A stretch of 64,000 nt of DNA from Shewanella colwelliana ATCC 39565 (GTDB lineage: Bacteria; Pseudomonadota; Gammaproteobacteria; Enterobacterales; Shewanellaceae): NCBI RefSeq assembly GCF_000518705.1, contig NZ_JAEC01000014.1:1-64000 (forward strand). The letters run 5' to 3'. The translations under genes were made by a program, and so were the position numbers. How positions within the stretch are numbered: position 1 is the first letter of the stretch; each line of letters begins with the position of its first letter. The notes below the pieces were generated by a model that was not told the DNA's origin, searched no databases, and saw only the letters and a list, made by a program, of their open reading frames with translations. Shown here one piece after another: positions 1 through 64,000 of the stretch.

Positions 1-333
1 CGGAAGAATCTCTAACGTGTTGTACATATTGCTATGAACACTCATCTTACATTGAGTAAAATTTTTGATTGCTTTACATCCGAAGACAGAAAAGCAATTT
101 CGAATAACTCAACACCTGTGAGTGTCCACACAGATTACTTGATAAATTGTTAAAGAGCGTTAGCACATCTCGGTAGTTCCAAGTGGCTAGGGCTGCGTAT
201 TCTACGCATTCCCATGTTCGCGTCAAGCAGTTTTTGAAAACTTTTTGATGCGGCACTTTTCAGTGCCTGACCACTCTGTAACCTAGGCTACTTAGTGTTT
301 CGACTTGTCTCTGCGAGCTTTGCCGTGTCAGTG
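1..333 (-). other. Leader region of an rRNA operon (16S gene lies just beyond the left edge)
   Basis: This stretch is the transcribed leader of an rrn operon read on the minus strand. A boxA antitermination element (GCTCTTTAACAA on the minus strand) lies at 147-158. It is followed by the conserved leader text seen before gammaproteobacterial 16S genes. The usual 5' start of 16S rRNA is not present, so the mature gene begins outside the window. A 60-codon open frame inside the leader (74-256) is not a gene. Confidence 0.88.
199..226 (-). promoter_or_regulatory. rrn P2 promoter
   Basis: On the minus strand a second promoter has -35 TTGACG (221-226), a 16-nt spacer and -10 TAGAAT (199-204). It lies about 140 nt downstream of P1, the usual tandem rRNA arrangement. 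Its spacer text (GGGAATGCG before the -10) resembles the E. coli rrn P2 promoters. Confidence 0.8.
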
Positions 334-340
334 GATGCGC

Positions 341-368
341 ATTATAGGGAGCCACTCATTTTACGCAA
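341..368 (-). promoter_or_regulatory. rrn P1 promoter
   Basis: On the minus strand the -35 is TTGCGT (363-368) and the -10 is TATAAT (341-346), with a 16-nt spacer. The motif GCTCCCTATAATGCGC and the downstream CCACTGACAC are the hallmarks of rRNA P1 promoters, including the GC-rich discriminator that makes them sensitive to ppGpp. An A/T-rich tract at about 375-392 fits an UP element. Transcription should start near 333-334. Confidence 0.92.
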
Positions 369-588
369 GGGCTTTTTATAAAAATAACGATCGCTCGCCG
401 ATCTTTTAAACATTACGCTGTTTTTTCTAGCACCCTGGACCTTTTATGTTCGATTTGGGTACCAGTATTAGACGACCACAAGTAATTAAGTTCGTTTTTT
501 CATCAATATACTAGTGTAATTACTAATAATTCATTACCATATACGAGCTATTAACAGTTAATTATCATTATTCTTTAGAGAACCTATT

Positions 589-1044
589 ATGCAAAAGCCA
601 TTTCTTATAGTTTTGATCGTCGCCGTAGTTGGCGCATTGGCAATATCTCAGTTTACGCCAGATATCTATTCAGCAATCGCATTTTTCACTGGTGCCATCA
701 TCGCAAGTGTTATCTATACGCTACAGTCTTCGCAATCTGCACCAGTTACTAACGAACAGTATAAAGGTCCAACAATGACTTTATATGTTGGTAACCTGCC
801 TTACCGTGTACACGAAGGTGAAGTTAAGGAGCTATTTGGGAAATATGGTCCTGTCAATTCGGTGCGACTTGTAAGAGATCGCAAAACGGGTCGACGTAAA
901 GGATTTGGATTTATTGAGATGTCAGAAGCTGGTGCAACTAAAGCGATGGCCAAACTTAATGAGTTTGATTTCCAAGAGCGTACACTTAAAGTCAGAGAAG
1001 CTAAGTCGCAAGACGCTGATAAGAGCGAATCTGCTGCAAGCTAG
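589..1044 (+). CDS. Membrane-anchored RNA-recognition-motif (RRM) protein
   Basis: This 151-residue protein starts with two hydrophobic segments (about residues 5-22 and 26-46). A short linker is followed by one RRM domain (about 63-140). RNP2 is LYVGNL and RNP1 is KGFGFIEM, both with the aromatic residues that stack on RNA bases. The fold predicts binding of single-stranded RNA at the inner membrane face; the target is unknown. A downstream ATG at 775 would give a soluble RRM alone, so two forms are possible. It stands alone, divergent from the rRNA operon promoter to its left. The A/T-rich stretch 370-588 between them holds no other gene that I can see. Confidence 0.85.
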   Translation: MQKPFLIVLIVAVVGALAISQFTPDIYSAIAFFTGAIIASVIYTLQSSQSAPVTNEQYKGPTMTLYVGNLPYRVHEGEVKELFGKYGPVNSVRLVRDRKTGRRKGFGFIEMSEAGATKAMAKLNEFDFQERTLKVREAKSQDADKSESAAS

Positions 1045-1101
1045 CTTTATCACTTTATAACATGCACATTCATTTTCATGTTTTGCATGTTATAAAGCTC
1101 A

Positions 1102-1890
1102 TCAGTAGGCTGTCATAAATCGGTTTACTGATGAGAATCCCCATTCACGTAATGTCGCCTCCAATCCACTACCTATCTTGTTCGTTGTAAATAGCGCGTG
1201 ACAAACACTATCGCCTTCTGAAGTAGCAGGCTCACCAACAATCACTTTTACTCGTGCAGCAATTGCTTTTGCTGAATCGAGCAACAGCACGCTCTCTCCC
1301 AAGTAGTTTTGCAACTCGCCTTTTAAAATCGGAAAGTGGGTACAGCCTAAAACAAGCGTATCAATACCAGATTGCTTAATCGGTGCTAGCACCCTATTCA
1401 GTTCAGCTTGGTCAATGTGCTCTTTTGCTAGCTTAGACTCAGCCATTAATACCAACTGAGACGAGCCGAATCTCTCGACCTTACAATCTGAGGCAAACTG
1501 ACAAATAAGATCATCGGTATAACTACGGTTTACCGTACCTGGGGTTGCGAGCAAGCCTATATGTTTGGAGGTCGATAACTGGGCCGCTGGTTTTATGGCT
1601 GGCACCACACCCACGATGGGCACGGTTAACTTTTCACGTAGCGAAGGCAAAACCAAGGTACTAGCACTATTACAAGCGACAACGACAACGTCGATACTCA
1701 ACTCAGTCACAGCAGCACTGATTAGTGATACACACCCTGATATAAGTTCTTGCTCATCCAACTCCCCATAGGGCAAGCGAGCATTGTCAAATAGGTAGTA
1801 GTAATTCGCATTAGGTAGGGAGAGTTGTAACTCTGAGAATATAGATAACCCTCCCACACCAGAATCGAATACTAAAATAGTTGCTGACAA
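1102..1890 (-). CDS. murI: Glutamate racemase
   Basis: MurI converts L-glutamate to D-glutamate for peptidoglycan precursors in the cytoplasm. The 262-residue product opens with the family motif FDSGVGGLS. It has both catalytic cysteines in context, VACNSAST (about residue 73) and LGCTHFP (about 183), and is slightly shorter than the E. coli enzyme. The start is TTG at 1890, preceded by GGAGAG six bases upstream; no better ATG lies nearby. It is divergent from trmA, as murI is near trmA in many gammaproteobacteria. Confidence 0.95.
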   Translation of the reverse strand: MSATILVFDSGVGGLSIFSELQLSLPNANYYYLFDNARLPYGELDEQELISGCVSLISAAVTELSIDVVVVACNSASTLVLPSLREKLTVPIVGVVPAIKPAAQLSTSKHIGLLATPGTVNRSYTDDLICQFASDCKVERFGSSQLVLMAESKLAKEHIDQAELNRVLAPIKQSGIDTLVLGCTHFPILKGELQNYLGESVLLLDSAKAIAARVKVIVGEPATSEGDSVCHALFTTNKIGSGLEATLREWGFSSVNRFMTAY

Positions 1891-2031
1891 TTATAGCTCT
1901 CCATAGAAACAGTAAAAGGTAATGCGCGACGGATTTCCCCATCGCTAACGATAATTCGAAAGCCAGAGACTAGACATCATCGCTAGGTAGTATACTATTT
2001 GCGCCCCCAATGATAGCAATGGTGTTTACAA

Positions 2032-3129
2032 ATGAATTTAGAAGCAATGGATCCTAACCAATACGAAGCGCAACTCGATGCGAAGCGTGAAAAATTAGCG
2101 CAACTTTTTGCTGACTTTACGACACCAACATTGGAAGTTTTTGCCTCTGAGCCCAAGCATTATCGGATGCGCGCTGAATTTCGTGTTTGGCATGATGGTG
2201 ACGATCTTTACTATTATATGTTCGATAAAGTACTGAATCAAAAAGTACGTTGCGAACAATTTTTACCGGCAAGCGCTTTGATAAACGCCATGATGCCTGC
2301 GCTGATGGAGGAGTTGCGTCCAAACTCTATCTTGCGCCATAAGCTTTTCCAGGTAGATTTTCTCTCTACACTTAGCGGTGAAATATTAGTGTCGTTACTG
2401 TATCACAAGCAGTTAGACCAACAGTGGCAAGATGAAGTGCAAGCGCTTAAACAACGCCTGTCACACCAGTTCAATGTCAATATCATTGGCCGAGCTCGTA
2501 AACAAAAGCTGGTTATCGATAAAGATTTTGTCATCGAGTCACTACCCGTGAATGGCGAAACGCTAATCTATAAGCAAATTGAAAATAGTTTTACTCAGCC
2601 CAATGGCAAGGTATCAATTAAGATGCTGGAGTGGGCTATCGATATCACCAAGCAAAGCTCAGGCGATCTATTGGAGCTTTATTGCGGCAATGGAAACTTT
2701 TCAATTGCTTTGGCGCAAAACTTTAATCGTGTATTGGCAACTGAATTAGCTAAGCCCTCTGTTGATTCTGCCCAATTTAATATCCAAGCCAACAATATCG
2801 ACAATCTGCAAATTATTCGTATGTCGGCAGAAGATTTTACCGATGCACTAGCTAAGAAACGCAGCTTTAGACGCTTAGAAGGCGTAGATTTAGACAGTTA
2901 TAACTGTAATACGATTTTTGTTGACCCACCGCGTGCAGGCCTTGATGATAACACTTTAGCTATGGTGCAGCATTACGAGCGAATTATGTATATCTCGTGT
3001 AATCCACAGACCTTGATGGACAACCTCAACGTATTAGAGAAGACCCACAAGATCACCCGCTTCGCATTATTCGATCAATTTCCGTATACCGATCACATGG
3101 AATCTGGCGTACTACTTGAGCGCCGCTAA
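2032..3129 (+). CDS. trmA: tRNA (uracil-5-)-methyltransferase
   Basis: TrmA uses S-adenosylmethionine to make m5U54 in the T-loop of nearly all tRNAs. The protein has 365 residues against 366 in E. coli and aligns throughout by eye. The SAM-binding region reads [12 protein letters not shown], the nucleophile motif is YISCNPQTL, and FVDPPRAGL is the family motif before it. The C-terminal end HMESGVLL carries the general-base glutamate. It is a monocistronic gene ending at a strong shared terminator. Confidence 0.96.
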
Positions 3130-3138
3130 ATGATTGAC

Positions 3139-3170
3139 AATAAAAAAGGGCTTTAAAGCCCTTTTTTATT
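3139..3170. terminator. Bidirectional terminator between trmA and fabR
   Basis: A perfect 32-bp palindrome has core GGGCTTTAAAGCCC flanked by A6 and T6. It can terminate trmA on the plus strand and fabR on the minus strand, which converge on it. Confidence 0.88.
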
Positions 3171-3179
3171 GCGTTTATA

Positions 3180-3794
3180 TCAGCGATTTTCCATCTTGTG
3201 CTGTAAAGCCTCAGCGCCTTTTGCCACCATACGTAACTGGATAACTAAACGATCGGCTAACACTTTACGATCAACACGTTTCATATCCAGTGCCGCCGCC
3301 CCCGCATTAAAGACTAACGTCACTAACGCCTCTGCTTGAGCACGCGCTAACTCAGGAGAGCGTTTTGCTGTTGCCTCAGTGTAATGCGCAAGTTCAGAGA
3401 TAAAGTGTTCAATCTCTCTAGCTACCGCGGCACGAAAAGGGGCAGAGGTTCCAGAACGCTCATGCAGTAAAATACGAAACACGTTGGGATTAGATTCCAA
3501 CACTTCCATAAAGGTATCTACCGATATACGAATAACACTGCCACCAGCTTCGGCTCGCTGACGCCCCTTTCGCATCATCTGCCTTAGCGTTAAACCACCT
3601 TCATCAACCATGGTTAACCCAAGTTCGTTCATATCTTTAAAATGACGATAAAACGACGTAGGTGCGATCTTGGCCTCGCGAGCCACCTCACGCAAACTCA
3701 GGCTAGAAAAACTTCGTTCAGCACTTAATTGATTAAATGCTGCGTCAACTAAGGCGCGACGAGTTTTTTCTTTCTGCTGTGCTCTTATGCCCAT
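3180..3794 (-). CDS. fabR: TetR-family unsaturated fatty acid repressor FabR
   Basis: FabR is a dimeric TetR-type repressor that reads the unsaturated/saturated acyl thioester pool and adjusts unsaturated fatty acid genes. The 204-residue form begins [13 protein letters not shown], matching the start of E. coli FabR. The DNA-binding helix-turn-helix ends in the typical FYRHF motif. A longer open frame reaches 3884, but its extra N-terminus is not family-like, so I take the ATG at 3794. It diverges from a fatty acid desaturase, with a FabR-like operator between them, so autoregulation and desaturase control are likely. Confidence 0.92.
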
Positions 3795-3892
3795 CATGAT
3801 GAATCCACTAGATAAAGATAATCTGCAGATAATACCTGCTTTAGCACAAAAACACAGCCCAACTTGACCTCGACAAGCAATCAAGATAAATT

Positions 3893-3910
3893 AGCTTACA
3901 GATGTACGCT
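3893..3910. promoter_or_regulatory. Probable FabR operator
   Basis: The 18-bp near-palindrome AGCTTACAGATGTACGCT lies between the divergent fabR and desaturase genes. The arms AGCKTACA/TGTACGCT differ from perfect symmetry at one position and resemble the known FabR palindrome built on AGCGTACA. It ends 23 bp before the desaturase ATG, so bound repressor would block desaturase transcription. Confidence 0.72.
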
Positions 3911-3933
3911 CAACTTGTTGTCGGAAAATTATA

Positions 3934-5040
3934 ATGAAAAAACCTCCCCTCATCTGGACTAATGTTTTACTGTTTGCCGTGACGTTTCTCGGCGCAATTA
4001 TTTTAGTTCCTTGGTACGGTATCACCTATGGCTATGGCTTTGCTGAATGGTTCACCTTCATAGTACTCGCATTCGCCAGCGGTCTATCTATTACTGCTGG
4101 CTACCATAGGCTTTGGTCTCATCGTACCTATAAAGCTCATTGGTCTATGCGATTCCTTTTTGCATTAGGCGGTGCACTAGCGCTACAAAACAGCGCGCTA
4201 CACTGGTCTTCTGATCACCGCATTCATCACAAGCATGTGGATGACAATGATAAAGACCCCTATTCGGCGAACATGGGTTTCTGGTACAGCCATATCGGCT
4301 GGATGCTGCGCGAATACCAAGCACAGCGTTATCATGATTATAAGAATGTCAGAGACTTACAAAATGATAAAATTGTGATGTGGCAGCATAAATATTATCT
4401 ACCATTGTTGCTTATCATGAATTTCGGCCTACCGGCCTTACTGGGTTGGCTGAATGGCGATGTGTGGGCAATGCTACTAATGGCAGGCTTACTACGATTA
4501 GTCGTAGTTCATCATTGCACCTTCTTTATTAACTCGTTAGCACACATCTGGGGCAGTCAGCCATACACAGACAAGAACACCGCCAGAGACAATGGTATAT
4601 TGGCCGTATTTACTTATGGCGAGGGCTACCACAACTTTCATCATATTTTCGAAAATGATTATCGTAATGGCATTAACTGGTGGCACTATGATCCAACCAA
4701 ATGGTTAATCAACACCATGGCGTGGATGGGACTGGCAACTCAACTGCGAGTCACACCACAAGAGCGTATAGAAAGCGCTAAATTGCAGATGCAATTAAAG
4801 CGAACCCGAGGCCGTGTTGAACAACTGGCCAACCGTGAAGAGGCGCTTGAAAAACTACATGCAGAATATGAGCTATTAAAGCGTCATATCAGTGAATACT
4901 ATCAAGCTCACAAAGAGTTATTGGATGCCAAAAGAAAACAGCTAAGCAACCAGCAACTGCTACAAAAAGTTGAGCAGCTTAAGCAAGATCTTATTGCACA
5001 TAAGAAAAACTGGAAACTATTAACCGCCAGCTACGCTTAA
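3934..5040 (+). CDS. Membrane acyl-CoA desaturase (delta-9 type) with C-terminal coiled coil
   Basis: This di-iron membrane enzyme introduces a double bond into acyl chains and needs oxygen. The 368-residue protein has the three histidine boxes HRLWSH (about residue 58), HRIHH (about 95) and HNFHH (about 230) with hydrophobic segments between them. Residues from about 280 to the end form a long charged heptad region predicted as coiled coil; the core family usually ends near residue 280-300. The divergent fabR and the operator just upstream indicate control by membrane lipid state. It complements anaerobic FabA/FabB unsaturated fatty acid synthesis. The exact substrate (acyl-CoA, or acyl chains on lipid) cannot be read from the sequence. 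Confidence 0.88.
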   Translation: MKKPPLIWTNVLLFAVTFLGAIILVPWYGITYGYGFAEWFTFIVLAFASGLSITAGYHRLWSHRTYKAHWSMRFLFALGGALALQNSALHWSSDHRIHHKHVDDNDKDPYSANMGFWYSHIGWMLREYQAQRYHDYKNVRDLQNDKIVMWQHKYYLPLLLIMNFGLPALLGWLNGDVWAMLLMAGLLRLVVVHHCTFFINSLAHIWGSQPYTDKNTARDNGILAVFTYGEGYHNFHHIFENDYRNGINWWHYDPTKWLINTMAWMGLATQLRVTPQERIESAKLQMQLKRTRGRVEQLANREEALEKLHAEYELLKRHISEYYQAHKELLDAKRKQLSNQQLLQKVEQLKQDLIAHKKNWKLLTASYA

Positions 5041-5060
5041 GTAAAAAGCTATTTATCTAA

Positions 5061-5087
5061 AAGGCCACTTTAACAGTGGCCTTTTTT
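5061..5087 (+). terminator. Rho-independent terminator after desaturase
   Basis: The stem AAGGCCACT/AGTGGCCTT with a 5-nt loop is followed by a T-run. It lies about 20 nt past the desaturase stop. Confidence 0.88.
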
Positions 5088-5205
5088 ATAAATAGAGCTG
5101 GTGACCCCACATCGACCACAATACCCATTGACCCCAATTGAAGTGCTCTGTAGATGGGTCTATGATGGGCGACAATTCACTTCAACCTAGAGACCCTTTG
5201 AGTCC

Positions 5206-6249
5206 ATGTCTGCAGAAAAAATCAAACTCACCGAATACAGCCACGGCGCCGGTTGCGGCTGTAAAATTTCACCTAAGGTCTTAGGCACAATCTTGGCATC
5301 GCAGCTCCCCATCTTTGACGACCCTAATATTCTGGTTGGTAATCAGACGCGAGATGATGCCGCGGTGTATAAACTTAATGATGAGACTGGCATCATTAGT
5401 ACTACTGATTTCTTTATGCCGATTGTGGACGATCCTTTTACCTTTGGCCGCATTGCAGCCACCAACGCAATTAGTGATATCTATGCGATGGGTGGGACCC
5501 CTATGATGGCAATTGCAATTCTCGGCTGGCCAGTCAACGTGCTAGCACCAGAAATTGCCCAACAAGTTGTTGATGGTGGACGTCAAGCCTGCGCTGATGC
5601 GGGTATCATGCTAGCTGGCGGTCACAGTATTGATGCTCCAGAACCTATTTTTGGCCTCGCCGTCACAGGACAGATCCCCCTAACTGAACTGAAACAAAAC
5701 AATACGGCCAAGGCAGGAGATACGCTTTATCTCACCAAGCCGCTAGGAATAGGCATTCTTACGACAGCACAGAAACAGAAAAAACTGGCCAATGAAGATC
5801 TTAATATTGCCCCCGATGCCATGTGTCAGCTCAATAAGATTGGGCCCGCCATCGCCAAGATCAACGGCGTAACGGCGATGACTGATGTAACGGGATTCGG
5901 CTTAGCCGGTCATCTAATTGAAATGTGTCTCGGCGCGAAACTCTCTGCCAAGATACATGTTGACTCTTTGCCTCTACTGCCAAAAGCCAAAGCTTACTTG
6001 GAGATGGGTTGTATCCCAGGCGGGACTCATAGAAATTACGACAGTTATGGAGAGCACTTGCCAAGCGTCAATGAAGAGCAAAAAGCCCTATTATGTGACC
6101 CTCAAACGAGCGGCGGGTTACTCATCTCGGTATCCAGCTCCCATGAAGCGGAGTTAATTGCACTCTTAGAAGCCAATGATATCGCGCCCATCAGTATTGG
6201 CCAATTGGTTGAGAACAATGACGCACTTCAACTGGTGGAACTCATTTGA
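5206..6249 (+). CDS. selD: Selenide, water dikinase
   Basis: SelD makes selenophosphate from selenide and ATP, the Se donor for tRNA selenouridine and for Sec-tRNA. The 347-residue protein has the active-site motif GAGCGCKI with Cys17 (not Sec) and Lys20. The later [11 protein letters not shown] segment belongs to the AIRS-type fold. Its stop overlaps the next start (TGATG), so it is co-translated with selU. No selA, selB or selC is in the window, and the local formate dehydrogenases use Cys. Confidence 0.96.
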
Positions 6250-7355
6250 TGCCAACCAATATCGTCCCTAAAAGCAGTTATACCGAGCTCTTTCTTAGCG
6301 ACCGCCCCATCATGGATGTACGCGCACCAATTGAGTTTGGTAAAGGCGCTTTTCCGACTAGCAGCAATCATCCATTGATGCAGGATGAGGAGCGCAGGCT
6401 CGTCGGCACGTGTTATAAACAGCAGGGCCAAGATGCTGCCATAGCACTTGGACACACCTTAGTGGCTGGAGAGATCAAACAGCAAAGAGTCGATGCTTGG
6501 ACGACTTATTTCAGCGCCAATCCTAATGCTTATTTATACTGCTTTCGTGGTGGGCTGCGCTCACAACTGACACAAACATGGCTAAAAGAGGCTGGATTAG
6601 CGATTCCCTATATTGAAGGTGGCTACAAAGCGATGCGTCAGTTTTTAATAGACATTATCGATACAGCCCCCAGCGTAAAGCCGATGATGATTGTCAGCGG
6701 TATGACCGGCAGTGGCAAAACCGACTTTTTGTACAAGCGCAGTGAAGCTGTCGATTTAGAAGGGCTCGCCCACCATAGAGGTTCTAGCTTTGGTCGGTAT
6801 CACGAACCACAACCCACACAGATTAACTTTGAAAACAGTCTGGCTGTCGCGCTACTAAAACATCAACACAGTGAAGCAAAATCACTGTTACTTGAAGATG
6901 AAAGCTTTCTAATTGGCCGTTCTGCGCTGCCACAAGCATTCTATCAAGGCATGCAAGTCGCCAATATATTGGTCTTAGAAGAAAGCAGAGAAGCAAGACT
7001 AAACCGCTTACTTAATGAATATGTGCACAAAATGGCCAGCGGTTATATTGAACGCCTTGGAGAAGACGCGGGCTTTACCGCGTTTGGCGAGTACCTGTCC
7101 CAAAGCATTACTGGAATCAAAAAACGTATCGGTGGCAAACAGCATGATGAATTACAAACGCTGATCCGCAATGCCTTGGCAATCCAACAAAGCCGCGGTG
7201 ATACTGAGACCCATCTTGAATGGATAAACATATTACTCAGTATCTATTATGATCCTATGTATCAATATCAGATTGATAAAAAAAGTGATCGGGTGCTTTT
7301 TCGCGGCGATCACCAAGCCATGCATCAATGGCTTGACCAAAAAGCTGTAGGCTAA
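6249..7355 (+). CDS. selU: tRNA 2-selenouridine synthase
   Basis: SelU (also MnmH/YbbB) replaces sulfur with selenium at the wobble uridine of Lys, Glu and Gln tRNAs, via a geranylated intermediate. The protein has an N-terminal rhodanese domain with active-site Cys98 (YCFRGGLRS) and a C-terminal P-loop domain (GMTGSGKT, about residue 151). The ATG at 6249 overlaps the selD stop by one base. A TTG just before it gives a longer frame but is less likely. It depends directly on SelD product. Confidence 0.95.
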
Positions 7356-7360
7356 GCTAA

Positions 7361-7390
7361 AAAGCTAGGCGTTTATCTCCTAGCTTTTTT
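7361..7390 (+). terminator. Terminator of selD-selU
   Basis: The stem AAAGCTAGG/CCTAGCTTT with a 9-nt loop is followed by a T-run, six bases after the selU stop. Confidence 0.85.
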
Positions 7391-7417
7391 AAACTCTTAG
7401 TCACTCCCAACATAGGG

Positions 7418-9274
7418 TTACTCTGACTGCAGCACCTCGACTTTAGCACGCAGCAACTGTCGTTCGACGGTCCCAGCGACGGCATCATCTATCTTGACCG
7501 TGACTTTCGACCAAAACCGTTTCGGCCGCGTACTCAAAGCATGACCATCTTTATGACTAAAATAGGAACCCCACAACCCGTTTAACGCCATAGGGATGAC
7601 TGGCACGGTATCACGAGCCAAGATCTTATCGATACCAGGCTTAAATTCTCCTAGCAGGCCATCAGGTGTTAATCTTCCCTCAGGAAAAATACACACTAAC
7701 TCATCATTTTGTAATGCTTGGTGGATCTGATCAAACGCGCTGTTATAAGTCTTCTGGCACTGCCTAGGCGAACAAATCGGGATCACGCCTGCATGACGAA
7801 ACAGATATTTCAACAGCGGGATCTCACTAATCGATTTATCCATAACAAAGCGGATCGGCCGAGTAGAAGCGCCCATGATAATCAGCGCGTCGACATAGCT
7901 GACATGATTACAAACAATCACAGCAGCCCCCTCTTTTGGTAGCTTTGCCCGCCCTTCAACCGTGACACGATAGAAAACATGACTCAGTAAGTAACTGATG
8001 AACCGCTGAGTAAACTCAGGTACCTGAGAATAGACATAAAGCGCCACGACAGAATTCAGGAGTGCCAGCAGTAAAAACAACTCAGTGATCGTCCAATTAA
8101 GCCCCTCCAACAACACCATAGATAGTAATGCCGAACACACCATAAACAGCGCATTAACGATATTGTTCGCCGCTATCGCCTGGGCACACTCTTCTTTCTT
8201 GGCCCGTGACTGAATAAAGGCATAAAGTGGCACAATAAATAGCCCGCCACTCACGCCGACCATAAATAGCGCAAACATGACACCATAATGTTGCGAAGCA
8301 TCAATAAAGCTGCCGATACTATAGATATAGCTAACATCTATTGGCGCAGGTGGAATCGTCCATAAAAGGTCTACGCCAAAGACCGTTAACCCAAGCACGC
8401 CAAAAGGTAACAAACCAAGCTCAACATGACCAAAAGAAAAACGCTCACAAATATATGAGCCAATGGCTATACCGATAGAAAATAGCGCCAACAATAACGA
8501 GACGACCGTTGCATCGGCATGCAGGTGTAGCTTGGCGAAGTTAGGAAACTGGGTAAGATACGTCGCGCCTAAAAACCAAAACCAACTGATCGCCAATATC
8601 GCCATCCAGATAGTCGGTGTTTGTCTGATCTTGGCGATACTACGCCAAGTTCCTGATAACGGCTCAAAACGTATTTTTTTTACCACGCCCAAAGGGGGCA
8701 TTGCTGGAATAGCGCGACTAGAAAGGTAACCACAAATTGACAATACAAACACACTCACCGCAGCTGTCACTAAATTATGTTCACTCGCAACAATAAGTCC
8801 AGCACTGAGCGTGCCCACTAGAATAGAGAGAAAGGTCCCCATCTCAACCCACGCATTTCCCGTTACCAACTCATCCTCAGCAAGTGCTTGTGGTAGCAGA
8901 GAGTACTTTACGGGCCCAAAGTAGGCCGACTGACTTCCGGTTAAAAACAAGAGTAACAGCATCATCAGGTAGCTCTGGCTCAATATCGCCATAGCTGCGC
9001 AAGACATTATCACGACTTCAAACTGCTTTAATCGCCTTATTAATTTGGCTTTATCCATGTTGTCGGCCACCATACCTGCATGAGCAGAAAACAGGAAAAA
9101 GGGCAAAATAAAGACCCCAGCAGCAAGGTTTACAAACAAATTAACGCTCATAGGTAAGTCGTTAACTTGGGTATATGTCACCATTAACAGCAAGACATTC
9201 TTATAGATATTGTCGTTTAATGCTCCCAAACACTGGGTGGAAAAATAGGGAAAAAACCTTTTAGTTAATAACAT
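7418..9274 (-). CDS. LplT-like lysophospholipid MFS transporter fused to a PlsC acyltransferase
   Basis: The 618-residue protein joins an MFS domain of about 12 membrane segments (residues 1-410, beginning LGALNDN as in LplT) to a cytoplasmic glycerolipid acyltransferase domain (about 420-600). The acyltransferase shows NHVSYVD (the HxxxxD catalytic motif in the variant spacing of the family) and FPEGRLT (substrate motif). In E. coli, LplT and Aas flip and reacylate lysophospholipids. Here the acyl-ACP synthetase domain of Aas is missing, so acyl-ACP or acyl-CoA must be supplied ready made. I chose the ATG at 9274 because AGGAGG lies a few bases upstream. It overlaps the upstream tetR stop by 10 nt, so the two are coupled. 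Confidence 0.87.
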   Translation of the reverse strand: MLLTKRFFPYFSTQCLGALNDNIYKNVLLLMVTYTQVNDLPMSVNLFVNLAAGVFILPFFLFSAHAGMVADNMDKAKLIRRLKQFEVVIMSCAAMAILSQSYLMMLLLLFLTGSQSAYFGPVKYSLLPQALAEDELVTGNAWVEMGTFLSILVGTLSAGLIVASEHNLVTAAVSVFVLSICGYLSSRAIPAMPPLGVVKKIRFEPLSGTWRSIAKIRQTPTIWMAILAISWFWFLGATYLTQFPNFAKLHLHADATVVSLLLALFSIGIAIGSYICERFSFGHVELGLLPFGVLGLTVFGVDLLWTIPPAPIDVSYIYSIGSFIDASQHYGVMFALFMVGVSGGLFIVPLYAFIQSRAKKEECAQAIAANNIVNALFMVCSALLSMVLLEGLNWTITELFLLLALLNSVVALYVYSQVPEFTQRFISYLLSHVFYRVTVEGRAKLPKEGAAVIVCNHVSYVDALIIMGASTRPIRFVMDKSISEIPLLKYLFRHAGVIPICSPRQCQKTYNSAFDQIHQALQNDELVCIFPEGRLTPDGLLGEFKPGIDKILARDTVPVIPMALNGLWGSYFSHKDGHALSTRPKRFWSKVTVKIDDAVAGTVERQLLRAKVEVLQSE

Positions 9275-9876
9275 GCCGCCTCCTTGTGGCAACCCATGCC
9301 AGCTAAATAACCACTCACATGATTTTTTAATAACATCTCCAGCGGTACCTGCTCGATGAATAATTTCTCATCGAGCGCTAACGTCGTCAATCCATGAATC
9401 CCACCCCATAGCACTCGGCTCATCACCGCCAAATCTGATGCTGTCGCGCTAGCAAATAGCTGGCACAAACAGCTTTCAACTAACGTGAAGAGTTCATTGA
9501 TTAGGTTGGCATGTGTCGCCGGCAAAGCTTCATCATTGCTCATTTTTAAACTAAAAACTAATCGGAAAGCATGAGGATGCTGCAGCGCAAATTGACTATA
9601 AATAATAGCCATAGCATCGAGTGTTTCTATTGGAGAAGACCTATCAGCCTGCTTTAACTGACCAAGCAGTTGCGCTAACGTCTGACGAGAAACCGTAAGT
9701 AATAGCAGCTGGTAGCTACCAAATACCTTTACTAAGGTACTTGGAGCATAACCGATCATGGTGGCGATTTGACGTAAACTCAGTTGGTTAACATCTTGCT
9801 GATGCAGATGATTGATCACCGCAGCAACCGCCATCTGCCTTATTTCATCATGAGTATGCTCTTTCCTTCTTGCCAC
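9265..9876 (-). CDS. TetR-family transcriptional regulator
   Basis: The 203-residue form starts at GTG (9876) with AGGA a few bases upstream. An upstream TTG at 9924 would give 219 residues. The N-terminal helix-turn-helix reads LSLRQIATMIGYAPSTLVKVFGS, with VKVF in the place of the usual YxHF; the C-terminal ligand domain resembles TetR_C-type proteins with WHG domains. Its overlap with the LplT-PlsC gene suggests it controls that gene and itself, perhaps in response to membrane lipids. The ligand is unknown. Confidence 0.82.
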   Translation of the reverse strand: MARRKEHTHDEIRQMAVAAVINHLHQQDVNQLSLRQIATMIGYAPSTLVKVFGSYQLLLLTVSRQTLAQLLGQLKQADRSSPIETLDAMAIIYSQFALQHPHAFRLVFSLKMSNDEALPATHANLINELFTLVESCLCQLFASATASDLAVMSRVLWGGIHGLTTLALDEKLFIEQVPLEMLLKNHVSGYLAGMGCHKEAACY

Positions 9877-10014
9877 TTTCCATCCTAGACGATTGACCTT
9901 AAGAAGGTGTAAAGCTAACAGCAAACAAAATAAAAAACAATGTTCACAATAAGATTAATACTCAATCACTTTGACGTAGGTTTTCTGGTTAATCAGATAA
10001 ACAGGGGGAAAAGA

Positions 10015-10476
10015 CTAAACAGTTCGGTTTAGTACCATTAACAATCTATCTTCACCTGCACCAAAATAGTCCTTTTCAAGATTCACCTCTACAAAGCCCA
10101 GCGCCAGGTAGAGGTAACGAGCTGGATTGGTTGGTGCCACGGTCAACTTAATGCTTGCAACAGACGCAGGCACTGTGGCCATAGCATCTAAAATTAAACG
10201 CTTACCCACGCCATTGCCCTGTGCTGACCTTGCCACGGCGACAGACAATAGCCAAGCGCAATCGGCTTGTTCACTTTGCGCAATCAGAATGTATCCAAGT
10301 AGTGAATCTTGCTAATCAACCGCAACCTTTAACCCCGAAGGCCAACAGTCATAACACTGTCGAAAAAAGAAATCCGGATAGCTATGCGCACCGAAGAGTT
10401 GCTGCTCAAGCTGATAAACGGCAAGCAGTTCGCCCTTGTCAATTGGACGAACCGTTATGAATTCTGAACTATTCAC
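10015..10476 (-). pseudogene. GNAT-family acetyltransferase interrupted by an in-frame TAG
   Basis: Read from GTG at 10476, which overlaps the cysQ stop by 8 nt, the frame encodes 153 codons of a GNAT protein. Codon 55 is TAG (10312-10314). The same frame continues afterwards with no shift through QDSLLGYIL, the acetyl-CoA loop VAVARSAQGNGVGKRL and a typical end ALGFVEVNLEKDYF. The open C-terminal part (about 77 codons from a TTG) has the CoA-binding motif but lacks the first strand and helices. It is the last gene of the nudE-cysQ direction. It may be a recent null allele or a base error. Confidence 0.8.
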
Positions 10477-11281
10477 TAACTAACAGTTCATCCCACGGAA
10501 GATGAGTCGATCCAACAACGATAAAATTAGGATTCTCGAGCGACTCTCTTTCGTTATAACTCAAAGGCTGCAGTTCGAGGTCCATGACCTGCCCCCCCGC
10601 TTCTTCAATAATGATTTGCGCAGCACCTGTATCCCACTCGCCCGTTGGACCAATACGCACATAGCAATCTGCACGTCCTTCGGCAACTAAACAGCTCTTT
10701 AATGCTGCACCACCCAACACAACCAGGTCACAATGTCGTGACTGATTAAACAGTTTTAGCACTGACTGTGGATCTTGACGGCGGCTCACCGCTAAACGCA
10801 AAGAAGGTTCATCATCACAGGTCAACTGACGACTAGAAATACGCAACTCACCTTTACAGGAACGCTTATAAGCCCCAAGGCCTGCAATGGCATAATAGAT
10901 CACCTCAGTCATAGGTACATACACTATGCCCATAATAGGTCGATTATGTTCAACCAAGGCGATGATCACTGAAAAATCGCCACTACCAGCAATAAACTCG
11001 CCCGTTCCGTCTAAGGGGTCAACCAACCAATATCGCTGCCATTCAGCACGCTCAGCAAAAGGAATATCGGCATCCTCTTCCGAGAGAACGGGAATATCAG
11101 GCGTTAACTTAGTTAGCGCAGAAGTAATGATATTATGGGCCGCAATATCGGCAGACGTCACCGGGGTATTATCAGACTTAACTTCCTTATCAAAGTTACC
11201 CTCTAAGTAGATATCCTTGATCGCTATGCCTGCCTCAACCGCAATGGCTATTGCCTGCTCCACATAATCTTCTGGCTTCAT
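10469..11281 (-). CDS. cysQ: 3'(2'),5'-bisphosphate nucleotidase CysQ
   Basis: CysQ removes the 3'-phosphate from PAP/PAPS made during sulfate assimilation and acyl carrier protein maturation. The 270-residue protein carries the Mg-binding inositol-monophosphatase signature DPLDGTGEF and the second motif EWDTGAAQIIIEEAGG. The ATG at 11281 has GGAG upstream; a GTG one codon earlier is possible. It follows nudE with a 51-nt gap in the same direction. Confidence 0.94.
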   Translation of the reverse strand: MKPEDYVEQAIAIAVEAGIAIKDIYLEGNFDKEVKSDNTPVTSADIAAHNIITSALTKLTPDIPVLSEEDADIPFAERAEWQRYWLVDPLDGTGEFIAGSGDFSVIIALVEHNRPIMGIVYVPMTEVIYYAIAGLGAYKRSCKGELRISSRQLTCDDEPSLRLAVSRRQDPQSVLKLFNQSRHCDLVVLGGAALKSCLVAEGRADCYVRIGPTGEWDTGAAQIIIEEAGGQVMDLELQPLSYNERESLENPNFIVVGSTHLPWDELLVSE

Positions 11282-11332
11282 CACAACTCCAACAGCCTAA
11301 ACAGGCAATGCATATATGATAATTTGTAGTAA

Positions 11333-11878
11333 CTACTTTAGTTTTAGATGTTTCTGCGCCAAAAACAAGGCGCTAACGCTTCTCGACTCAGAAAAGTCCC
11401 TTTCAGACAAGAGTTCAGACCACTTGCTCAATGGCCAGGGCACCACCTCGATAGGTTCAGGCTCATCGCCCTCTAAACGACTCTCATACAGATCTTCAGC
11501 GATAAAAATCTGCATTTTGCTAGCAAAATACCCGGGCGCTAAACTCAGCTCCATTAAATGAGTTAAGGTTTTAGCACCAAAACCTATCTCTTCTTGTAGC
11601 TCACGATTGGCGGCTTCTGCTGGAGTTTCACCAGGATCAACTAAGCCTTTGGGGAACCCCAGCTCATAGCTATGCGTCCCCGCTGCATACTCACGCCCTA
11701 AGAGCAATTTATCGTCCAACACGGGCACTACCATCACAGCGCCACGGTTATTGCCCTTCATTCGCTCATATTGACGTTCTACCTGATTGGAGAACTTCAG
11801 ATGCACTTGCTCTATCTGAAACAGACGGCTTTGTGCAACAACTTTAGTATGTAAAATTTGCGGCTTTTTGTCCGACAT
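11333..11878 (-). CDS. nudE: ADP compounds hydrolase NudE (Nudix)
   Basis: NudE hydrolyses ADP-ribose, Ap3A, NADH and related nucleotides. The 181-residue protein has a full Nudix box running from GLVDPGETPAEAA to RELQEEIGF. It is divergent from yrfG, whose relatives lie near nudE in enterobacteria, and precedes cysQ; all three handle nucleotide by-products. Confidence 0.93.
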   Translation of the reverse strand: MSDKKPQILHTKVVAQSRLFQIEQVHLKFSNQVERQYERMKGNNRGAVMVVPVLDDKLLLGREYAAGTHSYELGFPKGLVDPGETPAEAANRELQEEIGFGAKTLTHLMELSLAPGYFASKMQIFIAEDLYESRLEGDEPEPIEVVPWPLSKWSELLSERDFSESRSVSALFLAQKHLKLK

Positions 11879-11975
11879 GGATGTTCCTGATAAAAATGGC
11901 GTTTGCTTAACAGTTCAATCTTACTATGATGTGCTTAATCCACAACTCTAGCGATGGAATTTTTTTACTTCCCAT

Positions 11976-12644
11976 ATGTTTCCATGGAATAACATAGATA
12001 CCGTGCTCCTCGATATGGACGGTACACTACTCGACCTTCACTTTGACAACCACTTCTGGTTAAGTGTTGTGCCACAAAGCTTGAGCAGAGAACGGGGGAT
12101 CAGCCTAGAACAAGCCAATGCCATAGTTGAAATCGCCTATGACAAGGTTTTTGGAACTTTAGAGTGGTACTGTATTGATTATTGGGCTAAAGAATTGAAT
12201 CTAAATATTCTGGCTCTACACCAGACAATGGTCGACAGGATTCAATTAAGACAAGACAGCCTGCCATTCCTAGACGCACTCGGAAAAGCAGGCAAAAAAA
12301 GAATCTTAGTTACTAACGCACACCCTAATAGTCTAGCGCTTAAGCTGGAACACACTGACCTGGCAACCGGGCTAGACGCTATCATCTCAAGCCATGAAAC
12401 TGGATTTCCTAAAGAGCATCCGCAATTTTGGGCTGCCCTGTTTAATCAATATCAGCTAAATCCCAAACGCTGCTTATTTATCGATGATAGTGAGGCCATC
12501 TTAGCCGCAGCGAAATTAGCTGGGGTCCACTATCAGCTTGGTATCAAAAATCCAGACAGCCAGAAGCCCCATAAAATTTTTACTGACTTTCCTGCGATTG
12601 ATGACTATCAGCATCTGCTTGATGAACTTAATAAGCAAAATTAG
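11976..12644 (+). CDS. yrfG: GMP/IMP nucleotidase, HAD superfamily
   Basis: YrfG dephosphorylates purine monophosphates. The 222-residue length equals the E. coli protein. HAD motif I is LLDMDGTLLD, motif II is the ILVTNAHP segment, motif III the lysine of FPKEHPQ, and motif IV is LFIDDSE. The gene stands alone, divergent from nudE and upstream of lexA. Confidence 0.91.
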   Translation: MFPWNNIDTVLLDMDGTLLDLHFDNHFWLSVVPQSLSRERGISLEQANAIVEIAYDKVFGTLEWYCIDYWAKELNLNILALHQTMVDRIQLRQDSLPFLDALGKAGKKRILVTNAHPNSLALKLEHTDLATGLDAIISSHETGFPKEHPQFWAALFNQYQLNPKRCLFIDDSEAILAAAKLAGVHYQLGIKNPDSQKPHKIFTDFPAIDDYQHLLDELNKQN

Positions 12645-12711
12645 CAGCATAAAGCCTTAACCTATGGTCATCATAGCAATAATTTGGTTAATACTTGCGC
12701 TACAATAAATA

Positions 12712-12727
12712 CTGTATATACTAACAG
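12712..12727. promoter_or_regulatory. SOS (LexA) box 1
   Basis: CTGTATATACTAACAG fits CTGT-N8-ACAG, the gammaproteobacterial LexA operator. It lies 27 bp upstream of the lexA ATG and is the first of two. Confidence 0.93.
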
Positions 12728-12730
12728 GTA

Positions 12731-12746
12731 CTGTATGGAAAGACAG
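12731..12746. promoter_or_regulatory. SOS (LexA) box 2
   Basis: CTGTATGGAAAGACAG fits CTGT-N8-ACAG. It is centred 19 bp after box 1 and ends 8 bp before lexA, so LexA bound here would also cover the ribosome-binding region. Confidence 0.92.
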
Positions 12747-12754
12747 GAACTTTA

Positions 12755-13372
12755 ATGAGACCACTAACCCCAAGACAAGCCGAAATTTTAGACCTTATTA
12801 AGCGCAATATTGCCGACACAGGTATGCCACCAACCCGAGCTGAAATTGCACGACGCTTAGGCTTTAAAAGCGCCAATGCCGCAGAAGAGCACTTAAAGGC
12901 GTTGGCTAAAAAAGGCTGCATAGAGATCATGCCTGGCACCTCACGCGGAATAAAACTGACGCAGGAAGATGAACCTGAAGAGCTTGGTTTACCACTGATT
13001 GGCCAAGTCGCTGCCGGTGAGCCTATCCTAGCTCAAGAGCATGTAGAGCAGCACTACAAGGTCGATCCATCCATGTTCCGCCCGAGTGCAGACTTTCTTT
13101 TGCGAGTCCGTGGCGACAGTATGAAAGATATCGGTATTTTAGAAGGCGATCTACTCGCAGTGCATAAAGTTGAGCAAGCGCGTAACGGCCAAGTTGTAGT
13201 AGCGCGTGTTGAAGATGATGTCACCGTAAAACGATTCGAAAAGAAAGGAAATACTGTATACCTTCATGCTGAAAATGAAGAGTATTCACCTATTGTTGTC
13301 GACTTATCCACCCAAAGTTTAAGCATTGAAGGCTTGGCCGTTGGTGTGATCAGAAATGGAGATTGGCAATGA
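12755..13372 (+). CDS. lexA: LexA repressor
   Basis: LexA represses SOS genes and self-cleaves with RecA filaments after DNA damage. The 205-residue protein has the winged helix ([13 protein letters not shown]) and the cleavage site VAAGEP (Ala87-Gly88). The catalytic pair is Ser122 (GDSMKDIGI) and Lys159 (VTVKRF). Two SOS boxes upstream show strong autorepression. Its stop overlaps the next start, coupling it to sulA. Confidence 0.98.
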
Positions 13373-13878
13373 ACAACTTAATAGGCAATGCACCGCGTCA
13401 TCCAGGTCTATGGGTTGAAATGGGTGACCAGATTAAGCACAGCCACAATGCAAGCATATCGACAGTATCCAGTGTCACACAAGGCAAACAAGAACTGCAG
13501 GCATTAACACCACAGCTTGCAAGATTGAGCCAACAAGGTCAGTGGGTTGTACTTATTAGTCCGCCGAATATTGGCTATAAGCAGATGCTGGCTGATGCTG
13601 GCGTGCGCATGGACAGAATTCTACTGGTTCACACCAAAGATGAAGTTGAAGCGTTATGGGCTATGGAAAAAGCACTCACTAGTGGCACATCTAGTGCGGT
13701 CATTAGCTGGACTCACACCCTTGACGAACGTGATAACCGACGTCTGCAGCTGGTTGCAAAAAACTGCAGTGCACTAGGTGTCGTGATAGAAGAAGGCAAT
13801 GTTCACTTGCCATCTGCCGCACACAGTTCAGATGATTTAGCCATGCAGCAAGGTTCGCTATTTTTATCTCTGCACTAG
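13369..13878 (+). CDS. sulA: SulA-like cell division inhibitor
   Basis: SulA binds FtsZ and halts septation during SOS. The 169-residue protein has the weak RecA-like fold of the family, with [16 protein letters not shown] and a hydrophobic core around [20 protein letters not shown]. The ATG at 13369 shares four bases with the lexA stop (ATGA). It therefore has no SOS box of its own and depends on the lexA promoter. This differs from E. coli, where sulA has its own operator. Confidence 0.85.
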
Positions 13879-13904
13879 CATCCGCAAGAACACTTTCCAT
13901 ACGC

Positions 13905-13927
13905 AAGCCCCTAACAGGGCTTTTTTT
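13905..13927 (+). terminator. Terminator of lexA-sulA
   Basis: The stem AAGCCC/GGGCTT with loop CTAACA is followed by seven T, 27 nt past the sulA stop. Confidence 0.85.
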
Positions 13928-13960
13928 GTCTCTGTTTTTTTTAGAAAAATAAAAGTAAAA

Positions 13961-13974
13961 GTGATCTTGATCAA
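13961..13974. promoter_or_regulatory. FNR/EtrA-like (or CRP-like) site upstream of the cox operon
   Basis: GTGATCTTGATCAA matches the FNR consensus TTGAT-N4-ATCAA at all but the first base, and part of it also fits a CRP half-site. It lies about 305 bp upstream of coxB. EtrA and CRP both control respiratory genes in Shewanella, so oxygen- or carbon-responsive control of cox is plausible. The rest of 13975-14200 shows no gene. Confidence 0.5.
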
Positions 13975-14213
13975 TATTTGAACACGCATTAAGTTAGTAA
14001 CAGATATCAACGATTATTTGTTATATCCGAACAATTTAGTTGTCGGCTTCTTTACACTTGGCAGAGTAAACAGCGCCTTGGAATTGAAACTGAAATTCGC
14101 CTGATATATTCAGCCGTAAGTGCAAGCGTGGTCACCACCAGCAATAACAATATCTACACCACCAGCGCACTTTGAAGTCATCGTTGCTTTTTTGGGAACT
14201 GAAGAGTTTGCAT

Positions 14214-14239
14214 AGAGCCGAGACATACTGTGTGGCTCT
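14214..14239 (+). other. Hairpin in the coxB leader
   Basis: The arms AGAGCC and GGCTCT enclose 14 nt with inner ACA/TGT pairing and are followed by TCTTTG. It lies 40 nt upstream of coxB. It could be a weak terminator or a leader structure. A short open frame of 15 codons precedes it (14130-14174), too short and unsupported to call. Confidence 0.35.
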
Positions 14240-14279
14240 TCTTTGTAGTTGCCTTCGCAATTGACAGAGGAGAAGTCTA

Positions 14280-15842
14280 GTGAAGCAAGTGTTGTATAGT
14301 TTGCTGGCGTTACTGTTTACGCCCCCCATACTCGCAGCCGATATGCCCCTAAATATGACGCAAGGGGTAACAGAGATTAGTGGCAAGGTGTTTAGTCTAC
14401 ACATGACCATTCTCTATATCTGTTGTGCCATCGGTGTCGTGGTTTTTGGCGTGATGATCTATTCCATCATCAATCACCGACGCTCAAAAGGCGCCGTTGC
14501 GGCCAATTTCCATGAGAGTACTAAGGTTGAAATAGCGTGGACGGTTGTCCCCTTTGTCATACTCATTATTATGGCAATCCCTGCAACAAAGACTCTTATC
14601 GCGATGGAAGATCCCAGTAATGCGGACATCACCATCAAAGTCACCGGCTCTCAATGGAAGTGGCATTACAGCTACTTTGACCATGACATAGAGTTCTTTA
14701 GCTTGCTCTCTACTCCCAGAGAACAGATTGAAGGCACAGAAGCTAAAGGTGAAAACTATCTTTTAGAAGTAGACAAGCCACTCGTGCTGCCGATTAACAA
14801 AAAAATCCGTTTCCTCATGACTTCTGACGATGTCATACACTCTTGGTGGGTACCTGCCTTCGCTGTCAAAAAGGATGCTAATCCTGGATTTATCAATGAA
14901 GCTTGGACCCGTATTGATAAACCTGGCACCTACCGAGGCCAATGTGCCGAGCTTTGTGGTAAAGACCACGGCTTCATGCCTATTGTCGTCGAAGCATTAT
15001 CAGAGGCAGATTTTGAAAGCTGGATACAAGATCAAAAAGCACAAGCTAGTCTAGCAGCTGCGCAAGCCGAAGCAGCACTGAGCCAAACTCTCTCTATGGA
15101 GGAGCTAATGGCACAAGGCGAGCAAATATATATGGCGCGCTGCGCCGCTTGCCACCAGCCGAATGGTGCAGGATTACCAGGCGTATTCCCCTCTCTTATT
15201 GGCAGCCCCATCATTAAAGGACCCGTCTCAGGTCATATCGATATCGTCTTAAATGGTAAACCTGGTACAGCAATGCAAGCGTTTGCTAAACAGCTAACAG
15301 CGGCTGAAATTGCTGCCGTCGTAACTTATGAGCGTAATGCTTGGGGTAATGACTCCGGCGATGCGGTTCAGGCAGTAGACGTCAACTCTGATGGCTCAGC
15401 GATTTCGGTAGAGAGCAACACAGAGGCTCCAACTAGGTTACCAGCAAACCTACCAGAAACCGCAGATGTAGTACCAACCGTTGAATCGGCCGTTGCTGCG
15501 ACCGCAGAGAAAACGGTGGTATTAGATGACTTAACAATGAAAGAGCTCATGGCCATGGGCGAGAAAGTTTATCTAACCAGTTGTGTGGCTTGTCACCAAG
15601 CTAGCGGTACTGGACTTCCGGGCGCTTTCCCTTCACTCGTGGGTAGCCCTGTCATCACAGGTCCAGTTTCTGATCACCTCGACATAGTGATCAATGGCAA
15701 GGCTGGTACCGCAATGCAGGCATTTAGCGCGCAACTTACACCACAACAGCTAGCTGCCGTGGTGACATATGAACGTAATGCATGGGGTAACAACTCAGGT
15801 GATGCGGTTCAGGCTTCAGATGTTGATGGTCACGGAAAGTAA
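14280..15842 (+). CDS. coxB: Cytochrome c oxidase subunit II with two C-terminal cytochrome c domains
   Basis: This subunit accepts electrons at the binuclear CuA centre and passes them to haem a in subunit I. The 520-residue protein has a signal peptide (residues 1-19) and two membrane helices (about 42-64 and 84-106). Its periplasmic cupredoxin domain has CuA ligands His187, Cys222, Glu224, Cys226, His230 and Met233. Two haem c domains follow, with CxxCH at 288-292 and 435-439 and axial Met332 and Met479. caa3-type subunits usually carry one such domain. Start is GTG with AGGAG upstream. It heads coxB-coxA-ctaG-coxC. Confidence 0.95.
   Translation: MKQVLYSLLALLFTPPILAADMPLNMTQGVTEISGKVFSLHMTILYICCAIGVVVFGVMIYSIINHRRSKGAVAANFHESTKVEIAWTVVPFVILIIMAIPATKTLIAMEDPSNADITIKVTGSQWKWHYSYFDHDIEFFSLLSTPREQIEGTEAKGENYLLEVDKPLVLPINKKIRFLMTSDDVIHSWWVPAFAVKKDANPGFINEAWTRIDKPGTYRGQCAELCGKDHGFMPIVVEALSEADFESWIQDQKAQASLAAAQAEAALSQTLSMEELMAQGEQIYMARCAACHQPNGAGLPGVFPSLIGSPIIKGPVSGHIDIVLNGKPGTAMQAFAKQLTAAEIAAVVTYERNAWGNDSGDAVQAVDVNSDGSAISVESNTEAPTRLPANLPETADVVPTVESAVAATAEKTVVLDDLTMKELMAMGEKVYLTSCVACHQASGTGLPGAFPSLVGSPVITGPVSDHLDIVINGKAGTAMQAFSAQLTPQQLAAVVTYERNAWGNNSGDAVQASDVDGHGK
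15087..15374 (+). repeat. Cytochrome c domain, first copy inside coxB
   Basis: Residues 270-365 of CoxB form the first of two nearly identical haem c domains. It shares long identical stretches with the second copy, such as GTAMQAF, VVTYERNAWGN and SGDAVQA. Confidence 0.85.
15528..15815 (+). repeat. Cytochrome c domain, second copy inside coxB
   Basis: Residues 417-512 of CoxB repeat the first haem c domain with conservative changes. The spacing of CxxCH, GLPG, GPVS and GTAMQAF is kept exactly. An Ala/Pro/Val-rich linker of about 50 residues separates the copies. Confidence 0.85.
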
Positions 15843-15851
15843 GGGATTAAA

Positions 15852-17456
15852 ATGAGCACAATTACACAAGATTCTCCAGCCGCTCACGACGATCACCATG
15901 ATGACCATCATCATGGGGCGCCCAAAGGTATTATGCGCTGGATTTTAACCACCAACCATAAAGATATTGGCACACTCTACCTGTGGTTCAGCTTTATTAT
16001 GTTCCTCACTGGTGGGGCTATGGCCATGGTGATTCGAGCCGAGCTATTTCAACCCGGCCTACAATTGGTCGAGCCAAACTTCTTTAATCAAATGACAACC
16101 GTTCATGGCTTAGTCATGGTATTTGGTGCTGTTATGCCAGCCTTCACGGGCTTAGCTAACTGGTTAATCCCCATGATGATTGGTGCACCAGATATGGCCC
16201 TACCACGGATGAATAACTGGAGCTTCTGGATTTTACCGTTTGCGTTCGCCATTCTATTAAGCTCCTTGTTTATGGAGGGCGGTGGCCCAAATTTCGGTTG
16301 GACCTTCTACGCACCACTATCAACAACTTACAGCCCTGATAGCACTGCGCTATTTGTATTTTCTGTGCACATCATGGGCATTAGCTCCATCATGGGGGCT
16401 ATCAATGTGGTAGTGACTATCGTCAATATGCGAGCACCAGGCATGACATGGATGAAGTTACCACTGTTTGTGTGGACTTGGCTTATTACAGCCTTCTTGC
16501 TCATTGCCGTGATGCCGGTGCTAGCAGGAACTGTCACCATGGTACTGACAGATAAATATTTTGGTACCAGCTTCTTCGATGCGGCGGGTGGCGGTGATCC
16601 TGTGATGTTCCAACACATCTTCTGGTTCTTCGGTCATCCTGAAGTGTACATTATGATCTTACCCTCCTTTGGTATTATCTCAGCCATTGTGCCAGCATTC
16701 AGTCGTAAGCGGCTATTTGGTTACTCGTCAATGGTCTATGCCACGGCCAGTATTGCTATCTTATCCTTCCTCGTCTGGGCGCATCACATGTTTACTACCG
16801 GCATGCCTGTTTTTGCCGAACTGTTTTTCATGTACTGCACCATGCTGATCGCGGTTCCAACTGGGGTAAAAGTCTTTAACTGGGTAGCCACCATGTGGCG
16901 CGGTTCTATCAGTTTCGAGACTCCTATGTTGTTCGCTATCGCCTTTATCATTCTATTCACTATTGGTGGTTTTTCCGGGCTGATGTTAGCCATCACACCT
17001 GTCGACTTTCAGTATCACGATACCTACTTCGTCGTTGCACATTTCCATTACGTGTTGGTGACAGGGGCTATCTTCTCCATTATGGCCGCCGCTTACCACT
17101 GGCTGCCTAAATGGACTGGCAATATGTATGATGAGCGGTTGGGTAAAATCCACTTTTGGTGCTCAACCATCTCGGTGAATGTGTTGTTCTTCCCTATGCA
17201 TTTTCTTGGACTTGCGGGAATGCCTCGTCGTATACCTGATTACGCCATTCAATTTGCAGACGTAAACCAGATAGTCTCCATTGGCGGATTTGCGTTTGGC
17301 CTATCACAGCTGATCTTCCTTGCCGTCGTGCTCAAGTGCATCAAAGGTGGCGAGAAAGCATCAGCAAAACCGTGGGATGGCGCAGAAGGTCTGGAGTGGA
17401 CGATTCCAAGTCCAGCACCATACCATTCGTTTTCTACCCCACCTGAGGTGAAATAA
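15852..17456 (+). CDS. coxA: Cytochrome c oxidase subunit I
   Basis: Subunit I holds haem a and the haem a3-CuB site where oxygen is reduced and protons are pumped. The 534-residue protein has about 12 membrane helices and the CuB motif GHPEVYI with the crosslinked Tyr. It also has HHMFTTGM and the haem ligands in VAHFHYVL. The N-terminal tail is unusually rich in His and Asp (residues 12-22). It follows coxB by 9 nt. Confidence 0.97.
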   Translation: MSTITQDSPAAHDDHHDDHHHGAPKGIMRWILTTNHKDIGTLYLWFSFIMFLTGGAMAMVIRAELFQPGLQLVEPNFFNQMTTVHGLVMVFGAVMPAFTGLANWLIPMMIGAPDMALPRMNNWSFWILPFAFAILLSSLFMEGGGPNFGWTFYAPLSTTYSPDSTALFVFSVHIMGISSIMGAINVVVTIVNMRAPGMTWMKLPLFVWTWLITAFLLIAVMPVLAGTVTMVLTDKYFGTSFFDAAGGGDPVMFQHIFWFFGHPEVYIMILPSFGIISAIVPAFSRKRLFGYSSMVYATASIAILSFLVWAHHMFTTGMPVFAELFFMYCTMLIAVPTGVKVFNWVATMWRGSISFETPMLFAIAFIILFTIGGFSGLMLAITPVDFQYHDTYFVVAHFHYVLVTGAIFSIMAAAYHWLPKWTGNMYDERLGKIHFWCSTISVNVLFFPMHFLGLAGMPRRIPDYAIQFADVNQIVSIGGFAFGLSQLIFLAVVLKCIKGGEKASAKPWDGAEGLEWTIPSPAPYHSFSTPPEVK

Positions 17457-17457
17457 C

Positions 17458-18027
17458 ATGGGCGCGCATCAAGCAGATTCAAATCGAAAGTTAATTGGCT
17501 GGCTAGTGGCTGGCGCTATTGGCATGTTCGGCTTTGGCTTTGCTTTGGTGCCGCTTTACGACGTGCTGTGTGAGCAATTAGGCATTAATGGTAAAACTCA
17601 GTCTACTGCGGCTGTGTATAAACCCCTAACTGTCGATACATCCCGAACAGTCACAGTGGAGTTTATGTCACATATTCAAACTGATATGCCGTGGCAATTT
17701 GTACCCGAGGTTAAGCGTATGGAGGTTCATCCAGGTGAGCTGGTGCGAACTAACTTTAATGCAAAAAATCTGTCACTCGCTCAGACATTGGGACAAGCCA
17801 TTCCCTCAGTGTCACCTGGGCAAGGTGCGGCATACTTTCACAAAACCGAGTGCTTCTGCTTTAATCAGCAATTACTCGAAGCAAATGCTGACGCTCAACT
17901 ACCATTGATCTTTTATGTTGATCCCGATCTACCTGAATCGATATCGACACTGACACTCTCTTATACTCTCTACAATATCACCGACCGGGGTTACGTTGGT
18001 GCTATTGAGCAAGGAGCAGCAAAATGA
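17458..18027 (+). CDS. ctaG: Cytochrome c oxidase assembly protein CtaG/Cox11
   Basis: CtaG delivers copper to the CuB site of subunit I. The 189-residue protein has one N-terminal membrane anchor (about 12-33), then a periplasmic immunoglobulin-like domain with the copper motif CFCF. It also has a conserved membrane-proximal Cys (DVLCEQL). It begins one base after the coxA stop and overlaps coxC by four bases. Confidence 0.95.
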   Translation: MGAHQADSNRKLIGWLVAGAIGMFGFGFALVPLYDVLCEQLGINGKTQSTAAVYKPLTVDTSRTVTVEFMSHIQTDMPWQFVPEVKRMEVHPGELVRTNFNAKNLSLAQTLGQAIPSVSPGQGAAYFHKTECFCFNQQLLEANADAQLPLIFYVDPDLPESISTLTLSYTLYNITDRGYVGAIEQGAAK

Positions 18028-18899
18028 CAACCAAACATGAACCATATTACGTTCCGGCCCAAAGTGCATGGCCTATCATAGGAGCAGTCGGGCTCTTCTT
18101 AATTGCATTTGGTGCAGGAAGCTATGTACAACAATTAAATACCCAGCAGAGCAGCGGCGGCTATATCTTGACCGCAGGGATCGCTGTGATCCTGTTTATG
18201 ATCTTTGGCTGGTTTAGAACGGTTATCCATGAATCCATGGCAGGCCTCTATTCATCGCAGATGGATCGCTCTTTTCGTCAAGGAATGAGTTGGTTTATCT
18301 TCTCAGAGGTGATGTTCTTCGCTGCCTTCTTCGGGGCGCTGCTCTATGCCAGAATGATAGCAGTGCCTTGGCTAGGTGGCGCATCGAATAACGCGATGAC
18401 CCATGAAGTGTTATGGCCAACATTCGAAGCTGTCTGGCCACTTGTTACCACCCCTGATGGCACTAAAACCGAGGCCATGGGTTGGACCGGTTTACCCCTG
18501 TATAACACCATCATACTGCTGACCTCCTCTGTCACCCTGCATTTCGCCCATGTGAGCTTAGAAAAAGGTAAACGTACCGCACTCACTCTGTGGCTGGGGG
18601 CAACGATCTTGTTAGGTTTAGCCTTCTTGGTGCTGCAAGCAGAAGAGTATATTCACGCTTATCAAGAGATGGGACTGACACTGGCATCAGGCGTCTATGG
18701 GAATACGTTTTTCTTGCTCACAGGCTTCCACGGTATGCATGTGAGCTTAGGTACCGTCTTTTTATTGGTGCTGTTTTTCAGGGTGCTAAAGGGGCATTTT
18801 ACCCCAGATAAGCATTTCGCTTTTCAAGCAGGTAGTTGGTACTGGCACTTTGTCGATGTGGTTTGGCTCTGCCTATTTATCTTTGTCTATGTACTCTAA
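18024..18899 (+). CDS. coxC: Cytochrome c oxidase subunit III
   Basis: Subunit III stabilises the proton-pumping core. The 291-residue protein has seven predicted helices and family motifs such as FFAAFFGALLY, HGMHV and WYWHFVDVVWL. It shares ATGA with ctaG. It is the last gene of the first cox transcript. Confidence 0.96.
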   Translation: MTTKHEPYYVPAQSAWPIIGAVGLFLIAFGAGSYVQQLNTQQSSGGYILTAGIAVILFMIFGWFRTVIHESMAGLYSSQMDRSFRQGMSWFIFSEVMFFAAFFGALLYARMIAVPWLGGASNNAMTHEVLWPTFEAVWPLVTTPDGTKTEAMGWTGLPLYNTIILLTSSVTLHFAHVSLEKGKRTALTLWLGATILLGLAFLVLQAEEYIHAYQEMGLTLASGVYGNTFFLLTGFHGMHVSLGTVFLLVLFFRVLKGHFTPDKHFAFQAGSWYWHFVDVVWLCLFIFVYVL

Positions 18900-18902
18900 A
18901 CG

Positions 18903-19121
18903 TTAATAAGGTCTAGGGTTAGGTGAGATAATGCCGAGCCCTAGCGCCAATAATAACAGCACGATAACCAGTACAGAAAATAGCATTCGCCGTCCCAAAT
19001 ATTGACTCATAGGCACCGAACTCTCGCCTTTCACTAAAATAAACAACGCCCGGCCAAGATTAAATACAATGAAAAGCAGTAGCAGCACTAAAACCAGCTT
19101 AAATACCAATATTCCTGTCAT
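18903..19121 (-). CDS. DUF2909-type twin-transmembrane protein
   Basis: The 72-residue protein has two strong hydrophobic helices (about 5-24 and 47-65) joined by a short polar loop, SSVPMSQYLGRR. This fits the DUF2909 family, often found in cox clusters; no biochemical role is known to me. I take the ATG at 19121; an upstream extension into surf1 is unlikely. It runs opposite to the cox genes, with its stop 3 nt from the coxC stop and its start 10 nt from surf1. It may assist oxidase assembly. Confidence 0.72.
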   Translation of the reverse strand: MTGILVFKLVLVLLLLFIVFNLGRALFILVKGESSVPMSQYLGRRMLFSVLVIVLLLLALGLGIISPNPRPY

Positions 19122-19131
19122 AACTACCCCT

Positions 19132-19863
19132 ATGATGAAATTTGCGTGGGCGAAACTATTTGTCGCTGTTATTACAGTGCTTGTGTTTGCCATTTTGGTC
19201 AAGCTAGGGTTATGGCAACTTAACCGAGCAGAAGAGAAGAGTCTTTGGCAAGCGGAGTTATCACAACGTCACCAAGCAGCCCCTCTAAGCTATTCACGCC
19301 TATTGGCAATGCCTAAAGACTCATCGCTCACAGGTTATCGACTAGAGATCAATGCAACCTCTGTCGATACACAACTCATTTTACTCGATAATCAAGTCTA
19401 TAACGGTGCAGTAGGCTACCTCGCCTACCAAGTGGTCTCAGTGTCAATGTCTAGCCCTAAACTTTTAGTCGAGTTGGGATTCGTACCAGGAGGGGGAGAT
19501 AGGCGGATACTGCCGGATGTAAGACCATTGCAAACCCCTCAACCATTGCGCGGAAAGCTGTATCAAAAATCTGCTAATCCATTGAGTAATCAGTTACTGG
19601 CAGAACCAGGCAATCCAATAAGAATACAAAATCTTAATTTGACTGAGTTGGCACAACTTATCAACTCACCATTAGCCCCCGCCGTACTGCAGCCGGATGA
19701 GATATCAGGCAGTGATTTACCTCACCCGTGGCAACCCATTCCACTGAGCGCACAGAAACATCAAGGCTACGCACTACAGTGGTTTTCGATGGCGGCAGCT
19801 TTTTTAATACTTATGGGTTATCTATTGATAATAAAAAAGAAAAATAAAATGTCACCACATTAA
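19132..19863 (+). CDS. SURF1-family cytochrome oxidase biogenesis protein
   Basis: SURF1 helps place haem a in subunit I. The 243-residue form (ATG at 19132 or 19135) has an N-terminal and a C-terminal membrane helix around a periplasmic domain. Family motifs include GLWQLNRAEEK, GYRLEI and LVELGFVPGG. The upstream ATG at 19069 lies inside the opposite gene and is unlikely. Only 10 bp separate its start from the divergent DUF2909 gene, so its promoter must lie within that gene. Confidence 0.9.
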   Translation: MMKFAWAKLFVAVITVLVFAILVKLGLWQLNRAEEKSLWQAELSQRHQAAPLSYSRLLAMPKDSSLTGYRLEINATSVDTQLILLDNQVYNGAVGYLAYQVVSVSMSSPKLLVELGFVPGGGDRRILPDVRPLQTPQPLRGKLYQKSANPLSNQLLAEPGNPIRIQNLNLTELAQLINSPLAPAVLQPDEISGSDLPHPWQPIPLSAQKHQGYALQWFSMAAAFLILMGYLLIIKKKNKMSPH

Positions 19864-19922
19864 TAGTACGTATATTAAGCGGTTGCTTAATACAACAAGA
19901 CCTTGTAGGTTAGAACTTAACC

Positions 19923-20011
19923 GCTACAAAATGTAGCAGATAGCAACGTAATTTAGTGACTTCCTAGCCGTCTCGGGAAGTTGGCATTTTTATGTGGAGA
20001 GCATCAGCTCT
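19923..20011 (+). other. Run of three hairpins between surf1 and the Sco-like gene
   Basis: Three simple hairpins occur in 90 nt: GCTACA/TGTAGC (19923-19937), ACTTCC/GGAAGT followed by a T-run (19959-19990), and AGAGC/GCTCT (19998-20011). The middle one could terminate surf1 mRNA; the others lie in the leader of the downstream gene. Confidence 0.4.
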
Positions 20012-20041
20012 ACCGCTAAATGATCAACGAGAGGAGCTAAG

Positions 20042-20587
20042 ATGAACTCCCCAAAGAAGAATGGCGCTAAACCCCTAATTATTCTCCTTCTGGTGTTTGT
20101 GTTGCCCGTCATCGTAGCAAAATTGGTTTTGAGCATGAACCTCTATCATGGCGGCGCCACCAACACCGGAGAGTTGCTCACACCTGATACCAACTATGCC
20201 AGTTTGCAGATGGATAACCCTTGGCCGCAGCATTGGCAGGTGATCTACCTGTTGCCTAAACATTGCGATGATAGATGTCTAGACCGGCTGTATATCCTGC
20301 AGCAGAGTCACATAGCCTTAGGCCGCGATCAAGATAGGATTAAACCCATTGTGTTACTGCAGCCAGACAGTGACCTTACCGCACTGAGTAATTTCAACTT
20401 CGATACAGCGCAGGCAAATAACGCTATTGCTGCAATGTTGACTAACCAAGCTTTAATCATTGTCGATCCACTCGGTGCACTCGTAATGCGCTACCCAGAA
20501 GTGGCAAACAAAGATGCTCAAATCCTTCAGGGTAAAGCCATGGTGACCGATCTGCGCAAGCTGCTTAAACTCTCGAGGGTAGGATGA
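20042..20587 (+). CDS. Membrane-anchored Sco-like thioredoxin-fold protein of the cox cluster
   Basis: The 181-residue protein has one N-terminal anchor (about 12-31) and a periplasmic domain with CxxxC at Cys75 and Cys79 (HCDDRC). These fall at the same residue numbers as the CxxxC of the Sco protein encoded 2.5 kb downstream. The rest keeps a thioredoxin-like pattern (IVDPLGALVMRYP). It lacks the Sco histidine context, so copper binding may differ. Its position between surf1 and ctaA implies a role in oxidase assembly, perhaps thiol reduction of CuA. It overlaps ctaA by four bases (ATGA). Confidence 0.72.
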   Translation: MNSPKKNGAKPLIILLLVFVLPVIVAKLVLSMNLYHGGATNTGELLTPDTNYASLQMDNPWPQHWQVIYLLPKHCDDRCLDRLYILQQSHIALGRDQDRIKPIVLLQPDSDLTALSNFNFDTAQANNAIAAMLTNQALIIVDPLGALVMRYPEVANKDAQILQGKAMVTDLRKLLKLSRVG

Positions 20588-21570
20588 TGCAGATGACCTC
20601 CCTGTTAAAGCTAACACTGATTTTCACCCTGTGTGTCATCTTAATGGGCGCCTACACCCGATTATCTGACGCCGGACTAGGTTGCCCAGACTGGCCGGGG
20701 TGTTATGGCATGTTAAAGGTGCCCACTCAAACCCATGAGTTATCGCAAGCACAGACAGCTTTTCCTGAACATACCATTGAACAGGAAAAAGCTTGGCTGG
20801 AAATGATCCACCGCTATATCGCAGGCACCTTAGGGTTACTCGTATTGGTTATCCTGTTTATCAGCTACAAAACTCAAGACGCCCCCAAAAAACTACCTAG
20901 CCTCATTGCGGTGTTGATTTTGTTTCAAGCAGCATTGGGCATGTGGACTGTCACCATGAAACTTATGCCAGTGGTGGTGATGTCTCATCTCATCGGTGGC
21001 TTCACTCTTATCTCTCTGCTGTTGATACTCTACCTAAGAACCAAACCACTTCGGATACCGGGTGGCGATGCTGCAATGCGCAAACTCGCGCCATTTGCGC
21101 TATTTTGCTTAGCCGTGTTGGTCCTACAAATAATACTTGGAGGCTGGACCTCCTCCAACTATGCCGCTCTTGCCTGCACAACCTTACCCATCTGTGAAGG
21201 TGATTGGGTCAGCAACCTCGATCCGCTAAACGCCTTTAATCCTCTGCTCAAAACAGAAGGCAGCTACGAGTTTGGCATATTGGATTATTCTTCACGCATG
21301 ACCATACATGTCACTCACCGTTTTGGTGCCATAGTAACCGCTACACTGCTTGTTTTTCTGGCCTACCGCATGATTAAGCAGTCTCAATCAACACTATTAA
21401 GAAATAGTGCCTGGCTACTTATTGCGCTCGTCATACTGCAAGTGACTCTAGGGATCGGTAATGTTGTACTGCACCTTCCATTGGGTATTGCTGTATCACA
21501 TAACGCGGGAGCGGCCCTGCTGCTGCTGACACTAGTATTCATCAATTATGCCCTTTGGCGTAAAGCATAA
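20584..21570 (+). CDS. ctaA: Haem A synthase (COX15/CtaA)
   Basis: CtaA oxidises the C8 methyl of haem O to the formyl of haem A. The 328-residue protein has eight predicted helices and starts [18 protein letters not shown], the family signature. Conserved histidines are in [22 protein letters not shown] and VSHNAGA. It follows the Sco-like gene and precedes ctaB, its substrate supplier. Confidence 0.95.
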
Positions 21571-21583
21571 GCGAGGCATTATT

Positions 21584-22486
21584 ATGGCAAAACCACTGAC
21601 TATCGCAGGCCAACCCACACCAACATTACAGTGGCGCGCCTATTTAGAGATGACTAAGCCCAAAGTTGTCGCCCTGATGTTGTTAACCGTACTTGTTGGC
21701 ATGTGCCTAGCCGTCCCTGGTGCCGTGCCCCTGCAACCGCTCATCGCAGGACTAACAGGGATTGGTATGATGGCTGGTGCCGCAGCAGCCTATAATCATC
21801 TTATCGACCGACGTATAGATGGGCTCATGGCAAGAACCTACAATCGCCCGCTGCCAAAAGGCAGAGTATCGATAATGAAGGCGTTAACCTTTGCAACCTC
21901 AACGGCAATATTGGGTTTTGTGATCCTCTACTTCTTAGTAAATCCGTTAACAGCTTGGCTCACTTTTGCCAGCCTCATAGGTTATGCACTGGTATACACC
22001 GCCCACCTAAAACGCGCCACACCACAAAACATTGTGGTAGGCGGATTGGCTGGCGCGATGCCACCATTGTTAGGATGGACATCTATCACTGGCGAGTTTC
22101 ATGGAAATGCTTTGTTGTTGGTGATCATCATTTTTGCATGGACCCCTCCCCACTTTTGGGCGCTGGCAATACACCGTAAAGCGGAATACGCCAAAGTCGA
22201 TGTGCCTATGCTGCCAGTAACCCATGGCGTTGAATTTACCAAAACCTGCATTCTGCTTTACACTGTCTTATTGGCGCTGGCTTGCCTATTTCCTGTATTA
22301 GTCGGTATGTGTGGCCCAGTCTACCTCGTTGGGTCTACCCTGCTCAGCTGTGGCTTTATCTATAAAGCTTGGGAGCTCAAATACCATGACAAGCCAGGGC
22401 TTGCGATGCAGGTATTTAAATTCTCCATTTATCATTTAATGGTGCTGTTTCTGGTGTTACTGGTGGATCACTACCTATGGAGCTAG
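21584..22486 (+). CDS. ctaB: Protohaem IX farnesyltransferase (haem O synthase)
   Basis: CtaB/CyoE adds a farnesyl group to haem B to make haem O. The 300-residue UbiA-type membrane enzyme has the prenyl-diphosphate motif NHLIDRRID and the second YTxxLKR-type region YTAHLKR. I take the ATG at 21584 with GAGG upstream; an earlier ATG at 21548 overlaps ctaA. Its product feeds CtaA. Confidence 0.95.
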
Positions 22487-22490
22487 CAGC

Positions 22491-23120
22491 GTGAAAAAAT
22501 ATCTTATCTTTGCCGTCATGATTGTGTTTACGCTGCTTGGCGGCATCACCGCAATCCAATACAGTCAAACACCGTTAGTGCTACAAACAAGCTATATCTA
22601 TCCGACCCAACGGCTAGTCTCTCCTTTTGAACTGCATGATCAACATGGGCAAGCCTTTACCCATGAACAATTGCAAGGCAAATGGAGTTTAGTATTTGTT
22701 GGCTATACCTCCTGTCCAGACGTCTGCCCAACAACAATGGCCAAACTCGCCGCGGTCTACCAAGCATTACCGGACAATAGGGATCTGCAAATCATCTTCC
22801 TATCGGTCGATCCACAGCGTGATACGCAACAGAAGTTGCTAGATTATATGAACTTTTTTAATCCAGAATTTATTGCGGTTACCGGCGAACATCAACAACT
22901 TTTACCGCTAACGCGGGAGCTTGGTTTTGTGTATGCGATGGTAGGAGAAGGTGATAATTATCAAGTCGATCATAGTGCGTCAATGACCTTAATTTCGCCT
23001 GAAGGCAAGCGGTTTGCCACCATTAAACCAAAGGCATTGAAGATGGCGCAAATCCCGCAGATCTCAACCAATGAGTTGATCAACGACCTGCAGGCAATTA
23101 GAACATCAAAGCGTTTATAG
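22491..23120 (+). CDS. Sco1/SenC copper chaperone
   Basis: Sco proteins bring copper to the CuA site of CoxB. The 209-residue protein has one N-terminal anchor (about 3-22) and a thioredoxin fold with the copper ligands Cys75 and Cys79 (SCPDVC) and His161 (VDHSAS). The start is GTG, four bases after the ctaB stop. It ends the cta operon and converges on the deacetylase gene with 16 bp between. Confidence 0.93.
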   Translation: MKKYLIFAVMIVFTLLGGITAIQYSQTPLVLQTSYIYPTQRLVSPFELHDQHGQAFTHEQLQGKWSLVFVGYTSCPDVCPTTMAKLAAVYQALPDNRDLQIIFLSVDPQRDTQQKLLDYMNFFNPEFIAVTGEHQQLLPLTRELGFVYAMVGEGDNYQVDHSASMTLISPEGKRFATIKPKALKMAQIPQISTNELINDLQAIRTSKRL

Positions 23121-23136
23121 CTTATTTGAGGTGAGT

Positions 23137-24183
23137 TTACTCTGCGACCCATGTGCCATCATTTTTAGGCCGTACCCACGCTTGTGAGAACCAGTAATAT
23201 CGGCCACTAGTTTTACTTGGGGCTGTACAGTTATAGCGTGAACGCCCCGCAGGTAAATCCATGTCAGCTTGAATTGAAAACTCACTTTCGCTAATCCATT
23301 GCGGTTTTTTCGCTCCTTGGCCTTGGATGTAGCACATCATTTGATGGGGATAGATATCGTGCATATCCAACTTCACTTTTAATTCTGGTCGCCAGTTTCC
23401 CATCGCCAATTGGGTATTTTTAGGTGACATCTCCAGCACTGGCATATTAAGGCTGTACAGCTTAACCTTTAAACTCGCCATATCGGCATAGACACCCGCG
23501 ACAGGAAATCGCGGCAATGCAGTCAGCGATGAGTGCGCTCCTGCGGCGCCAGACTGTTGGCCAAACCCGACAAATCCGTGCTTCTCAAGAAGTCCCTCAA
23601 GCTTTAAATTATATTCACCGTAAGGATAAGCCAGCATACGATGACTTTGGCCTGTTTGCGCCTTTATCTCCGCTTCTGTATCCAGTAGATCTTTCTCAAC
23701 GCGCGATAACCACTGTGCAGAGGTCTCATCTTCTTGCTGTCGAATTAGATGGTCATGGGCCCAACTATGATTTGCCAACTCCACACCATCTTCAGATAAA
23801 TCTCTTAGCGTATCCCAACTCATGATATCTCGATAACCACTCTCTATCGGATCGATACCAATAAATACGGTATAAGGAAAACCATAAGCTTTTAAAATAG
23901 GGTGGGCGTTATCTGCAATACTGGCGTAACCGTCATCAAAAGTGATTGCCAACGCCTTATCTGGTAGCGTGTCGCCATTTTTTATTGAAGCCACCACCTC
24001 TTCCAAAGGCAATACGGTAAATTCATTCTCTTTAATGAATGCCATCTGCGTCTTAAATTGAGCTGGCGTCACGCTAGTGACGCTGGGTGTATCTTCGGAC
24101 ACATGATGATATTGTAAAATCACAACCGCGCTTGCAGGTAAACACCAACCACAAAGCAACGCTAAAATGATGCCTTTAAACAT
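23137..24183 (-). CDS. Exported polysaccharide deacetylase (NodB domain)
   Basis: The 348-residue protein has a signal peptide (MFKGIILALLCGW... to ASA) and a NodB-type domain. Its metal and catalytic motif is TFDDGY, with the second motif NHSWAHDH supplying histidines. It should remove N- or O-acyl groups from a carbohydrate in the periplasm or outside the cell; the substrate is unknown. A C-terminal region of about 100 residues after the catalytic core may bind substrate. The ATG at 24183 is chosen because it begins the signal peptide. Its start is only 22 bp from the divergent MATE gene. Confidence 0.86.
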   Translation of the reverse strand: MFKGIILALLCGWCLPASAVVILQYHHVSEDTPSVTSVTPAQFKTQMAFIKENEFTVLPLEEVVASIKNGDTLPDKALAITFDDGYASIADNAHPILKAYGFPYTVFIGIDPIESGYRDIMSWDTLRDLSEDGVELANHSWAHDHLIRQQEDETSAQWLSRVEKDLLDTEAEIKAQTGQSHRMLAYPYGEYNLKLEGLLEKHGFVGFGQQSGAAGAHSSLTALPRFPVAGVYADMASLKVKLYSLNMPVLEMSPKNTQLAMGNWRPELKVKLDMHDIYPHQMMCYIQGQGAKKPQWISESEFSIQADMDLPAGRSRYNCTAPSKTSGRYYWFSQAWVRPKNDGTWVAE

Positions 24184-24205
24184 ATAAATTAACCTCTGAG
24201 AATCT

Positions 24206-25543
24206 ATGTCTCCACTACGTTTGCTGTTCAACAAACAGAAAAACAGGCAATTGCTCGCACTCGCTTTGCCAATGATCTTATCAAATATCACCGTACCCTT
24301 GCTCGGTTTAGTTGATACCGCCGTGGTAGGACATTTGAGTAATGCCTACTATTTAGGCGGTGTTGCTGTTGGTTCGACAATTATCACCCTGATATTGTGG
24401 ATTCTAGGGTTCTTGCGCATGTCCACGACTGGCCTAGTGGCTCAGGCTTTTGGTGGTAACAACCTGCAGGCACAATACCGCTTATTACTGCAGTCAGCCA
24501 CATTAGCCATGGGACTTGGTTGTTTAGCGATAGTGCTGCAATCGCCAATCATCAACCTAGCCCTCTCTTTTTCTGATGCCAGCAGCGAAGTACAGTTTTA
24601 CAGCCAAGCCTATTTTGAAATCCGTATCTGGTCGACTCCATTCGCACTACTCAACCTCGCCCTGCTAGGTTGGCTACTGGGTAGACAACAACCCAAAGCT
24701 GCCATGTGGCAACTGATTATTGCCAACTGTGCCAATATCAGCTTAGACCTTCTTTTTGTCATCGGCTTCGATTGGGGCGTTCAAGGCGCTGCGCTGGCAT
24801 CGGTGTTCGCTGATATAGCTGGCTTTTCAGTTGCCGCCACTATGGTATTTAAACAAATAACCCAGCAAGGTAACTTTAACTTATCACAGCTCGTCCACCA
24901 ACTTTCTTGGCAAAGCTACAAGCAGTTACTGGGGCTCAATCGAGATATCTTTATTCGCAGTCTTTGCCTACAAGCGGCCTTTGCGTTTATGACATTTAAA
25001 GGTGCCAGCTTAGGCGACAATACTGTCGCAGCCAATGCCGTATTACTTAACTTACTACTACTGATCTCTTATGCATTGGATGGCATCGCTTACTATGCTG
25101 AGGCAGAAGTCGGCCGCGCCTTTGGCGAGCGTAATCAAACGAGATTGGCAGAAGCGGTGACGTTAGCCACCCTCTGGTCGGGAATTTCAGCCATTCTCTT
25201 TATGCTATTTTTTGCTCTTTGGGGACGAGATATCATCCAACTGCTGACCAGTTTAGATGCGGTGCAGAGTGAAGCTTATCAATACCTACATTGGATTATT
25301 TGGCTACCAATCCTCTCTTTCGCTTCCTACCTATTTGACGGAGTCTATATTGGTGCAGCGCAGGGGGCCGCTATGCGTAATACCATGATAATTTCAACGT
25401 TCGGGGTGTTTTTTCCAACCTGGTTTGCCCTGCAAAGCTATGGCAATCATGCGCTGTGGGCAGCGATGAGCATGTTTATGCTAGCGCGCAGCGCAACGCT
25501 CGCCATTCATTACCGCTACCGCCTAAAGTGCAGGCCATTGTAA
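24206..25543 (+). CDS. dinF: MATE-family exporter, DinF-like
   Basis: The 445-residue protein has 12 predicted helices and an early LVDTAVVGHL segment typical of MATE antiporters of the DinF branch. These use Na+ or H+ gradients to export organic cations and drugs. No LexA box lies upstream, so the DNA-damage link of the name should not be assumed here. It ends at a hairpin shared with nfuA. Confidence 0.87.
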   Translation: MSPLRLLFNKQKNRQLLALALPMILSNITVPLLGLVDTAVVGHLSNAYYLGGVAVGSTIITLILWILGFLRMSTTGLVAQAFGGNNLQAQYRLLLQSATLAMGLGCLAIVLQSPIINLALSFSDASSEVQFYSQAYFEIRIWSTPFALLNLALLGWLLGRQQPKAAMWQLIIANCANISLDLLFVIGFDWGVQGAALASVFADIAGFSVAATMVFKQITQQGNFNLSQLVHQLSWQSYKQLLGLNRDIFIRSLCLQAAFAFMTFKGASLGDNTVAANAVLLNLLLLISYALDGIAYYAEAEVGRAFGERNQTRLAEAVTLATLWSGISAILFMLFFALWGRDIIQLLTSLDAVQSEAYQYLHWIIWLPILSFASYLFDGVYIGAAQGAAMRNTMIISTFGVFFPTWFALQSYGNHALWAAMSMFMLARSATLAIHYRYRLKCRPL

Positions 25544-25550
25544 GGTAACA

Positions 25551-25583
25551 AAAAAAACGAGCTAACATTGCTGTTAGCTCGTT
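25551..25583 (-). terminator. Terminator between dinF and nfuA
   Basis: The 12-bp stem AACGAGCTAACA/TGTTAGCTCGTT has a 4-nt loop. On the minus strand it is followed by a T8 run, so it mainly terminates nfuA. It lies 13 nt past the dinF stop and may also stop that transcript. Confidence 0.9.
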
Positions 25584-25628
25584 ATTGAGTCATCGCATGA
25601 TTGCACTCCGCTGAGCGCTATTGCAGAC

Positions 25629-26207
25629 TTATTGGTAAGAGTGATCACCGTGTTGATGCTCGGTTACATCTCTTACACCTGTTAGTTCACCTGGGAACAT
25701 ATCCAGCAACTGCTTCTCAATACCATCTTTTAGCGTTACATCGACCATTGAACAACCATTACACCCACCGCCAAACTGTAGGACTGCCACACCAGCAGCA
25801 TCGATCTCTACTAGCATGATGTTACCACCATGGCTTGCAAGCTGAGGATTGATCTCTGATTGAATCACATATTCTATACGCTCTTTCAGTGGAGCATCAT
25901 TATCAACTTTGCGCATTTTGGCATTAGGTGCTTTCAATGTCAGCTGTGAACCCAGTTGATCGGTGACAAAATCAATAGATGCATCCTCTAAGAAAGGCGC
26001 GCTTTTTTCATCGACCATGGCATGAAAACCATTAAACTCAAGTTCCATATCATCGTCTTCAACCGCATCTGGTGGACAATAAGAGACACCACACTCAGCC
26101 GATGGTGTACCGGGACTGATAACAAAAACGCGAATGTGAGTTCCTTCAGGCTGATCAGCAAGTAGCTTTACAAAATGTGCCTGAGCTGTATCGGAAATGG
26201 TGATCAT
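25629..26207 (-). CDS. nfuA: Fe-S biogenesis protein NfuA
   Basis: NfuA carries a [4Fe-4S] cluster to apo-proteins, especially under oxidative stress or low iron. The 192-residue protein has an N-terminal degenerate A-type domain and a C-terminal Nfu domain. The CxxC ligands are Cys149 and Cys152 (GGGCNGC), the same numbers as in E. coli. Targets in this region could include the radical SAM proteins and formate dehydrogenases, which is inference. Confidence 0.96.
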
Positions 26208-26411
26208 TTAAGACATGCTCCGTCAGGTTAAACCCGAGTGATTTAGTAAGAATTAGCGCTATGATACTCTGACTCCCACCAGCTTTGTAGTGCTTAGGGT
26301 AATTAGACATCACTTTTTTGCTAAAAAATCCCTTGTGGTTTAATCATTAGCTATAGTAACAACTTCGCCTAACTGGTAATTTAGCCTTTATATACAAGAA
26401 TAAAGAACTCT

Positions 26412-28952
26412 ATGATGCTTCGACTCTGCTTACTATTGTTGGCTCTACTGCCGTTATCTTCCTCTTATGCCGCAAATAATCAAAGCGTGCTCGCCATCTC
26501 CTCTAGTACAGCTTCTCTAGCAGATATTGACTCGCCCGAGGCTTTTCTCGGTTACCCCTTGGGCACATGGCATTTACGCCACGATCAAATTAACTATTAC
26601 CTCAAACAGCTTGCCAAACAAAGCTCAAGAGTTAGCTTAGAAGACACGGGGAAAAGCCATGAAGCTAGACAGCAGCTTACCGCAGTCATCACCGCGCCGA
26701 AGCATCAAGCAAACCTTGAGCAAATATTAAAGCAACGCCAAAAGGTAAAGTCTGGAGAGAAAATGACCGGCCCTTTAGTCATTTGGCTGGCTTATTCTAT
26801 CCACGGAGATGAGGCCAGTGGTGCCCATGCCGCACTAGAGGTCAGCTATCAGCTCAGCCATAGCCAAACGCCCTGGGTAAAACAGTTACTCGACGAAGCC
26901 ATTGTGTTGATCACCCCCACTCAAAACCCTGATGGTTTTGATCGCTTTTCAACCTGGACCAATAACTACACGGGCAAGGTTAAAGTCAGCGACGAAAACC
27001 ACAATGAACACAGGCAAAACTGGCCTTCTGGACGCCGCAATCATTACTTTGCCGATCTTAATCGCGACTGGTTATTCTTGCGCCACCCTGAGTCGCGGGG
27101 GCGTATCGCGTTATTTCATAAGTGGCAGCCACACTATGTGGGTGACTTTCACGAAATGGGCCATAACCAAAGTTACTTCTTTCAGCCCGGCGTCCCGACA
27201 CGCACTCACCCTTTTACGCCTAAAGAAAATCAACGTATTACTGAAGTGCTCGCAGGCTATCACACCGATGCACTTGATAAGGTTAAGCAACCTTACTTTA
27301 GCAAGCAAATGTTCGATGACTTCTATTACGGCAAAGGCTCAACCTATCCCGATATTAATGGTGCGGTGGGCATTTTATTTGAACAGGCTAGCGTCAGAGG
27401 GCAGGAGCAGGAGTCGGAAAACGGTAAGCTGCGCTTTGCCGATGCCATCGCTAATCAAGTCGCCACCTCTTACTCAAGTCTTAAGGGGGCCTTGGCACTA
27501 AAACAGGCGCTGATCGATTACCAGTCACAGTTTTACAAACGCAAAGACAAACATCTCCCCTCTGGTCGAGAAGTAGGCTTTTTAGTGAGTGCCAGCAGCG
27601 ATCCTGGTCGGCGCGATGATTTTGCGTCGCTATTACGCCAACACCAGATCCGCTATTTTTACCTCAATGACAATATCAAACAGGGTAAACATAGATATGA
27701 ACAACGCGATAGTCTGTTTATTCCAATCAATCAACCGCAGAAGACCTTGCTGTTAGCCCTGTTCGACCAGCGAACCGAGTTTGAGGACGCGACTTTTTAC
27801 GATGTGTCGAACTGGAACTTAGCCCACTCTTATCAGTTACATATTGCTCGCGATGTCAGCCTCAATGTCGATGATCTGCTACTTGAGCCCACCATAAACA
27901 AGCCAATTGCGATTGCTCCAAGCAGTGTGGCAATCTTAATTGACTGGCGTCAACAAAATGCGGCGCCTATGCTGCAACAGCTACTGGAAAACGATATTAA
28001 GGTTAAATTTGCCGCTAAGCCATTCAATCTAATGAATAACCAACTGGAACTAAACTTTGCAGCCGGCACCCTGCAAGTGCCTCTGGGTAAGCAGAAGCTA
28101 TCCGCCAATGAACTCGCCAACTTGATTACTTTATTGGCAAACACCCATGGCGTAGATTATCAGGTGACAAATAGTAGCCGAGCGAGCGCAGGTATCGATC
28201 TGGGTAGCCCTGACTTTCACCCCATCAACAAAGTAAAACCTTTAGTGATAACTGGCTATGGCACCAACTCATCGGAAGTCGGCGAACTCTGGTACTACAT
28301 GGACCAGCATCTAGGTGTACCACTGACTCAAGTGGACTCTTCTCGCTTACCAAGACTATCACTTGAGAAATATACCCATCTATTTCTCAGCGATGGCAGC
28401 TACGATAATTTCGATGATAAGCTCGCCAGAAAGCTAGGTCAGTTCGCCAACAGAGGTGGGGTTATCGTCGCACAAAAAGGCGCGCTCGAATGGCTTAGTA
28501 GAGGCAATCTGCTCAGAGCGGATCTGCGTAAAGCTCGATTCTTCGAACAATTATTTCCAACCGAAGGCTTAACGTTTGCCGAACAAGATAAGTTGAATGC
28601 GAGAAAGTCCATTGGTGGGGCGGTGTTGGCACTTGATATTGATCCCAGCCACCCGATCAACTTTGGTATAGATGGCGAGCAATTACCGATTTTAAAAAAT
28701 AAGGCCCTAGGACTACTTAAAAGCAGCACACCATTTATTACCGCCGCCACCTACGCAGATGAACCACTGTTAGATGGCTACCTCGCCATGGAGTACCAGC
28801 GCTCCTTAGGCGGTACTCCTGCGATAATGGTTGAACGACACGGTAAAGGGGCAATCGTCGCCCTAACAGATAACTTACTGTTTCGGAATATCTGGCTGGG
28901 TTCGCAAAAGGTATACGCCAACAGCCTCTATTTTATTCCCGAATTACATTAA
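26412..28952 (+). CDS. Secreted M14-family zinc metallopeptidase
   Basis: The 846-residue protein has a signal peptide (cleavage near residue 20) and an N-terminal M14 carboxypeptidase-like domain. The zinc ligands are His131 and Glu134 (SIHGDE) and His247 (GDFHEMGH), and Asn217-Arg218 sits at the expected substrate-binding position. The large C-terminal part (about 380-846) includes a glutamine-amidotransferase-like fold segment (FLSDGSYDNF, GGVIVAQKGALEW). Similar large M14 proteins occur widely in Shewanella and relatives. The peptide substrate is unknown. Confidence 0.88.
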   Translation: MMLRLCLLLLALLPLSSSYAANNQSVLAISSSTASLADIDSPEAFLGYPLGTWHLRHDQINYYLKQLAKQSSRVSLEDTGKSHEARQQLTAVITAPKHQANLEQILKQRQKVKSGEKMTGPLVIWLAYSIHGDEASGAHAALEVSYQLSHSQTPWVKQLLDEAIVLITPTQNPDGFDRFSTWTNNYTGKVKVSDENHNEHRQNWPSGRRNHYFADLNRDWLFLRHPESRGRIALFHKWQPHYVGDFHEMGHNQSYFFQPGVPTRTHPFTPKENQRITEVLAGYHTDALDKVKQPYFSKQMFDDFYYGKGSTYPDINGAVGILFEQASVRGQEQESENGKLRFADAIANQVATSYSSLKGALALKQALIDYQSQFYKRKDKHLPSGREVGFLVSASSDPGRRDDFASLLRQHQIRYFYLNDNIKQGKHRYEQRDSLFIPINQPQKTLLLALFDQRTEFEDATFYDVSNWNLAHSYQLHIARDVSLNVDDLLLEPTINKPIAIAPSSVAILIDWRQQNAAPMLQQLLENDIKVKFAAKPFNLMNNQLELNFAAGTLQVPLGKQKLSANELANLITLLANTHGVDYQVTNSSRASAGIDLGSPDFHPINKVKPLVITGYGTNSSEVGELWYYMDQHLGVPLTQVDSSRLPRLSLEKYTHLFLSDGSYDNFDDKLARKLGQFANRGGVIVAQKGALEWLSRGNLLRADLRKARFFEQLFPTEGLTFAEQDKLNARKSIGGAVLALDIDPSHPINFGIDGEQLPILKNKALGLLKSSTPFITAATYADEPLLDGYLAMEYQRSLGGTPAIMVERHGKGAIVALTDNLLFRNIWLGSQKVYANSLYFIPELH

Positions 28953-29042
28953 CGAGACTTACAATTAACCCTTTATGACATACTGGACGTTAATAGAGGT
29001 TATTAACTCTCAAGCACAATTCAAACTGGAGAATCAAAGGAT

Positions 29043-29330
29043 ATGATTAAACCATTAACGTTTTCATTAGCTTTCATCAGCGCTATAACTCTTAGCGCTT
29101 GTCAGCCTGCACCAAACACTGAAACTCAGATGGCCAATGAGGCTCCTGCCGACCTTAGTATGACAGAGCAAGTAAAGGATCAAGCTAAGCCCACCATTGG
29201 CCTTGCCAACCCTGCCGCTAAGTATTGCCAATCGCTGCAAGGCACATTAGCGCTGGATACTGGGGTGTGCACCCTACCGTCTGGTGAGGCAATAGATCAG
29301 TGGGAACTCATGCGCCGCGATCACCAATAA
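29043..29330 (+). CDS. DUF333 lipoprotein
   Basis: The 95-residue protein has a lipobox LSAC at about residue 20, so it is a likely lipoprotein. The C-terminal DUF333 motif reads NPAAKYC, then GVCTLP and DQWELMRRDH. Its function is unknown, though the family includes small putative hemolysin-like proteins. It follows the M14 gene by 90 nt in the same direction and may be co-transcribed. Confidence 0.85.
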   Translation: MIKPLTFSLAFISAITLSACQPAPNTETQMANEAPADLSMTEQVKDQAKPTIGLANPAAKYCQSLQGTLALDTGVCTLPSGEAIDQWELMRRDHQ

Positions 29331-29414
29331 CCTAGATACTCAAGCTAAAATGATGCGAGTCGCTATGCGACCCAAAGAGCCAAGTTATGCTAAAGCTTGC
29401 AACATCTGTGAAAA

Positions 29415-29876
29415 ATGTATGTAGCCTCAATGGCAGCCTAGCCTCGACGCTATCATAGCTCAACACCCACTCGATGTGTTCGCCATTGAGTAAAACCTCA
29501 AGGGGCTAATCCAGTATTCATGCTGCTGACAGCAGACAAGGAGAATTTGGTACTAAAACTCATTGCCCCATTGTGGCAACCGCAGTTTGATAGTGAGTGT
29601 TACAGTTTACAAGCACAGCCCTTAGGCATTAAGCCCCCACAACTGCGCTACCAAAGACTATACTGAGGTTGGTATTACTTAATTCAGGAGAGGCTTCATG
29701 GCATAATCCTTGATAAAGTTTTACCGCAGATGACGATACCCGAACGATACCATATCGCCATTGCGTTAGGTCAATTTACCAAGCACATGCATCAGCAACC
29801 CATTCCAACAAACCATCCTCTAAATATTGACTGGCGCGATTTTCTCACCAACCAACTTAAATTTTCATTTAGCTAG
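29415..29876 (+). pseudogene. Decayed kinase/phosphotransferase-like gene (N-lobe remnant)
   Basis: Translating this 570-bp gap shows kinase-like text in broken frames. One frame gives WQPSLDAIIAQHPLDVFAIE and stops. A shift to a second frame gives KPQGANPVFMLL and ENLVLKLIAPLWQ, then a TGA after YQRLY. The same frame resumes with GWYYLIQERLHG and LGQFTKHMHQQPI, ending in TAG after LKFSFS. The order (Gly loop, VLKL lysine strand, E helix, ERL hinge) fits the N-lobe of an aminoglycoside-phosphotransferase-like kinase. The catalytic C-lobe is gone. At least one shift, an internal stop and a 3' truncation make it inactive. Confidence 0.62.
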
Positions 29877-29901
29877 AACGGACTCCCAACTTAGCGTCAC
29901 A

Positions 29902-31125
29902 TCAGCCAATAAAAGCTAAATATCCCTGCAATATAATCGCATTCACAATATCAATGAAAAAGGCGCCAACAATGGGTACCACCATAAATGCCTGAGGAGA
30001 CGGGCCGGTTCGAGACACTAACGCCCCCATGTTCATCACAGCCGTCGGAGTTGCTCCCATACCAAAGCCACAATGCCCACCTGCCATCACCGCCGCATCA
30101 TAATTTGAACCCATCAACCTAAATGTCACGAAGTACGCAAAGATTGCCAGAATCACAGTTTGCGCCGTTAAAATAATCAGCAGCGGCACAGCTAGATCGA
30201 ATATTTCCCACAGCTTGAGGTTCATCAATGCCATCGCTAAAAACAGTGACAGCGACACGGTACCTAATACATCCACGCTTTCGCTATTGATTTTGTAACC
30301 ACGCGACAATTCGGTCGCATTGGTGATCACTACACCCAAAAAGAGTGCATAAACAAAATCAGGCATCTTCAACCAGCCAATATCCATTACTGCCACAAAT
30401 GAGCCAAACCACTTGGCCCCCGCTACACATAACAGCAAGATAAATAGTACTTCAAGTACGCTTTTTGCAGTAACGCGATCTTCTTCTAGCTGATCATAGG
30501 TCACCAAGTCAGGATGATCTTTATGATGATTCCCACCAATACCATATGAAGAGACGAGGCCATTCTTATTAATTAATCGCTGGGCAACAGGGCCACCAAT
30601 GATCCCTCCCATCACCAAGCCAAATGTCGCTGCCGCCATCGCAAACTCTAATGTACTAATGCCATAGTCATCAGAAAATGTCTGCGCCCATGCAGCGCCA
30701 GTACCATGCCCGCCTGACAAGGTAATTGAACCAGCTATCAGCCCCATTAAGGGCTCTAAACCTAGAGCGGTTGCCATACTGACACCGACGGCATTCTGGA
30801 TAACGATATAGAGCGATGCGATGCCTAGAAACAAAAAGACTTTTGAACCACCTCTCATCAACTGTTTATAACTAGCCGCCAAGCCGACAGTGCTAAAAAA
30901 CATCATCATCAAGGTATTTTGCATCGACAATGTAAAGGCCAAAGAGATTTTATTGAAATGCAACACGGTAATGACCGCAGCCACGATAAGACCGCCGACA
31001 ATAGGTTCGGGAATATTGTATTTTTTAAAAGCCGCCACATGACGATTAACCGTATGACCGATAAACAGCACTAGTATCGCCACCAAAAATGACTCTAGCT
31101 CACCGATAGTGTAAACAGTATTCAT
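29902..31125 (-). CDS. gltS: Sodium/glutamate symporter
   Basis: GltS imports glutamate with Na+. The 407-residue protein has the inverted-repeat topology of the ESS family, with the two re-entrant loops GSITLSGGHGTGAAW and GGHCGFGMGATPTA in the halves. The N-terminus TIGELESFLVAILVLFIG matches the family. It is transcribed alone on the minus strand; 31126-31356 upstream contains its promoter region and no other gene. Confidence 0.95.
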   Translation of the reverse strand: MNTVYTIGELESFLVAILVLFIGHTVNRHVAAFKKYNIPEPIVGGLIVAAVITVLHFNKISLAFTLSMQNTLMMMFFSTVGLAASYKQLMRGGSKVFLFLGIASLYIVIQNAVGVSMATALGLEPLMGLIAGSITLSGGHGTGAAWAQTFSDDYGISTLEFAMAAATFGLVMGGIIGGPVAQRLINKNGLVSSYGIGGNHHKDHPDLVTYDQLEEDRVTAKSVLEVLFILLLCVAGAKWFGSFVAVMDIGWLKMPDFVYALFLGVVITNATELSRGYKINSESVDVLGTVSLSLFLAMALMNLKLWEIFDLAVPLLIILTAQTVILAIFAYFVTFRLMGSNYDAAVMAGGHCGFGMGATPTAVMNMGALVSRTGPSPQAFMVVPIVGAFFIDIVNAIILQGYLAFIG

Positions 31126-31356
31126 GACACTCCTTTTTTGACGAAATAGTTAGCCTAGACAAAGTCGATTGCCTTAACTATTAACGTCGTTTTTTCTCTA
31201 AACTCGAGATAACTAACAAGTTTAGACCTAGAGATAGTCCATTGGCGCAACCCGCCAAAAAAGCGATGAAAAGTCATTGCATATCAGCAATGGCATCATT
31301 TTTTAAGAACAATTATCTCTTTGGATGGAAAAATGAAATTGGGTATTGAAAACGTC

Positions 31357-31518
31357 TCAGTTCAGAGTCGCGGATTCAGAGGGTGTATCAGTGTCCGCCG
31401 CTAAACGCTCACGTTCAGCTTTAGATACATACTTAGGTTTGCCAGTATGGTGAAGTTTTGCATTCGCTTTCTTCGCCTTGGCCTTAAGTGTTTGATTAAT
31501 TTTCTTCTTTCTATTCAT
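31357..31518 (-). CDS. DUF2986 family small basic protein
   Basis: This 53-residue protein starts MNRKKKINQTLKAKAKKANA and continues KPKYVSKAERERLA, the pattern of DUF2986 proteins in Shewanella and Vibrio. The N-terminal two-thirds is very lysine-rich, suggesting nucleic acid or ribosome contact, which is inference. The acidic tail (TDTDTPSES) is variable. A hairpin CATTGC/GCAATG at 31275-31292 lies downstream. Confidence 0.8.
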   Translation of the reverse strand: MNRKKKINQTLKAKAKKANAKLHHTGKPKYVSKAERERLAADTDTPSESATLN

Positions 31519-31629
31519 GAGCGCGATTATACCCTAAAAGCACACTTTTGTGTGCCTAGCCCAGTCAAACTGGTAACTAAGCCACACTTTTGCGTCACTC
31601 ATAGCAGCGCTTAAAACCGATGAATGAAA

Positions 31630-31660
31630 CAAAAAAGGCAGCCTAAAGCTACCTTTTCAC
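31630..31660 (-). terminator. Terminator after the Pmp3-like gene
   Basis: On the minus strand GGTAGC-TTTAG-GCTGCC is followed by a T-run. It lies about 20 nt past the stop of the small membrane protein gene. Confidence 0.65.
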
Positions 31661-31678
31661 GTTCCACAGCACAACAAG

Positions 31679-31846
31679 TTATGACTTAGTCACCACCCAT
31701 AATGCATGCAGCAGGCCTGGAATAAAGAACAGTAAACATAAGATGATATTGATAAGCAGATCTTTACCGACACCGCTCTTTAAAAATACGGCTACTGGTG
31801 GCAATAAGATTGCAATAATCACAAGTAGGAGTTTATTTGTATCCAT
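31679..31846 (-). CDS. YqaE/Pmp3-family small membrane protein
   Basis: The 55-residue protein has two hydrophobic helices with the family text LLPPVAVFLKSG and INIILCLLFFIPG. Pmp3 proteins affect membrane potential and salt or cold tolerance in yeast and plants; the bacterial role is unclear. The stop TAA is at 31679-31681. It lies 24 nt downstream of the pseudouridine synthase in the same direction. Confidence 0.85.
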   Translation of the reverse strand: MDTNKLLLVIIAILLPPVAVFLKSGVGKDLLINIILCLLFFIPGLLHALWVVTKS

Positions 31847-31870
31847 TTAGACGGTTTCCTTTTGGTCTAA

Positions 31871-32545
31871 TTATTTTCGTTTTGGCCAATCTAACTTCTC
31901 AGGGTTAGCCCATGTTTGCAACTGCTTTTTCACCCCATCTTGGTGAAACAGCTCTCCGATACTGGGCGCCACAATATATTGATACGCATGGCCAGCAAAT
32001 TGGAAATTCAAACTATAGGCATGTAAATAACCACGATCAGCTTGCTCACCACCATACAAATCATCACCTAAAATCGGTACGCCAATACTCGCTAGCGCCA
32101 CCCTTAGCTGATGGGTTTTCCCACTCAATGGCTTTAACAGGTACAAACGCATCCCTTCGCTCACCGATTGCGAGAAAAACTGGGTATAAGCAGGGTTTTC
32201 GGCGGTGCGTAGCAGTTTATACATACTGCGACGAGCTTTAGCCATATCACCAACAATCGAGCCCTGTTTCTTTTTTGGCTTGCCCTTGGCTAATGCGAGA
32301 TAATATTTTTGCACTTGATGGGCAGTGAACATCTCAGTAAAAGTCGCGGCTGCGGTCGGGTTCTTAGCAAACAATAACAAGCCTGATGTCATGGTATCTA
32401 GGCGGTGCACAGAATACAGCTTAATGCCGATATCCAGCTCAAGCTGCGCCATCACTCCCGCGTGGCCATCTTGGCTATGAAAATGGACTTTAGGCGACTT
32501 GTTGATGACCATAAACTCGGGTTCATCGGCGATGATCTGATACAT
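31871..32545 (-). CDS. RluA-type pseudouridine synthase
   Basis: The 224-residue protein isomerises a uridine in rRNA or tRNA. It has the catalytic HRLDTMTSGLLLFAK segment (Asp in HRLD) and the downstream KTHQLRVALASIGVPILGD motif. No S4 domain is present. It is close to the TIGR01621-type group rather than to RluC or RluD. The ATG at 32545 has AGG upstream; a TTG at 32557 would add four residues. The target base is unknown. Confidence 0.88.
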   Translation of the reverse strand: MYQIIADEPEFMVINKSPKVHFHSQDGHAGVMAQLELDIGIKLYSVHRLDTMTSGLLLFAKNPTAAATFTEMFTAHQVQKYYLALAKGKPKKKQGSIVGDMAKARRSMYKLLRTAENPAYTQFFSQSVSEGMRLYLLKPLSGKTHQLRVALASIGVPILGDDLYGGEQADRGYLHAYSLNFQFAGHAYQYIVAPSIGELFHQDGVKKQLQTWANPEKLDWPKRK

Positions 32546-32559
32546 GTGCACCTGCAAGA

Positions 32560-33915
32560 TTATGAGAAAGTAATAGTGATAATTAGGCCAGGTTGGTTAT
32601 CACCTAACGTAATCGTTGCATTATGGCGCTGCAATATCGCCTTCACTAACGATAGGCCCAAACCTGTGCCCTTGTTGTGGCGGCTTGGGTCAAGACGAAC
32701 AAGGCGATCAAACACTTTGTCTCTATCTTCCGCCGGAATACCAGGACCATTGTCACTGATTGTAACCTGATTACCCTGCTGAACAATCGACACCTTAGCC
32801 CCTTCACCGGCATACTTTATTGCGTTGTCGACTAAGTTGAAAAATGCTTGAAATAGCAGGTATTTGTCTGCCATTACAGTAAAGTCTTCATCGGTTTTCA
32901 GCACAAGTTGTTGCTCATTGAGCTCAGCCATCGCCTCGGCCATTTCATACAAATCGCTGCACAGCTGTTGTAAACTTAATGGCTGTAACTCTAGCGTCTG
33001 CTGTCCCTCTTCAATACGTGTCAGGGATAACATTGCATCAAATGTCGCCAGGCAATGATCCAACTCTTCGGTCAAAATTGCGCAAGCCTCATCTAACTCC
33101 TCAGGCCGTTTCTGAGGCAATTGTTCCAAACCAATACGTAAGTGAGACAATGGCGTACGCAGATCATGGGCAATATTGTCAGTCGCGCCGCGGACCGCGT
33201 TGAGGTTATTTTCTAAAGTATCGAGAACACGATTAAACTTACCCGCTAACATATCAAACTCGTCTTGGCGCCAGCTCACAGGCAGGCGCGTTGAATATTC
33301 TCCTTTCTCAATACGGCGACTCAAGCGGTTATATTGAACGAGACGGCGTAAAATCGCCTTAGAAAACAGATAACCTAAAGCCAAGGTCAACACAATCGTC
33401 AACATTAATGCGGTAATTGCCGCATTGACGAAACGATCAATCAAGGTGCCGAGCTGATCAGTCCGCGTGGCGATCAATACTGGTCCATAACGGGTCAAGA
33501 CCATACCGCCGGTTAAGATATGCAGCTTGTCGGGTCCACCTGTTAATATTGGAAAATCGCGAGTTTCTGGCAGCATGGGCATGTCATCGGGCATCATGCT
33601 CAGAGCGCCAATAAGATCTAACGAACTGCGCCACACAACCAGAGCTGTTTTCGGATCTGCTGTGCGAATTTGGGTGGCAAAACTACGCCTATCTAGGGTC
33701 AACGCCATCTGTTGATAGCGTGCTTTCTCTGCGGCAAGATGCTGATTAGTCTGTAGCTCCTGCTCATTATTGAGCTGTCTATACATACCAAAAAGCAAGG
33801 TACCAATGATCAAGGTGACCAGCGCAGAGAAGATAATGGTAATGCGCCAAGCACTGCTCTGATAGGGTCTAATGCCCCTGACGTAAGCGATAACCCGCTC
33901 CTCGAACCGTTTCAA
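32560..33915 (-). CDS. Sensor histidine kinase (HAMP, HisKA, HATPase)
   Basis: The 451-residue frame has two membrane helices (about 25-45 and 165-190) flanking a periplasmic sensor region of about 120 residues. HAMP follows, then the phosphoacceptor box AHDLRTPLSHLR, the N box DNAIKYAG and the G boxes DNGPGIP and GTGLGLSLV. The frame opens at TTG 33915, overlapping the response regulator by 47 nt. No normal start occurs before the first helix, so the true start is uncertain. It pairs with the regulator upstream; the PepSY and BOF genes of the operon suggest an envelope or metal signal. Confidence 0.88.
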   Translation of the reverse strand: MKRFEERVIAYVRGIRPYQSSAWRITIIFSALVTLIIGTLLFGMYRQLNNEQELQTNQHLAAEKARYQQMALTLDRRSFATQIRTADPKTALVVWRSSLDLIGALSMMPDDMPMLPETRDFPILTGGPDKLHILTGGMVLTRYGPVLIATRTDQLGTLIDRFVNAAITALMLTIVLTLALGYLFSKAILRRLVQYNRLSRRIEKGEYSTRLPVSWRQDEFDMLAGKFNRVLDTLENNLNAVRGATDNIAHDLRTPLSHLRIGLEQLPQKRPEELDEACAILTEELDHCLATFDAMLSLTRIEEGQQTLELQPLSLQQLCSDLYEMAEAMAELNEQQLVLKTDEDFTVMADKYLLFQAFFNLVDNAIKYAGEGAKVSIVQQGNQVTISDNGPGIPAEDRDKVFDRLVRLDPSRHNKGTGLGLSLVKAILQRHNATITLGDNQPGLIITITFS

Positions 33916-34546
33916 TCAGCTCGCCAAAGCCAAGCTCTTCAAACTTACGACGCAGTTTAGCGATATGCACATCGATGACATTGGTGCGAGGGTCAAAATG
34001 ATAATCCCATACCGCTTCAAACAATAAAGTACGACTGATCACCTGATTGGGGTGTTCCATCAAATACTTAAGCAATTGGAACTCTTTAGGTTGCAGTAAA
34101 ATCTCAGTGCCACCAAGAGTTACCTTACGGGTCAACAACTCCATCACTAAATTACCCACCGACAACTCAGTATGTGCAGGCAATGAATTGCCACGCTGCA
34201 TCAGTTTTTCGGCTCGCACTAGCAGTTCGGAGAAGGCAAAAGGCTTAGTCATGTAATCGTCGCCACCCGCCCTAAGACCTTTGACACGCTCATCAACATG
34301 ACTCAGTGCAGACAAAATGAGCACCGGGGTTTGATCACCCGTTGCACGAAGTGCCGCCAACAGTTTTAAACCATCAAGTTGCGGTAACATGCGGTCTAAC
34401 ACAATCAAGTCGTATGACATGCTCGTCGCAAGTAACAAGCCTTGGTGACCATCACTGGCAGTTTCGATATTGTGTCCTTGTTCAGTAAATCCTTTGACCA
34501 CATATTCGGTTGTGGTCGCATCATCTTCTACCAGTAATATTTTCAT
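33869..34546 (-). CDS. OmpR/PhoB-family response regulator
   Basis: The 225-residue protein has a receiver domain with the acidic pair EDD, phosphoacceptor Asp in LIVLDRMLP (about residue 51) and conserved Lys in MTKPF. It has a C-terminal winged helix (RTLLFEAVWDYHFDPRTNVIDVHI). It precedes its kinase and follows the PepSY gene by 3 nt. The group resembles the QseB/PmrA type. Targets are not visible; self-control of the operon is likely. Confidence 0.93.
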   Translation of the reverse strand: MKILLVEDDATTTEYVVKGFTEQGHNIETASDGHQGLLLATSMSYDLIVLDRMLPQLDGLKLLAALRATGDQTPVLILSALSHVDERVKGLRAGGDDYMTKPFAFSELLVRAEKLMQRGNSLPAHTELSVGNLVMELLTRKVTLGGTEILLQPKEFQLLKYLMEHPNQVISRTLLFEAVWDYHFDPRTNVIDVHIAKLRRKFEELGFGELIETVRGAGYRLRQGH

Positions 34547-34549
34547 CGA

Positions 34550-35086
34550 TTAATCCCACTTTAACAGGGGTAAAGGCCGCTGTTTTTCAATATCAAAAGC
34601 TATCTTATGTTTGCCGTTAGCATCGATAAGTTTTAATTCTAAATAACTAATACCCAGATCGTGATCTAGCTGCGCTTCAATAACGTGAGCCTTACTGCTG
34701 CCCACAGCTAATTTAACTAAATGGGAGAAGGAAAGATCACTATTAATCAAGACTTGCACAGCCCTTACGCCGTCATGATCATCGGCCTCTATCGGTTCAA
34801 CCTTCTGGTGAATAAGGCTGCCATCTTTGGCCCAAAATTCAAACTCTGAAATGGTCTCGGCTTGGGTATCAATGATGCTAATTTCGTATATTAGCTCACC
34901 ATTCTCAACATCAATATCAAATTCAGAAATGACCCCTGGATATTGCTTCTCAACCTGTGCCATCAACATCTGCGGAGTGAGACCTTGGTTATTTGACAGC
35001 AACTCAAGTACCGCCGTATTTGCATTGGCAATACCAGCTATACCCACACCAGATAACAGCATCAAACTGACTAACCAACGAGCCAT
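34550..35086 (-). CDS. Exported PepSY-domain protein
   Basis: The 178-residue protein has a signal peptide ending near ANA-NT and two PepSY-like repeats, the first around VEKQYPGVISEFDIDVENGELIYEI and the second around VIEAQLDHDLGISYLELKL. Such proteins often modulate a neighbouring sensor kinase in the periplasm. GGAGGAG supports the ATG at 35086. It lies between the BOF gene and the response regulator in one operon. Confidence 0.82.
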   Translation of the reverse strand: MARWLVSLMLLSGVGIAGIANANTAVLELLSNNQGLTPQMLMAQVEKQYPGVISEFDIDVENGELIYEISIIDTQAETISEFEFWAKDGSLIHQKVEPIEADDHDGVRAVQVLINSDLSFSHLVKLAVGSSKAHVIEAQLDHDLGISYLELKLIDANGKHKIAFDIEKQRPLPLLKWD

Positions 35087-35147
35087 GGCTCCTCCATTAA
35101 CATTCTCTATGTCGGTATCTTACTGAATACCTGCATCAATGGCGATA

Positions 35148-35504
35148 CTAGTGTGTATCACCCATCAAATCTATTTCATCAATCTCAATTTCAATGCCGC
35201 TCCACTCATCATCGACTTCACCCTTTAAGGTGACGGTGGTATTGCTGTTCACTTCAATGTCACGCCACAATGCATTGTCTATCTCAACCTCGACTTCGCC
35301 ACTATTGTCGCGAAAAAGGTATTTCTCATCACCCAAGCTTTTTATGAGGTGTCCAGTTAGTTCCACTGGCGTGTCATCCTTGGCATTCAAAGTATCCGCA
35401 GCGCGATTGACTGGTTTATCTGCACCGGGACCGTTATAGGCAGCAAAGGCTGGTAATGTAAGCACGCAAGATAGAATGAGCGTCCCGGTTAGTTTCTTAG
35501 CCAT
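35148..35504 (-). CDS. YgiW/YdeI-like exported OB-fold (BOF) protein
   Basis: The 118-residue protein has a signal peptide (MAKKLTGTLIL to AFA) and a bacterial OB-fold domain. Family features include VELTGHLIKSLGDEKYLFRDNSGEVEVEID and a final VTLKGEVDDEW. YgiW and YdeI relatives help cells resist cationic peptides, peroxide and metals, and ygiW sits beside qseBC in E. coli; the arrangement here is parallel. The ATG at 35504 with GGGGGAAAG upstream is preferred over the longer frame from 35573. Confidence 0.85.
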   Translation of the reverse strand: MAKKLTGTLILSCVLTLPAFAAYNGPGADKPVNRAADTLNAKDDTPVELTGHLIKSLGDEKYLFRDNSGEVEVEIDNALWRDIEVNSNTTVTLKGEVDDEWSGIEIEIDEIDLMGDTH

Positions 35505-35617
35505 AAAATCTTTCCCCCAAATAGATAATGAGGTCAGTGTAATGCAGCAACAATATCTAGGAGATGGAACCAAGATTAACCTTTGATCATATTCAGTTCA
35601 GCCTAAGAACAGCTTTG

Positions 35618-36724
35618 CTAACGCTCTAGGATATGGATCAGCTCAGACTTTAAAGCCACCTCGGTTTCCATGCCAGGTGCCAAACCTAATTTTTGTGCCA
35701 AGTGCAGCGGCACCTCCGCATTCAGGTGGTGTTTAACCCCTTTAATACTGGCCACGATTCGCATCGTTTCTCCCATCGCCAATGTCGATGCGATCGTAAT
35801 GTTCAACTTGTTGAAACTACGACACAGCCTCCCCTTGGTAATAGAATTAAAACGGATCCCTTGATTGGGTATCACCCAGCGGACCTTAGTGCCAACATCA
35901 AGACTGTCGAAGTATGTGCTCGCAATCAGATGTTCACCAAATTTAAGCCAAGTGATTTGACGATCTTCTTCTTGCGCCACGACATGAGCATCAAACATAT
36001 TACGCAGGCCCATCTGCTTAGCAACGGCTTCATTACGAGGCCGGGTCAGTACCTCTCGCGGCGTCCCCTGCTGCAGCAGTTTACCTTGGCTAATTAAGAT
36101 CATGCGGTCGGCAAGTAGCAGCGCCTCATTGAGATCGTGAGTCACCATAATCACCGGAATGGATAACTGCTCTTTCAATCGAGCTAGCTCAAGATAGAGA
36201 CGCTCCCGCGTTTCTCTATCGACAGCCGAAAACGGTTCATCCAGTAACAAAATAGAGGGCTCTCTTGCCAACGCCCGTGCTAATGCAACACGCTGACGTT
36301 GACCACCAGACAAGTTTGCAGGAAGCCTATCTGGCAAACCATGAAGATTGACCCTTTCGAGCCAATCCTTCGCCCGAGATTGCCGTTGCGATTTAGGAAT
36401 ATGGTCCAATGCCGCCACGACATTTTCCAGTGCCGTCATATTGGGGAAAAGCCCAAAATGCTGCGGAACATAGCCTAAATGACGCTGCTGCGGGCTTAAA
36501 TATTGATGAGTTTCACTATTAAACCACTGACAATCTCCATGACGGATCTCACCACGTTCAGGTTTAGTCAGGCCTGCGATCATCCGCAGCAAGGTCGATT
36601 TGCCACCACCCGATGGCCCCACTACCGCCAACACCTCACCTGCCGAGCAGCAAAACTCGGCATCGATGGGGATGTCGCGCTGTTGGTCAATTTTACAATA
36701 GAGATCAGCGACGTCTTGAGACAT
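35618..36724 (-). CDS. modC: Molybdate ABC transporter ATPase
   Basis: ModC powers molybdate import. The 368-residue protein has Walker A GPSGGGKST, signature LSGGQRQRVALARALA, Walker B ILLLDEPFSA and the switch His in MVTHD. The C-terminal region carries the Mop-like regulatory domain (MRIVASIKGVKHHLNAEVPL). It overlaps the modB frame by 20 nt. It is intact, but the permease gene before it is interrupted. Confidence 0.94.
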   Translation of the reverse strand: MSQDVADLYCKIDQQRDIPIDAEFCCSAGEVLAVVGPSGGGKSTLLRMIAGLTKPERGEIRHGDCQWFNSETHQYLSPQQRHLGYVPQHFGLFPNMTALENVVAALDHIPKSQRQSRAKDWLERVNLHGLPDRLPANLSGGQRQRVALARALAREPSILLLDEPFSAVDRETRERLYLELARLKEQLSIPVIMVTHDLNEALLLADRMILISQGKLLQQGTPREVLTRPRNEAVAKQMGLRNMFDAHVVAQEEDRQITWLKFGEHLIASTYFDSLDVGTKVRWVIPNQGIRFNSITKGRLCRSFNKLNITIASTLAMGETMRIVASIKGVKHHLNAEVPLHLAQKLGLAPGMETEVALKSELIHILER

Positions 36725-37385
36725 TCATGCCTCCTAATCGACGAGACAAGCTGGTCGTGAGTGCCAATGCGGTAATAGCAAAGAGCAGCAACACCAAAGA
36801 CATCTGCCCAGCACTAGCAAAATCAAAGGCCTGCACACTATCATATATAGAAATAGCGATGGTTTTAGTTTCTCCGGCAATATTGCCGCCCATCATCAAT
36901 ACAACGCCAAACTCCCCCAATACATGTGAAAAGCACAGCACTAACGCAGTCAATACGCCGGGCCATACCATGGGCAGTTCAATCCGAAATAGTACCTTAA
37001 GCGGACTCATGCCGCAGCAGGCTCCCGCATCACGCACCTCCTCGGGAACGGCTTCAAACGCGCGTTGAATAGGTTGTATGGCGAAGGGGATATTGACCAG
37101 AATTGACGCAACCACTAGGCCTGAAAAATGAAAAACTAACTGTTGGCCGAGCAGGTTTTCGAGCAACTGCCCCAACCAAGACTGACTGCCAAGCCCCACC
37201 AGCAAGTAGTAACCAATCACAGTGGGTGGCAACACCAAGGGCACCATAATAAGCGCCTCAACCCATGATTTACCACGAAATTGCCGATAGGCAAGAAACC
37301 GTCCCACAACGATGGCAAAAGGGATCAAAATGACTACAGTGACACAGCTCAGTTTTACCGATAAGCCTAATGCCTACCAATCCAT
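36705..37385 (-). pseudogene. modB: Molybdate ABC permease modB with TAG at codon 4
   Basis: The gene should start at ATG 37385, three bases from the modA stop, with MDW and then TAG (37374-37376) where relatives have Gln in WQAL. The same frame continues unbroken as ALGLSVKLSCVTVVILIPFA through all expected helices to a normal end (226 codons). The permease EAA loop EVRDAGACCG and following text are intact. A TTG at 37328 could restart translation but would lose about 19 residues and most of the first helix. So the transporter is probably lost, unless read-through or a restart works. Confidence 0.82.
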
Positions 37386-37388
37386 CGA

Positions 37389-38180
37389 CTACTCTCCTGC
37401 AGCTAGGTGAGGTGGCAAACCAAAACCAAATTCGGTAAATATCTGCCGCGCTTTTTCTTGCTGTAAATAGTCATAAAAACACACAGCGGTATCGCCCGCT
37501 TTATCGGTGAGGACCATGCGTTGATTGATGGGAGTGTGTAGTTCACTCGGTAAGGCTACATAGTGAGCAATCGCCTTAAATTGCGGTGCCATTGCCAAAG
37601 ACAGTGCCACAATGCCGCCTTGGGTAGAGCCACTTAACGCAAATTGAGCAGCTTGAGAGACGTTTTCACCATAGATTAGTTGTGGTTCGATCTGAGTCCA
37701 TAGCCCAAGCTTTTGTAATAACTCTTTGGCTCGCTCTCCATAGGGAGCATGATCAGGATTAGCAATTGCAAACCGCTTTAAGTTGCCCTGCACCATTAAT
37801 GCATTTAACCCTACAAGGTTTTCATCTAACGTTAGCGGCGACGTTTTCGGGGCGGCTAATGCCAAACGCCCAATGGCGTATAAGGTACCATCACTGGTGG
37901 TAACCCCCAACTTATGCAGCTGATAAATATATTTTTCGTCAGCAGAGAGAAATAATTCAAACGGTGCGCCATGACGTATTTGCGCCACAAAATTACCCGA
38001 TGACCCATAAGAGATCCGCACTTTAAGGCCGGTATCTTGGGTAAATTGCTGCGCGACTTTATCCAATGCAAACTTAATGTTCGACGCCGCCGCAATAGAG
38101 GGGGCTTCGCTAGCCCATGACGACACGCATAAGCCCAAAAAGATGGCACACCCTAGTACAACAGCTCTTATCCCATGCAT
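37389..38180 (-). CDS. modA: Molybdate-binding periplasmic protein
   Basis: ModA captures molybdate or tungstate and hands it to ModB. The 263-residue protein has a signal peptide (cleavage near SSWA-SE) and family motifs AAASNIKFALD, YGSSGNF and the C-terminal cleft residues. Its start lies 42 nt past the moaE stop, so mod genes probably share the moa transcript. Its stop is TAG, as are several other normal gene ends here. Confidence 0.94.
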   Translation of the reverse strand: MHGIRAVVLGCAIFLGLCVSSWASEAPSIAAASNIKFALDKVAQQFTQDTGLKVRISYGSSGNFVAQIRHGAPFELFLSADEKYIYQLHKLGVTTSDGTLYAIGRLALAAPKTSPLTLDENLVGLNALMVQGNLKRFAIANPDHAPYGERAKELLQKLGLWTQIEPQLIYGENVSQAAQFALSGSTQGGIVALSLAMAPQFKAIAHYVALPSELHTPINQRMVLTDKAGDTAVCFYDYLQQEKARQIFTEFGFGLPPHLAAGE

Positions 38181-38222
38181 GACGAGTCCCTTTTGAAATA
38201 TTTCATCACGCCACCTAAAGCG

Positions 38223-38687
38223 TTATTTTTCCCACATTTTAGCAGCTTGTTCATCGGCGTCTTTGGCCTCGACCCAATTGCTGCCTTTATCACCGGCTTC
38301 CAACTTCCAAAATGGTGCTTTGGTCTTTAAAAAATCGATCAAAAATTCGCAGGCAGCAAAGGCAGCCTTACGATGAGCACTCGTAACCCCGATAAACACA
38401 ATCTGCTCACCCAACGCCATGGTGCCAACACGGTGAATAATCGTGACCTTATTAAGCGGCCAACGCTCACGCGCTTCGACCACAATTTGATGCAACACAG
38501 CTTCGGTCATACCCGGATAATGCTCAAGTGTCAGGTCGGTCACCGCACTACCATCATTAAAGTCGCGTACCTTACCGATAAAGTTCACCACTGCGCCGTC
38601 ACTGTTATCATCGGCAATTCGCGCATACTCATCTGGCACGCTGAAATCTTGAGTTTGTACCACTATATGATCTAAAGACGCACTCAT
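38223..38687 (-). CDS. moaE: Molybdopterin synthase catalytic subunit
   Basis: MoaE with MoaD converts cyclic pyranopterin monophosphate to molybdopterin. The 154-residue protein has family text LEHYPGMTEAV, HRVGTMALGEQIVFIGV and AHRKAAF, with the active-site lysine in KTKAPFWK. GGAGG lies before its ATG, inside the end of moaD. Confidence 0.95.
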   Translation of the reverse strand: MSASLDHIVVQTQDFSVPDEYARIADDNSDGAVVNFIGKVRDFNDGSAVTDLTLEHYPGMTEAVLHQIVVEARERWPLNKVTIIHRVGTMALGEQIVFIGVTSAHRKAAFAACEFLIDFLKTKAPFWKLEAGDKGSNWVEAKDADEQAAKMWEK

Positions 38688-38688
38688 A

Positions 38689-38940
38689 TTAGCCTCCGGT
38701 CACTGGCGGAAAGAACGCCACTTCGTCACCATCTTCAACAGGTGTGTCCCAACTGCTAATGGTTTGATTGACAGCAACTAGCAACTTGTCAGCCGCCAGT
38801 ACCTTACCCCACTTCTCATCTTTAGCAGCTATCTGCGCTCGCAGCCCCTCGGCTGTGCTGGTCGCTTCACTGGCTTCAATCGCTATAGTGCTCTCGCCGA
38901 GAAGCTCTCGAACCTGAGCAAAAAAGAGTACGTTTATCAT
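38689..38940 (-). CDS. moaD: Molybdopterin synthase sulfur carrier subunit
   Basis: MoaD is a ubiquitin-like protein whose C-terminal Gly-Gly is thiocarboxylated to deliver sulfur to MoaE. The 83-residue protein ends in FFPPVTGG, the required tail. Its stop is one base from the moaE start. Confidence 0.94.
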   Translation of the reverse strand: MINVLFFAQVRELLGESTIAIEASEATSTAEGLRAQIAAKDEKWGKVLAADKLLVAVNQTISSWDTPVEDGDEVAFFPPVTGG

Positions 38941-38967
38941 CTATTTCTACCTTTAAACTTGTGCTAT

Positions 38968-39444
38968 TTACGCCTTAAAATGACCCGATTTTCCGCCACG
39001 CTTTTCTAGTAAACGAGTCTGGGAGATCACCATGTCTTTCTGTACCGCTTTACACATATCGTAAATGGTCAGTGCGGCCACCGATGCAGCAGTTAACGCT
39101 TCCATCTCTACGCCTGTTTTGCCAGAGAGCTTACATAAACTGGTAATACGCACGCGACTATGTTCAGGCTGGGCTTCTAGGTCAACTTCAACCTTAGTCA
39201 GCATCAATGGGTGACATAAAGGGATGAGATCTGAGGTCTTCTTGGCGGCTTGAATACCTGCTATACGTGCCGTGGCAAATACATCACCTTTATGATGGCT
39301 ACCGCTCATGATCATCTCAAGTGTCGCTGGTGCCATCTCAATATAAGCTTCGGCACGGGCCTCACGCTCGGTAACCGCTTTTTCGGTGACATCAACCATA
39401 TGGGCATTGCCATCGGCATTAATGTGGGTGAATTCATTACTCAT
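38968..39444 (-). CDS. moaC: Cyclic pyranopterin monophosphate synthase
   Basis: MoaC converts the MoaA product (3',8-cyclo-GTP) to cPMP. The 158-residue protein has [39 protein letters not shown] and the lysines of the active site. The ATG at 39444 overlaps moaB by 8 nt; a TTG just upstream is less likely. It depends on a working MoaA. Confidence 0.95.
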
Positions 39445-39967
39445 CAATTGATACCTTCTTCACATGCATCACAAAGTTACAAGGTCTGTGGGTTGCATCG
39501 AGTTGTTCTTTAATAATGTTGTTCCAACCGGTGCGACATGCCCCCGTTGAACCAGGTAAGCAAAATATTGCCGTCTTGTTGGCAAAGCCTCCCAGTGCAC
39601 GGGACTGCACTGTCGACGTGCCGAGCTCGGTATAGGTGATATGGCGAAACAGTTCGCCAAATCCTTCGATTTCTCGATCAAACAGTGGTTTAACCGACTC
39701 TGGTGTATTGTCCCGCTCAGTGAAACCTGTGCCGCCAGTAGTGATAATGACCTGCACCTCTTTAGAGGCGATCCATTGAGATACGACTGAGCGAATTAAA
39801 TACTTATCATCTTTAATTAATTGTCGCGCTACAAGTTGGTGACCTGCCTCAATCAAGGCATCTTCTAAAAACTGCCCTGAGGTATCTTGGCTAAAATCTC
39901 GAGTATCTGAAAGCGTGAGTACGGCAATATTTAGGGGTTCAAATTTCGAGTTGGTACAGTGACCCAT
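39437..39967 (-). CDS. moaB: MoaB/Mog-type molybdopterin adenylyltransferase-like protein
   Basis: The 176-residue protein belongs to the MogA/MoaB fold that binds molybdopterin, with [15 protein letters not shown] and the C-terminal [18 protein letters not shown] segment. In E. coli MoaB is dispensable; in others it adenylates molybdopterin. I take the ATG at 39967 with GAGAG upstream. A 111-nt gap with a hairpin separates it from moaA. Confidence 0.92.
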
Positions 39968-40035
39968 AATATCTCTCTTGATGATTTTCAAACTGATGGA
40001 TGAATGCGCACCTAAATTGATGCCGTGAGTATACC

Positions 40036-40070
40036 TATGACCTAAGCGATGGTGTTTGCCCTAGGTCATA
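40036..40070. repeat. Nine-bp inverted repeat in the moaA-moaB gap
   Basis: The arms TATGACCTA and TAGGTCATA are perfect complements around a 17-nt loop. No T-run follows on the minus strand, so it is not a plain terminator. It could stabilise the moaA transcript end, pause RNA polymerase or bind a protein. Confidence 0.55.
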
Positions 40071-40078
40071 AAGCTAAG

Positions 40079-41059
40079 TTAACCGCCAATGGAGGCCAAA
40101 TGTTGTGTCACACCGGTCACCCCATCATGAAGATAATGGGTTTCCTTCTTGGCTTGGAGTTGACCATGCAGACGCTCAATTAGCTCAGTACGCTGTGAAT
40201 GACTTTGTAGCAGATCGCGCAAGTCGACACCGTGCTCAGTGAACAGACATAGATGCAATTTACCTTTAGCCGATACTCTCAGGCGATTACAGTTAGCACA
40301 GAAGTTTTTTTCATAAGGCATGATTAACCCAATGCGACCTTGAAAATCACCGTGGCTAAAGTTCTGCGCTGGACCATCGTCAACGGCAGACTAATCGAGT
40401 TGCCAACCGTCTTGGATTAACTGAGACTTAATGTCGGCCCCCGCTAGGTGATGCGCCTTAAAATAGTCACGGCCTAATCCGGTTTCCATCAACTCAATAA
40501 AACGCAGATCGATAGGCGTCTGTTTAATCCAGTGAAGAAAGCGGGGCAAATCTTTATCGTTGAGGCCTTTTAGCAATACCGCATTGATCTTCACGCGCTC
40601 AAAGCCAGCCTCTAGCGCGGCATCAACCCCACGCATCACATCGTCAAACTTGTTTTCACCTGTGATCTGATAGAACATCCGCGGATCAAGGCTATCTACC
40701 GACACATTTATGCGCCTAAGCCCTGCGTCATACCACTCTTGAGCATGCTTAGCTAAGCGATATCCGTTAGTGGTAGTCGCGATAGTGGAAATTTTATCAT
40801 TGTCAGCCACGATACGAATAATATCGCTAAAGTCTTTGCGCAGCGTAGGTTCACCACCTGTGATACGGATTTTTTGCGTACCCACTTCGGCAAAAGCACC
40901 CACTAGATTTTCGATCTCATTAAGATCTAAAAATTTGGGTTTACCATCGGGACGATAGCCGTCGGGGAGGCAGTATGTACATTTGAAGTTACAGACGTCA
41001 GTGACTGACATCCGCAGATAGTGAAATCTTCGACCAAAATTGTCTTGTAATTGAGACAT
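40079..41059 (-). pseudogene. moaA: GTP 3',8-cyclase moaA interrupted by TAG at codon 223
   Basis: MoaA is the radical SAM enzyme that starts molybdopterin synthesis. From ATG 41059 the frame has the first cluster motif C23-x3-C27-x2-C30 (CNFKCTYC). Then comes TAG at 40391-40393, just after DGWQLD, and the same frame continues with the normal [12 protein letters not shown] loop and [11 protein letters not shown]. The second cluster cysteines are C254, C257 and C271. The full length would be 326 codons, as usual. The 222-residue truncated product would lack the GTP-binding second [4Fe-4S] cluster, so it should be inactive. No shift or other lesion is visible. Confidence 0.85.
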
Positions 41060-41178
41060 GATCACCTTTCCAAGTAAGGGGAGGTGAGTCAATTTCTTTT
41101 CTCACCCCGGTGGCACTATTGCCACGGCTAGCTACCCATATCTGTTGACGTAGGATAGAAAGCTCGGAGAACCGTCGT
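41060..41178 (-). ncRNA. Candidate molybdenum cofactor (Moco) riboswitch-type leader of moaA
   Basis: The 119-nt leader between the promoter and moaA folds into clear hairpins. GTGGCA/TGCCAC encloses ATAG (41110-41125). GGGGTGAG pairs with CTCACCTCCCC around 12 nt (41078-41108). The CTCACC arm can instead pair with the ribosome-binding GGTGA (41062-41066), giving a sequestered and an open form. Moco riboswitches are known before moaA in gammaproteobacteria. I cannot match the family consensus base by base, so this is an inference from position and folding. Confidence 0.52.
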
Positions 41179-41184
41179 TTCACA

Positions 41185-41212
41185 ATTATAGGCCTAAATT
41201 TGCATCAGTTAA
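41185..41212 (-). promoter_or_regulatory. Probable moaA promoter
   Basis: On the minus strand -35 TTAACT (41207-41212) and -10 TATAAT (41185-41190) are separated by 16 nt. Transcription would begin near 41178 and give the structured leader. Confidence 0.6.
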
Positions 41213-41262
41213 TACCCCTGTTCACCCTTTTCTTGCACAAGATCAGCTGAGCGTGAACATAT

Positions 41263-41278
41263 TGTGACAGCGCTCACG
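41263..41278. promoter_or_regulatory. Probable CRP site between moaA and ETF-QO
   Basis: TGTGACAGCGCTCACG matches the CRP consensus TGTGA-N6-TCACA at nine of ten fixed bases. It sits 51 bp upstream of the moaA -35 and 131 bp upstream of the ETF-QO ATG, so it could serve either direction. CRP governs anaerobic respiration genes in Shewanella. The remainder of the 41060-41408 gap shows no gene. Confidence 0.6.
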
Positions 41279-41408
41279 CAGATAATTACTATCAATTAGT
41301 CTATCCTGACTGCTTAAACTCTGTGCCATCTCACAAAATTAAGGTAAGGTGGTGAAAAGAATAAAACACCCGTTTCAATCGGGGGATAAGAACAAAAGAG
41401 GTGAAGTG

Positions 41409-43058
41409 ATGGAACGCGAATCGATGGAGTTTGACGTTGTTATCGTTGGGGCTGGTCCTGCAGGCCTGGCAACAGCATGTCGACTGATGCAGATATCTCA
41501 AGACAGTGGTCAAGAACTGTCAGTTTGTGTGGTAGAAAAAGGCTCCGAAGTTGGCGCTCACATTCTATCTGGTGCAGTATTTGAACCTAAAGTACTCGAT
41601 GAGTTATTTAGCGATTGGAAAGACACCGGCGCACCACTGCACACAGCTGTTACCCATGATGAACTGCACATGCTTAACTCACCATCAGCAGCCCGTGCGA
41701 TGCCTAACGCCCTTATCCCAAAGACGATGCACAATGACGGCAATTATATTATTAGTGTCGGCAACCTCGCCCGCTGGTTAGCCGAACGCGCCGAAGCCTT
41801 GGGCGTTGAAATTTTCCCGGGGTTTCCTGCCAGCGAACTGCTTTTTAACGATGACAACAGTGTTAAAGGTATTTTAATTGGTGACATGGGTGTGGGTGCC
41901 GATGGTCAACCCAAAGACAGTTATGAGCCAGGCATGGAACTCCACGCTAAGTACACGGTATTCAGTGAAGGGTGCCGCGGACATCTAGGCAAACAGCTTA
42001 TCGAAAAATATCACCTTGATAATGGCAAGACACCACAACATTACGGTTTAGGCTTTAAAGAGATATGGAAAGTCCCTAGTGAGCAACACCAACAGGGCAA
42101 AGTGGTGCACACTGGTGGTTGGCCGCTTACTGAAGGTGCATCAGGCGGCGGTTTCCTTTATCACCTTGAAGACAATCAAGTCGCGGTCGGCCTGATTATC
42201 GACCTTAACTATCAAAATCCACATTTGAGTCCATTTGATGAGTTTCAGCGCTATAAAACTCATCCAGTGATCAGCCAATACCTTAAAGATGGCGAACGTC
42301 TCAGCTACGGCGCACGCGCCATCACCAAAGGTGGACTTAACTCGCTACCCAAAATGAGTTTCCCTGGCGGACTGATTATTGGTTGTGATGCGGGCACACT
42401 CAATTTTGCCAAAATCAAAGGCACTCACACCGCCATGAAGAGCGGCATATTAGCGGCCGAAACCATCTGCCATGCACTGCATGCAGGGGTTGAAGGTGGA
42501 AAAGACCTGGATTGCTATCAAGAAAAGTTTGAACAAAGCTGGCTACAAGAAGAGTTGCATACATCACGCAATTTTGGCCCAGCCATGCACAAATTTGGTG
42601 CCTATTTAGGTGGCGCATTCAATTATATCGACCAAAACTGGTTCGGCGGCAAATTCCCTATCACCCTGCGTGATGAGAAGCATGACTACGCCCAAATGGC
42701 TGAAGTCAGTGCCTACAGCAAAATTGATTACCCCAAACCAGATGGCAAACTCAGCTTTGACAAGCTCTCATCTGTCTATCTCTCCAACACCTTCCATGAA
42801 GAGGATCAGTTGTGTCATCTGCGCCTTAAAGATGAGCGGATCCCTATCGATGTTAATCTAGTCAAGTTTGATGAACCTGCACAGCGTTACTGCCCAGCTG
42901 GGGTTTACGAAATTGTCGAAGAAGCTGGTGAGAAGAAGTTTATGATTAACGGTCAAAACTGTATTCACTGCAAGACTTGTGATATCAAAGATCCCAGTCA
43001 GAACATTACCTGGGTCAGCCCAGAGGGTGGCGGTGGTCCTAACTACCCCAATATGTAA
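41409..43058 (+). CDS. Electron transfer flavoprotein-ubiquinone oxidoreductase
   Basis: ETF-QO moves electrons from ETF (fatty acid and amino acid oxidation) to the quinone pool at the inner membrane. The 549-residue protein has the FAD-binding motif VVIVGAGPAGLATA near the start and GGLIIGCDAGTLNF in the middle. A C-terminal [4Fe-4S] ferredoxin domain has CIHCKTCDIKDP. The ATG at 41409 with GAGGTG upstream is preferred to the frame start at 41349. It is transcribed alone. Confidence 0.95.
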   Translation: MERESMEFDVVIVGAGPAGLATACRLMQISQDSGQELSVCVVEKGSEVGAHILSGAVFEPKVLDELFSDWKDTGAPLHTAVTHDELHMLNSPSAARAMPNALIPKTMHNDGNYIISVGNLARWLAERAEALGVEIFPGFPASELLFNDDNSVKGILIGDMGVGADGQPKDSYEPGMELHAKYTVFSEGCRGHLGKQLIEKYHLDNGKTPQHYGLGFKEIWKVPSEQHQQGKVVHTGGWPLTEGASGGGFLYHLEDNQVAVGLIIDLNYQNPHLSPFDEFQRYKTHPVISQYLKDGERLSYGARAITKGGLNSLPKMSFPGGLIIGCDAGTLNFAKIKGTHTAMKSGILAAETICHALHAGVEGGKDLDCYQEKFEQSWLQEELHTSRNFGPAMHKFGAYLGGAFNYIDQNWFGGKFPITLRDEKHDYAQMAEVSAYSKIDYPKPDGKLSFDKLSSVYLSNTFHEEDQLCHLRLKDERIPIDVNLVKFDEPAQRYCPAGVYEIVEEAGEKKFMINGQNCIHCKTCDIKDPSQNITWVSPEGGGGPNYPNM

Positions 43059-43075
43059 CCAACTCAGTTATAAAC

Positions 43076-43105
43076 AAAAACGCGCTGCTCTTTGGCGCGT
43101 TTTTT
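43076..43105 (+). terminator. Terminator after ETF-QO
   Basis: The stem AAAAACGCGC/GCGCGTTTTT has a 9-nt loop and T-run, 18 nt past the stop. The rest of the gap to 43366 is the upstream region of the chemoreceptor; it shows a small GCGCT/AGCGC inverted repeat (about 43167-43182) and no gene. Confidence 0.88.
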
Positions 43106-43366
43106 AATGGGTTGCCGCTTGCGCTTACGCCAATAAATCACCATAATTGTTCACTATACCTACAAGCGCTATCTAAAGCGCACCATTTGAATGACCTTCA
43201 TCCTCATAACACGCAAGGCTGCAACCTGAGGTGGATGCGATAAATGGAAAATCCTACCCCATAATATTCAATGGTTTAGCGTGTTAAGCAAACAGCGACT
43301 AACCTTAAATCAATTAACCAAACATCTGAATGGATATTCGGAAATTGTGGATGCGAGTTATAAACG

Positions 43367-45283
43367 ATGAAACTTAACATGTTAACAATTAAACAAAAAA
43401 TATTGCTGACGGTCACTTTTGCGGTGCTACTGTCGACTGTACTCGTTGGCGTACTTAGCCAGCGCAGCGCTAAAGAGGTTGTCGAACAACGAATGTTGAC
43501 CTCTGAACTGCCAAATACGTTGCAATCGGTGAGAAATAAGGTAGAGATGGATATCTCTGTCTTAATGAATGCTGCTGAGCAACTGGCCAATAGTAAGATG
43601 CTTAAACAGTGGTTAGTCGAAGGTCGCCCGGCCGATACAGAGGCCTTGGTTATTGAGCAACTTAATGACATTAAACGCCAGTACAACCTAGCTCAAGCCT
43701 CCTATGCAGATCGGGAAACTGCAGCGTACTACACCCAAGATGGTTTCCTGCGTCTCTTAACACCGGATCAAGATGGCTGGTTCTTCGGTTATCGAGATAG
43801 TGGCCAAGAACGTATGTTGAACGTCTTTACCGAAGCCAATGGCGAGGTAAAACTCTTTATTAACTATCAACAGCCTAATGACAGGGGCCTAGTCGGGTTA
43901 GCTAAATCCTTAGACGACATGGTGCGTTTACTCGGTTCATTTAAAATTGAAGACACTGGGTTTGTGTACCTTGTCGACGCCAAAGGCCAAGTTAAACTAC
44001 ATCAAAATACCAGTGAGATTGGTCGCAGTAGCCTGACATCTCTATACCAAGAGGCTAATACCAGTCAGTTACTCAACCGTAGCGACTTTAGCTTAATCAA
44101 AACTGATATCGATGGTGAATCAACCCTGGTTGCCAGTAGCTATATCCCGTCAATGGACTGGTACCTTATTGCCCAAGTGCCTGAGAGTGAAGTATTTGCC
44201 TTACTTGAAGAATCGGCCTATCAGATCTTAATCTGGACATTGCTTATTGCTGCAGCATTTATTGGTCTATCTATTTTTGTTGCCGGATCAGTCAGTCAGC
44301 CCATTGCTAAAGTAGCGGATATGCTACAAGACATCGGCCAAGGTGAAGGTGATTTGCGCCAACGTCTACCTGTTGAAGGTCAAGATGAGCTGGCCCAACT
44401 TGCTAAAGGCTTTAATAGTTTTATCGAGAAAATTCAGCACTCCATTATTGAAGTCACTGACACCAGTGTCCAATTGAGTGAAGCGGCCACTAATGTTGCC
44501 AATCAGGCACAACAGACACTCGACGACAGCCAACTACAGAAAGATCAAACCATGATGGTGGTAACTGCGATTAACGAAATGGGCGCCACCGTCCATGAAA
44601 TCGCCGGTAACGCAGCCCAAGCCGCCGATAACGCCAAAGACGCCGACAATGAATCAAGTGCCGGCCAAGTGGTTGTTATGCGCGCCCGCGATACCATTAA
44701 TGAGCTTTCTAAAGATGTAGAACAGGTGGGTAATGTCATCGAGTCACTCGCCACTCACACCACTTCTATTGGTAGTATCTTGGATGTTATTCGTGCGGTA
44801 TCTGACCAAACTAACCTACTTGCACTTAATGCAGCCATTGAAGCGGCACGAGCGGGTGAAGCGGGTCGCGGTTTTGCGGTCGTTGCAGAAGAGGTGCGTA
44901 ACTTAGCATCGCGCACCGCAGCATCAACCGATGAAGTACAGAAGATGATTGATAACCTACAAGCCGAGGCAGCTCGGGCCGTACAGGCAATGATCCAAAG
45001 CCGAACTCGCAGCCAAGAGGGCGTGGCAGCGGTTGATGAGGCAAGCCATTCACTGACCGAAATCAGTCAGCAAATTGGGGCGATCACCGACATGAATATT
45101 CAGGTCGCCGCTGCAACGGAAGAGCAATCAACCGTGGTTGAAGATATCAATCGTAACGTCACAGAGATCAGCGAGATCACACGACGTACCACAGAAACCT
45201 CTGAGGCAGTGGCGCAAGCGAGTCAATCGTTAAATCAGTTGGCAAGACGTCTGGATACCTTAGTGGCAGGATTTAAGGTCTAA
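43367..45283 (+). CDS. Methyl-accepting chemotaxis protein with Cache sensor domain
   Basis: The 638-residue receptor has an N-terminal helix (about 11-30), a large periplasmic region with double-Cache features ([22 protein letters not shown] and [14 protein letters not shown]), and a second helix (about 285-307). HAMP follows, then the signalling domain with the conserved tip [20 protein letters not shown]. There is no C-terminal CheR-binding pentapeptide. Cache receptors of this type often sense amino acids, organic acids or energy taxis ligands; the ligand is unknown. It is monocistronic, ending at a strong terminator. Confidence 0.93.
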
Positions 45284-45313
45284 GCCTTGATATCTAATGA
45301 AATATCTATACAA

Positions 45314-45339
45314 AAAAGCCCGCGATTGCGGGCTTTTTG
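45314..45339. terminator. Terminator after the chemoreceptor
   Basis: The 11-bp stem AAAAAGCCCGC/GCGGGCTTTTT with a 4-nt loop has A and T runs on both sides. It may also stop the converging DUF4870 gene. Confidence 0.9.
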
Positions 45340-45367
45340 ATAACGACATAGCGACTGGCTTAAGCCT

Positions 45368-45727
45368 TTACGACTTCAAAAACTTAATCGTTAAGGGATA
45401 AGAATAACTAATCCCCTCACTGGCTTTCATCGCAGCTATGATGGTCACGACAATGTCAAAAATCGCCAACAAACCTAGCAAAATAAAACCGATCCCAACG
45501 AACATTAAGATCATACTAATAAACGCATATAGCATCACGCTTATTTTAAAGTTTAAACAGTTTCTGCCACACTGATCGACAAACGCTATCTCTTCACGTT
45601 TCATCAACCACACAATCAATGGCCCTAAAATTGAGCCGAACGGAATTAAATACCCAGAAAAGCTGGCAAGGTGTACTGCAACGCCCATGTTTTTGTCATC
45701 TTTGGATAATGCTTCATTTTCTATCAC
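45368..45727 (-). CDS. DUF4870 (Tic20-like) membrane protein
   Basis: The 119-residue protein has about four hydrophobic segments. Its family order is HLASFSGYLIPFGSILGPLIVWLMKR, then the NF core of CLNFKISVMLYAF, then a final helix pair. DUF4870 proteins are of unknown function and are common in bacterial membranes. The GTG at 45727 with AAGGAGAAAG upstream is a better start than the longer frame at 45796. Confidence 0.85.
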   Translation of the reverse strand: MIENEALSKDDKNMGVAVHLASFSGYLIPFGSILGPLIVWLMKREEIAFVDQCGRNCLNFKISVMLYAFISMILMFVGIGFILLGLLAIFDIVVTIIAAMKASEGISYSYPLTIKFLKS

Positions 45728-45776
45728 TAATCTTTCTCCTTGATCATTACTATTATGTTGTCCATACCAATCCGTT

Positions 45777-46472
45777 TTAGCGGCTATGCGGCCCAAAAAG
45801 CCTAATCTGCCAAGGCTCTATTTTTTCAGAATCGAAGCGACGACTTAAACTATTCACCCAAGACTGGGCTAACCCCTCGCAACTGGCTAAACGGTCATAG
45901 GCGTGCACATCAAACTCGGAAGAAAAATAGATATTCATCGCCTCTCTAACACTCATATCGCTGCAACGTTGTTGCAGCGATATACTTGCATCTTGAGCTA
46001 TTTTACCAGGGGTTATCACTCGGTAAAACCAGCCGCAAAGGCCACTCGTCTGCATCGCCAGTGCAAAGTCCTGGTGACCGAATTGATGATTGAGCTTAAA
46101 ACAGGGAGACCGCGGTTGAGTGACTTGCACGATTACCTCACCGATCGCAATTATGTCACCAATATTGACCTGAGTTTCATCGAGGCCAACACTGCTAATG
46201 TTTTCGCCCATGGCGGGGGCATCTTTAAAGCCTACCATCATATCCCAGCGTCGATACTGACCATAATGCTCACGAGGGAAATGATGCAGTACCCTGTCTA
46301 AGCCACCATGATGCTTAGGATCAGCCTGCGAATCGCCGACAACCGTTGATTCGGTCACCACTAATTGTTGTCGACGCTGTTTCCCTGCAATCATGCTGCT
46401 GACACCACCATATTCAGTAACAGCATCGCCTGCATACAATCCCGATATTCTTTCTACTAACAACTGTTTCAT
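45777..46472 (-). CDS. yiiM: MOSC-domain protein YiiM
   Basis: YiiM supports Moco-dependent detoxification of N-hydroxylated base analogues. The 231-residue protein has the MOSC domain with KHHGGLDRVLHHFPREHY, MGENISS and the cofactor Cys in PRSPCFKLNHQFG. The C-terminal 3-alpha domain follows. The ATG at 46472 matches the usual start; a longer frame to 46556 is not family-like. If moaA is dead, this enzyme would have no cofactor. Confidence 0.88.
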   Translation of the reverse strand: MKQLLVERISGLYAGDAVTEYGGVSSMIAGKQRRQQLVVTESTVVGDSQADPKHHGGLDRVLHHFPREHYGQYRRWDMMVGFKDAPAMGENISSVGLDETQVNIGDIIAIGEVIVQVTQPRSPCFKLNHQFGHQDFALAMQTSGLCGWFYRVITPGKIAQDASISLQQRCSDMSVREAMNIYFSSEFDVHAYDRLASCEGLAQSWVNSLSRRFDSEKIEPWQIRLFGPHSR

Positions 46473-46485
46473 ATCAAATTCTTTC

Positions 46486-46995
46486 TTAGATTGATTGGTG
46501 TAAGACGAACTTAAGCCACTCACTTGGCGCTTGCTGCTCGGCGCCGAGCAATTCAAATTTCAATTTTTTCAGCAACTGAATTGATGCTTCATTTTCACGC
46601 ATTACGTTGCCATAAAAAGTAGAAATCTTGTAGTCTTTAATACCCACCTGCAATGCGGCCTGTGCTGCTTCCGCTGCAAAACCTTGGCGCCACACACTAC
46701 GCATTAACCGAAAGCCAAGATCGACTTCGCCAGACAAAGTATCTTTGCGCAGCCCACAAAAACCTAAATAGCGTCCCGTTGCGCGCTCAATAACGCTCCA
46801 ACGGCCAAAACCGTGACGCTTGTACTCATCATAGTTTTCGATAAATCGTGCAGCAGCCTCAATAGAATCAAAAGACTCATCGCCCGTATAGCGCAGAACA
46901 TGAGAGTCAACGTTGAGCCAATAAAAGCCTTCCGCGTCTTGCAGACTAAATTCCCTTAGGATAAGCCTTGGCGTTGTGTTGACCACCCCAACCAT
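46486..46995 (-). CDS. GNAT acetyltransferase, RimJ/RimL-like
   Basis: The 169-residue protein begins TPRLILREFSLQDAEGFYWLN, the N-terminal pattern of RimJ/RimL-like enzymes. The acetyl-CoA loop is SVWRQGFAAEAAQAAL, and NEASIQLLKKLKFE is the conserved end. It acetylates an amine of a protein N-terminus or small molecule; the target is unknown. It overlaps the diguanylate cyclase stop by one base. Confidence 0.88.
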   Translation of the reverse strand: MVGVVNTTPRLILREFSLQDAEGFYWLNVDSHVLRYTGDESFDSIEAAARFIENYDEYKRHGFGRWSVIERATGRYLGFCGLRKDTLSGEVDLGFRLMRSVWRQGFAAEAAQAALQVGIKDYKISTFYGNVMRENEASIQLLKKLKFELLGAEQQAPSEWLKFVLHQSI

Positions 46996-48452
46996 TAGGT
47001 CGATAGCACCACTTTATTACGCCCTTGTGCTTTGGCTTGATAAAGGGCGACATCGACACGATTAATCAGTGATTGTAAGGACTCATCCTGCTTATACTCA
47101 CCAACACCTAGACTAACTGTCACACCAAATTCATCACCATTTACGCGGATCATACGTTGCGCAATTTGAGTACGTATTTTTTCAGCCAGATTACTGGCGT
47201 GGGCCAAATCACTATTTGGTAGCAGCAGTAAAAACTCCTCCCCACCCCAACGACAGATCAGATCGCTGTCGCGTAACTCGGCGCGCGCAATATGACATAC
47301 AGTTTGGATGACTAAATCACCAATACTATGACCATGGCGGTCATTAACCTGTTTAAAATGATCGATATCAAGCAGTAGTACAGACACCCGCGAACTCTCT
47401 TGTGTGGCTAGCTTTAAGGTATTTTCAAAATGGCTTTCAAACACCTGTCGATTTGTCACACCAGTCAATTTATCGGTAGTGGCCATCAGTTCTAACTTGC
47501 GCTGATAGCGACCTAAAGTCATGTTGGCAATAATTAAAATAGCGACGGTGACAATAAAACTCAGCAATATGTTAGTCCAGAAGGTATTGAGTAGCTTCTG
47601 CTCATCGGGATCCTCCTCCTGCTCTACCATTAAGTACCATTTAAACTCGGGGACTAGGCGGCTGTTGAGATAAACGCTTTTACCGTCTCGCATATAGGAG
47701 ATCGATGCACTGGGGCTGGTAAGAATTCGCGTTGCGAGCGGGGCTAACTCTTTAGATTTTTGTAATGAATTGCTGCCATGGTATTCATTGCCTCGCAGCG
47801 TAACTCTTCCCGTTCTGTCGACAAAGTAGACATGGCGGTTATAGCGAGCTTGATACATCTCTACCAGCTCTTTAACCTTTTCAACAGCCAGCCCAACGCC
47901 TGTGACACCAATAAAGTTGCCATCGAAATCAAATACCTTGTAGTTGATATAAACAACGGTACGGTTTTTATTGGCCGTGTCGGGATCGATATTAATCTCA
48001 TATAACTCTTCTTTGGGTAGCGACCTGACCCTAAAGTACCAAGCGTCTTCACTGTCTATATCATTAATCTGCTTAAGTACTCCCGTTGAGTGATAGTAGT
48101 TACGGGATTTTTCTGACACAAAGAAACTGGTGACCGTATTATACTTTGTTTGTATTTCATTAAGGTAGCGGATCAACTGCTGAGGGTTTTGCTCTTCATT
48201 GAGGGTCCATTCTCGTACAAAAGTGTCTTGTGCCATCAAAGAGGAGATAAATATTGGCCGTAGCAGATCTTGTTGAATTTCGGAATAGATATTATCACTG
48301 GTGAGCGGGAGTGTGTTTTCAGAGATGTGCTCACTCAAAGAGTCGTGGGCAACCTTATAACTGATCGCACTGATCGCAATAAAAGCACTGAGCAGCAAGA
48401 TAAACAGTACCCAAATGAACTTCCTTTTATCGCTCCAAACAGCATTCCCCAT
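46995..48452 (-). CDS. Membrane diguanylate cyclase (Cache-GGDEF)
   Basis: The 485-residue protein makes cyclic di-GMP from two GTP. It has an N-terminal helix (about 12-32), a double-Cache periplasmic sensor (DSEDAWYFRVRSLPKEELYEIN), a second helix (about 288-308) and a GGDEF domain. The active site is GGEEF, and an RxxD motif (RDSD) five residues before it is the product-inhibition site. So it is likely an active, feedback-controlled enzyme. It is translated together with the downstream GNAT gene. Confidence 0.93.
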   Translation of the reverse strand: MGNAVWSDKRKFIWVLFILLLSAFIAISAISYKVAHDSLSEHISENTLPLTSDNIYSEIQQDLLRPIFISSLMAQDTFVREWTLNEEQNPQQLIRYLNEIQTKYNTVTSFFVSEKSRNYYHSTGVLKQINDIDSEDAWYFRVRSLPKEELYEINIDPDTANKNRTVVYINYKVFDFDGNFIGVTGVGLAVEKVKELVEMYQARYNRHVYFVDRTGRVTLRGNEYHGSNSLQKSKELAPLATRILTSPSASISYMRDGKSVYLNSRLVPEFKWYLMVEQEEDPDEQKLLNTFWTNILLSFIVTVAILIIANMTLGRYQRKLELMATTDKLTGVTNRQVFESHFENTLKLATQESSRVSVLLLDIDHFKQVNDRHGHSIGDLVIQTVCHIARAELRDSDLICRWGGEEFLLLLPNSDLAHASNLAEKIRTQIAQRMIRVNGDEFGVTVSLGVGEYKQDESLQSLINRVDVALYQAKAQGRNKVVLST

Positions 48453-48540
48453 AAATACCCCTTAACAGCAACAGCTCCCGAAACAGTTAACCAAATGTTA
48501 ACCGAATTCAAAGCAGAACTCACCGATTTTAATTCAGATA

Positions 48541-48562
48541 AAAAAAAGCCCCTAAACGGGGC
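48541..48562 (-). terminator. Terminator downstream of the PfkB kinase
   Basis: On the minus strand GCCCC-GTTTA-GGGGC is followed by seven T. It lies about 125 nt past the pfkB-family stop and ahead of the diguanylate cyclase. The rest of the gap 48453-48688 holds no gene. Confidence 0.85.
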
Positions 48563-48688
48563 GAGAGATCAGAAGAGCACTCAATGTTAGAAACTAAGCT
48601 ACAACACACAACAAGGTCAGGGAACAGCCTGCGACCGATGCGAAGTACTTTAGCCTCAGATAATGACATTATGATGACAAATACATGG

Positions 48689-49540
48689 CTATAGGTGCTT
48701 TTGACCAGCCAAATAATGGTTTAATTGTGCGCCAGGAATTGAACTTTGGGTGGCCACCGCAAATGCGGCCCATCTCGCCCCCTCCTCCATTGCTTGGCAA
48801 ATAGGTTGCTGCTGCATTAAACCATGCAATACCCCTGCGGCATAAGCATCACCAGCACCAGTGGTGTCAATCACATTGGCCGTTTGCGCGGCGACATGCT
48901 GCTCACCCTTGTTGTGATAAACCATCGCACCAGACTCACCATCGGTAACGATAAAATACTGTAAACTCTCACCCGCTATCGTTAAGGCATACTTCCACGG
49001 AGACAACTGGCTACGCCCCTGCATATCAGCCTTTGAGGCAATAAGAATATGGCAAGGTCGCTGACGGTTATCCTTAGCCAATTGCGCCATCACTAACGTC
49101 TGTTTCAGCGCCGTTTTAGCCCAGCTCACCGCCCCCTCGGCAGAAGAGTTTATGTAGAGCGCATCCCAATTGCTCCAATTAGGCGGAGCGGCTAGCTCAA
49201 ACAGCGGGCGCTCAGGTCTAATAATGGTACGTTCGCCATCGGGTGTCATGACCAATAACATCTCACAGGTATTTTGCTCATAACGCTGCATTAGACGACA
49301 GTCTATCCCTTGCGTACTGGCCTCAGCCATTAACCAGTCGCCAATTTTGTCACGCCCAACTTGGCTCACTAGCGCCACGTTATGCCCAGCCCAAACCAAA
49401 CCAATACCAGTATTCGCGCCACCGCCACCAAGGCGATAGCCACCATCTTGATAATGGTAGCGACCTCCGGTCTCCAATGGCCTATTAAGCTTTAATATAC
49501 GATCACAGTTTAAATTGGCGATAAGTAGGATACTGGCCAT
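48689..49540 (-). CDS. PfkB-family sugar/nucleoside kinase
   Basis: The 283-residue protein has the ribokinase fold with LGGGGANTGIGLVWAG near the start and DTTGAGDAYAAG at the active site (catalytic Asp of GAGD). It phosphorylates a sugar or nucleoside with ATP; the substrate is not evident and no transport or catabolic genes are adjacent. The ABM-domain gene lies 72 nt upstream in the same direction. Confidence 0.86.
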   Translation of the reverse strand: MASILLIANLNCDRILKLNRPLETGGRYHYQDGGYRLGGGGANTGIGLVWAGHNVALVSQVGRDKIGDWLMAEASTQGIDCRLMQRYEQNTCEMLLVMTPDGERTIIRPERPLFELAAPPNWSNWDALYINSSAEGAVSWAKTALKQTLVMAQLAKDNRQRPCHILIASKADMQGRSQLSPWKYALTIAGESLQYFIVTDGESGAMVYHNKGEQHVAAQTANVIDTTGAGDAYAAGVLHGLMQQQPICQAMEEGARWAAFAVATQSSIPGAQLNHYLAGQKHL

Positions 49541-49612
49541 AAGGGCTCCGAAAAATCATAATTAATATAAACTAAGTAACGACAGTAAACGTTCAGCTGA
49601 CGTGACCCTGCA

Positions 49613-49897
49613 TTAGCCATCACCGTAATAGTAAGTGCCCTTCGGCGGTGAAGCAAACAGCGACATCGCAGCCTGCATCTCATCAACAGGGAAACCATTA
49701 ACCGACGCTCGATGATCCTCAATCGACTGCCAGCGCTCTATCACCGCAAACAGATCATTATTATCTTGTTGGCGTAATACCTCATAAGCAAGACAACCTT
49801 TAGAGGCAGTAATGTATGGGGCTAAAGAGAGCAAGAACTGATGCAAAGCCTGCCCCTCGCCCTCTGCTGCGCGAAATTCGCCTATGCGTATGACCAT
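49613..49897 (-). CDS. ABM-domain (YgiN-like) putative quinol monooxygenase
   Basis: The 94-residue protein is a small ferredoxin-like alpha/beta barrel with a conserved start VIRIGEFRAAEGEGQALHQFL and the core LAYEVLRQQDNNDLFAVIERW. The family includes YgiN, which oxidises menadiol, and antibiotic biosynthesis monooxygenases. The ATG at 49897 is chosen over a TTG six bases earlier. Confidence 0.82.
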   Translation of the reverse strand: MVIRIGEFRAAEGEGQALHQFLLSLAPYITASKGCLAYEVLRQQDNNDLFAVIERWQSIEDHRASVNGFPVDEMQAAMSLFASPPKGTYYYGDG

Positions 49898-50248
49898 AAA
49901 CAATCCTTTCTTTTTAGCCTCAACGCGTATGAATCTGCGCCAGACGATTTACTTAAGAGTGGCTCAAAGCTACCCGAATAGACACGATTATCAAGTGCTA
50001 CAACCGTGAATATTGGTCGCAAAGCGTTCCCTAAAACGCTCACTTAGATGTAAGCCTTTGCCCTAAGCGCTGTCAGCATCTCGCCTTTACAAAAATAGCC
50101 ATCAACCACGAACGACTTAACCGATTGTTTTTAAACAGTTTGATTAATATAGAACTTTTGAATGAGAAAACGACTTTCACCAGCAATGACTTTTTGAATA
50201 CGCAAATAGCGCTACCATTCGTCCACAAGCTAAATAAAGGATTATTGA
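49898..50248. other. Intergenic region, no gene seen
   Basis: This 351-bp gap separates two divergent small genes. It has no long open frame, no clear repeat and no strong hairpin. A/T-rich stretches near 50110-50165 could hold the promoter for the gene at 50249. Confidence 0.5.
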
Positions 50249-50455
50249 ATGGAATCGATAATATACTTTGATGAAATCATGGATTTGACCGCAACTCCCG
50301 AACATAAGCTGCAGCGTTATCGCGCCTGCCTCCATGAATTTGAGCGTCTAAACTACGAAGACCCTTTTATCAGGCAGATCCGAACCGAGGTAGCCCGGCT
50401 AGAGCAGGAGTTATCGCTACGGCCAAAGCAACAACACTATTTTCTCAATACCTAG
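50249..50455 (+). CDS. Small hypothetical protein
   Basis: I do not recognise this 68-residue protein. It is soluble, acidic in the first half and charged throughout, with likely two helices (HKLQRYRACLHEFERLNYE and IRQIRTEVARLEQELSLR). The second has heptad spacing, suggesting dimer contact. AAGGA precedes the ATG and a strong terminator follows, which supports a real gene. It stands alone, convergent with the radical SAM gene. Confidence 0.65.
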   Translation: MESIIYFDEIMDLTATPEHKLQRYRACLHEFERLNYEDPFIRQIRTEVARLEQELSLRPKQQHYFLNT

Positions 50456-50490
50456 GCTTTGTAGCCCTCAAACACTTGCCAGTAAAAACA

Positions 50491-50520
50491 AAAAAGGCTG
50501 ACCTAAGGCCAGCCTTTTTT
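50491..50520. terminator. Terminator between the small gene and the radical SAM gene
   Basis: The stem AAAAAGGCTG/CAGCCTTTTTT, with inner pairing, has A and T runs on both sides. It serves the two converging genes. Confidence 0.85.
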
Positions 50521-50533
50521 GTTGCGTTTTCGG

Positions 50534-51871
50534 TCACATATCACAAGGCTTGAGCGGTTTACGCAGCTGCGCACGAACGTTATCCATACCCGAATAGAAC
50601 TCTTTCATCATCAATAATCCCATCATTTTACCGTTATCGGTGACGATAAGATTATCGGGATCTGTAGGATCATTCTTAATCGCGCCAATCACCTTCATGG
50701 AGGCCATCTCTTTAAACAGTGCTGTATCTAAATTCACCCCAAAGGTCTCACGGAAGTATTTACGTGACAGACGACCCGAGAACATCCCCAGCAAGAATCG
50801 ATACTGCATCACATCTTTCTTACTGTAATTTTTCTGTTGTTCAACTCCCATACGTCCAGCAGCAATATTTTCTTGATACTTACGTAAAGAGAAGTTGTTC
50901 ACATACAGGGTGTCATCTAAAAAGCTAAATGAACCTGAGCCCACACCTAAGTATTCATCATAATCGATGACATACTCATCGAAACCTTCGTTATTCGCCT
51001 TACCAAAAGCCCATGCAGACAACTGATTATACTGGCCATTTAGGCTATTAAGGATCTGGCGGTATTGACGCGCCATATCCCCCTGAGGTGCGGCAAGTTT
51101 ACCCTTAACACTCTTGCGAGTTTGATGAGTGATCATCAAGGGGTAAGTGGTAATTTGACGAGGATCTAACCGTGAAGCCATATCCAAATCATGCTGGATA
51201 ACCTCATCAGTTTGACCACGAAAACCAAAGATAAGATCGACATTGATAATAGGGAACAGCTCTTTAGCCGCCATGATCTTGTCAAACGTCTGCTGACCAG
51301 AACCAAACTTCTCTAATCGGTCTGTCATGGCTAAGATGTCGTCATTAAAACTCTGGACGCCAATAGACATGCGATCCACTAGTCCTTCGAGCTGTTTAAA
51401 GCCTGGGCTATCTAAATGCTGTGGATCGGACTCGCAAGACACCTCTTTAATACTGGGAAACAAGGTTTTCGCATGCTCAATAGTACGCGCTAACTCATCT
51501 TCAAGTACCGTTGTCGTGCCACCACCGATATACATAGATTCAAAGTCATATCCAAGTGCTTTGACCATATCCATCTCTTTACGCAAAGAGATGAAATACG
51601 CACGTGCTTTATCTTCTTTGAACAAAAAACGGTGGAAGGTACAGAAAGAGCAAAGGGTATGGCAGAAAGGCACATGAGCATAAAGCATGTACTTCTTACC
51701 CTCGACAGGGGCTGGCATCATAGAAGCTGACTGGGTATCGAGGCGTAAATTCTTATCCACATAGTACTGCATGACTCGCTCCATAGAGCTCAGCATCCAG
51801 TTGGGTACGGTAATATCGGCTTGATACGGCTTAATCAAGTCACCGGGTACCGATTGAATAATAGAAGACAT
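50534..51871 (-). CDS. HemN/HutW-like radical SAM protein
   Basis: The 445-residue protein has the radical SAM cluster motif CHTLCSFC preceded by YAHVPF, as in HemN and HemW, and the later MSIGVQSFND and GFRGQTDE segments. The HemN C-terminal domain follows. It is closer in length and text to the HutW/ChuW group (anaerobic haem breakdown) than to HemN itself, but no haem uptake genes are adjacent. So the substrate could be haem or a coproporphyrin-related compound. The ATG at 51871 is preferred; the frame runs to 51970. Confidence 0.8.
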   Translation of the reverse strand: MSSIIQSVPGDLIKPYQADITVPNWMLSSMERVMQYYVDKNLRLDTQSASMMPAPVEGKKYMLYAHVPFCHTLCSFCTFHRFLFKEDKARAYFISLRKEMDMVKALGYDFESMYIGGGTTTVLEDELARTIEHAKTLFPSIKEVSCESDPQHLDSPGFKQLEGLVDRMSIGVQSFNDDILAMTDRLEKFGSGQQTFDKIMAAKELFPIINVDLIFGFRGQTDEVIQHDLDMASRLDPRQITTYPLMITHQTRKSVKGKLAAPQGDMARQYRQILNSLNGQYNQLSAWAFGKANNEGFDEYVIDYDEYLGVGSGSFSFLDDTLYVNNFSLRKYQENIAAGRMGVEQQKNYSKKDVMQYRFLLGMFSGRLSRKYFRETFGVNLDTALFKEMASMKVIGAIKNDPTDPDNLIVTDNGKMMGLLMMKEFYSGMDNVRAQLRKPLKPCDM

Positions 51872-52241
51872 ACAAATTCCTAACTGAACCAGACCTTGAA
51901 GCGCAAAGCCATTGGATAAATAAAGACTTAAAAGAGATACACATCCTTTTGCGGAATACAAAAATACCACTTAAGACATAGATAAAACGTGAACTGGCTT
52001 TAAGTTACAACACCTAGCATGGGTTTGAGTGCATAATTGTTAAGCATGTCATGTTTTAGTAATTGTTGATTAATTGTAATATCTCCAACAGAGAGTGAGT
52101 TGACCGGGCCACATGCCAAAACTCAAAACACCCAACTAGACCTGGCAACCACCACATCACACAATAACATGCCACTTTGCTTGCTTAATAACAGAGTGCC
52201 AAGTGGTTCACAGCCAACAACCCCTCACCATAACCACCAGG
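51872..52241. other. Intergenic region, no gene seen
   Basis: This 370-bp gap precedes the radical SAM gene and follows the AraC gene, both on the minus strand. No open frame of note, Fur box or repeat is evident. A short inverted repeat ATAACC/GGTTAT (52230-52246) overlaps the AraC stop. Confidence 0.5.
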
Positions 52242-53114
52242 TTATCGCCTAATGCACTCACCCGGACTTTGTTTAAAGTAGCGTTTAAATTCACGGCTAA
52301 ATTGCGCGGGGCTTTCATAACCAACAGCCAAGGCGGCTTCTTTAGCCTTAGCCCCATGTTGTTGCAGCAGCTCTTTGGCCTTATTGAGACGGATTTTTTT
52401 CACATACTGAATAGGTGAAGAGGCTGTCACCTCTTTAAAGCCGCGATGAAAAGCCGATGTACTCATATTGACTAGGCTAGCAAGCTGTTCGACCTCAATA
52501 GAGTCTGCATAGTGCTGATGGATAAAGCTCAGTGCTTTATCAATGCGAGAAAGCCGGGTGTGGCTTAATGCTAATGCATATAAAGGTGCTGCATTGGGCA
52601 ACATCAGTAATCGATACAGTAACTCATGTAAAAAACTGCCGCCCAGCGCCTGCGCCTCAAGGGGAGACAGCAAAGCTTGCAGCAGTCTGATCACACAACT
52701 CTCCATCTGCTGGTTATTCTGGGCAATAAAATAACCAGGCAAGTGTGACTCCCCCAGTTCAGTAGGCAGTTGATCATGGGCATCCATCACCCGAGTTAAT
52801 TCATCCAGTAGCTTTAGGTCAATATCAATGACCAAGACTAAGACAGGTTCTTCTACCGATGCAAACGTCTCACACTCCACCGGAACAGGCACCGTCATTA
52901 CGAGTGAGTTTTGCGGGTCATAGTCGAACACTTCGTTGTCCAGATATACCCGCTTCTTACCCTGCCCGACAATCAGTACGCCTTGGTAATAACACATAGG
53001 TCCACGCGCACCATATTGCGAGCTACGAAAAATATGAACCCCTTGCAAGGCAGTTGGATTTATCCCTTCGTTTGGCGCAAGCGCCGACATTAGCTGAGCA
53101 ATACTCTTCATCAA
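52242..53114 (-). CDS. AraC-family regulator, YqhC-like
   Basis: The 290-residue protein has an N-terminal AraC_N sensor domain (GVHIFRSSQYGARGPMCYYQG) and a C-terminal double helix-turn-helix (LASLVNMSTSAFHRGFKEV and AALAVGYESPAQFSREFKRYF). E. coli YqhC, of the same layout, senses aldehydes and activates yqhD. Here the divergent neighbour is a YqhD-type enzyme, so the same control is likely. Its operator should lie in 53115-53306. Confidence 0.87.
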   Translation of the reverse strand: MMKSIAQLMSALAPNEGINPTALQGVHIFRSSQYGARGPMCYYQGVLIVGQGKKRVYLDNEVFDYDPQNSLVMTVPVPVECETFASVEEPVLVLVIDIDLKLLDELTRVMDAHDQLPTELGESHLPGYFIAQNNQQMESCVIRLLQALLSPLEAQALGGSFLHELLYRLLMLPNAAPLYALALSHTRLSRIDKALSFIHQHYADSIEVEQLASLVNMSTSAFHRGFKEVTASSPIQYVKKIRLNKAKELLQQHGAKAKEAALAVGYESPAQFSREFKRYFKQSPGECIRR

Positions 53115-53306
53115 ACACCTCGACCGACTTTGGAGGTGAATACTAGCACCAAGATAGGAAAGTGCACACTTTAGGCCACTTTAATCCAAATTCAACAAGC
53201 ATAGAGTAGGAATAGGCAAATTTGATCCAGCAATAGGTATTTCTATTTATTCAAACTGAACTAAGATTACCCTCAGATCCTATAGCTTTAAAGAAAGGTA
53301 ACGCCC

Positions 53307-54470
53307 ATGCTAAATTTTGACTATCGAAATCCAACTCACATTGTATTTGGCAAAGAGAGACTTGCGGAGCTAGACCAACTCATACCTGCCGATGCCAGAG
53401 TTTTAGTCACCTATGGTGGCGGCAGCGTTAAGCGTTTCGGTACGCTCGATAAGGTACTTAGCGCATTGGGCGGTCGCACAGTGTTTGAGTTTGGTGGTAT
53501 CGAGGCCAATCCCAAGTATGAGACCTTAATGCAAGCTACTGAACTTGCCCGAAAGGAGTCGATTGACTTCCTGTTAGCTGTTGGCGGTGGTTCGGTGATG
53601 GATGGCACCAAGTTTATTGCCCTAGCGACAAAGTTTGAAGGTGATACCAGCAGTCTGCTATTCCATGGATTCGCGCCAGTTCCTGTCGATGCGAAAGATG
53701 TGTTGCCGCTTGGAACTGTTGCAACCTTGCCAGCGACGGGTTCAGAAATGAACGCCTTTGGTGTTGTAAGCTATCAAGGTGGTAAGTTCCCAGTAAACCA
53801 TCCCAGCATCTATCCTACCTTTTCGATGCTAGACCCAACACTCACCTTCAGCTTACCCAAGATCCAAGTGGCTAACGGTGTGGTCGATGCATTCGTTCAT
53901 GTGCTTGAACAATATGCCACTTATCCTGTCGATGGACGAGTACAAGACAGAACAGCTGAAGGGATCATGCGAACACTGATCGAAATTGGCCCTATTACAG
54001 TAGCCGAACCAGAAAATTATCAAGCGCGAGCGAACTTGATGTGGAGTGCCACTTCAGCGCTTAACGGCATGATAGGCGCGGGTGTGCCATTCGACTGGAC
54101 CACACACATGATAGGCCATGAACTCACTGCGCTGTTTCATATCGATCACGCACAAACCTTAGCGGCACTCTTGCCATCAGTATGGCGTGTACGCAAAACA
54201 CAGAAGCATGCGAAATTATTGCAATATGCTGAACGCGTATGGGATATCACAGATGGCGATGAAGAGAGCCGCGTCGAGCAAGCGATTGCCAAAACCGAAG
54301 CCTTCTTCCAGCAAGTAGGACTCAAAACACGCCTGCGTGACTACGACATAGCCAAAGCGCAAATTGACGATATCATTAACGCTCTGGAAGCTCATGGTAT
54401 GACGGCGCTATCGGAGTCTGGCGATCTAGGCCTAGATGTCAGCCGTGAGATTTTAGAAAAAGCTTGGTAA
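53307..54470 (+). CDS. yqhD: NADPH-dependent aldehyde reductase, YqhD-type
   Basis: YqhD reduces short-chain and toxic aldehydes using NADPH and a metal. The 387-residue protein has the same length as the E. coli enzyme. The nucleotide region is VTYGGGSVKR with GGGSVMDGTKF, and metal ligands lie in NGVVDAFVHVLEQY and THMIGHELTALFHIDHAQTLA. It ends at a strong hairpin. The divergent AraC gene is its likely activator. Confidence 0.92.
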   Translation: MLNFDYRNPTHIVFGKERLAELDQLIPADARVLVTYGGGSVKRFGTLDKVLSALGGRTVFEFGGIEANPKYETLMQATELARKESIDFLLAVGGGSVMDGTKFIALATKFEGDTSSLLFHGFAPVPVDAKDVLPLGTVATLPATGSEMNAFGVVSYQGGKFPVNHPSIYPTFSMLDPTLTFSLPKIQVANGVVDAFVHVLEQYATYPVDGRVQDRTAEGIMRTLIEIGPITVAEPENYQARANLMWSATSALNGMIGAGVPFDWTTHMIGHELTALFHIDHAQTLAALLPSVWRVRKTQKHAKLLQYAERVWDITDGDEESRVEQAIAKTEAFFQQVGLKTRLRDYDIAKAQIDDIINALEAHGMTALSESGDLGLDVSREILEKAW

Positions 54471-54497
54471 AGCAAGCAGCCTAGACAAAGCTAGCGA

Positions 54498-54525
54498 AGA
54501 GACTGACCTTAATCAGTCTCTTTTG
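54498..54525 (+). terminator. Terminator of the yqhD-type gene
   Basis: The stem AGAGACTGA/TCAGTCTCT with a 6-nt loop is followed by TTTT. The 3' end of the small gene on the other strand overlaps it. Confidence 0.83.
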
Positions 54526-54724
54526 CTTTTTCGGATACCGTTTTGCGCTTTTTGAGTATAATAAACAGTAAGTCGACAGCCACAATACCTAACACTACTA
54601 TACTGAACCCATTAATGAGATCACGTTGAAAAGCCAACAAACTGGTAGCAAAGAGATTGGCCAACACCAATGCAGCCAGCGATATAACCAAGGTTATCGC
54701 AATAATGGCGCTAACTTTTATCAT
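54509..54724 (-). CDS. Small two-helix membrane protein, unknown
   Basis: The 71-residue protein has two hydrophobic helices (about 4-27 and 40-58) and a charged tail (KKRKTVSEKAKETD). I do not recognise a family. AAGGAGCTGG before the ATG supports translation. It follows the fumarase-like remnant by about 40 nt and may have shared its transcript. Confidence 0.6.
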   Translation of the reverse strand: MIKVSAIIAITLVISLAALVLANLFATSLLAFQRDLINGFSIVVLGIVAVDLLFIILKKRKTVSEKAKETD

Positions 54725-54764
54725 CCCAGCTCCTTCAACTCAACCTAGCCCATCTCTGCACAGA

Positions 54765-55219
54765 TTAGTTGCGCAGCGCTTGAATCATCGCTATACATTG
54801 CTCAATTTGACTAGCCCAGCCATCCAGTACTTGGCTCATGCGAACAGGCATGGCATCCATTAAATGGGTACGCCCAATTTTAACCACATCGTCAACCTGT
54901 AGCGCCTTCGTCTGAATGGTTTCGACCAGAAAAACCAAGGAGGGAAACAGTCAATGCTCTAGGGCCAACAGCGCACTGATATGTATGCTGCTGGGGATAA
55001 TATCGTTACTGCGGTTGGCTGTTCAAGTAGGGTTAACTCTGCATTGGCTTCGGCCGCGGCCCACTTTGCCAGTAACAACGCTCGAATATAACTTATCGGC
55101 ATTCTCTGGCCACTAATAGGGAAATTGTTTATCGCCCTTGCCGTTTGCGCGGCATAAAACACCTCGATAGGCACCTCAACTTTTCCCAAGCTATCTATCA
55201 CCTTTTTAGCCGTCACCAT
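54765..55219 (-). pseudogene. Fumarase/aspartase-superfamily remnant with internal deletion
   Basis: The N-terminus reads SLGKVEVPIEVFYAAQTARAI and SYIRALLLAKWAAAEAN, as in class II fumarases and aspartases. After LLEQPTA it jumps, in a new frame, to NDIIPSSIHISALLALEH, a region normally about 60 residues or more further on. A TGA follows, then LFPSLVFLVETIQTKALQV, GRTHLMDAMPVRMSQVL and a stop after ALRN. So there is an internal deletion with shift, an internal stop and loss of the C-terminal half, including the SS signature loop. It is clearly dead. Confidence 0.82.
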
Positions 55220-55301
55220 GACCCAACACCTTAACGACCAATATTTTGAGCTTAGTATATAACTCGCGAGATTGGCGTGGCGCATTGCCAACAGTAGGGA
55301 T

Positions 55302-55337
55302 AAAAAAACACCTCGCCAGTTGCCCAGCGAGGTGTTT
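55302..55337 (-). terminator. Terminator of the first formate dehydrogenase operon
   Basis: On the minus strand AACACCTCGC and GCGAGGTGTT form a 10-bp stem with a T-run. It lies about 40 nt past the fdhC stop. Its stem resembles the terminator of the second operon. Confidence 0.88.
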
Positions 55338-55342
55338 CATTT

Positions 55343-55370
55343 CGTAGCTCGTAGCTCGTAGCTCGTAGCT
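55343..55370. repeat. Heptanucleotide tandem repeat (CGTAGCT x4)
   Basis: CGTAGCT is repeated four times without error between the fdhC stop and the terminator. Slippage could change copy number, but it lies outside coding sequence. Confidence 0.9.
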
Positions 55371-55376
55371 TAAAGA

Positions 55377-56369
55377 TTACTCTTTATACTTAAGCGTACC
55401 GTTCTCTTTGATCTCGTCAAACCAAAGGTTATGGTGCTGGCTTGCCCATGTCTCATCACAGTAACCAGAAACCATACACTCCATACCACCTTCAGACATC
55501 ACTGTCGCCATGAAGATATGCACAATAGAGAATGCGGTAATAATGATGGCACTGACTGAGTGAAGCACTAAAGCGATTAGGCTTAAGGTACGGCTAGGCT
55601 CGAACAAGTTCGGGAATAGCAGCAACATACCTGAAGCTGATATCACTAGACCAAATGCAGCAAACGCCCAGAACCATAGTTTCTCACCAGCGTTAGCAAA
55701 ACCTGCATCGGGGTGCTTACCTTTAAATGGACCGAAGTTAATGTAACCACCAACAACCAACATCCACTTCAAGTCGTACATCTTCGGCAACTGATTCTTA
55801 GCCCAAAGGGTTGTCATCAATGCCCAACCGATCATGAACGGAATAGCCATGAAGTCATGCACTTGCTTAGCACCATAGACAAATCCAGCCCAGATGCCTT
55901 CACTGATATATGGCTGGAAGAAAAAACGTCCTGCTAACAAAGTGAGACCAGTTAAGATCAACAGCAAACAAGGAATCGCGCCAAGCCAATGGATCGACAC
56001 GTCGAATTTCGACCAGCGATACACTAACTTGCCCGAGAAACCACCGTGTAGCTTAGAGATTCCATTCACTTTGATAAACAACACAAAGATGATGATCATC
56101 CCAAACAGCGCAGCCATCAGAGCTGGTGCCAACCAGTCACTGCGTAACTCCAGTACTCGCAAGTCGTAGCTATTGATAGGCTGATTATGAAACTCACCAT
56201 GAGAAGTGGTTTCGCCCGTTGCGCCAGCTTGCAATTGCGCCCAAATTTGGCCTTCTGTTGCGCCATGACTATGGTCAGTCGCGCCATCGTGTGCAAATGA
56301 CAGCGCACTGAATGTCGTGCCAATCACTAACGCGAGAATCACGCTAAATTGTTTGAACCATTTGTTCAT
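55377..56369 (-). CDS. fdhC: Formate dehydrogenase cytochrome b subunit, operon 1
   Basis: This subunit anchors the enzyme and passes electrons to quinone. The 330-residue protein has a signal peptide (cleavage near SFA-HD) and a His-rich N-terminal segment. The cytochrome b core has haem histidines in SIHWLGAIPC, AKQVHDFMAIPF and LHSVSAIIITAFSIVHIF. The extra N-terminal periplasmic part (about residues 25-75) is longer than in E. coli FdnI. It is the last gene of fdhX-A-B-C. Confidence 0.92.
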   Translation of the reverse strand: MNKWFKQFSVILALVIGTTFSALSFAHDGATDHSHGATEGQIWAQLQAGATGETTSHGEFHNQPINSYDLRVLELRSDWLAPALMAALFGMIIIFVLFIKVNGISKLHGGFSGKLVYRWSKFDVSIHWLGAIPCLLLILTGLTLLAGRFFFQPYISEGIWAGFVYGAKQVHDFMAIPFMIGWALMTTLWAKNQLPKMYDLKWMLVVGGYINFGPFKGKHPDAGFANAGEKLWFWAFAAFGLVISASGMLLLFPNLFEPSRTLSLIALVLHSVSAIIITAFSIVHIFMATVMSEGGMECMVSGYCDETWASQHHNLWFDEIKENGTLKYKE

Positions 56370-56440
56370 ATTACATCCTTATCGTCCACACCGCCCCTAA
56401 GGTACGGCGTGGATTAATGTGGCGTTATACAAGTTGGGAT

Positions 56441-57010
56441 TTAGCCCCAAATCGCATTTTTTGAACCACGGTATGCAACACGCTCACGGAAGATGTTTGA
56501 GATAACCTCAGCATCACCAGCAAGTAGCGACTTAGTCGCACACAGTTCAGCACACATAGGCAGCTTACCTTCAGCGATACGGTTTGAACCGTACTTCTGA
56601 CGCTCTGCATCTGAATGGTTCTCTTCAGGACCACCGGCACAGAAAGTACATTTGTCCATCTTACCTCGGCTACCAAAAGCACCCTTTTTAGGGAACTGAG
56701 GCGCGCCAAACGGACAAGCGTAAAGGCAGTAACCACAACCGATACAGGTATCTTTATTGTGCAACGTTAAGCCGTCTTCTGTCTTATAGAAGCAGTTTGC
56801 AGGACAAACGGCTTGGCAAGGTGCATCAGTACAATGCATACATGCCACAGAGATTGACGCTTCACCAGGCATACCATCATTAATGGTCACCACGCGGCGG
56901 CGTTGAATACCCCACTCAAGAGCGGAATCGTTTTCGTTCTTACATGCAGTGACACAGCCGTTACATTCGATGCAGCGCTTGGTGTCACATAAAAATTTCA
57001 TTGTAGCCAT
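56441..57010 (-). CDS. fdhB: Formate dehydrogenase iron-sulfur subunit, operon 1
   Basis: FdhB wires electrons from FdhA to the cytochrome b through four [4Fe-4S] clusters. The 189-residue protein has cysteine clusters CIECNGCVTAC, CMHCTDAPCQAVC, CIGCGYCLYAC and CTFC with CAELC. It lacks the C-terminal membrane helix of E. coli FdnH, so attachment depends on FdhC. It is nearly identical to the FdhB of operon 2 apart from the C-terminal end. Confidence 0.95.
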   Translation of the reverse strand: MATMKFLCDTKRCIECNGCVTACKNENDSALEWGIQRRRVVTINDGMPGEASISVACMHCTDAPCQAVCPANCFYKTEDGLTLHNKDTCIGCGYCLYACPFGAPQFPKKGAFGSRGKMDKCTFCAGGPEENHSDAERQKYGSNRIAEGKLPMCAELCATKSLLAGDAEVISNIFRERVAYRGSKNAIWG

Positions 57011-57030
57011 GTTGGCAATTCTCCCAGTAC

Positions 57031-59886
57031 TTAGGCTTTAGTGATCTGACAAAGCGAAGCTTTAGTCTCTTGCATCTGCGTCACAGGGTCATAACCGTAA
57101 GTTAAGGCCGTGTTCGCAGACTCACCAATCACATAAGGCACTGTACCTTCTGGATAGTTCTTCTCTAGGCTTTCACCGTGCATCACACCCGCAAAGTGGT
57201 ATGGCATCCAAGTAACACCTGGTTTCACACGTGGAGTCACCATAGCTTGGATCTTAATACGACCACCTTCCGCACCCTCTAGCCATACAGTGTCACCATT
57301 ACGGATACCACGGTCAGCCGCATCAGCAGGGTTAATTTCAACAAACATCTCTTGTTGAAGCTCTGCTAGCCAAGGGTTAGAGCGCGACTCTTCACCACCA
57401 CCCTCATACTCAACCAGACGACCAGAAGTCAGGCCTAGTGGGTACTTAGCTGTGTTGTCATTCTGCTGAATTGACTTGTACAGTGTTGGTAGGCGATGCA
57501 CTTGCATGTCATCATAGGTTGGGTACTTAGATACAAGATCACGACGTGGCGTATAAAGCGGCTCACGATGCACAGGCACTTGATCAGGGAAAGTCCAAAC
57601 AATACAACGTGCTTTAGCGTTACCAAATGGAATACAACCGTGCTTCATTGCCACACGTTGGATACCACCAGAGATATCGGTCTTCCAGTTTTTGCCTTCA
57701 GCCTCTGCTTTCTCAGCGGCCGTTAGCTCGTCCCACCAACCAAGTTGCTTAAGCATGTCAGCGCTGAATTCTGGGTAACCGTCTTGGATTTCAGCACCTT
57801 TAGAGAAGCTACCTTCAGCCAATAGGTTCTTACCTTTGTACTCAACACCATAACGGGCACGGAAGTTACCACCGCCCTCAAGCACGTGCTTGTGTGTGTT
57901 ATACAGGATCTGTGTACCCGGGTGTTTCTGCTCTGGTGTGCCCCAGCATGGCCAAGGTAGACCATAGGTTTCACCTTTCGCAGGACCACCTTCAGCTTCA
58001 AGCGTCTTATTGCTGAAAGTACCCCAGTTTTGGGTGTGTAGCTTCAAACGCTCAGGGCTTTGGCCTGACATACCAATGGTCCACATACCGCGGTTGATTT
58101 CGCGAGTAATGTCTTCAATGACCAACATATCTTTGGCATCTTTGGCGATACGCTTGGTATATTCGTCAGCAAAACCAAGCTTTTGAGAAAGACGATACAT
58201 GATCTCAAGGTCAGTCTTAGATTCAAATAATGGCTCGATAACCTTCTCACGCCACTGCTGGCTACGACCAGAGTTAGATACTGAACCTTCAGTTTCGAAC
58301 TGGGTTGCCGCAGGCAATAAATACACACCGTCTTTACGGTTGTGCATAACACCAGCCATAGTTGGGAACGGATCCACAACAACCACAGTGTCCATCTTGT
58401 CTAGTGCTTCACGCACATCACGCTGACGAGTTTCAGTGTTAACTGACTGACCCCAGAAGAACGCCATACGAACGCGATCTTTCTGCGCTAGCTTTTCAGG
58501 TGTCTCAAGTACACCATCGTGCCAACGTGAACACGGAATACCAGGAGTGTTCATCGGTACACGGCCAAGGTAGCTGTTTTGATCAAAGCGGCCTTTAACC
58601 CAATTTAAGTCAAGATCCCACACGTGGCTCCAGTGCGTCCAAGCGCCTGAAGTCAAGCCGTAGTAGCCAGGAAGATTATCAAACAGTAGACCTAAATCCG
58701 TTGCGCCCTGTACGTTATCGTGACCACGGAAAATGTTTGTTCCGCCACCTTTAACGCCCATATTACCCAGAGCAAGCTGCAGGATACAGTAAGCACGTGT
58801 GTTGGCGTTACCAACGTGATGCTGAGTACCACCCATACACCATACAACGGTACCAGGACGATTTTCAGCCATTAACTTCGCCGCTTGGTAAACGTCTTCT
58901 TCGCTCACGCCAGTGATGTCCGCAACCTCTTTAGGTGGGAACTTCTTCACTTCCTCGCGTATAGATTCCATTTCAAATACACGCTGCTCGATAAAGGCTT
59001 TATCTTCCCAGCCATTTTCGAAGATATGCCAAAGCATACCGTAGATGAACGGAATATCAGTACCTGGACGCAGTGCACAGTGGTGATCAGCGTGTGCAGC
59101 AGTACGAGAGAAGCGTGGATCAACAACGATGATCTTAGCGTTGTTTTTCTCTTTCGCGATCAGAATATGCTGCATCGCCACTGGATGCGCTTCAGCTGGG
59201 TTCGCCCCAATGAAGAAGATGGCATTAGCATTTTGAATGTCGTTGAAAGAGTTAGTTTGCGCACCATAGCCCCAAGTGTTTGCAACACCGGCTACCGTGG
59301 TAGAGTGACAAATACGTGCTGAGTGGTCGACGTTGTTAGTGCCCCACATAGCCGCAAATTTACGATACATGTAGCAACCTTCGTTAGAAAACTTAGCGCT
59401 ACCCATAAAGTAAAGTGAATCTGGACCCGACTCTTGACGGATATCTAACATCTTGTCGCCTACTTCGCTAAAAGCTTGCTCCCAAGAAATTTTCTTCCAC
59501 TTACCGCCTTCTAGCTTCATTGGGTATTTTAGACGCTTCTCGCCGTGACCATGTTCACGAAGGGCTGCACCTTTCGCACAGTGACCACCAGCATTAAACG
59601 GATGGTCAAATGCAGGCTCTTGTCCCGTCCAAACACCGTTTTGAACTTCAGCATAAAGGCCACAACCTACCGCACATGCACTACATACGGTGCGCTTGAT
59701 CTCAGTTGGTGCATTATGTGGAATATCTTTGGCTTCGGCGCGACGCATCATGCCTGTACCAAGAAGAGAAGCCGCTGCAATACCACCAGATGTGATACCT
59801 GCATGCTTCATAAATTGACGACGGCTAATCCCAAGTGTTTGCTTAGCAACGACTGGGGCCTCATTTGATTTGCGAGTTAACTTCAT
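57031..59886 (-). CDS. fdhA: Formate dehydrogenase catalytic subunit, operon 1 (Cys form)
   Basis: FdhA oxidises formate to CO2 at a Mo- or W-bisMGD site in the periplasm. The 951-residue protein has a Tat signal (SRRQFMKH) and an N-terminal [4Fe-4S] motif with Cys68, Cys71, Cys75 and Cys103. The active site is RICHSTTV with Cys193 where E. coli FdnG has selenocysteine. No in-frame TGA is present. Molybdopterin contacts include GANPAEAHPVAMQH and GGTQHHVGNANTRAY. It needs Moco, which is odd given the interrupted moaA. Confidence 0.95.
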   Translation of the reverse strand: MKLTRKSNEAPVVAKQTLGISRRQFMKHAGITSGGIAAASLLGTGMMRRAEAKDIPHNAPTEIKRTVCSACAVGCGLYAEVQNGVWTGQEPAFDHPFNAGGHCAKGAALREHGHGEKRLKYPMKLEGGKWKKISWEQAFSEVGDKMLDIRQESGPDSLYFMGSAKFSNEGCYMYRKFAAMWGTNNVDHSARICHSTTVAGVANTWGYGAQTNSFNDIQNANAIFFIGANPAEAHPVAMQHILIAKEKNNAKIIVVDPRFSRTAAHADHHCALRPGTDIPFIYGMLWHIFENGWEDKAFIEQRVFEMESIREEVKKFPPKEVADITGVSEEDVYQAAKLMAENRPGTVVWCMGGTQHHVGNANTRAYCILQLALGNMGVKGGGTNIFRGHDNVQGATDLGLLFDNLPGYYGLTSGAWTHWSHVWDLDLNWVKGRFDQNSYLGRVPMNTPGIPCSRWHDGVLETPEKLAQKDRVRMAFFWGQSVNTETRQRDVREALDKMDTVVVVDPFPTMAGVMHNRKDGVYLLPAATQFETEGSVSNSGRSQQWREKVIEPLFESKTDLEIMYRLSQKLGFADEYTKRIAKDAKDMLVIEDITREINRGMWTIGMSGQSPERLKLHTQNWGTFSNKTLEAEGGPAKGETYGLPWPCWGTPEQKHPGTQILYNTHKHVLEGGGNFRARYGVEYKGKNLLAEGSFSKGAEIQDGYPEFSADMLKQLGWWDELTAAEKAEAEGKNWKTDISGGIQRVAMKHGCIPFGNAKARCIVWTFPDQVPVHREPLYTPRRDLVSKYPTYDDMQVHRLPTLYKSIQQNDNTAKYPLGLTSGRLVEYEGGGEESRSNPWLAELQQEMFVEINPADAADRGIRNGDTVWLEGAEGGRIKIQAMVTPRVKPGVTWMPYHFAGVMHGESLEKNYPEGTVPYVIGESANTALTYGYDPVTQMQETKASLCQITKA

Positions 59887-59903
59887 CGCTGGAATTCTCC
59901 TAA

Positions 59904-60101
59904 TTAGCTACGCAGGCTGTTGTAATAACTGCGGATATGAGCAGTTTCATGGTAGCCATCAGTGTTTTTTACACTGGTCTTATTTTCTGTTGCATTAGCA
60001 ACACTAACACCGCTTGCGGCAATGGCCACACCGGCCGTACCACCTATGGTGAGTGCTTTCAGCAATGATCTACGATTGAGATCGGGCTGTTGCTTTTTCA
60101 T
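59904..60101 (-). CDS. Formate dehydrogenase region Tat-signal protein
   Basis: The 65-residue protein has a Tat signal (NRRSLLKAL) and a short mature part ending HIRSYYNSLRS. This fits the family named formate dehydrogenase region TAT target (TIGR02811), found just upstream of fdhA. Its role is unknown; it may be a small subunit or escort of the enzyme. It is the first gene of operon 1, 17 nt before fdhA. Confidence 0.88.
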   Translation of the reverse strand: MKKQQPDLNRRSLLKALTIGGTAGVAIAASGVSVANATENKTSVKNTDGYHETAHIRSYYNSLRS

Positions 60102-60645
60102 TCTTGCTCCTAGTGAAATTAGGAAGATTCATAGAGTAGGGATGGTTTTATTCAAATTGGTTAGCAACACACTCGTTGCACGAATGTTGAACGCAGGTAT
60201 CAATTTGGTAAAATCTGTATATTTATTAAAAACATCCAATTAATTACCCGTGCAATATAAGCAAGTTGTGCTTAGGAAAAATTGATCTGAATCGGGTTCA
60301 TTAGTCAACAAAAGTGAATAGAATCCCAAAGTGTTAAGCCAGTCATATTTATTGAATTAAAACACCTCAACACTCACATTAAATCAGCGGATTTTCCTCT
60401 GAGAGATGTAACAAATTTGTATCACTAAATAATTGAAAAATAGCGATAACAGTTATCATTAAGCGATATAAGACTTGGGCAAAAGAGGGCTTAAGGGCGG
60501 AAATGTTAACGCCTAAAAGGAACACCTTGTCGGTGAGATAATGTAAGAAGCTTAGTGGTAATAAAAAGCACCTCGATGGTTACCCAACGAGGTGCTTTAT
60601 CAAGCGGTTTCTGCTGCTCTAGCTGGGTTAGCTAAAGTGAAAGAA
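60102..60645. other. Promoter region of formate dehydrogenase operon 1 and end of operon 2
   Basis: This 544-bp gap holds no gene that I can support. A weak FNR-like sequence TTGATCTGAATCGG (60282-60295, two mismatches to TTGAT-N4-ATCAA) lies about 180 bp upstream of the Tat-signal gene. An A/T-rich tract follows. The operon 2 terminator lies at 60563-60598. Confidence 0.5.
60563..60598 (-). terminator. Terminator of the second formate dehydrogenase operon
   Basis: On the minus strand AAAGCACCTCG and CGAGGTGCTTT form an 11-bp stem with a T-run, 48 nt past the fdhC stop. Its stem resembles that of operon 1, consistent with duplication of the whole operon. Confidence 0.88.
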
Positions 60646-61665
60646 TTACTCTTTATATTGCAAGGTACCGTTTTCTTTGATCTCGTCATACCAAAGGTTA
60701 TGGTGTTGTACAGCCCAGTTTTCATCACAGTAACCAGACTTCATACACTCCATACCACCTTCACTTAACACGGTGGCCATCCAGATATGAACAATAGTAA
60801 AGGCAATTAGAATAATCGCGCTAATACCATGAATAAGCAGCGCCGCCATAGAGGCTTCACGAGGAAGGTCTAAAGCAGGTAAAACCAACATGATGCCAGA
60901 CACACTAATAAACAGACCGAAGAATGTCAGTGTCCAGAACCACATTTTCTCACCAGCATTGGCGAAACCACTGTCTGGGTGCTTGCCTTTAAATGGGCCA
61001 AAGTTGATGTAACCACCAACGACTAAGAACCATTTCAGATCATACATCTTAAAGGTTTGCAGCGGCATCCATTTAACCACACACAATGCCCACGAGATGA
61101 TGAACAGCGGACCCACATAATCATGGATAGTCTTACTACCGTAGATCAACGATGCCCAAATACCTGTGCCCACATAAGGTTGCAGTACATGCTTACCTAA
61201 CATGATATTTAGACCGGTAAAGATCAATGCCATGCAAGATATCGCAAGTAGCCAGTGAAGCCAGATATCGGCTTTAGTCCAACGCAACACCATCTTGCCA
61301 GAGAAACCGTGGCTTAACTTTGATGGACCATTGACCAAGAAAAACAGTAAAAACGCACCGAAAACACCGACAACCGCCAGTGCCATTGCAGGCGTTAAAT
61401 ACTCATTTTTAATGTTTGTGCCTTCAATAGCAGACACATTGATCAACACACCACCTTCAACACCCTTTTCAGTAGTGTATCCAGATTCCCCAGACTGAAC
61501 GGCTCTCCACAAATCGGCATCGCTAGTTGTCGCGGTAGCCATCTGCTGGCTGGTTTGATCGTCAACGGCGTATGCCGTGGCGCTCAAGCCTAACCCCATT
61601 GCAAGAATGAGAGGCAGTGCCAACACAGTGAATAGGCTGCGCAGTGATTTTAATAACATAGTCAC
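60646..61665 (-). CDS. fdhC: Formate dehydrogenase cytochrome b subunit, operon 2
   Basis: The 339-residue paralogue has a signal peptide (cleavage near AYA-VD), a periplasmic segment and the cytochrome b core. Haem histidines lie in WLHWLLAISCMA, SKTIHDYVGPLF and LIHGISAIILIAFTIVHIW. The C-terminal third is very close to the operon 1 protein (identical SEGGMEC and HHNLWYDEIKENGTL-like ends); the N-terminal part differs. Confidence 0.92.
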   Translation of the reverse strand: MTMLLKSLRSLFTVLALPLILAMGLGLSATAYAVDDQTSQQMATATTSDADLWRAVQSGESGYTTEKGVEGGVLINVSAIEGTNIKNEYLTPAMALAVVGVFGAFLLFFLVNGPSKLSHGFSGKMVLRWTKADIWLHWLLAISCMALIFTGLNIMLGKHVLQPYVGTGIWASLIYGSKTIHDYVGPLFIISWALCVVKWMPLQTFKMYDLKWFLVVGGYINFGPFKGKHPDSGFANAGEKMWFWTLTFFGLFISVSGIMLVLPALDLPREASMAALLIHGISAIILIAFTIVHIWMATVLSEGGMECMKSGYCDENWAVQHHNLWYDEIKENGTLQYKE

Positions 61666-61709
61666 TCCTTTACAGACGATGAACCCAAGGGCTCATCGTC
61701 CTATTCACT

Positions 61710-62300
61710 TTAGGCGCCTGTCTTTGGGGTGTAACCCCAAATCGCATTAGGGTTACCACGTGCAGCAATACGCTCACGGTAGATGCCAGAAACAATCTCT
61801 GCATCACCAGCAAGCAGTGCTTTGGTTGAACAAAGCTCTGCACACATAGGCAACTTACCTTCAGCTAAACGGTTTGCACCATACTTCTGACGTTCTGCTT
61901 CAGAGAAGGTCTCTTCTGGGCCACCAGCACAGAAAGTACACTTATCCATCTTGCCACGGCTACCAAAAGCGCCCTTTTTAGGGAACTGAGGCGCGCCGAA
62001 TGGGCAAGCGTAGAGGCAGTAACCACAACCGATACAGGTATCTTTATTGTGTAGTGTTAAGCCGTCTTCAGTCTTGTAGAAGCAGTTTGCAGGGCAAACG
62101 GCTTGGCAAGGGGCATCAGTACAGTGCATACATGCCACTGAGATAGATGCTTCACCTGGCTGACCATCATTAATGGTCACTACGCGGCGACGTTGAATAC
62201 CCCACTCAAGAGCGGAATCGTTTTCGTTCTTACAAGCTGTGACGCAACCGTTACACTCGATGCAGCGTTTGGTGTCACATAGAAATTTCATGACTGCCAT
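61710..62300 (-). CDS. fdhB: Formate dehydrogenase iron-sulfur subunit, operon 2
   Basis: The 196-residue paralogue keeps all four [4Fe-4S] cysteine sets. Long stretches match operon 1, including GGPEE and CAELC. It has seven extra C-terminal residues (YTPKTGA). It lies between fdhC and fdhA of operon 2. Confidence 0.95.
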   Translation of the reverse strand: MAVMKFLCDTKRCIECNGCVTACKNENDSALEWGIQRRRVVTINDGQPGEASISVACMHCTDAPCQAVCPANCFYKTEDGLTLHNKDTCIGCGYCLYACPFGAPQFPKKGAFGSRGKMDKCTFCAGGPEETFSEAERQKYGANRLAEGKLPMCAELCSTKALLAGDAEIVSGIYRERIAARGNPNAIWGYTPKTGA

Positions 62301-62327
62301 AATGGCTTATCTCCTCATCAAGTTCAG

Positions 62328-64000
62328 TTAGGCTTTGGTGATCTGACACAAGCTAGACTTAGTCTCTTGCATCTGCGTCACAACGTCATAGCCATAGGTC
62401 AATACGGTATTGGCTGATTCACCAATGACGTATGGAACCGTGCCTTCTGGATAGCTCTTCTCAAGGCTTTGACCTTCGAAGACACCAGCGAAGTGGTATG
62501 GCATGAAACATTCACCTGCGATAACACGTGGTGTAACCATGGCCTGAACCTTGATCTTGGCACCTTCAGGGCTGTGAACCCAAACCGTATCACCATCACG
62601 TAGACCACGATCTGCCGCATCGGCAGGGTTGATCTCGATGAACATCTCTTGCTGAAGTTCTGCTAGCCATGGGTTAGAACGAGTTTCTTCACCACCACCT
62701 TCATATTCAACAAGACGACCAGAGGTCAGCGCAATAGGGAAGTCTTTGGCGAAATCCTGATCCTGAATAGACTTGTACAGGGTAGGAAGACGCGCAACCA
62801 TACGGTCATCATAAGTTGGGTACTTAGCCACCAAGTCACGACGAGGCGTATAAAGTGGCTCACGATGCACAGGGATATCATCAGGGAAGTTCCATACAAT
62901 ACAACGCGCTTTAGCGTTACCGTAAGGAATACAGCCATGATTAATCGCCACACGCTGAATACCACCTGAGATATCAGTCTTCCAGTTTTTGCCTTCAGCA
63001 GCCGCTTTCTCTTCAGCAGTTAGGTCATCCCACCAGCCAAGCTGCTTAAGCATCTTGTCGGTAAACTCTGGGTAACCATCTTTGATTTCACTGCCCTTAG
63101 AGTAAGAGCCTTCAGCCAAAATGTTGTTACCTTCGTGCTCAACACCATAACGTGCACGGAAGTTACCACCACCGTATTTCACTTCACGACCTGTGCGATA
63201 CAGAATTTGCGTGCCAGGATGCTTCATCTCTGGTGTGCCCCAACATGGCCAAGGCAGACCGTAGGTTTCACCTTTAGCTGGGCCGCCTGGTGCTTCAAGC
63301 GATTTAATGTCGAATGTGCCCCAGTTTTCTTGGTGCATCTTCAGACGCTCAGGGCTCTGGCCTGTGTAACCAATGGTCCACATACCTTTGTTGAACTCAC
63401 GAGTAATGTCTTCAACTAATGGCTCATCACCATTGACCTGAATATGCTTACAGAACTCTTTCTCGATGCCCCACTTCTTAGCTAGCTTGTACATGATCAC
63501 ATGGTCAGGCTTAGACTCAAATAGTGGTTCAATCACCTGTGTACGCCACTGTAGTGAACGGTTAGAAGCCGATACTGAACCGTAGGTTTCAAACTGAGTT
63601 GAAGCCGGTAGCAGATATACACCATCGGTACGGGTGTGCATAACACCTGCCATCGTTGGGAATGGATCCACAACCACTACCGTGTCCATCTTGTTCAATG
63701 CTTCACGCACTTCACGACCACGGGTTTCGGTGTTAACAGACTGACCCCAGAAGAATGACATACGAATGTTATCTTTCTGCGCAATCTTAGACTTATCTTC
63801 TAACACACCATCATGCCAACGAGAACATGGGATACCTGTAGAGGTCATTGGATCTTGACCAAGGTATTGTGCTTGGTCGAAACGGGCTTTAACCCATTCG
63901 TAGTCCAAGTCCCATACGTTACACCAGTGCTTCCAAGATCCTGTCTTGAGGCCATAGTAACCCGGTAGTGTGTCAAACAGCAGACCAAAGTCCGTTGCAC
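62328..64000 (-). CDS. fdhA: Formate dehydrogenase catalytic subunit, operon 2 (partial)
   Basis: The C-terminal 557 codons of a second FdhA are in the window; the frame is open to the right edge, so the gene continues outside. It follows the operon 1 protein closely (FGLLFDTLPGYYGLKTGSW, NLM-type bisMGD region RCIVWNFPDDIP, end ALTYG/VLTYG and SSLCQITKA). The N-terminal Tat signal, [4Fe-4S] motif and the Cys/Sec position are not visible. So whether this copy uses Sec cannot be told here. Confidence 0.93.
   Translation of the reverse strand, partial: ATDFGLLFDTLPGYYGLKTGSWKHWCNVWDLDYEWVKARFDQAQYLGQDPMTSTGIPCSRWHDGVLEDKSKIAQKDNIRMSFFWGQSVNTETRGREVREALNKMDTVVVVDPFPTMAGVMHTRTDGVYLLPASTQFETYGSVSASNRSLQWRTQVIEPLFESKPDHVIMYKLAKKWGIEKEFCKHIQVNGDEPLVEDITREFNKGMWTIGYTGQSPERLKMHQENWGTFDIKSLEAPGGPAKGETYGLPWPCWGTPEMKHPGTQILYRTGREVKYGGGNFRARYGVEHEGNNILAEGSYSKGSEIKDGYPEFTDKMLKQLGWWDDLTAEEKAAAEGKNWKTDISGGIQRVAINHGCIPYGNAKARCIVWNFPDDIPVHREPLYTPRRDLVAKYPTYDDRMVARLPTLYKSIQDQDFAKDFPIALTSGRLVEYEGGGEETRSNPWLAELQQEMFIEINPADAADRGLRDGDTVWVHSPEGAKIKVQAMVTPRVIAGECFMPYHFAGVFEGQSLEKSYPEGTVPYVIGESANTVLTYGYDVVTQMQETKSSLCQITKA

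Follow-up and report, generated by a model that had tools for sequence, protein, structure and literature searches.

The molybdenum cofactor cluster and its features

The window analysed here is a 64,000-nucleotide stretch of Shewanella colwelliana ATCC 39565 (contig NZ_JAEC01000014.1, positions 1 to 64,000; contig C10 below). It carries genes for molybdenum cofactor (Moco) synthesis and molybdate transport in the order riboswitch, moaA1, moaB, moaC, moaD, moaE, modA, modB, modC:

41047..41181, minus strand: Moco riboswitch RF01055 at full length (95 bits), which overlaps the start of moaA1
40079..41059, minus strand: moaA1, gene for GTP 3',8-cyclase with an interrupting TAG; the predicted product has 222 aa where relatives have 326 aa
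40391..40393, minus strand: in-frame TAG, moaA1 codon 223, from minus-strand translation
40079..40321, minus strand: ATG-started open frame past the stop, 80 aa, with C254, C257, C271 and the terminal GG; covers PF06463 positions 65-127 of 128
39437..39967, minus strand: moaB, open along its entire length in comparison with S. mesophila; start picked at ATG
38968..39447, minus strand: moaC, open; sole moaC match in the genome
38689..38940, minus strand: moaD, open, 83 aa; named by position and too short for the gene comparison
38223..38687, minus strand: moaE, open; named by position
37389..38180, minus strand: modA, molybdate-binding protein gene, open
36705..37385, minus strand: modB, molybdate permease gene with TAG at codon 4 (37374-37376)
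35618..36724, minus strand: modC-like ATPase gene, open; 209.4 bits to TIGR02142, below the cut-off of 285.05; named by position

The riboswitch score compares with a gathering score of 36 for RF01055. Control of moa operons by this element is described by Regulski et al. 2008 (PMC2408646). The full aptamer lies directly before moaA here, as it does in loci L006, L007 and L150; the present cluster differs in that the first gene is interrupted. In modB, the first listed in-frame start past the TAG is a TTG at 37328, and none of the 120 proteins listed was a near-identical ModB. The window also holds two genes of the molybdopterin oxidoreductase family (PF00384), at 57031-59886 and from ~62328 to beyond the window end, whose starts lie ~16 and ~21 kb away from moaA1.

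The moaA1 stop removes the second cluster motif

Translation of the minus strand over 40079-41059 yields 222 residues, the TAG at 40391-40393, a further 103 residues and a terminal TAA, and the bases at 38000-43000 are identical in the stored genome assembly. The in-frame TAG at codon 223 described in a sequence-only reading of this DNA is thereby borne out, as is its placement of the cysteines on the two sides of the stop. The N-terminal CxxxCxxC radical-SAM motif (C23, C27, C30) precedes the TAG; the C-terminal CxxCx13C cluster motif (C254, C257, C271) and the terminal GG follow it, leaving the second motif absent from the encoded product. The same reading held that the two halves join without a frameshift, and the frame with the stop read through indeed scores 344.6 bits against the MoaA model TIGR02666 (cut-off 284.05). 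It belongs to the same family as the solved MoaA structures (1tv7/1tv8/2fb3), presumably of S. aureus origin, along its whole length with the stop passed; the two cysteine motifs and the terminal GG are all there, and its 326-residue relative P0001 aligns with these structures over residues 2-304. What sets moaA1 apart from TIGR02666 members is the TAG and a predicted product below the family cut-off, at 256.4 bits. Residue 223 itself varies: ten different residues occur there among 85 relatives, counting P0001.

At the domain level, the 222-residue product matches PF04055 (radical-SAM domain), whereas full-length P0001 matches both PF04055 and PF06463 (MoaA C-terminal domain); a search of the truncated product for PF06463 gave no match. 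What remains is the radical-SAM domain, most of the C-terminal domain having gone together with the second cluster, in line with the earlier expectation that its cysteines would be lost. In MoaA, GTP is bound by this second cluster, according to PMC5352715. Because the PF06463 part is lost and the score falls under the cut-off, we infer that the 222-residue MoaA1 product would be inactive. The moaA1 stop is named in none of the titles and abstract openings covered by a literature search, and the modB TAG in the same cluster and a further TAG in a rimI-like gene (below) are new here.

A second, uninterrupted moaA in the same genome

A second moaA, for which the sequence-only reading had proposed a search, was found in the 4.58 Mb genome (58 contigs). 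This gene, moaA2 (C24:66557-67531), encodes 328 aa and scores 367.7 bits to TIGR02666, over the cut-off, with both cysteine motifs, the terminal GG and no stop. MoaA2 shares just 38% identity with P0002, a first-type MoaA, and is for this reason likely an old paralogue. Located 5' of moaA2 are genes for a Tup-type binding protein, permease and ATPase, followed by mobA and a mobB-moeA fusion. All three transport proteins stay below their NCBIfam cut-offs (TupA 158.9, TupB 177.6 and TupC 100.9 bits against 400, 320 and 400, the TupA score being taken on a gene cut by the edge of the stretch read); tupABC is therefore given as their likely identity only. No Moco riboswitch reaching the gathering score was found in the 7.1 kb surrounding moaA2. 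In 30/30 of the best-scoring Shewanella moaA2 loci fetched, the gene immediately upstream of moaA2 encodes MoeA (12 scored by script, 18 read from printed minus-strand rows).

PF00384 has 12 matches in the genome, none with an internal stop; 11 exceed the Pfam cut-off and ten span nearly the whole domain; as PF00384 also includes relatives that are not Moco enzymes, this number is a family count. The earlier prediction of a failing first step in molybdopterin synthesis does not follow, given a second intact moaA and open molybdopterin oxidoreductase genes in the same genome.

Both moaA types were then surveyed across the genus. The first type was matched in 128/129 Shewanella genomes, and only in this genome did a stop fall inside the match. 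Two genomes, G066 (L146) and G122 (L147), gave a partial first-type match with a frame change, and a search for a second whole moaA showed none in either; for these frame changes, an indel in the assembly would be a likelier cause than a loss. Two moaA matches were counted by hand from the table in 103/129 genomes, the second match in G006, G120 and G122 likely not being a whole moaA2. Internal stops were also scored in 49 Shewanella loci (51 minus the more distant L053 and L054; two of the 49 come from one genome). None was present in moaA (0/49), moaC (0/49), or those copies of moaE (0/48), modB (0/48) and moaB (0/30) that were found. For modA, 90% coverage was reached in 21/48 only, and modC extended past the end of every locus; the survey provides a control for neither.

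Age of the moaA1 stop

P0001 differs from the window MoaA at two positions only, residue 130 and the stop. It is probably conspecific with the window strain. Its contig measures 170386 bases, close to the 170725 bases of C10, and it may thus come from another assembly of a very near, even the same, strain. Since P0001 has a residue at codon 223, the stop looks recent. The frame is likewise open past codon 223 in all 80 relatives from the contig set, 50 of which are named Shewanella. The suggestion of a recent event in the sequence-only reading accordingly stands. As counting against its account, that reading had named the same stop in sister strains together with an intact paralogue: the paralogue exists, and the stop is shared by no relative examined.

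Signs of decay were sought in the rest of the gene. The window MoaA deviates at none of the 188 positions whose conservation across 84 relatives is 97% or higher, a weak test because most intact relatives also show zero deviations (58/86 sequences scored, counting the window itself). In comparisons with eight relatives, synonymous sites were in every case at or close to saturation; dN alone was therefore read, rather than dN/dS. In 8/8 comparisons, dN was greater in the part past the stop than in the part preceding it (0.061 vs 0.034 for L006). Reading this as decay was dropped, since intact relatives show the same trend past codon 223 in 3/3 comparisons among themselves (L006-L007 and L007-L008 clearly, L006-L008 barely). 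Taken together, conserved positions, dN and P0001 give no sign of long decay in moaA1.

Other interrupted genes

A third in-frame stop lies elsewhere in the window; neither it nor the modB stop had been noticed in the sequence-only reading:

10015..10476, minus strand: rimI-like gene with in-frame TAG at 10312-10314; part past the stop 37.6 bits to TIGR01575, cut-off 86.4

Its relative P0241, on a 1191-base ENA contig, is 97% identical over the part searched, full-length, and has a residue at the stop site.

Interruptions were scanned by comparison with S. mesophila in 394 genes (~144,000 codons) on contigs C10, C1 and C2, covering ~0.86 of the 4.58 Mb. Fourteen in-frame stop rows were obtained, of which 3 were kept and 11 dropped by eye as lying at or before a likely gene start or in short spurious frames; two dropped genes, which we take to be parB- and YrfG-like, were inspected more closely. 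The accepted stops (moaA1, modB and the rimI-like gene) are all TAG and all on C10. For S. mesophila, 1 of 5 rows was kept by eye: a presumably FolX-like gene (G058:C1 ~52351) is broken at residue 18 by an in-frame TAG, and its counterpart is open here (C10:75950-76342).

Four frame breaks were also counted in this genome, two of them with the DNA aligned. In a gene that we assume to encode an HNH-endonuclease-like protein (G000:C10 ~139116-139129, L222), there is an 8-base deletion relative to S. mesophila. In a presumed nucleoside hydrolase gene (G000:C10 ~141190, L222), the frame shifts in a run of C, possibly through a slip or an assembly error; this break came from a separate comparison, outside the stop-row filter. 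The other two, at G000:C2 ~334703 and ~70925, are frame changes relative to S. mesophila genes of 574 and 831 aa; for these two, the DNA comparison gave no hit.

Interrupted genes thus number 7/394 here against 1/403 in S. mesophila (Fisher p 0.036, with interruptions judged by eye), an excess that may reflect errors as well as decay. Two of the 7 fall among the seven molybdenum-cluster genes long enough to compare, for which the chance under random breaks is 0.005 in a test devised after the result was seen. A homology-free codon-score scan yielded nothing at its strict setting, moaA included, and was replaced by the S. mesophila comparison; four candidates from looser settings (C1:164319, C10:70347, C10:96768, C1:82077) looked like neighbouring gene pairs when translated.

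Interpretation and alternatives

We propose, with a probability of roughly 0.6, that the TAG would truncate MoaA1 before its GTP-binding second cluster and that the intact moaA2 carries cofactor synthesis. A recent nonsense mutation in moaA1 would have been tolerated as moaA1 is redundant; MoaA2 would make 3',8-cH2GTP for the single MoaC and would suffice for the molybdoenzymes present. The modB stop could be accommodated likewise if molybdate has another way in, for example through the putative Tup-type transporter. Possible substitutes for both interrupted genes are found in the genome, MoaA2 for moaA1 and the Tup-type permease for modB, and moaC, which has no substitute there, is open, as are moaB, moaD and moaE, matching the earlier description of moaB-E as intact. 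This pattern fits relaxed selection on redundant parts. Our preferred reading is that a redundant gene was lost recently, perhaps along with the entire molybdate side. The moaA1 case is likely one of ordinary gene loss, slightly unusual for the second stop in the nearby modB. It resembles a nonsense pseudogene beside an intact paralogue in having one stop in a little-changed gene and a second moaA. It differs in that the interrupted copy is the type matched nearly throughout the genus, while the intact type is missing in about a fifth of the genomes.

The strongest rival to loss of moaA1 is a base error or a culture-acquired mutation, by which the TAG would be confined to the assembly or to a single stock and be absent from the species in nature. 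We consider this somewhat unlikely. It would account for the lack of the stop in relatives and in P0001, which may stem from the same strain or a very close one, for a remainder of moaA1 without clear decay, and for the larger number of interrupted genes than in the S. mesophila assembly, including the nucleoside hydrolase slip. Against it, errors would have to explain two stop-creating substitutions within a single cluster of eight genes plus another in the rimI-like gene, and substitution errors are rarer than indels in most assemblies.

In a bolder version, which we regard as quite doubtful, the strain would have changed over its cofactor supply: with ModB and the riboswitch-controlled MoaA1 silenced by amber codons, all Moco would now originate from MoaA2 and the metal would come in via the Tup-type transporter. 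If this were true, the first step of Moco synthesis would be freed from Moco feedback.

Because stops were found in modB and the rimI-like gene as well, TAG as a sense codon was tested. Read-through, with UAG decoded at some level by a suppressor tRNA or in a leaky context and full-length MoaA1, ModB and RimI made, appears improbable. It could draw on the absence of clear decay past the moaA1 stop and on the identity of the three accepted stops: under a one-step mutation model, the TAG share is ~0.36 and three of three being TAG has a chance of ~0.05. A tRNA with a CTA anticodon was not among the 60 tRNAs located, nor did further scans reveal one; the survey scored 150 of 246 candidates, which leaves this rival some room. 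Standing against read-through, moreover, the RF1 gene is present, open and over its cut-off, TAG terminates 167/717 listed ORFs here and 184/703 in the S. mesophila stretches, and the 259 genes of C1 and C2 contain no accepted TAG interruption. Amber recoding is for these reasons not claimed, and its genome-wide form is further opposed by the small number of such codons, only 3 in 394 genes.

A split enzyme, in which the 222-residue N-terminal part and a C-terminal part started at ATG 40321 assemble as a working MoaA, is very improbable indeed: the 80-aa frame has all three C-terminal cysteines and the GG, but it lacks the first half of PF06463, and no in-frame split of moaA at a stop occurs in the other Shewanella genomes surveyed.

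If recent loss of moaA1 is the correct reading, this strain would be a moaA1 mutant, and perhaps a modB mutant too, arisen in nature within a genus that has many molybdoenzymes, with two stops in one pathway cluster whose moaB, moaC, moaD and moaE are still open. It could show whether the MoeA-linked MoaA2, present in most Shewanella examined, suffices for every Moco enzyme or serves a tungsten branch.
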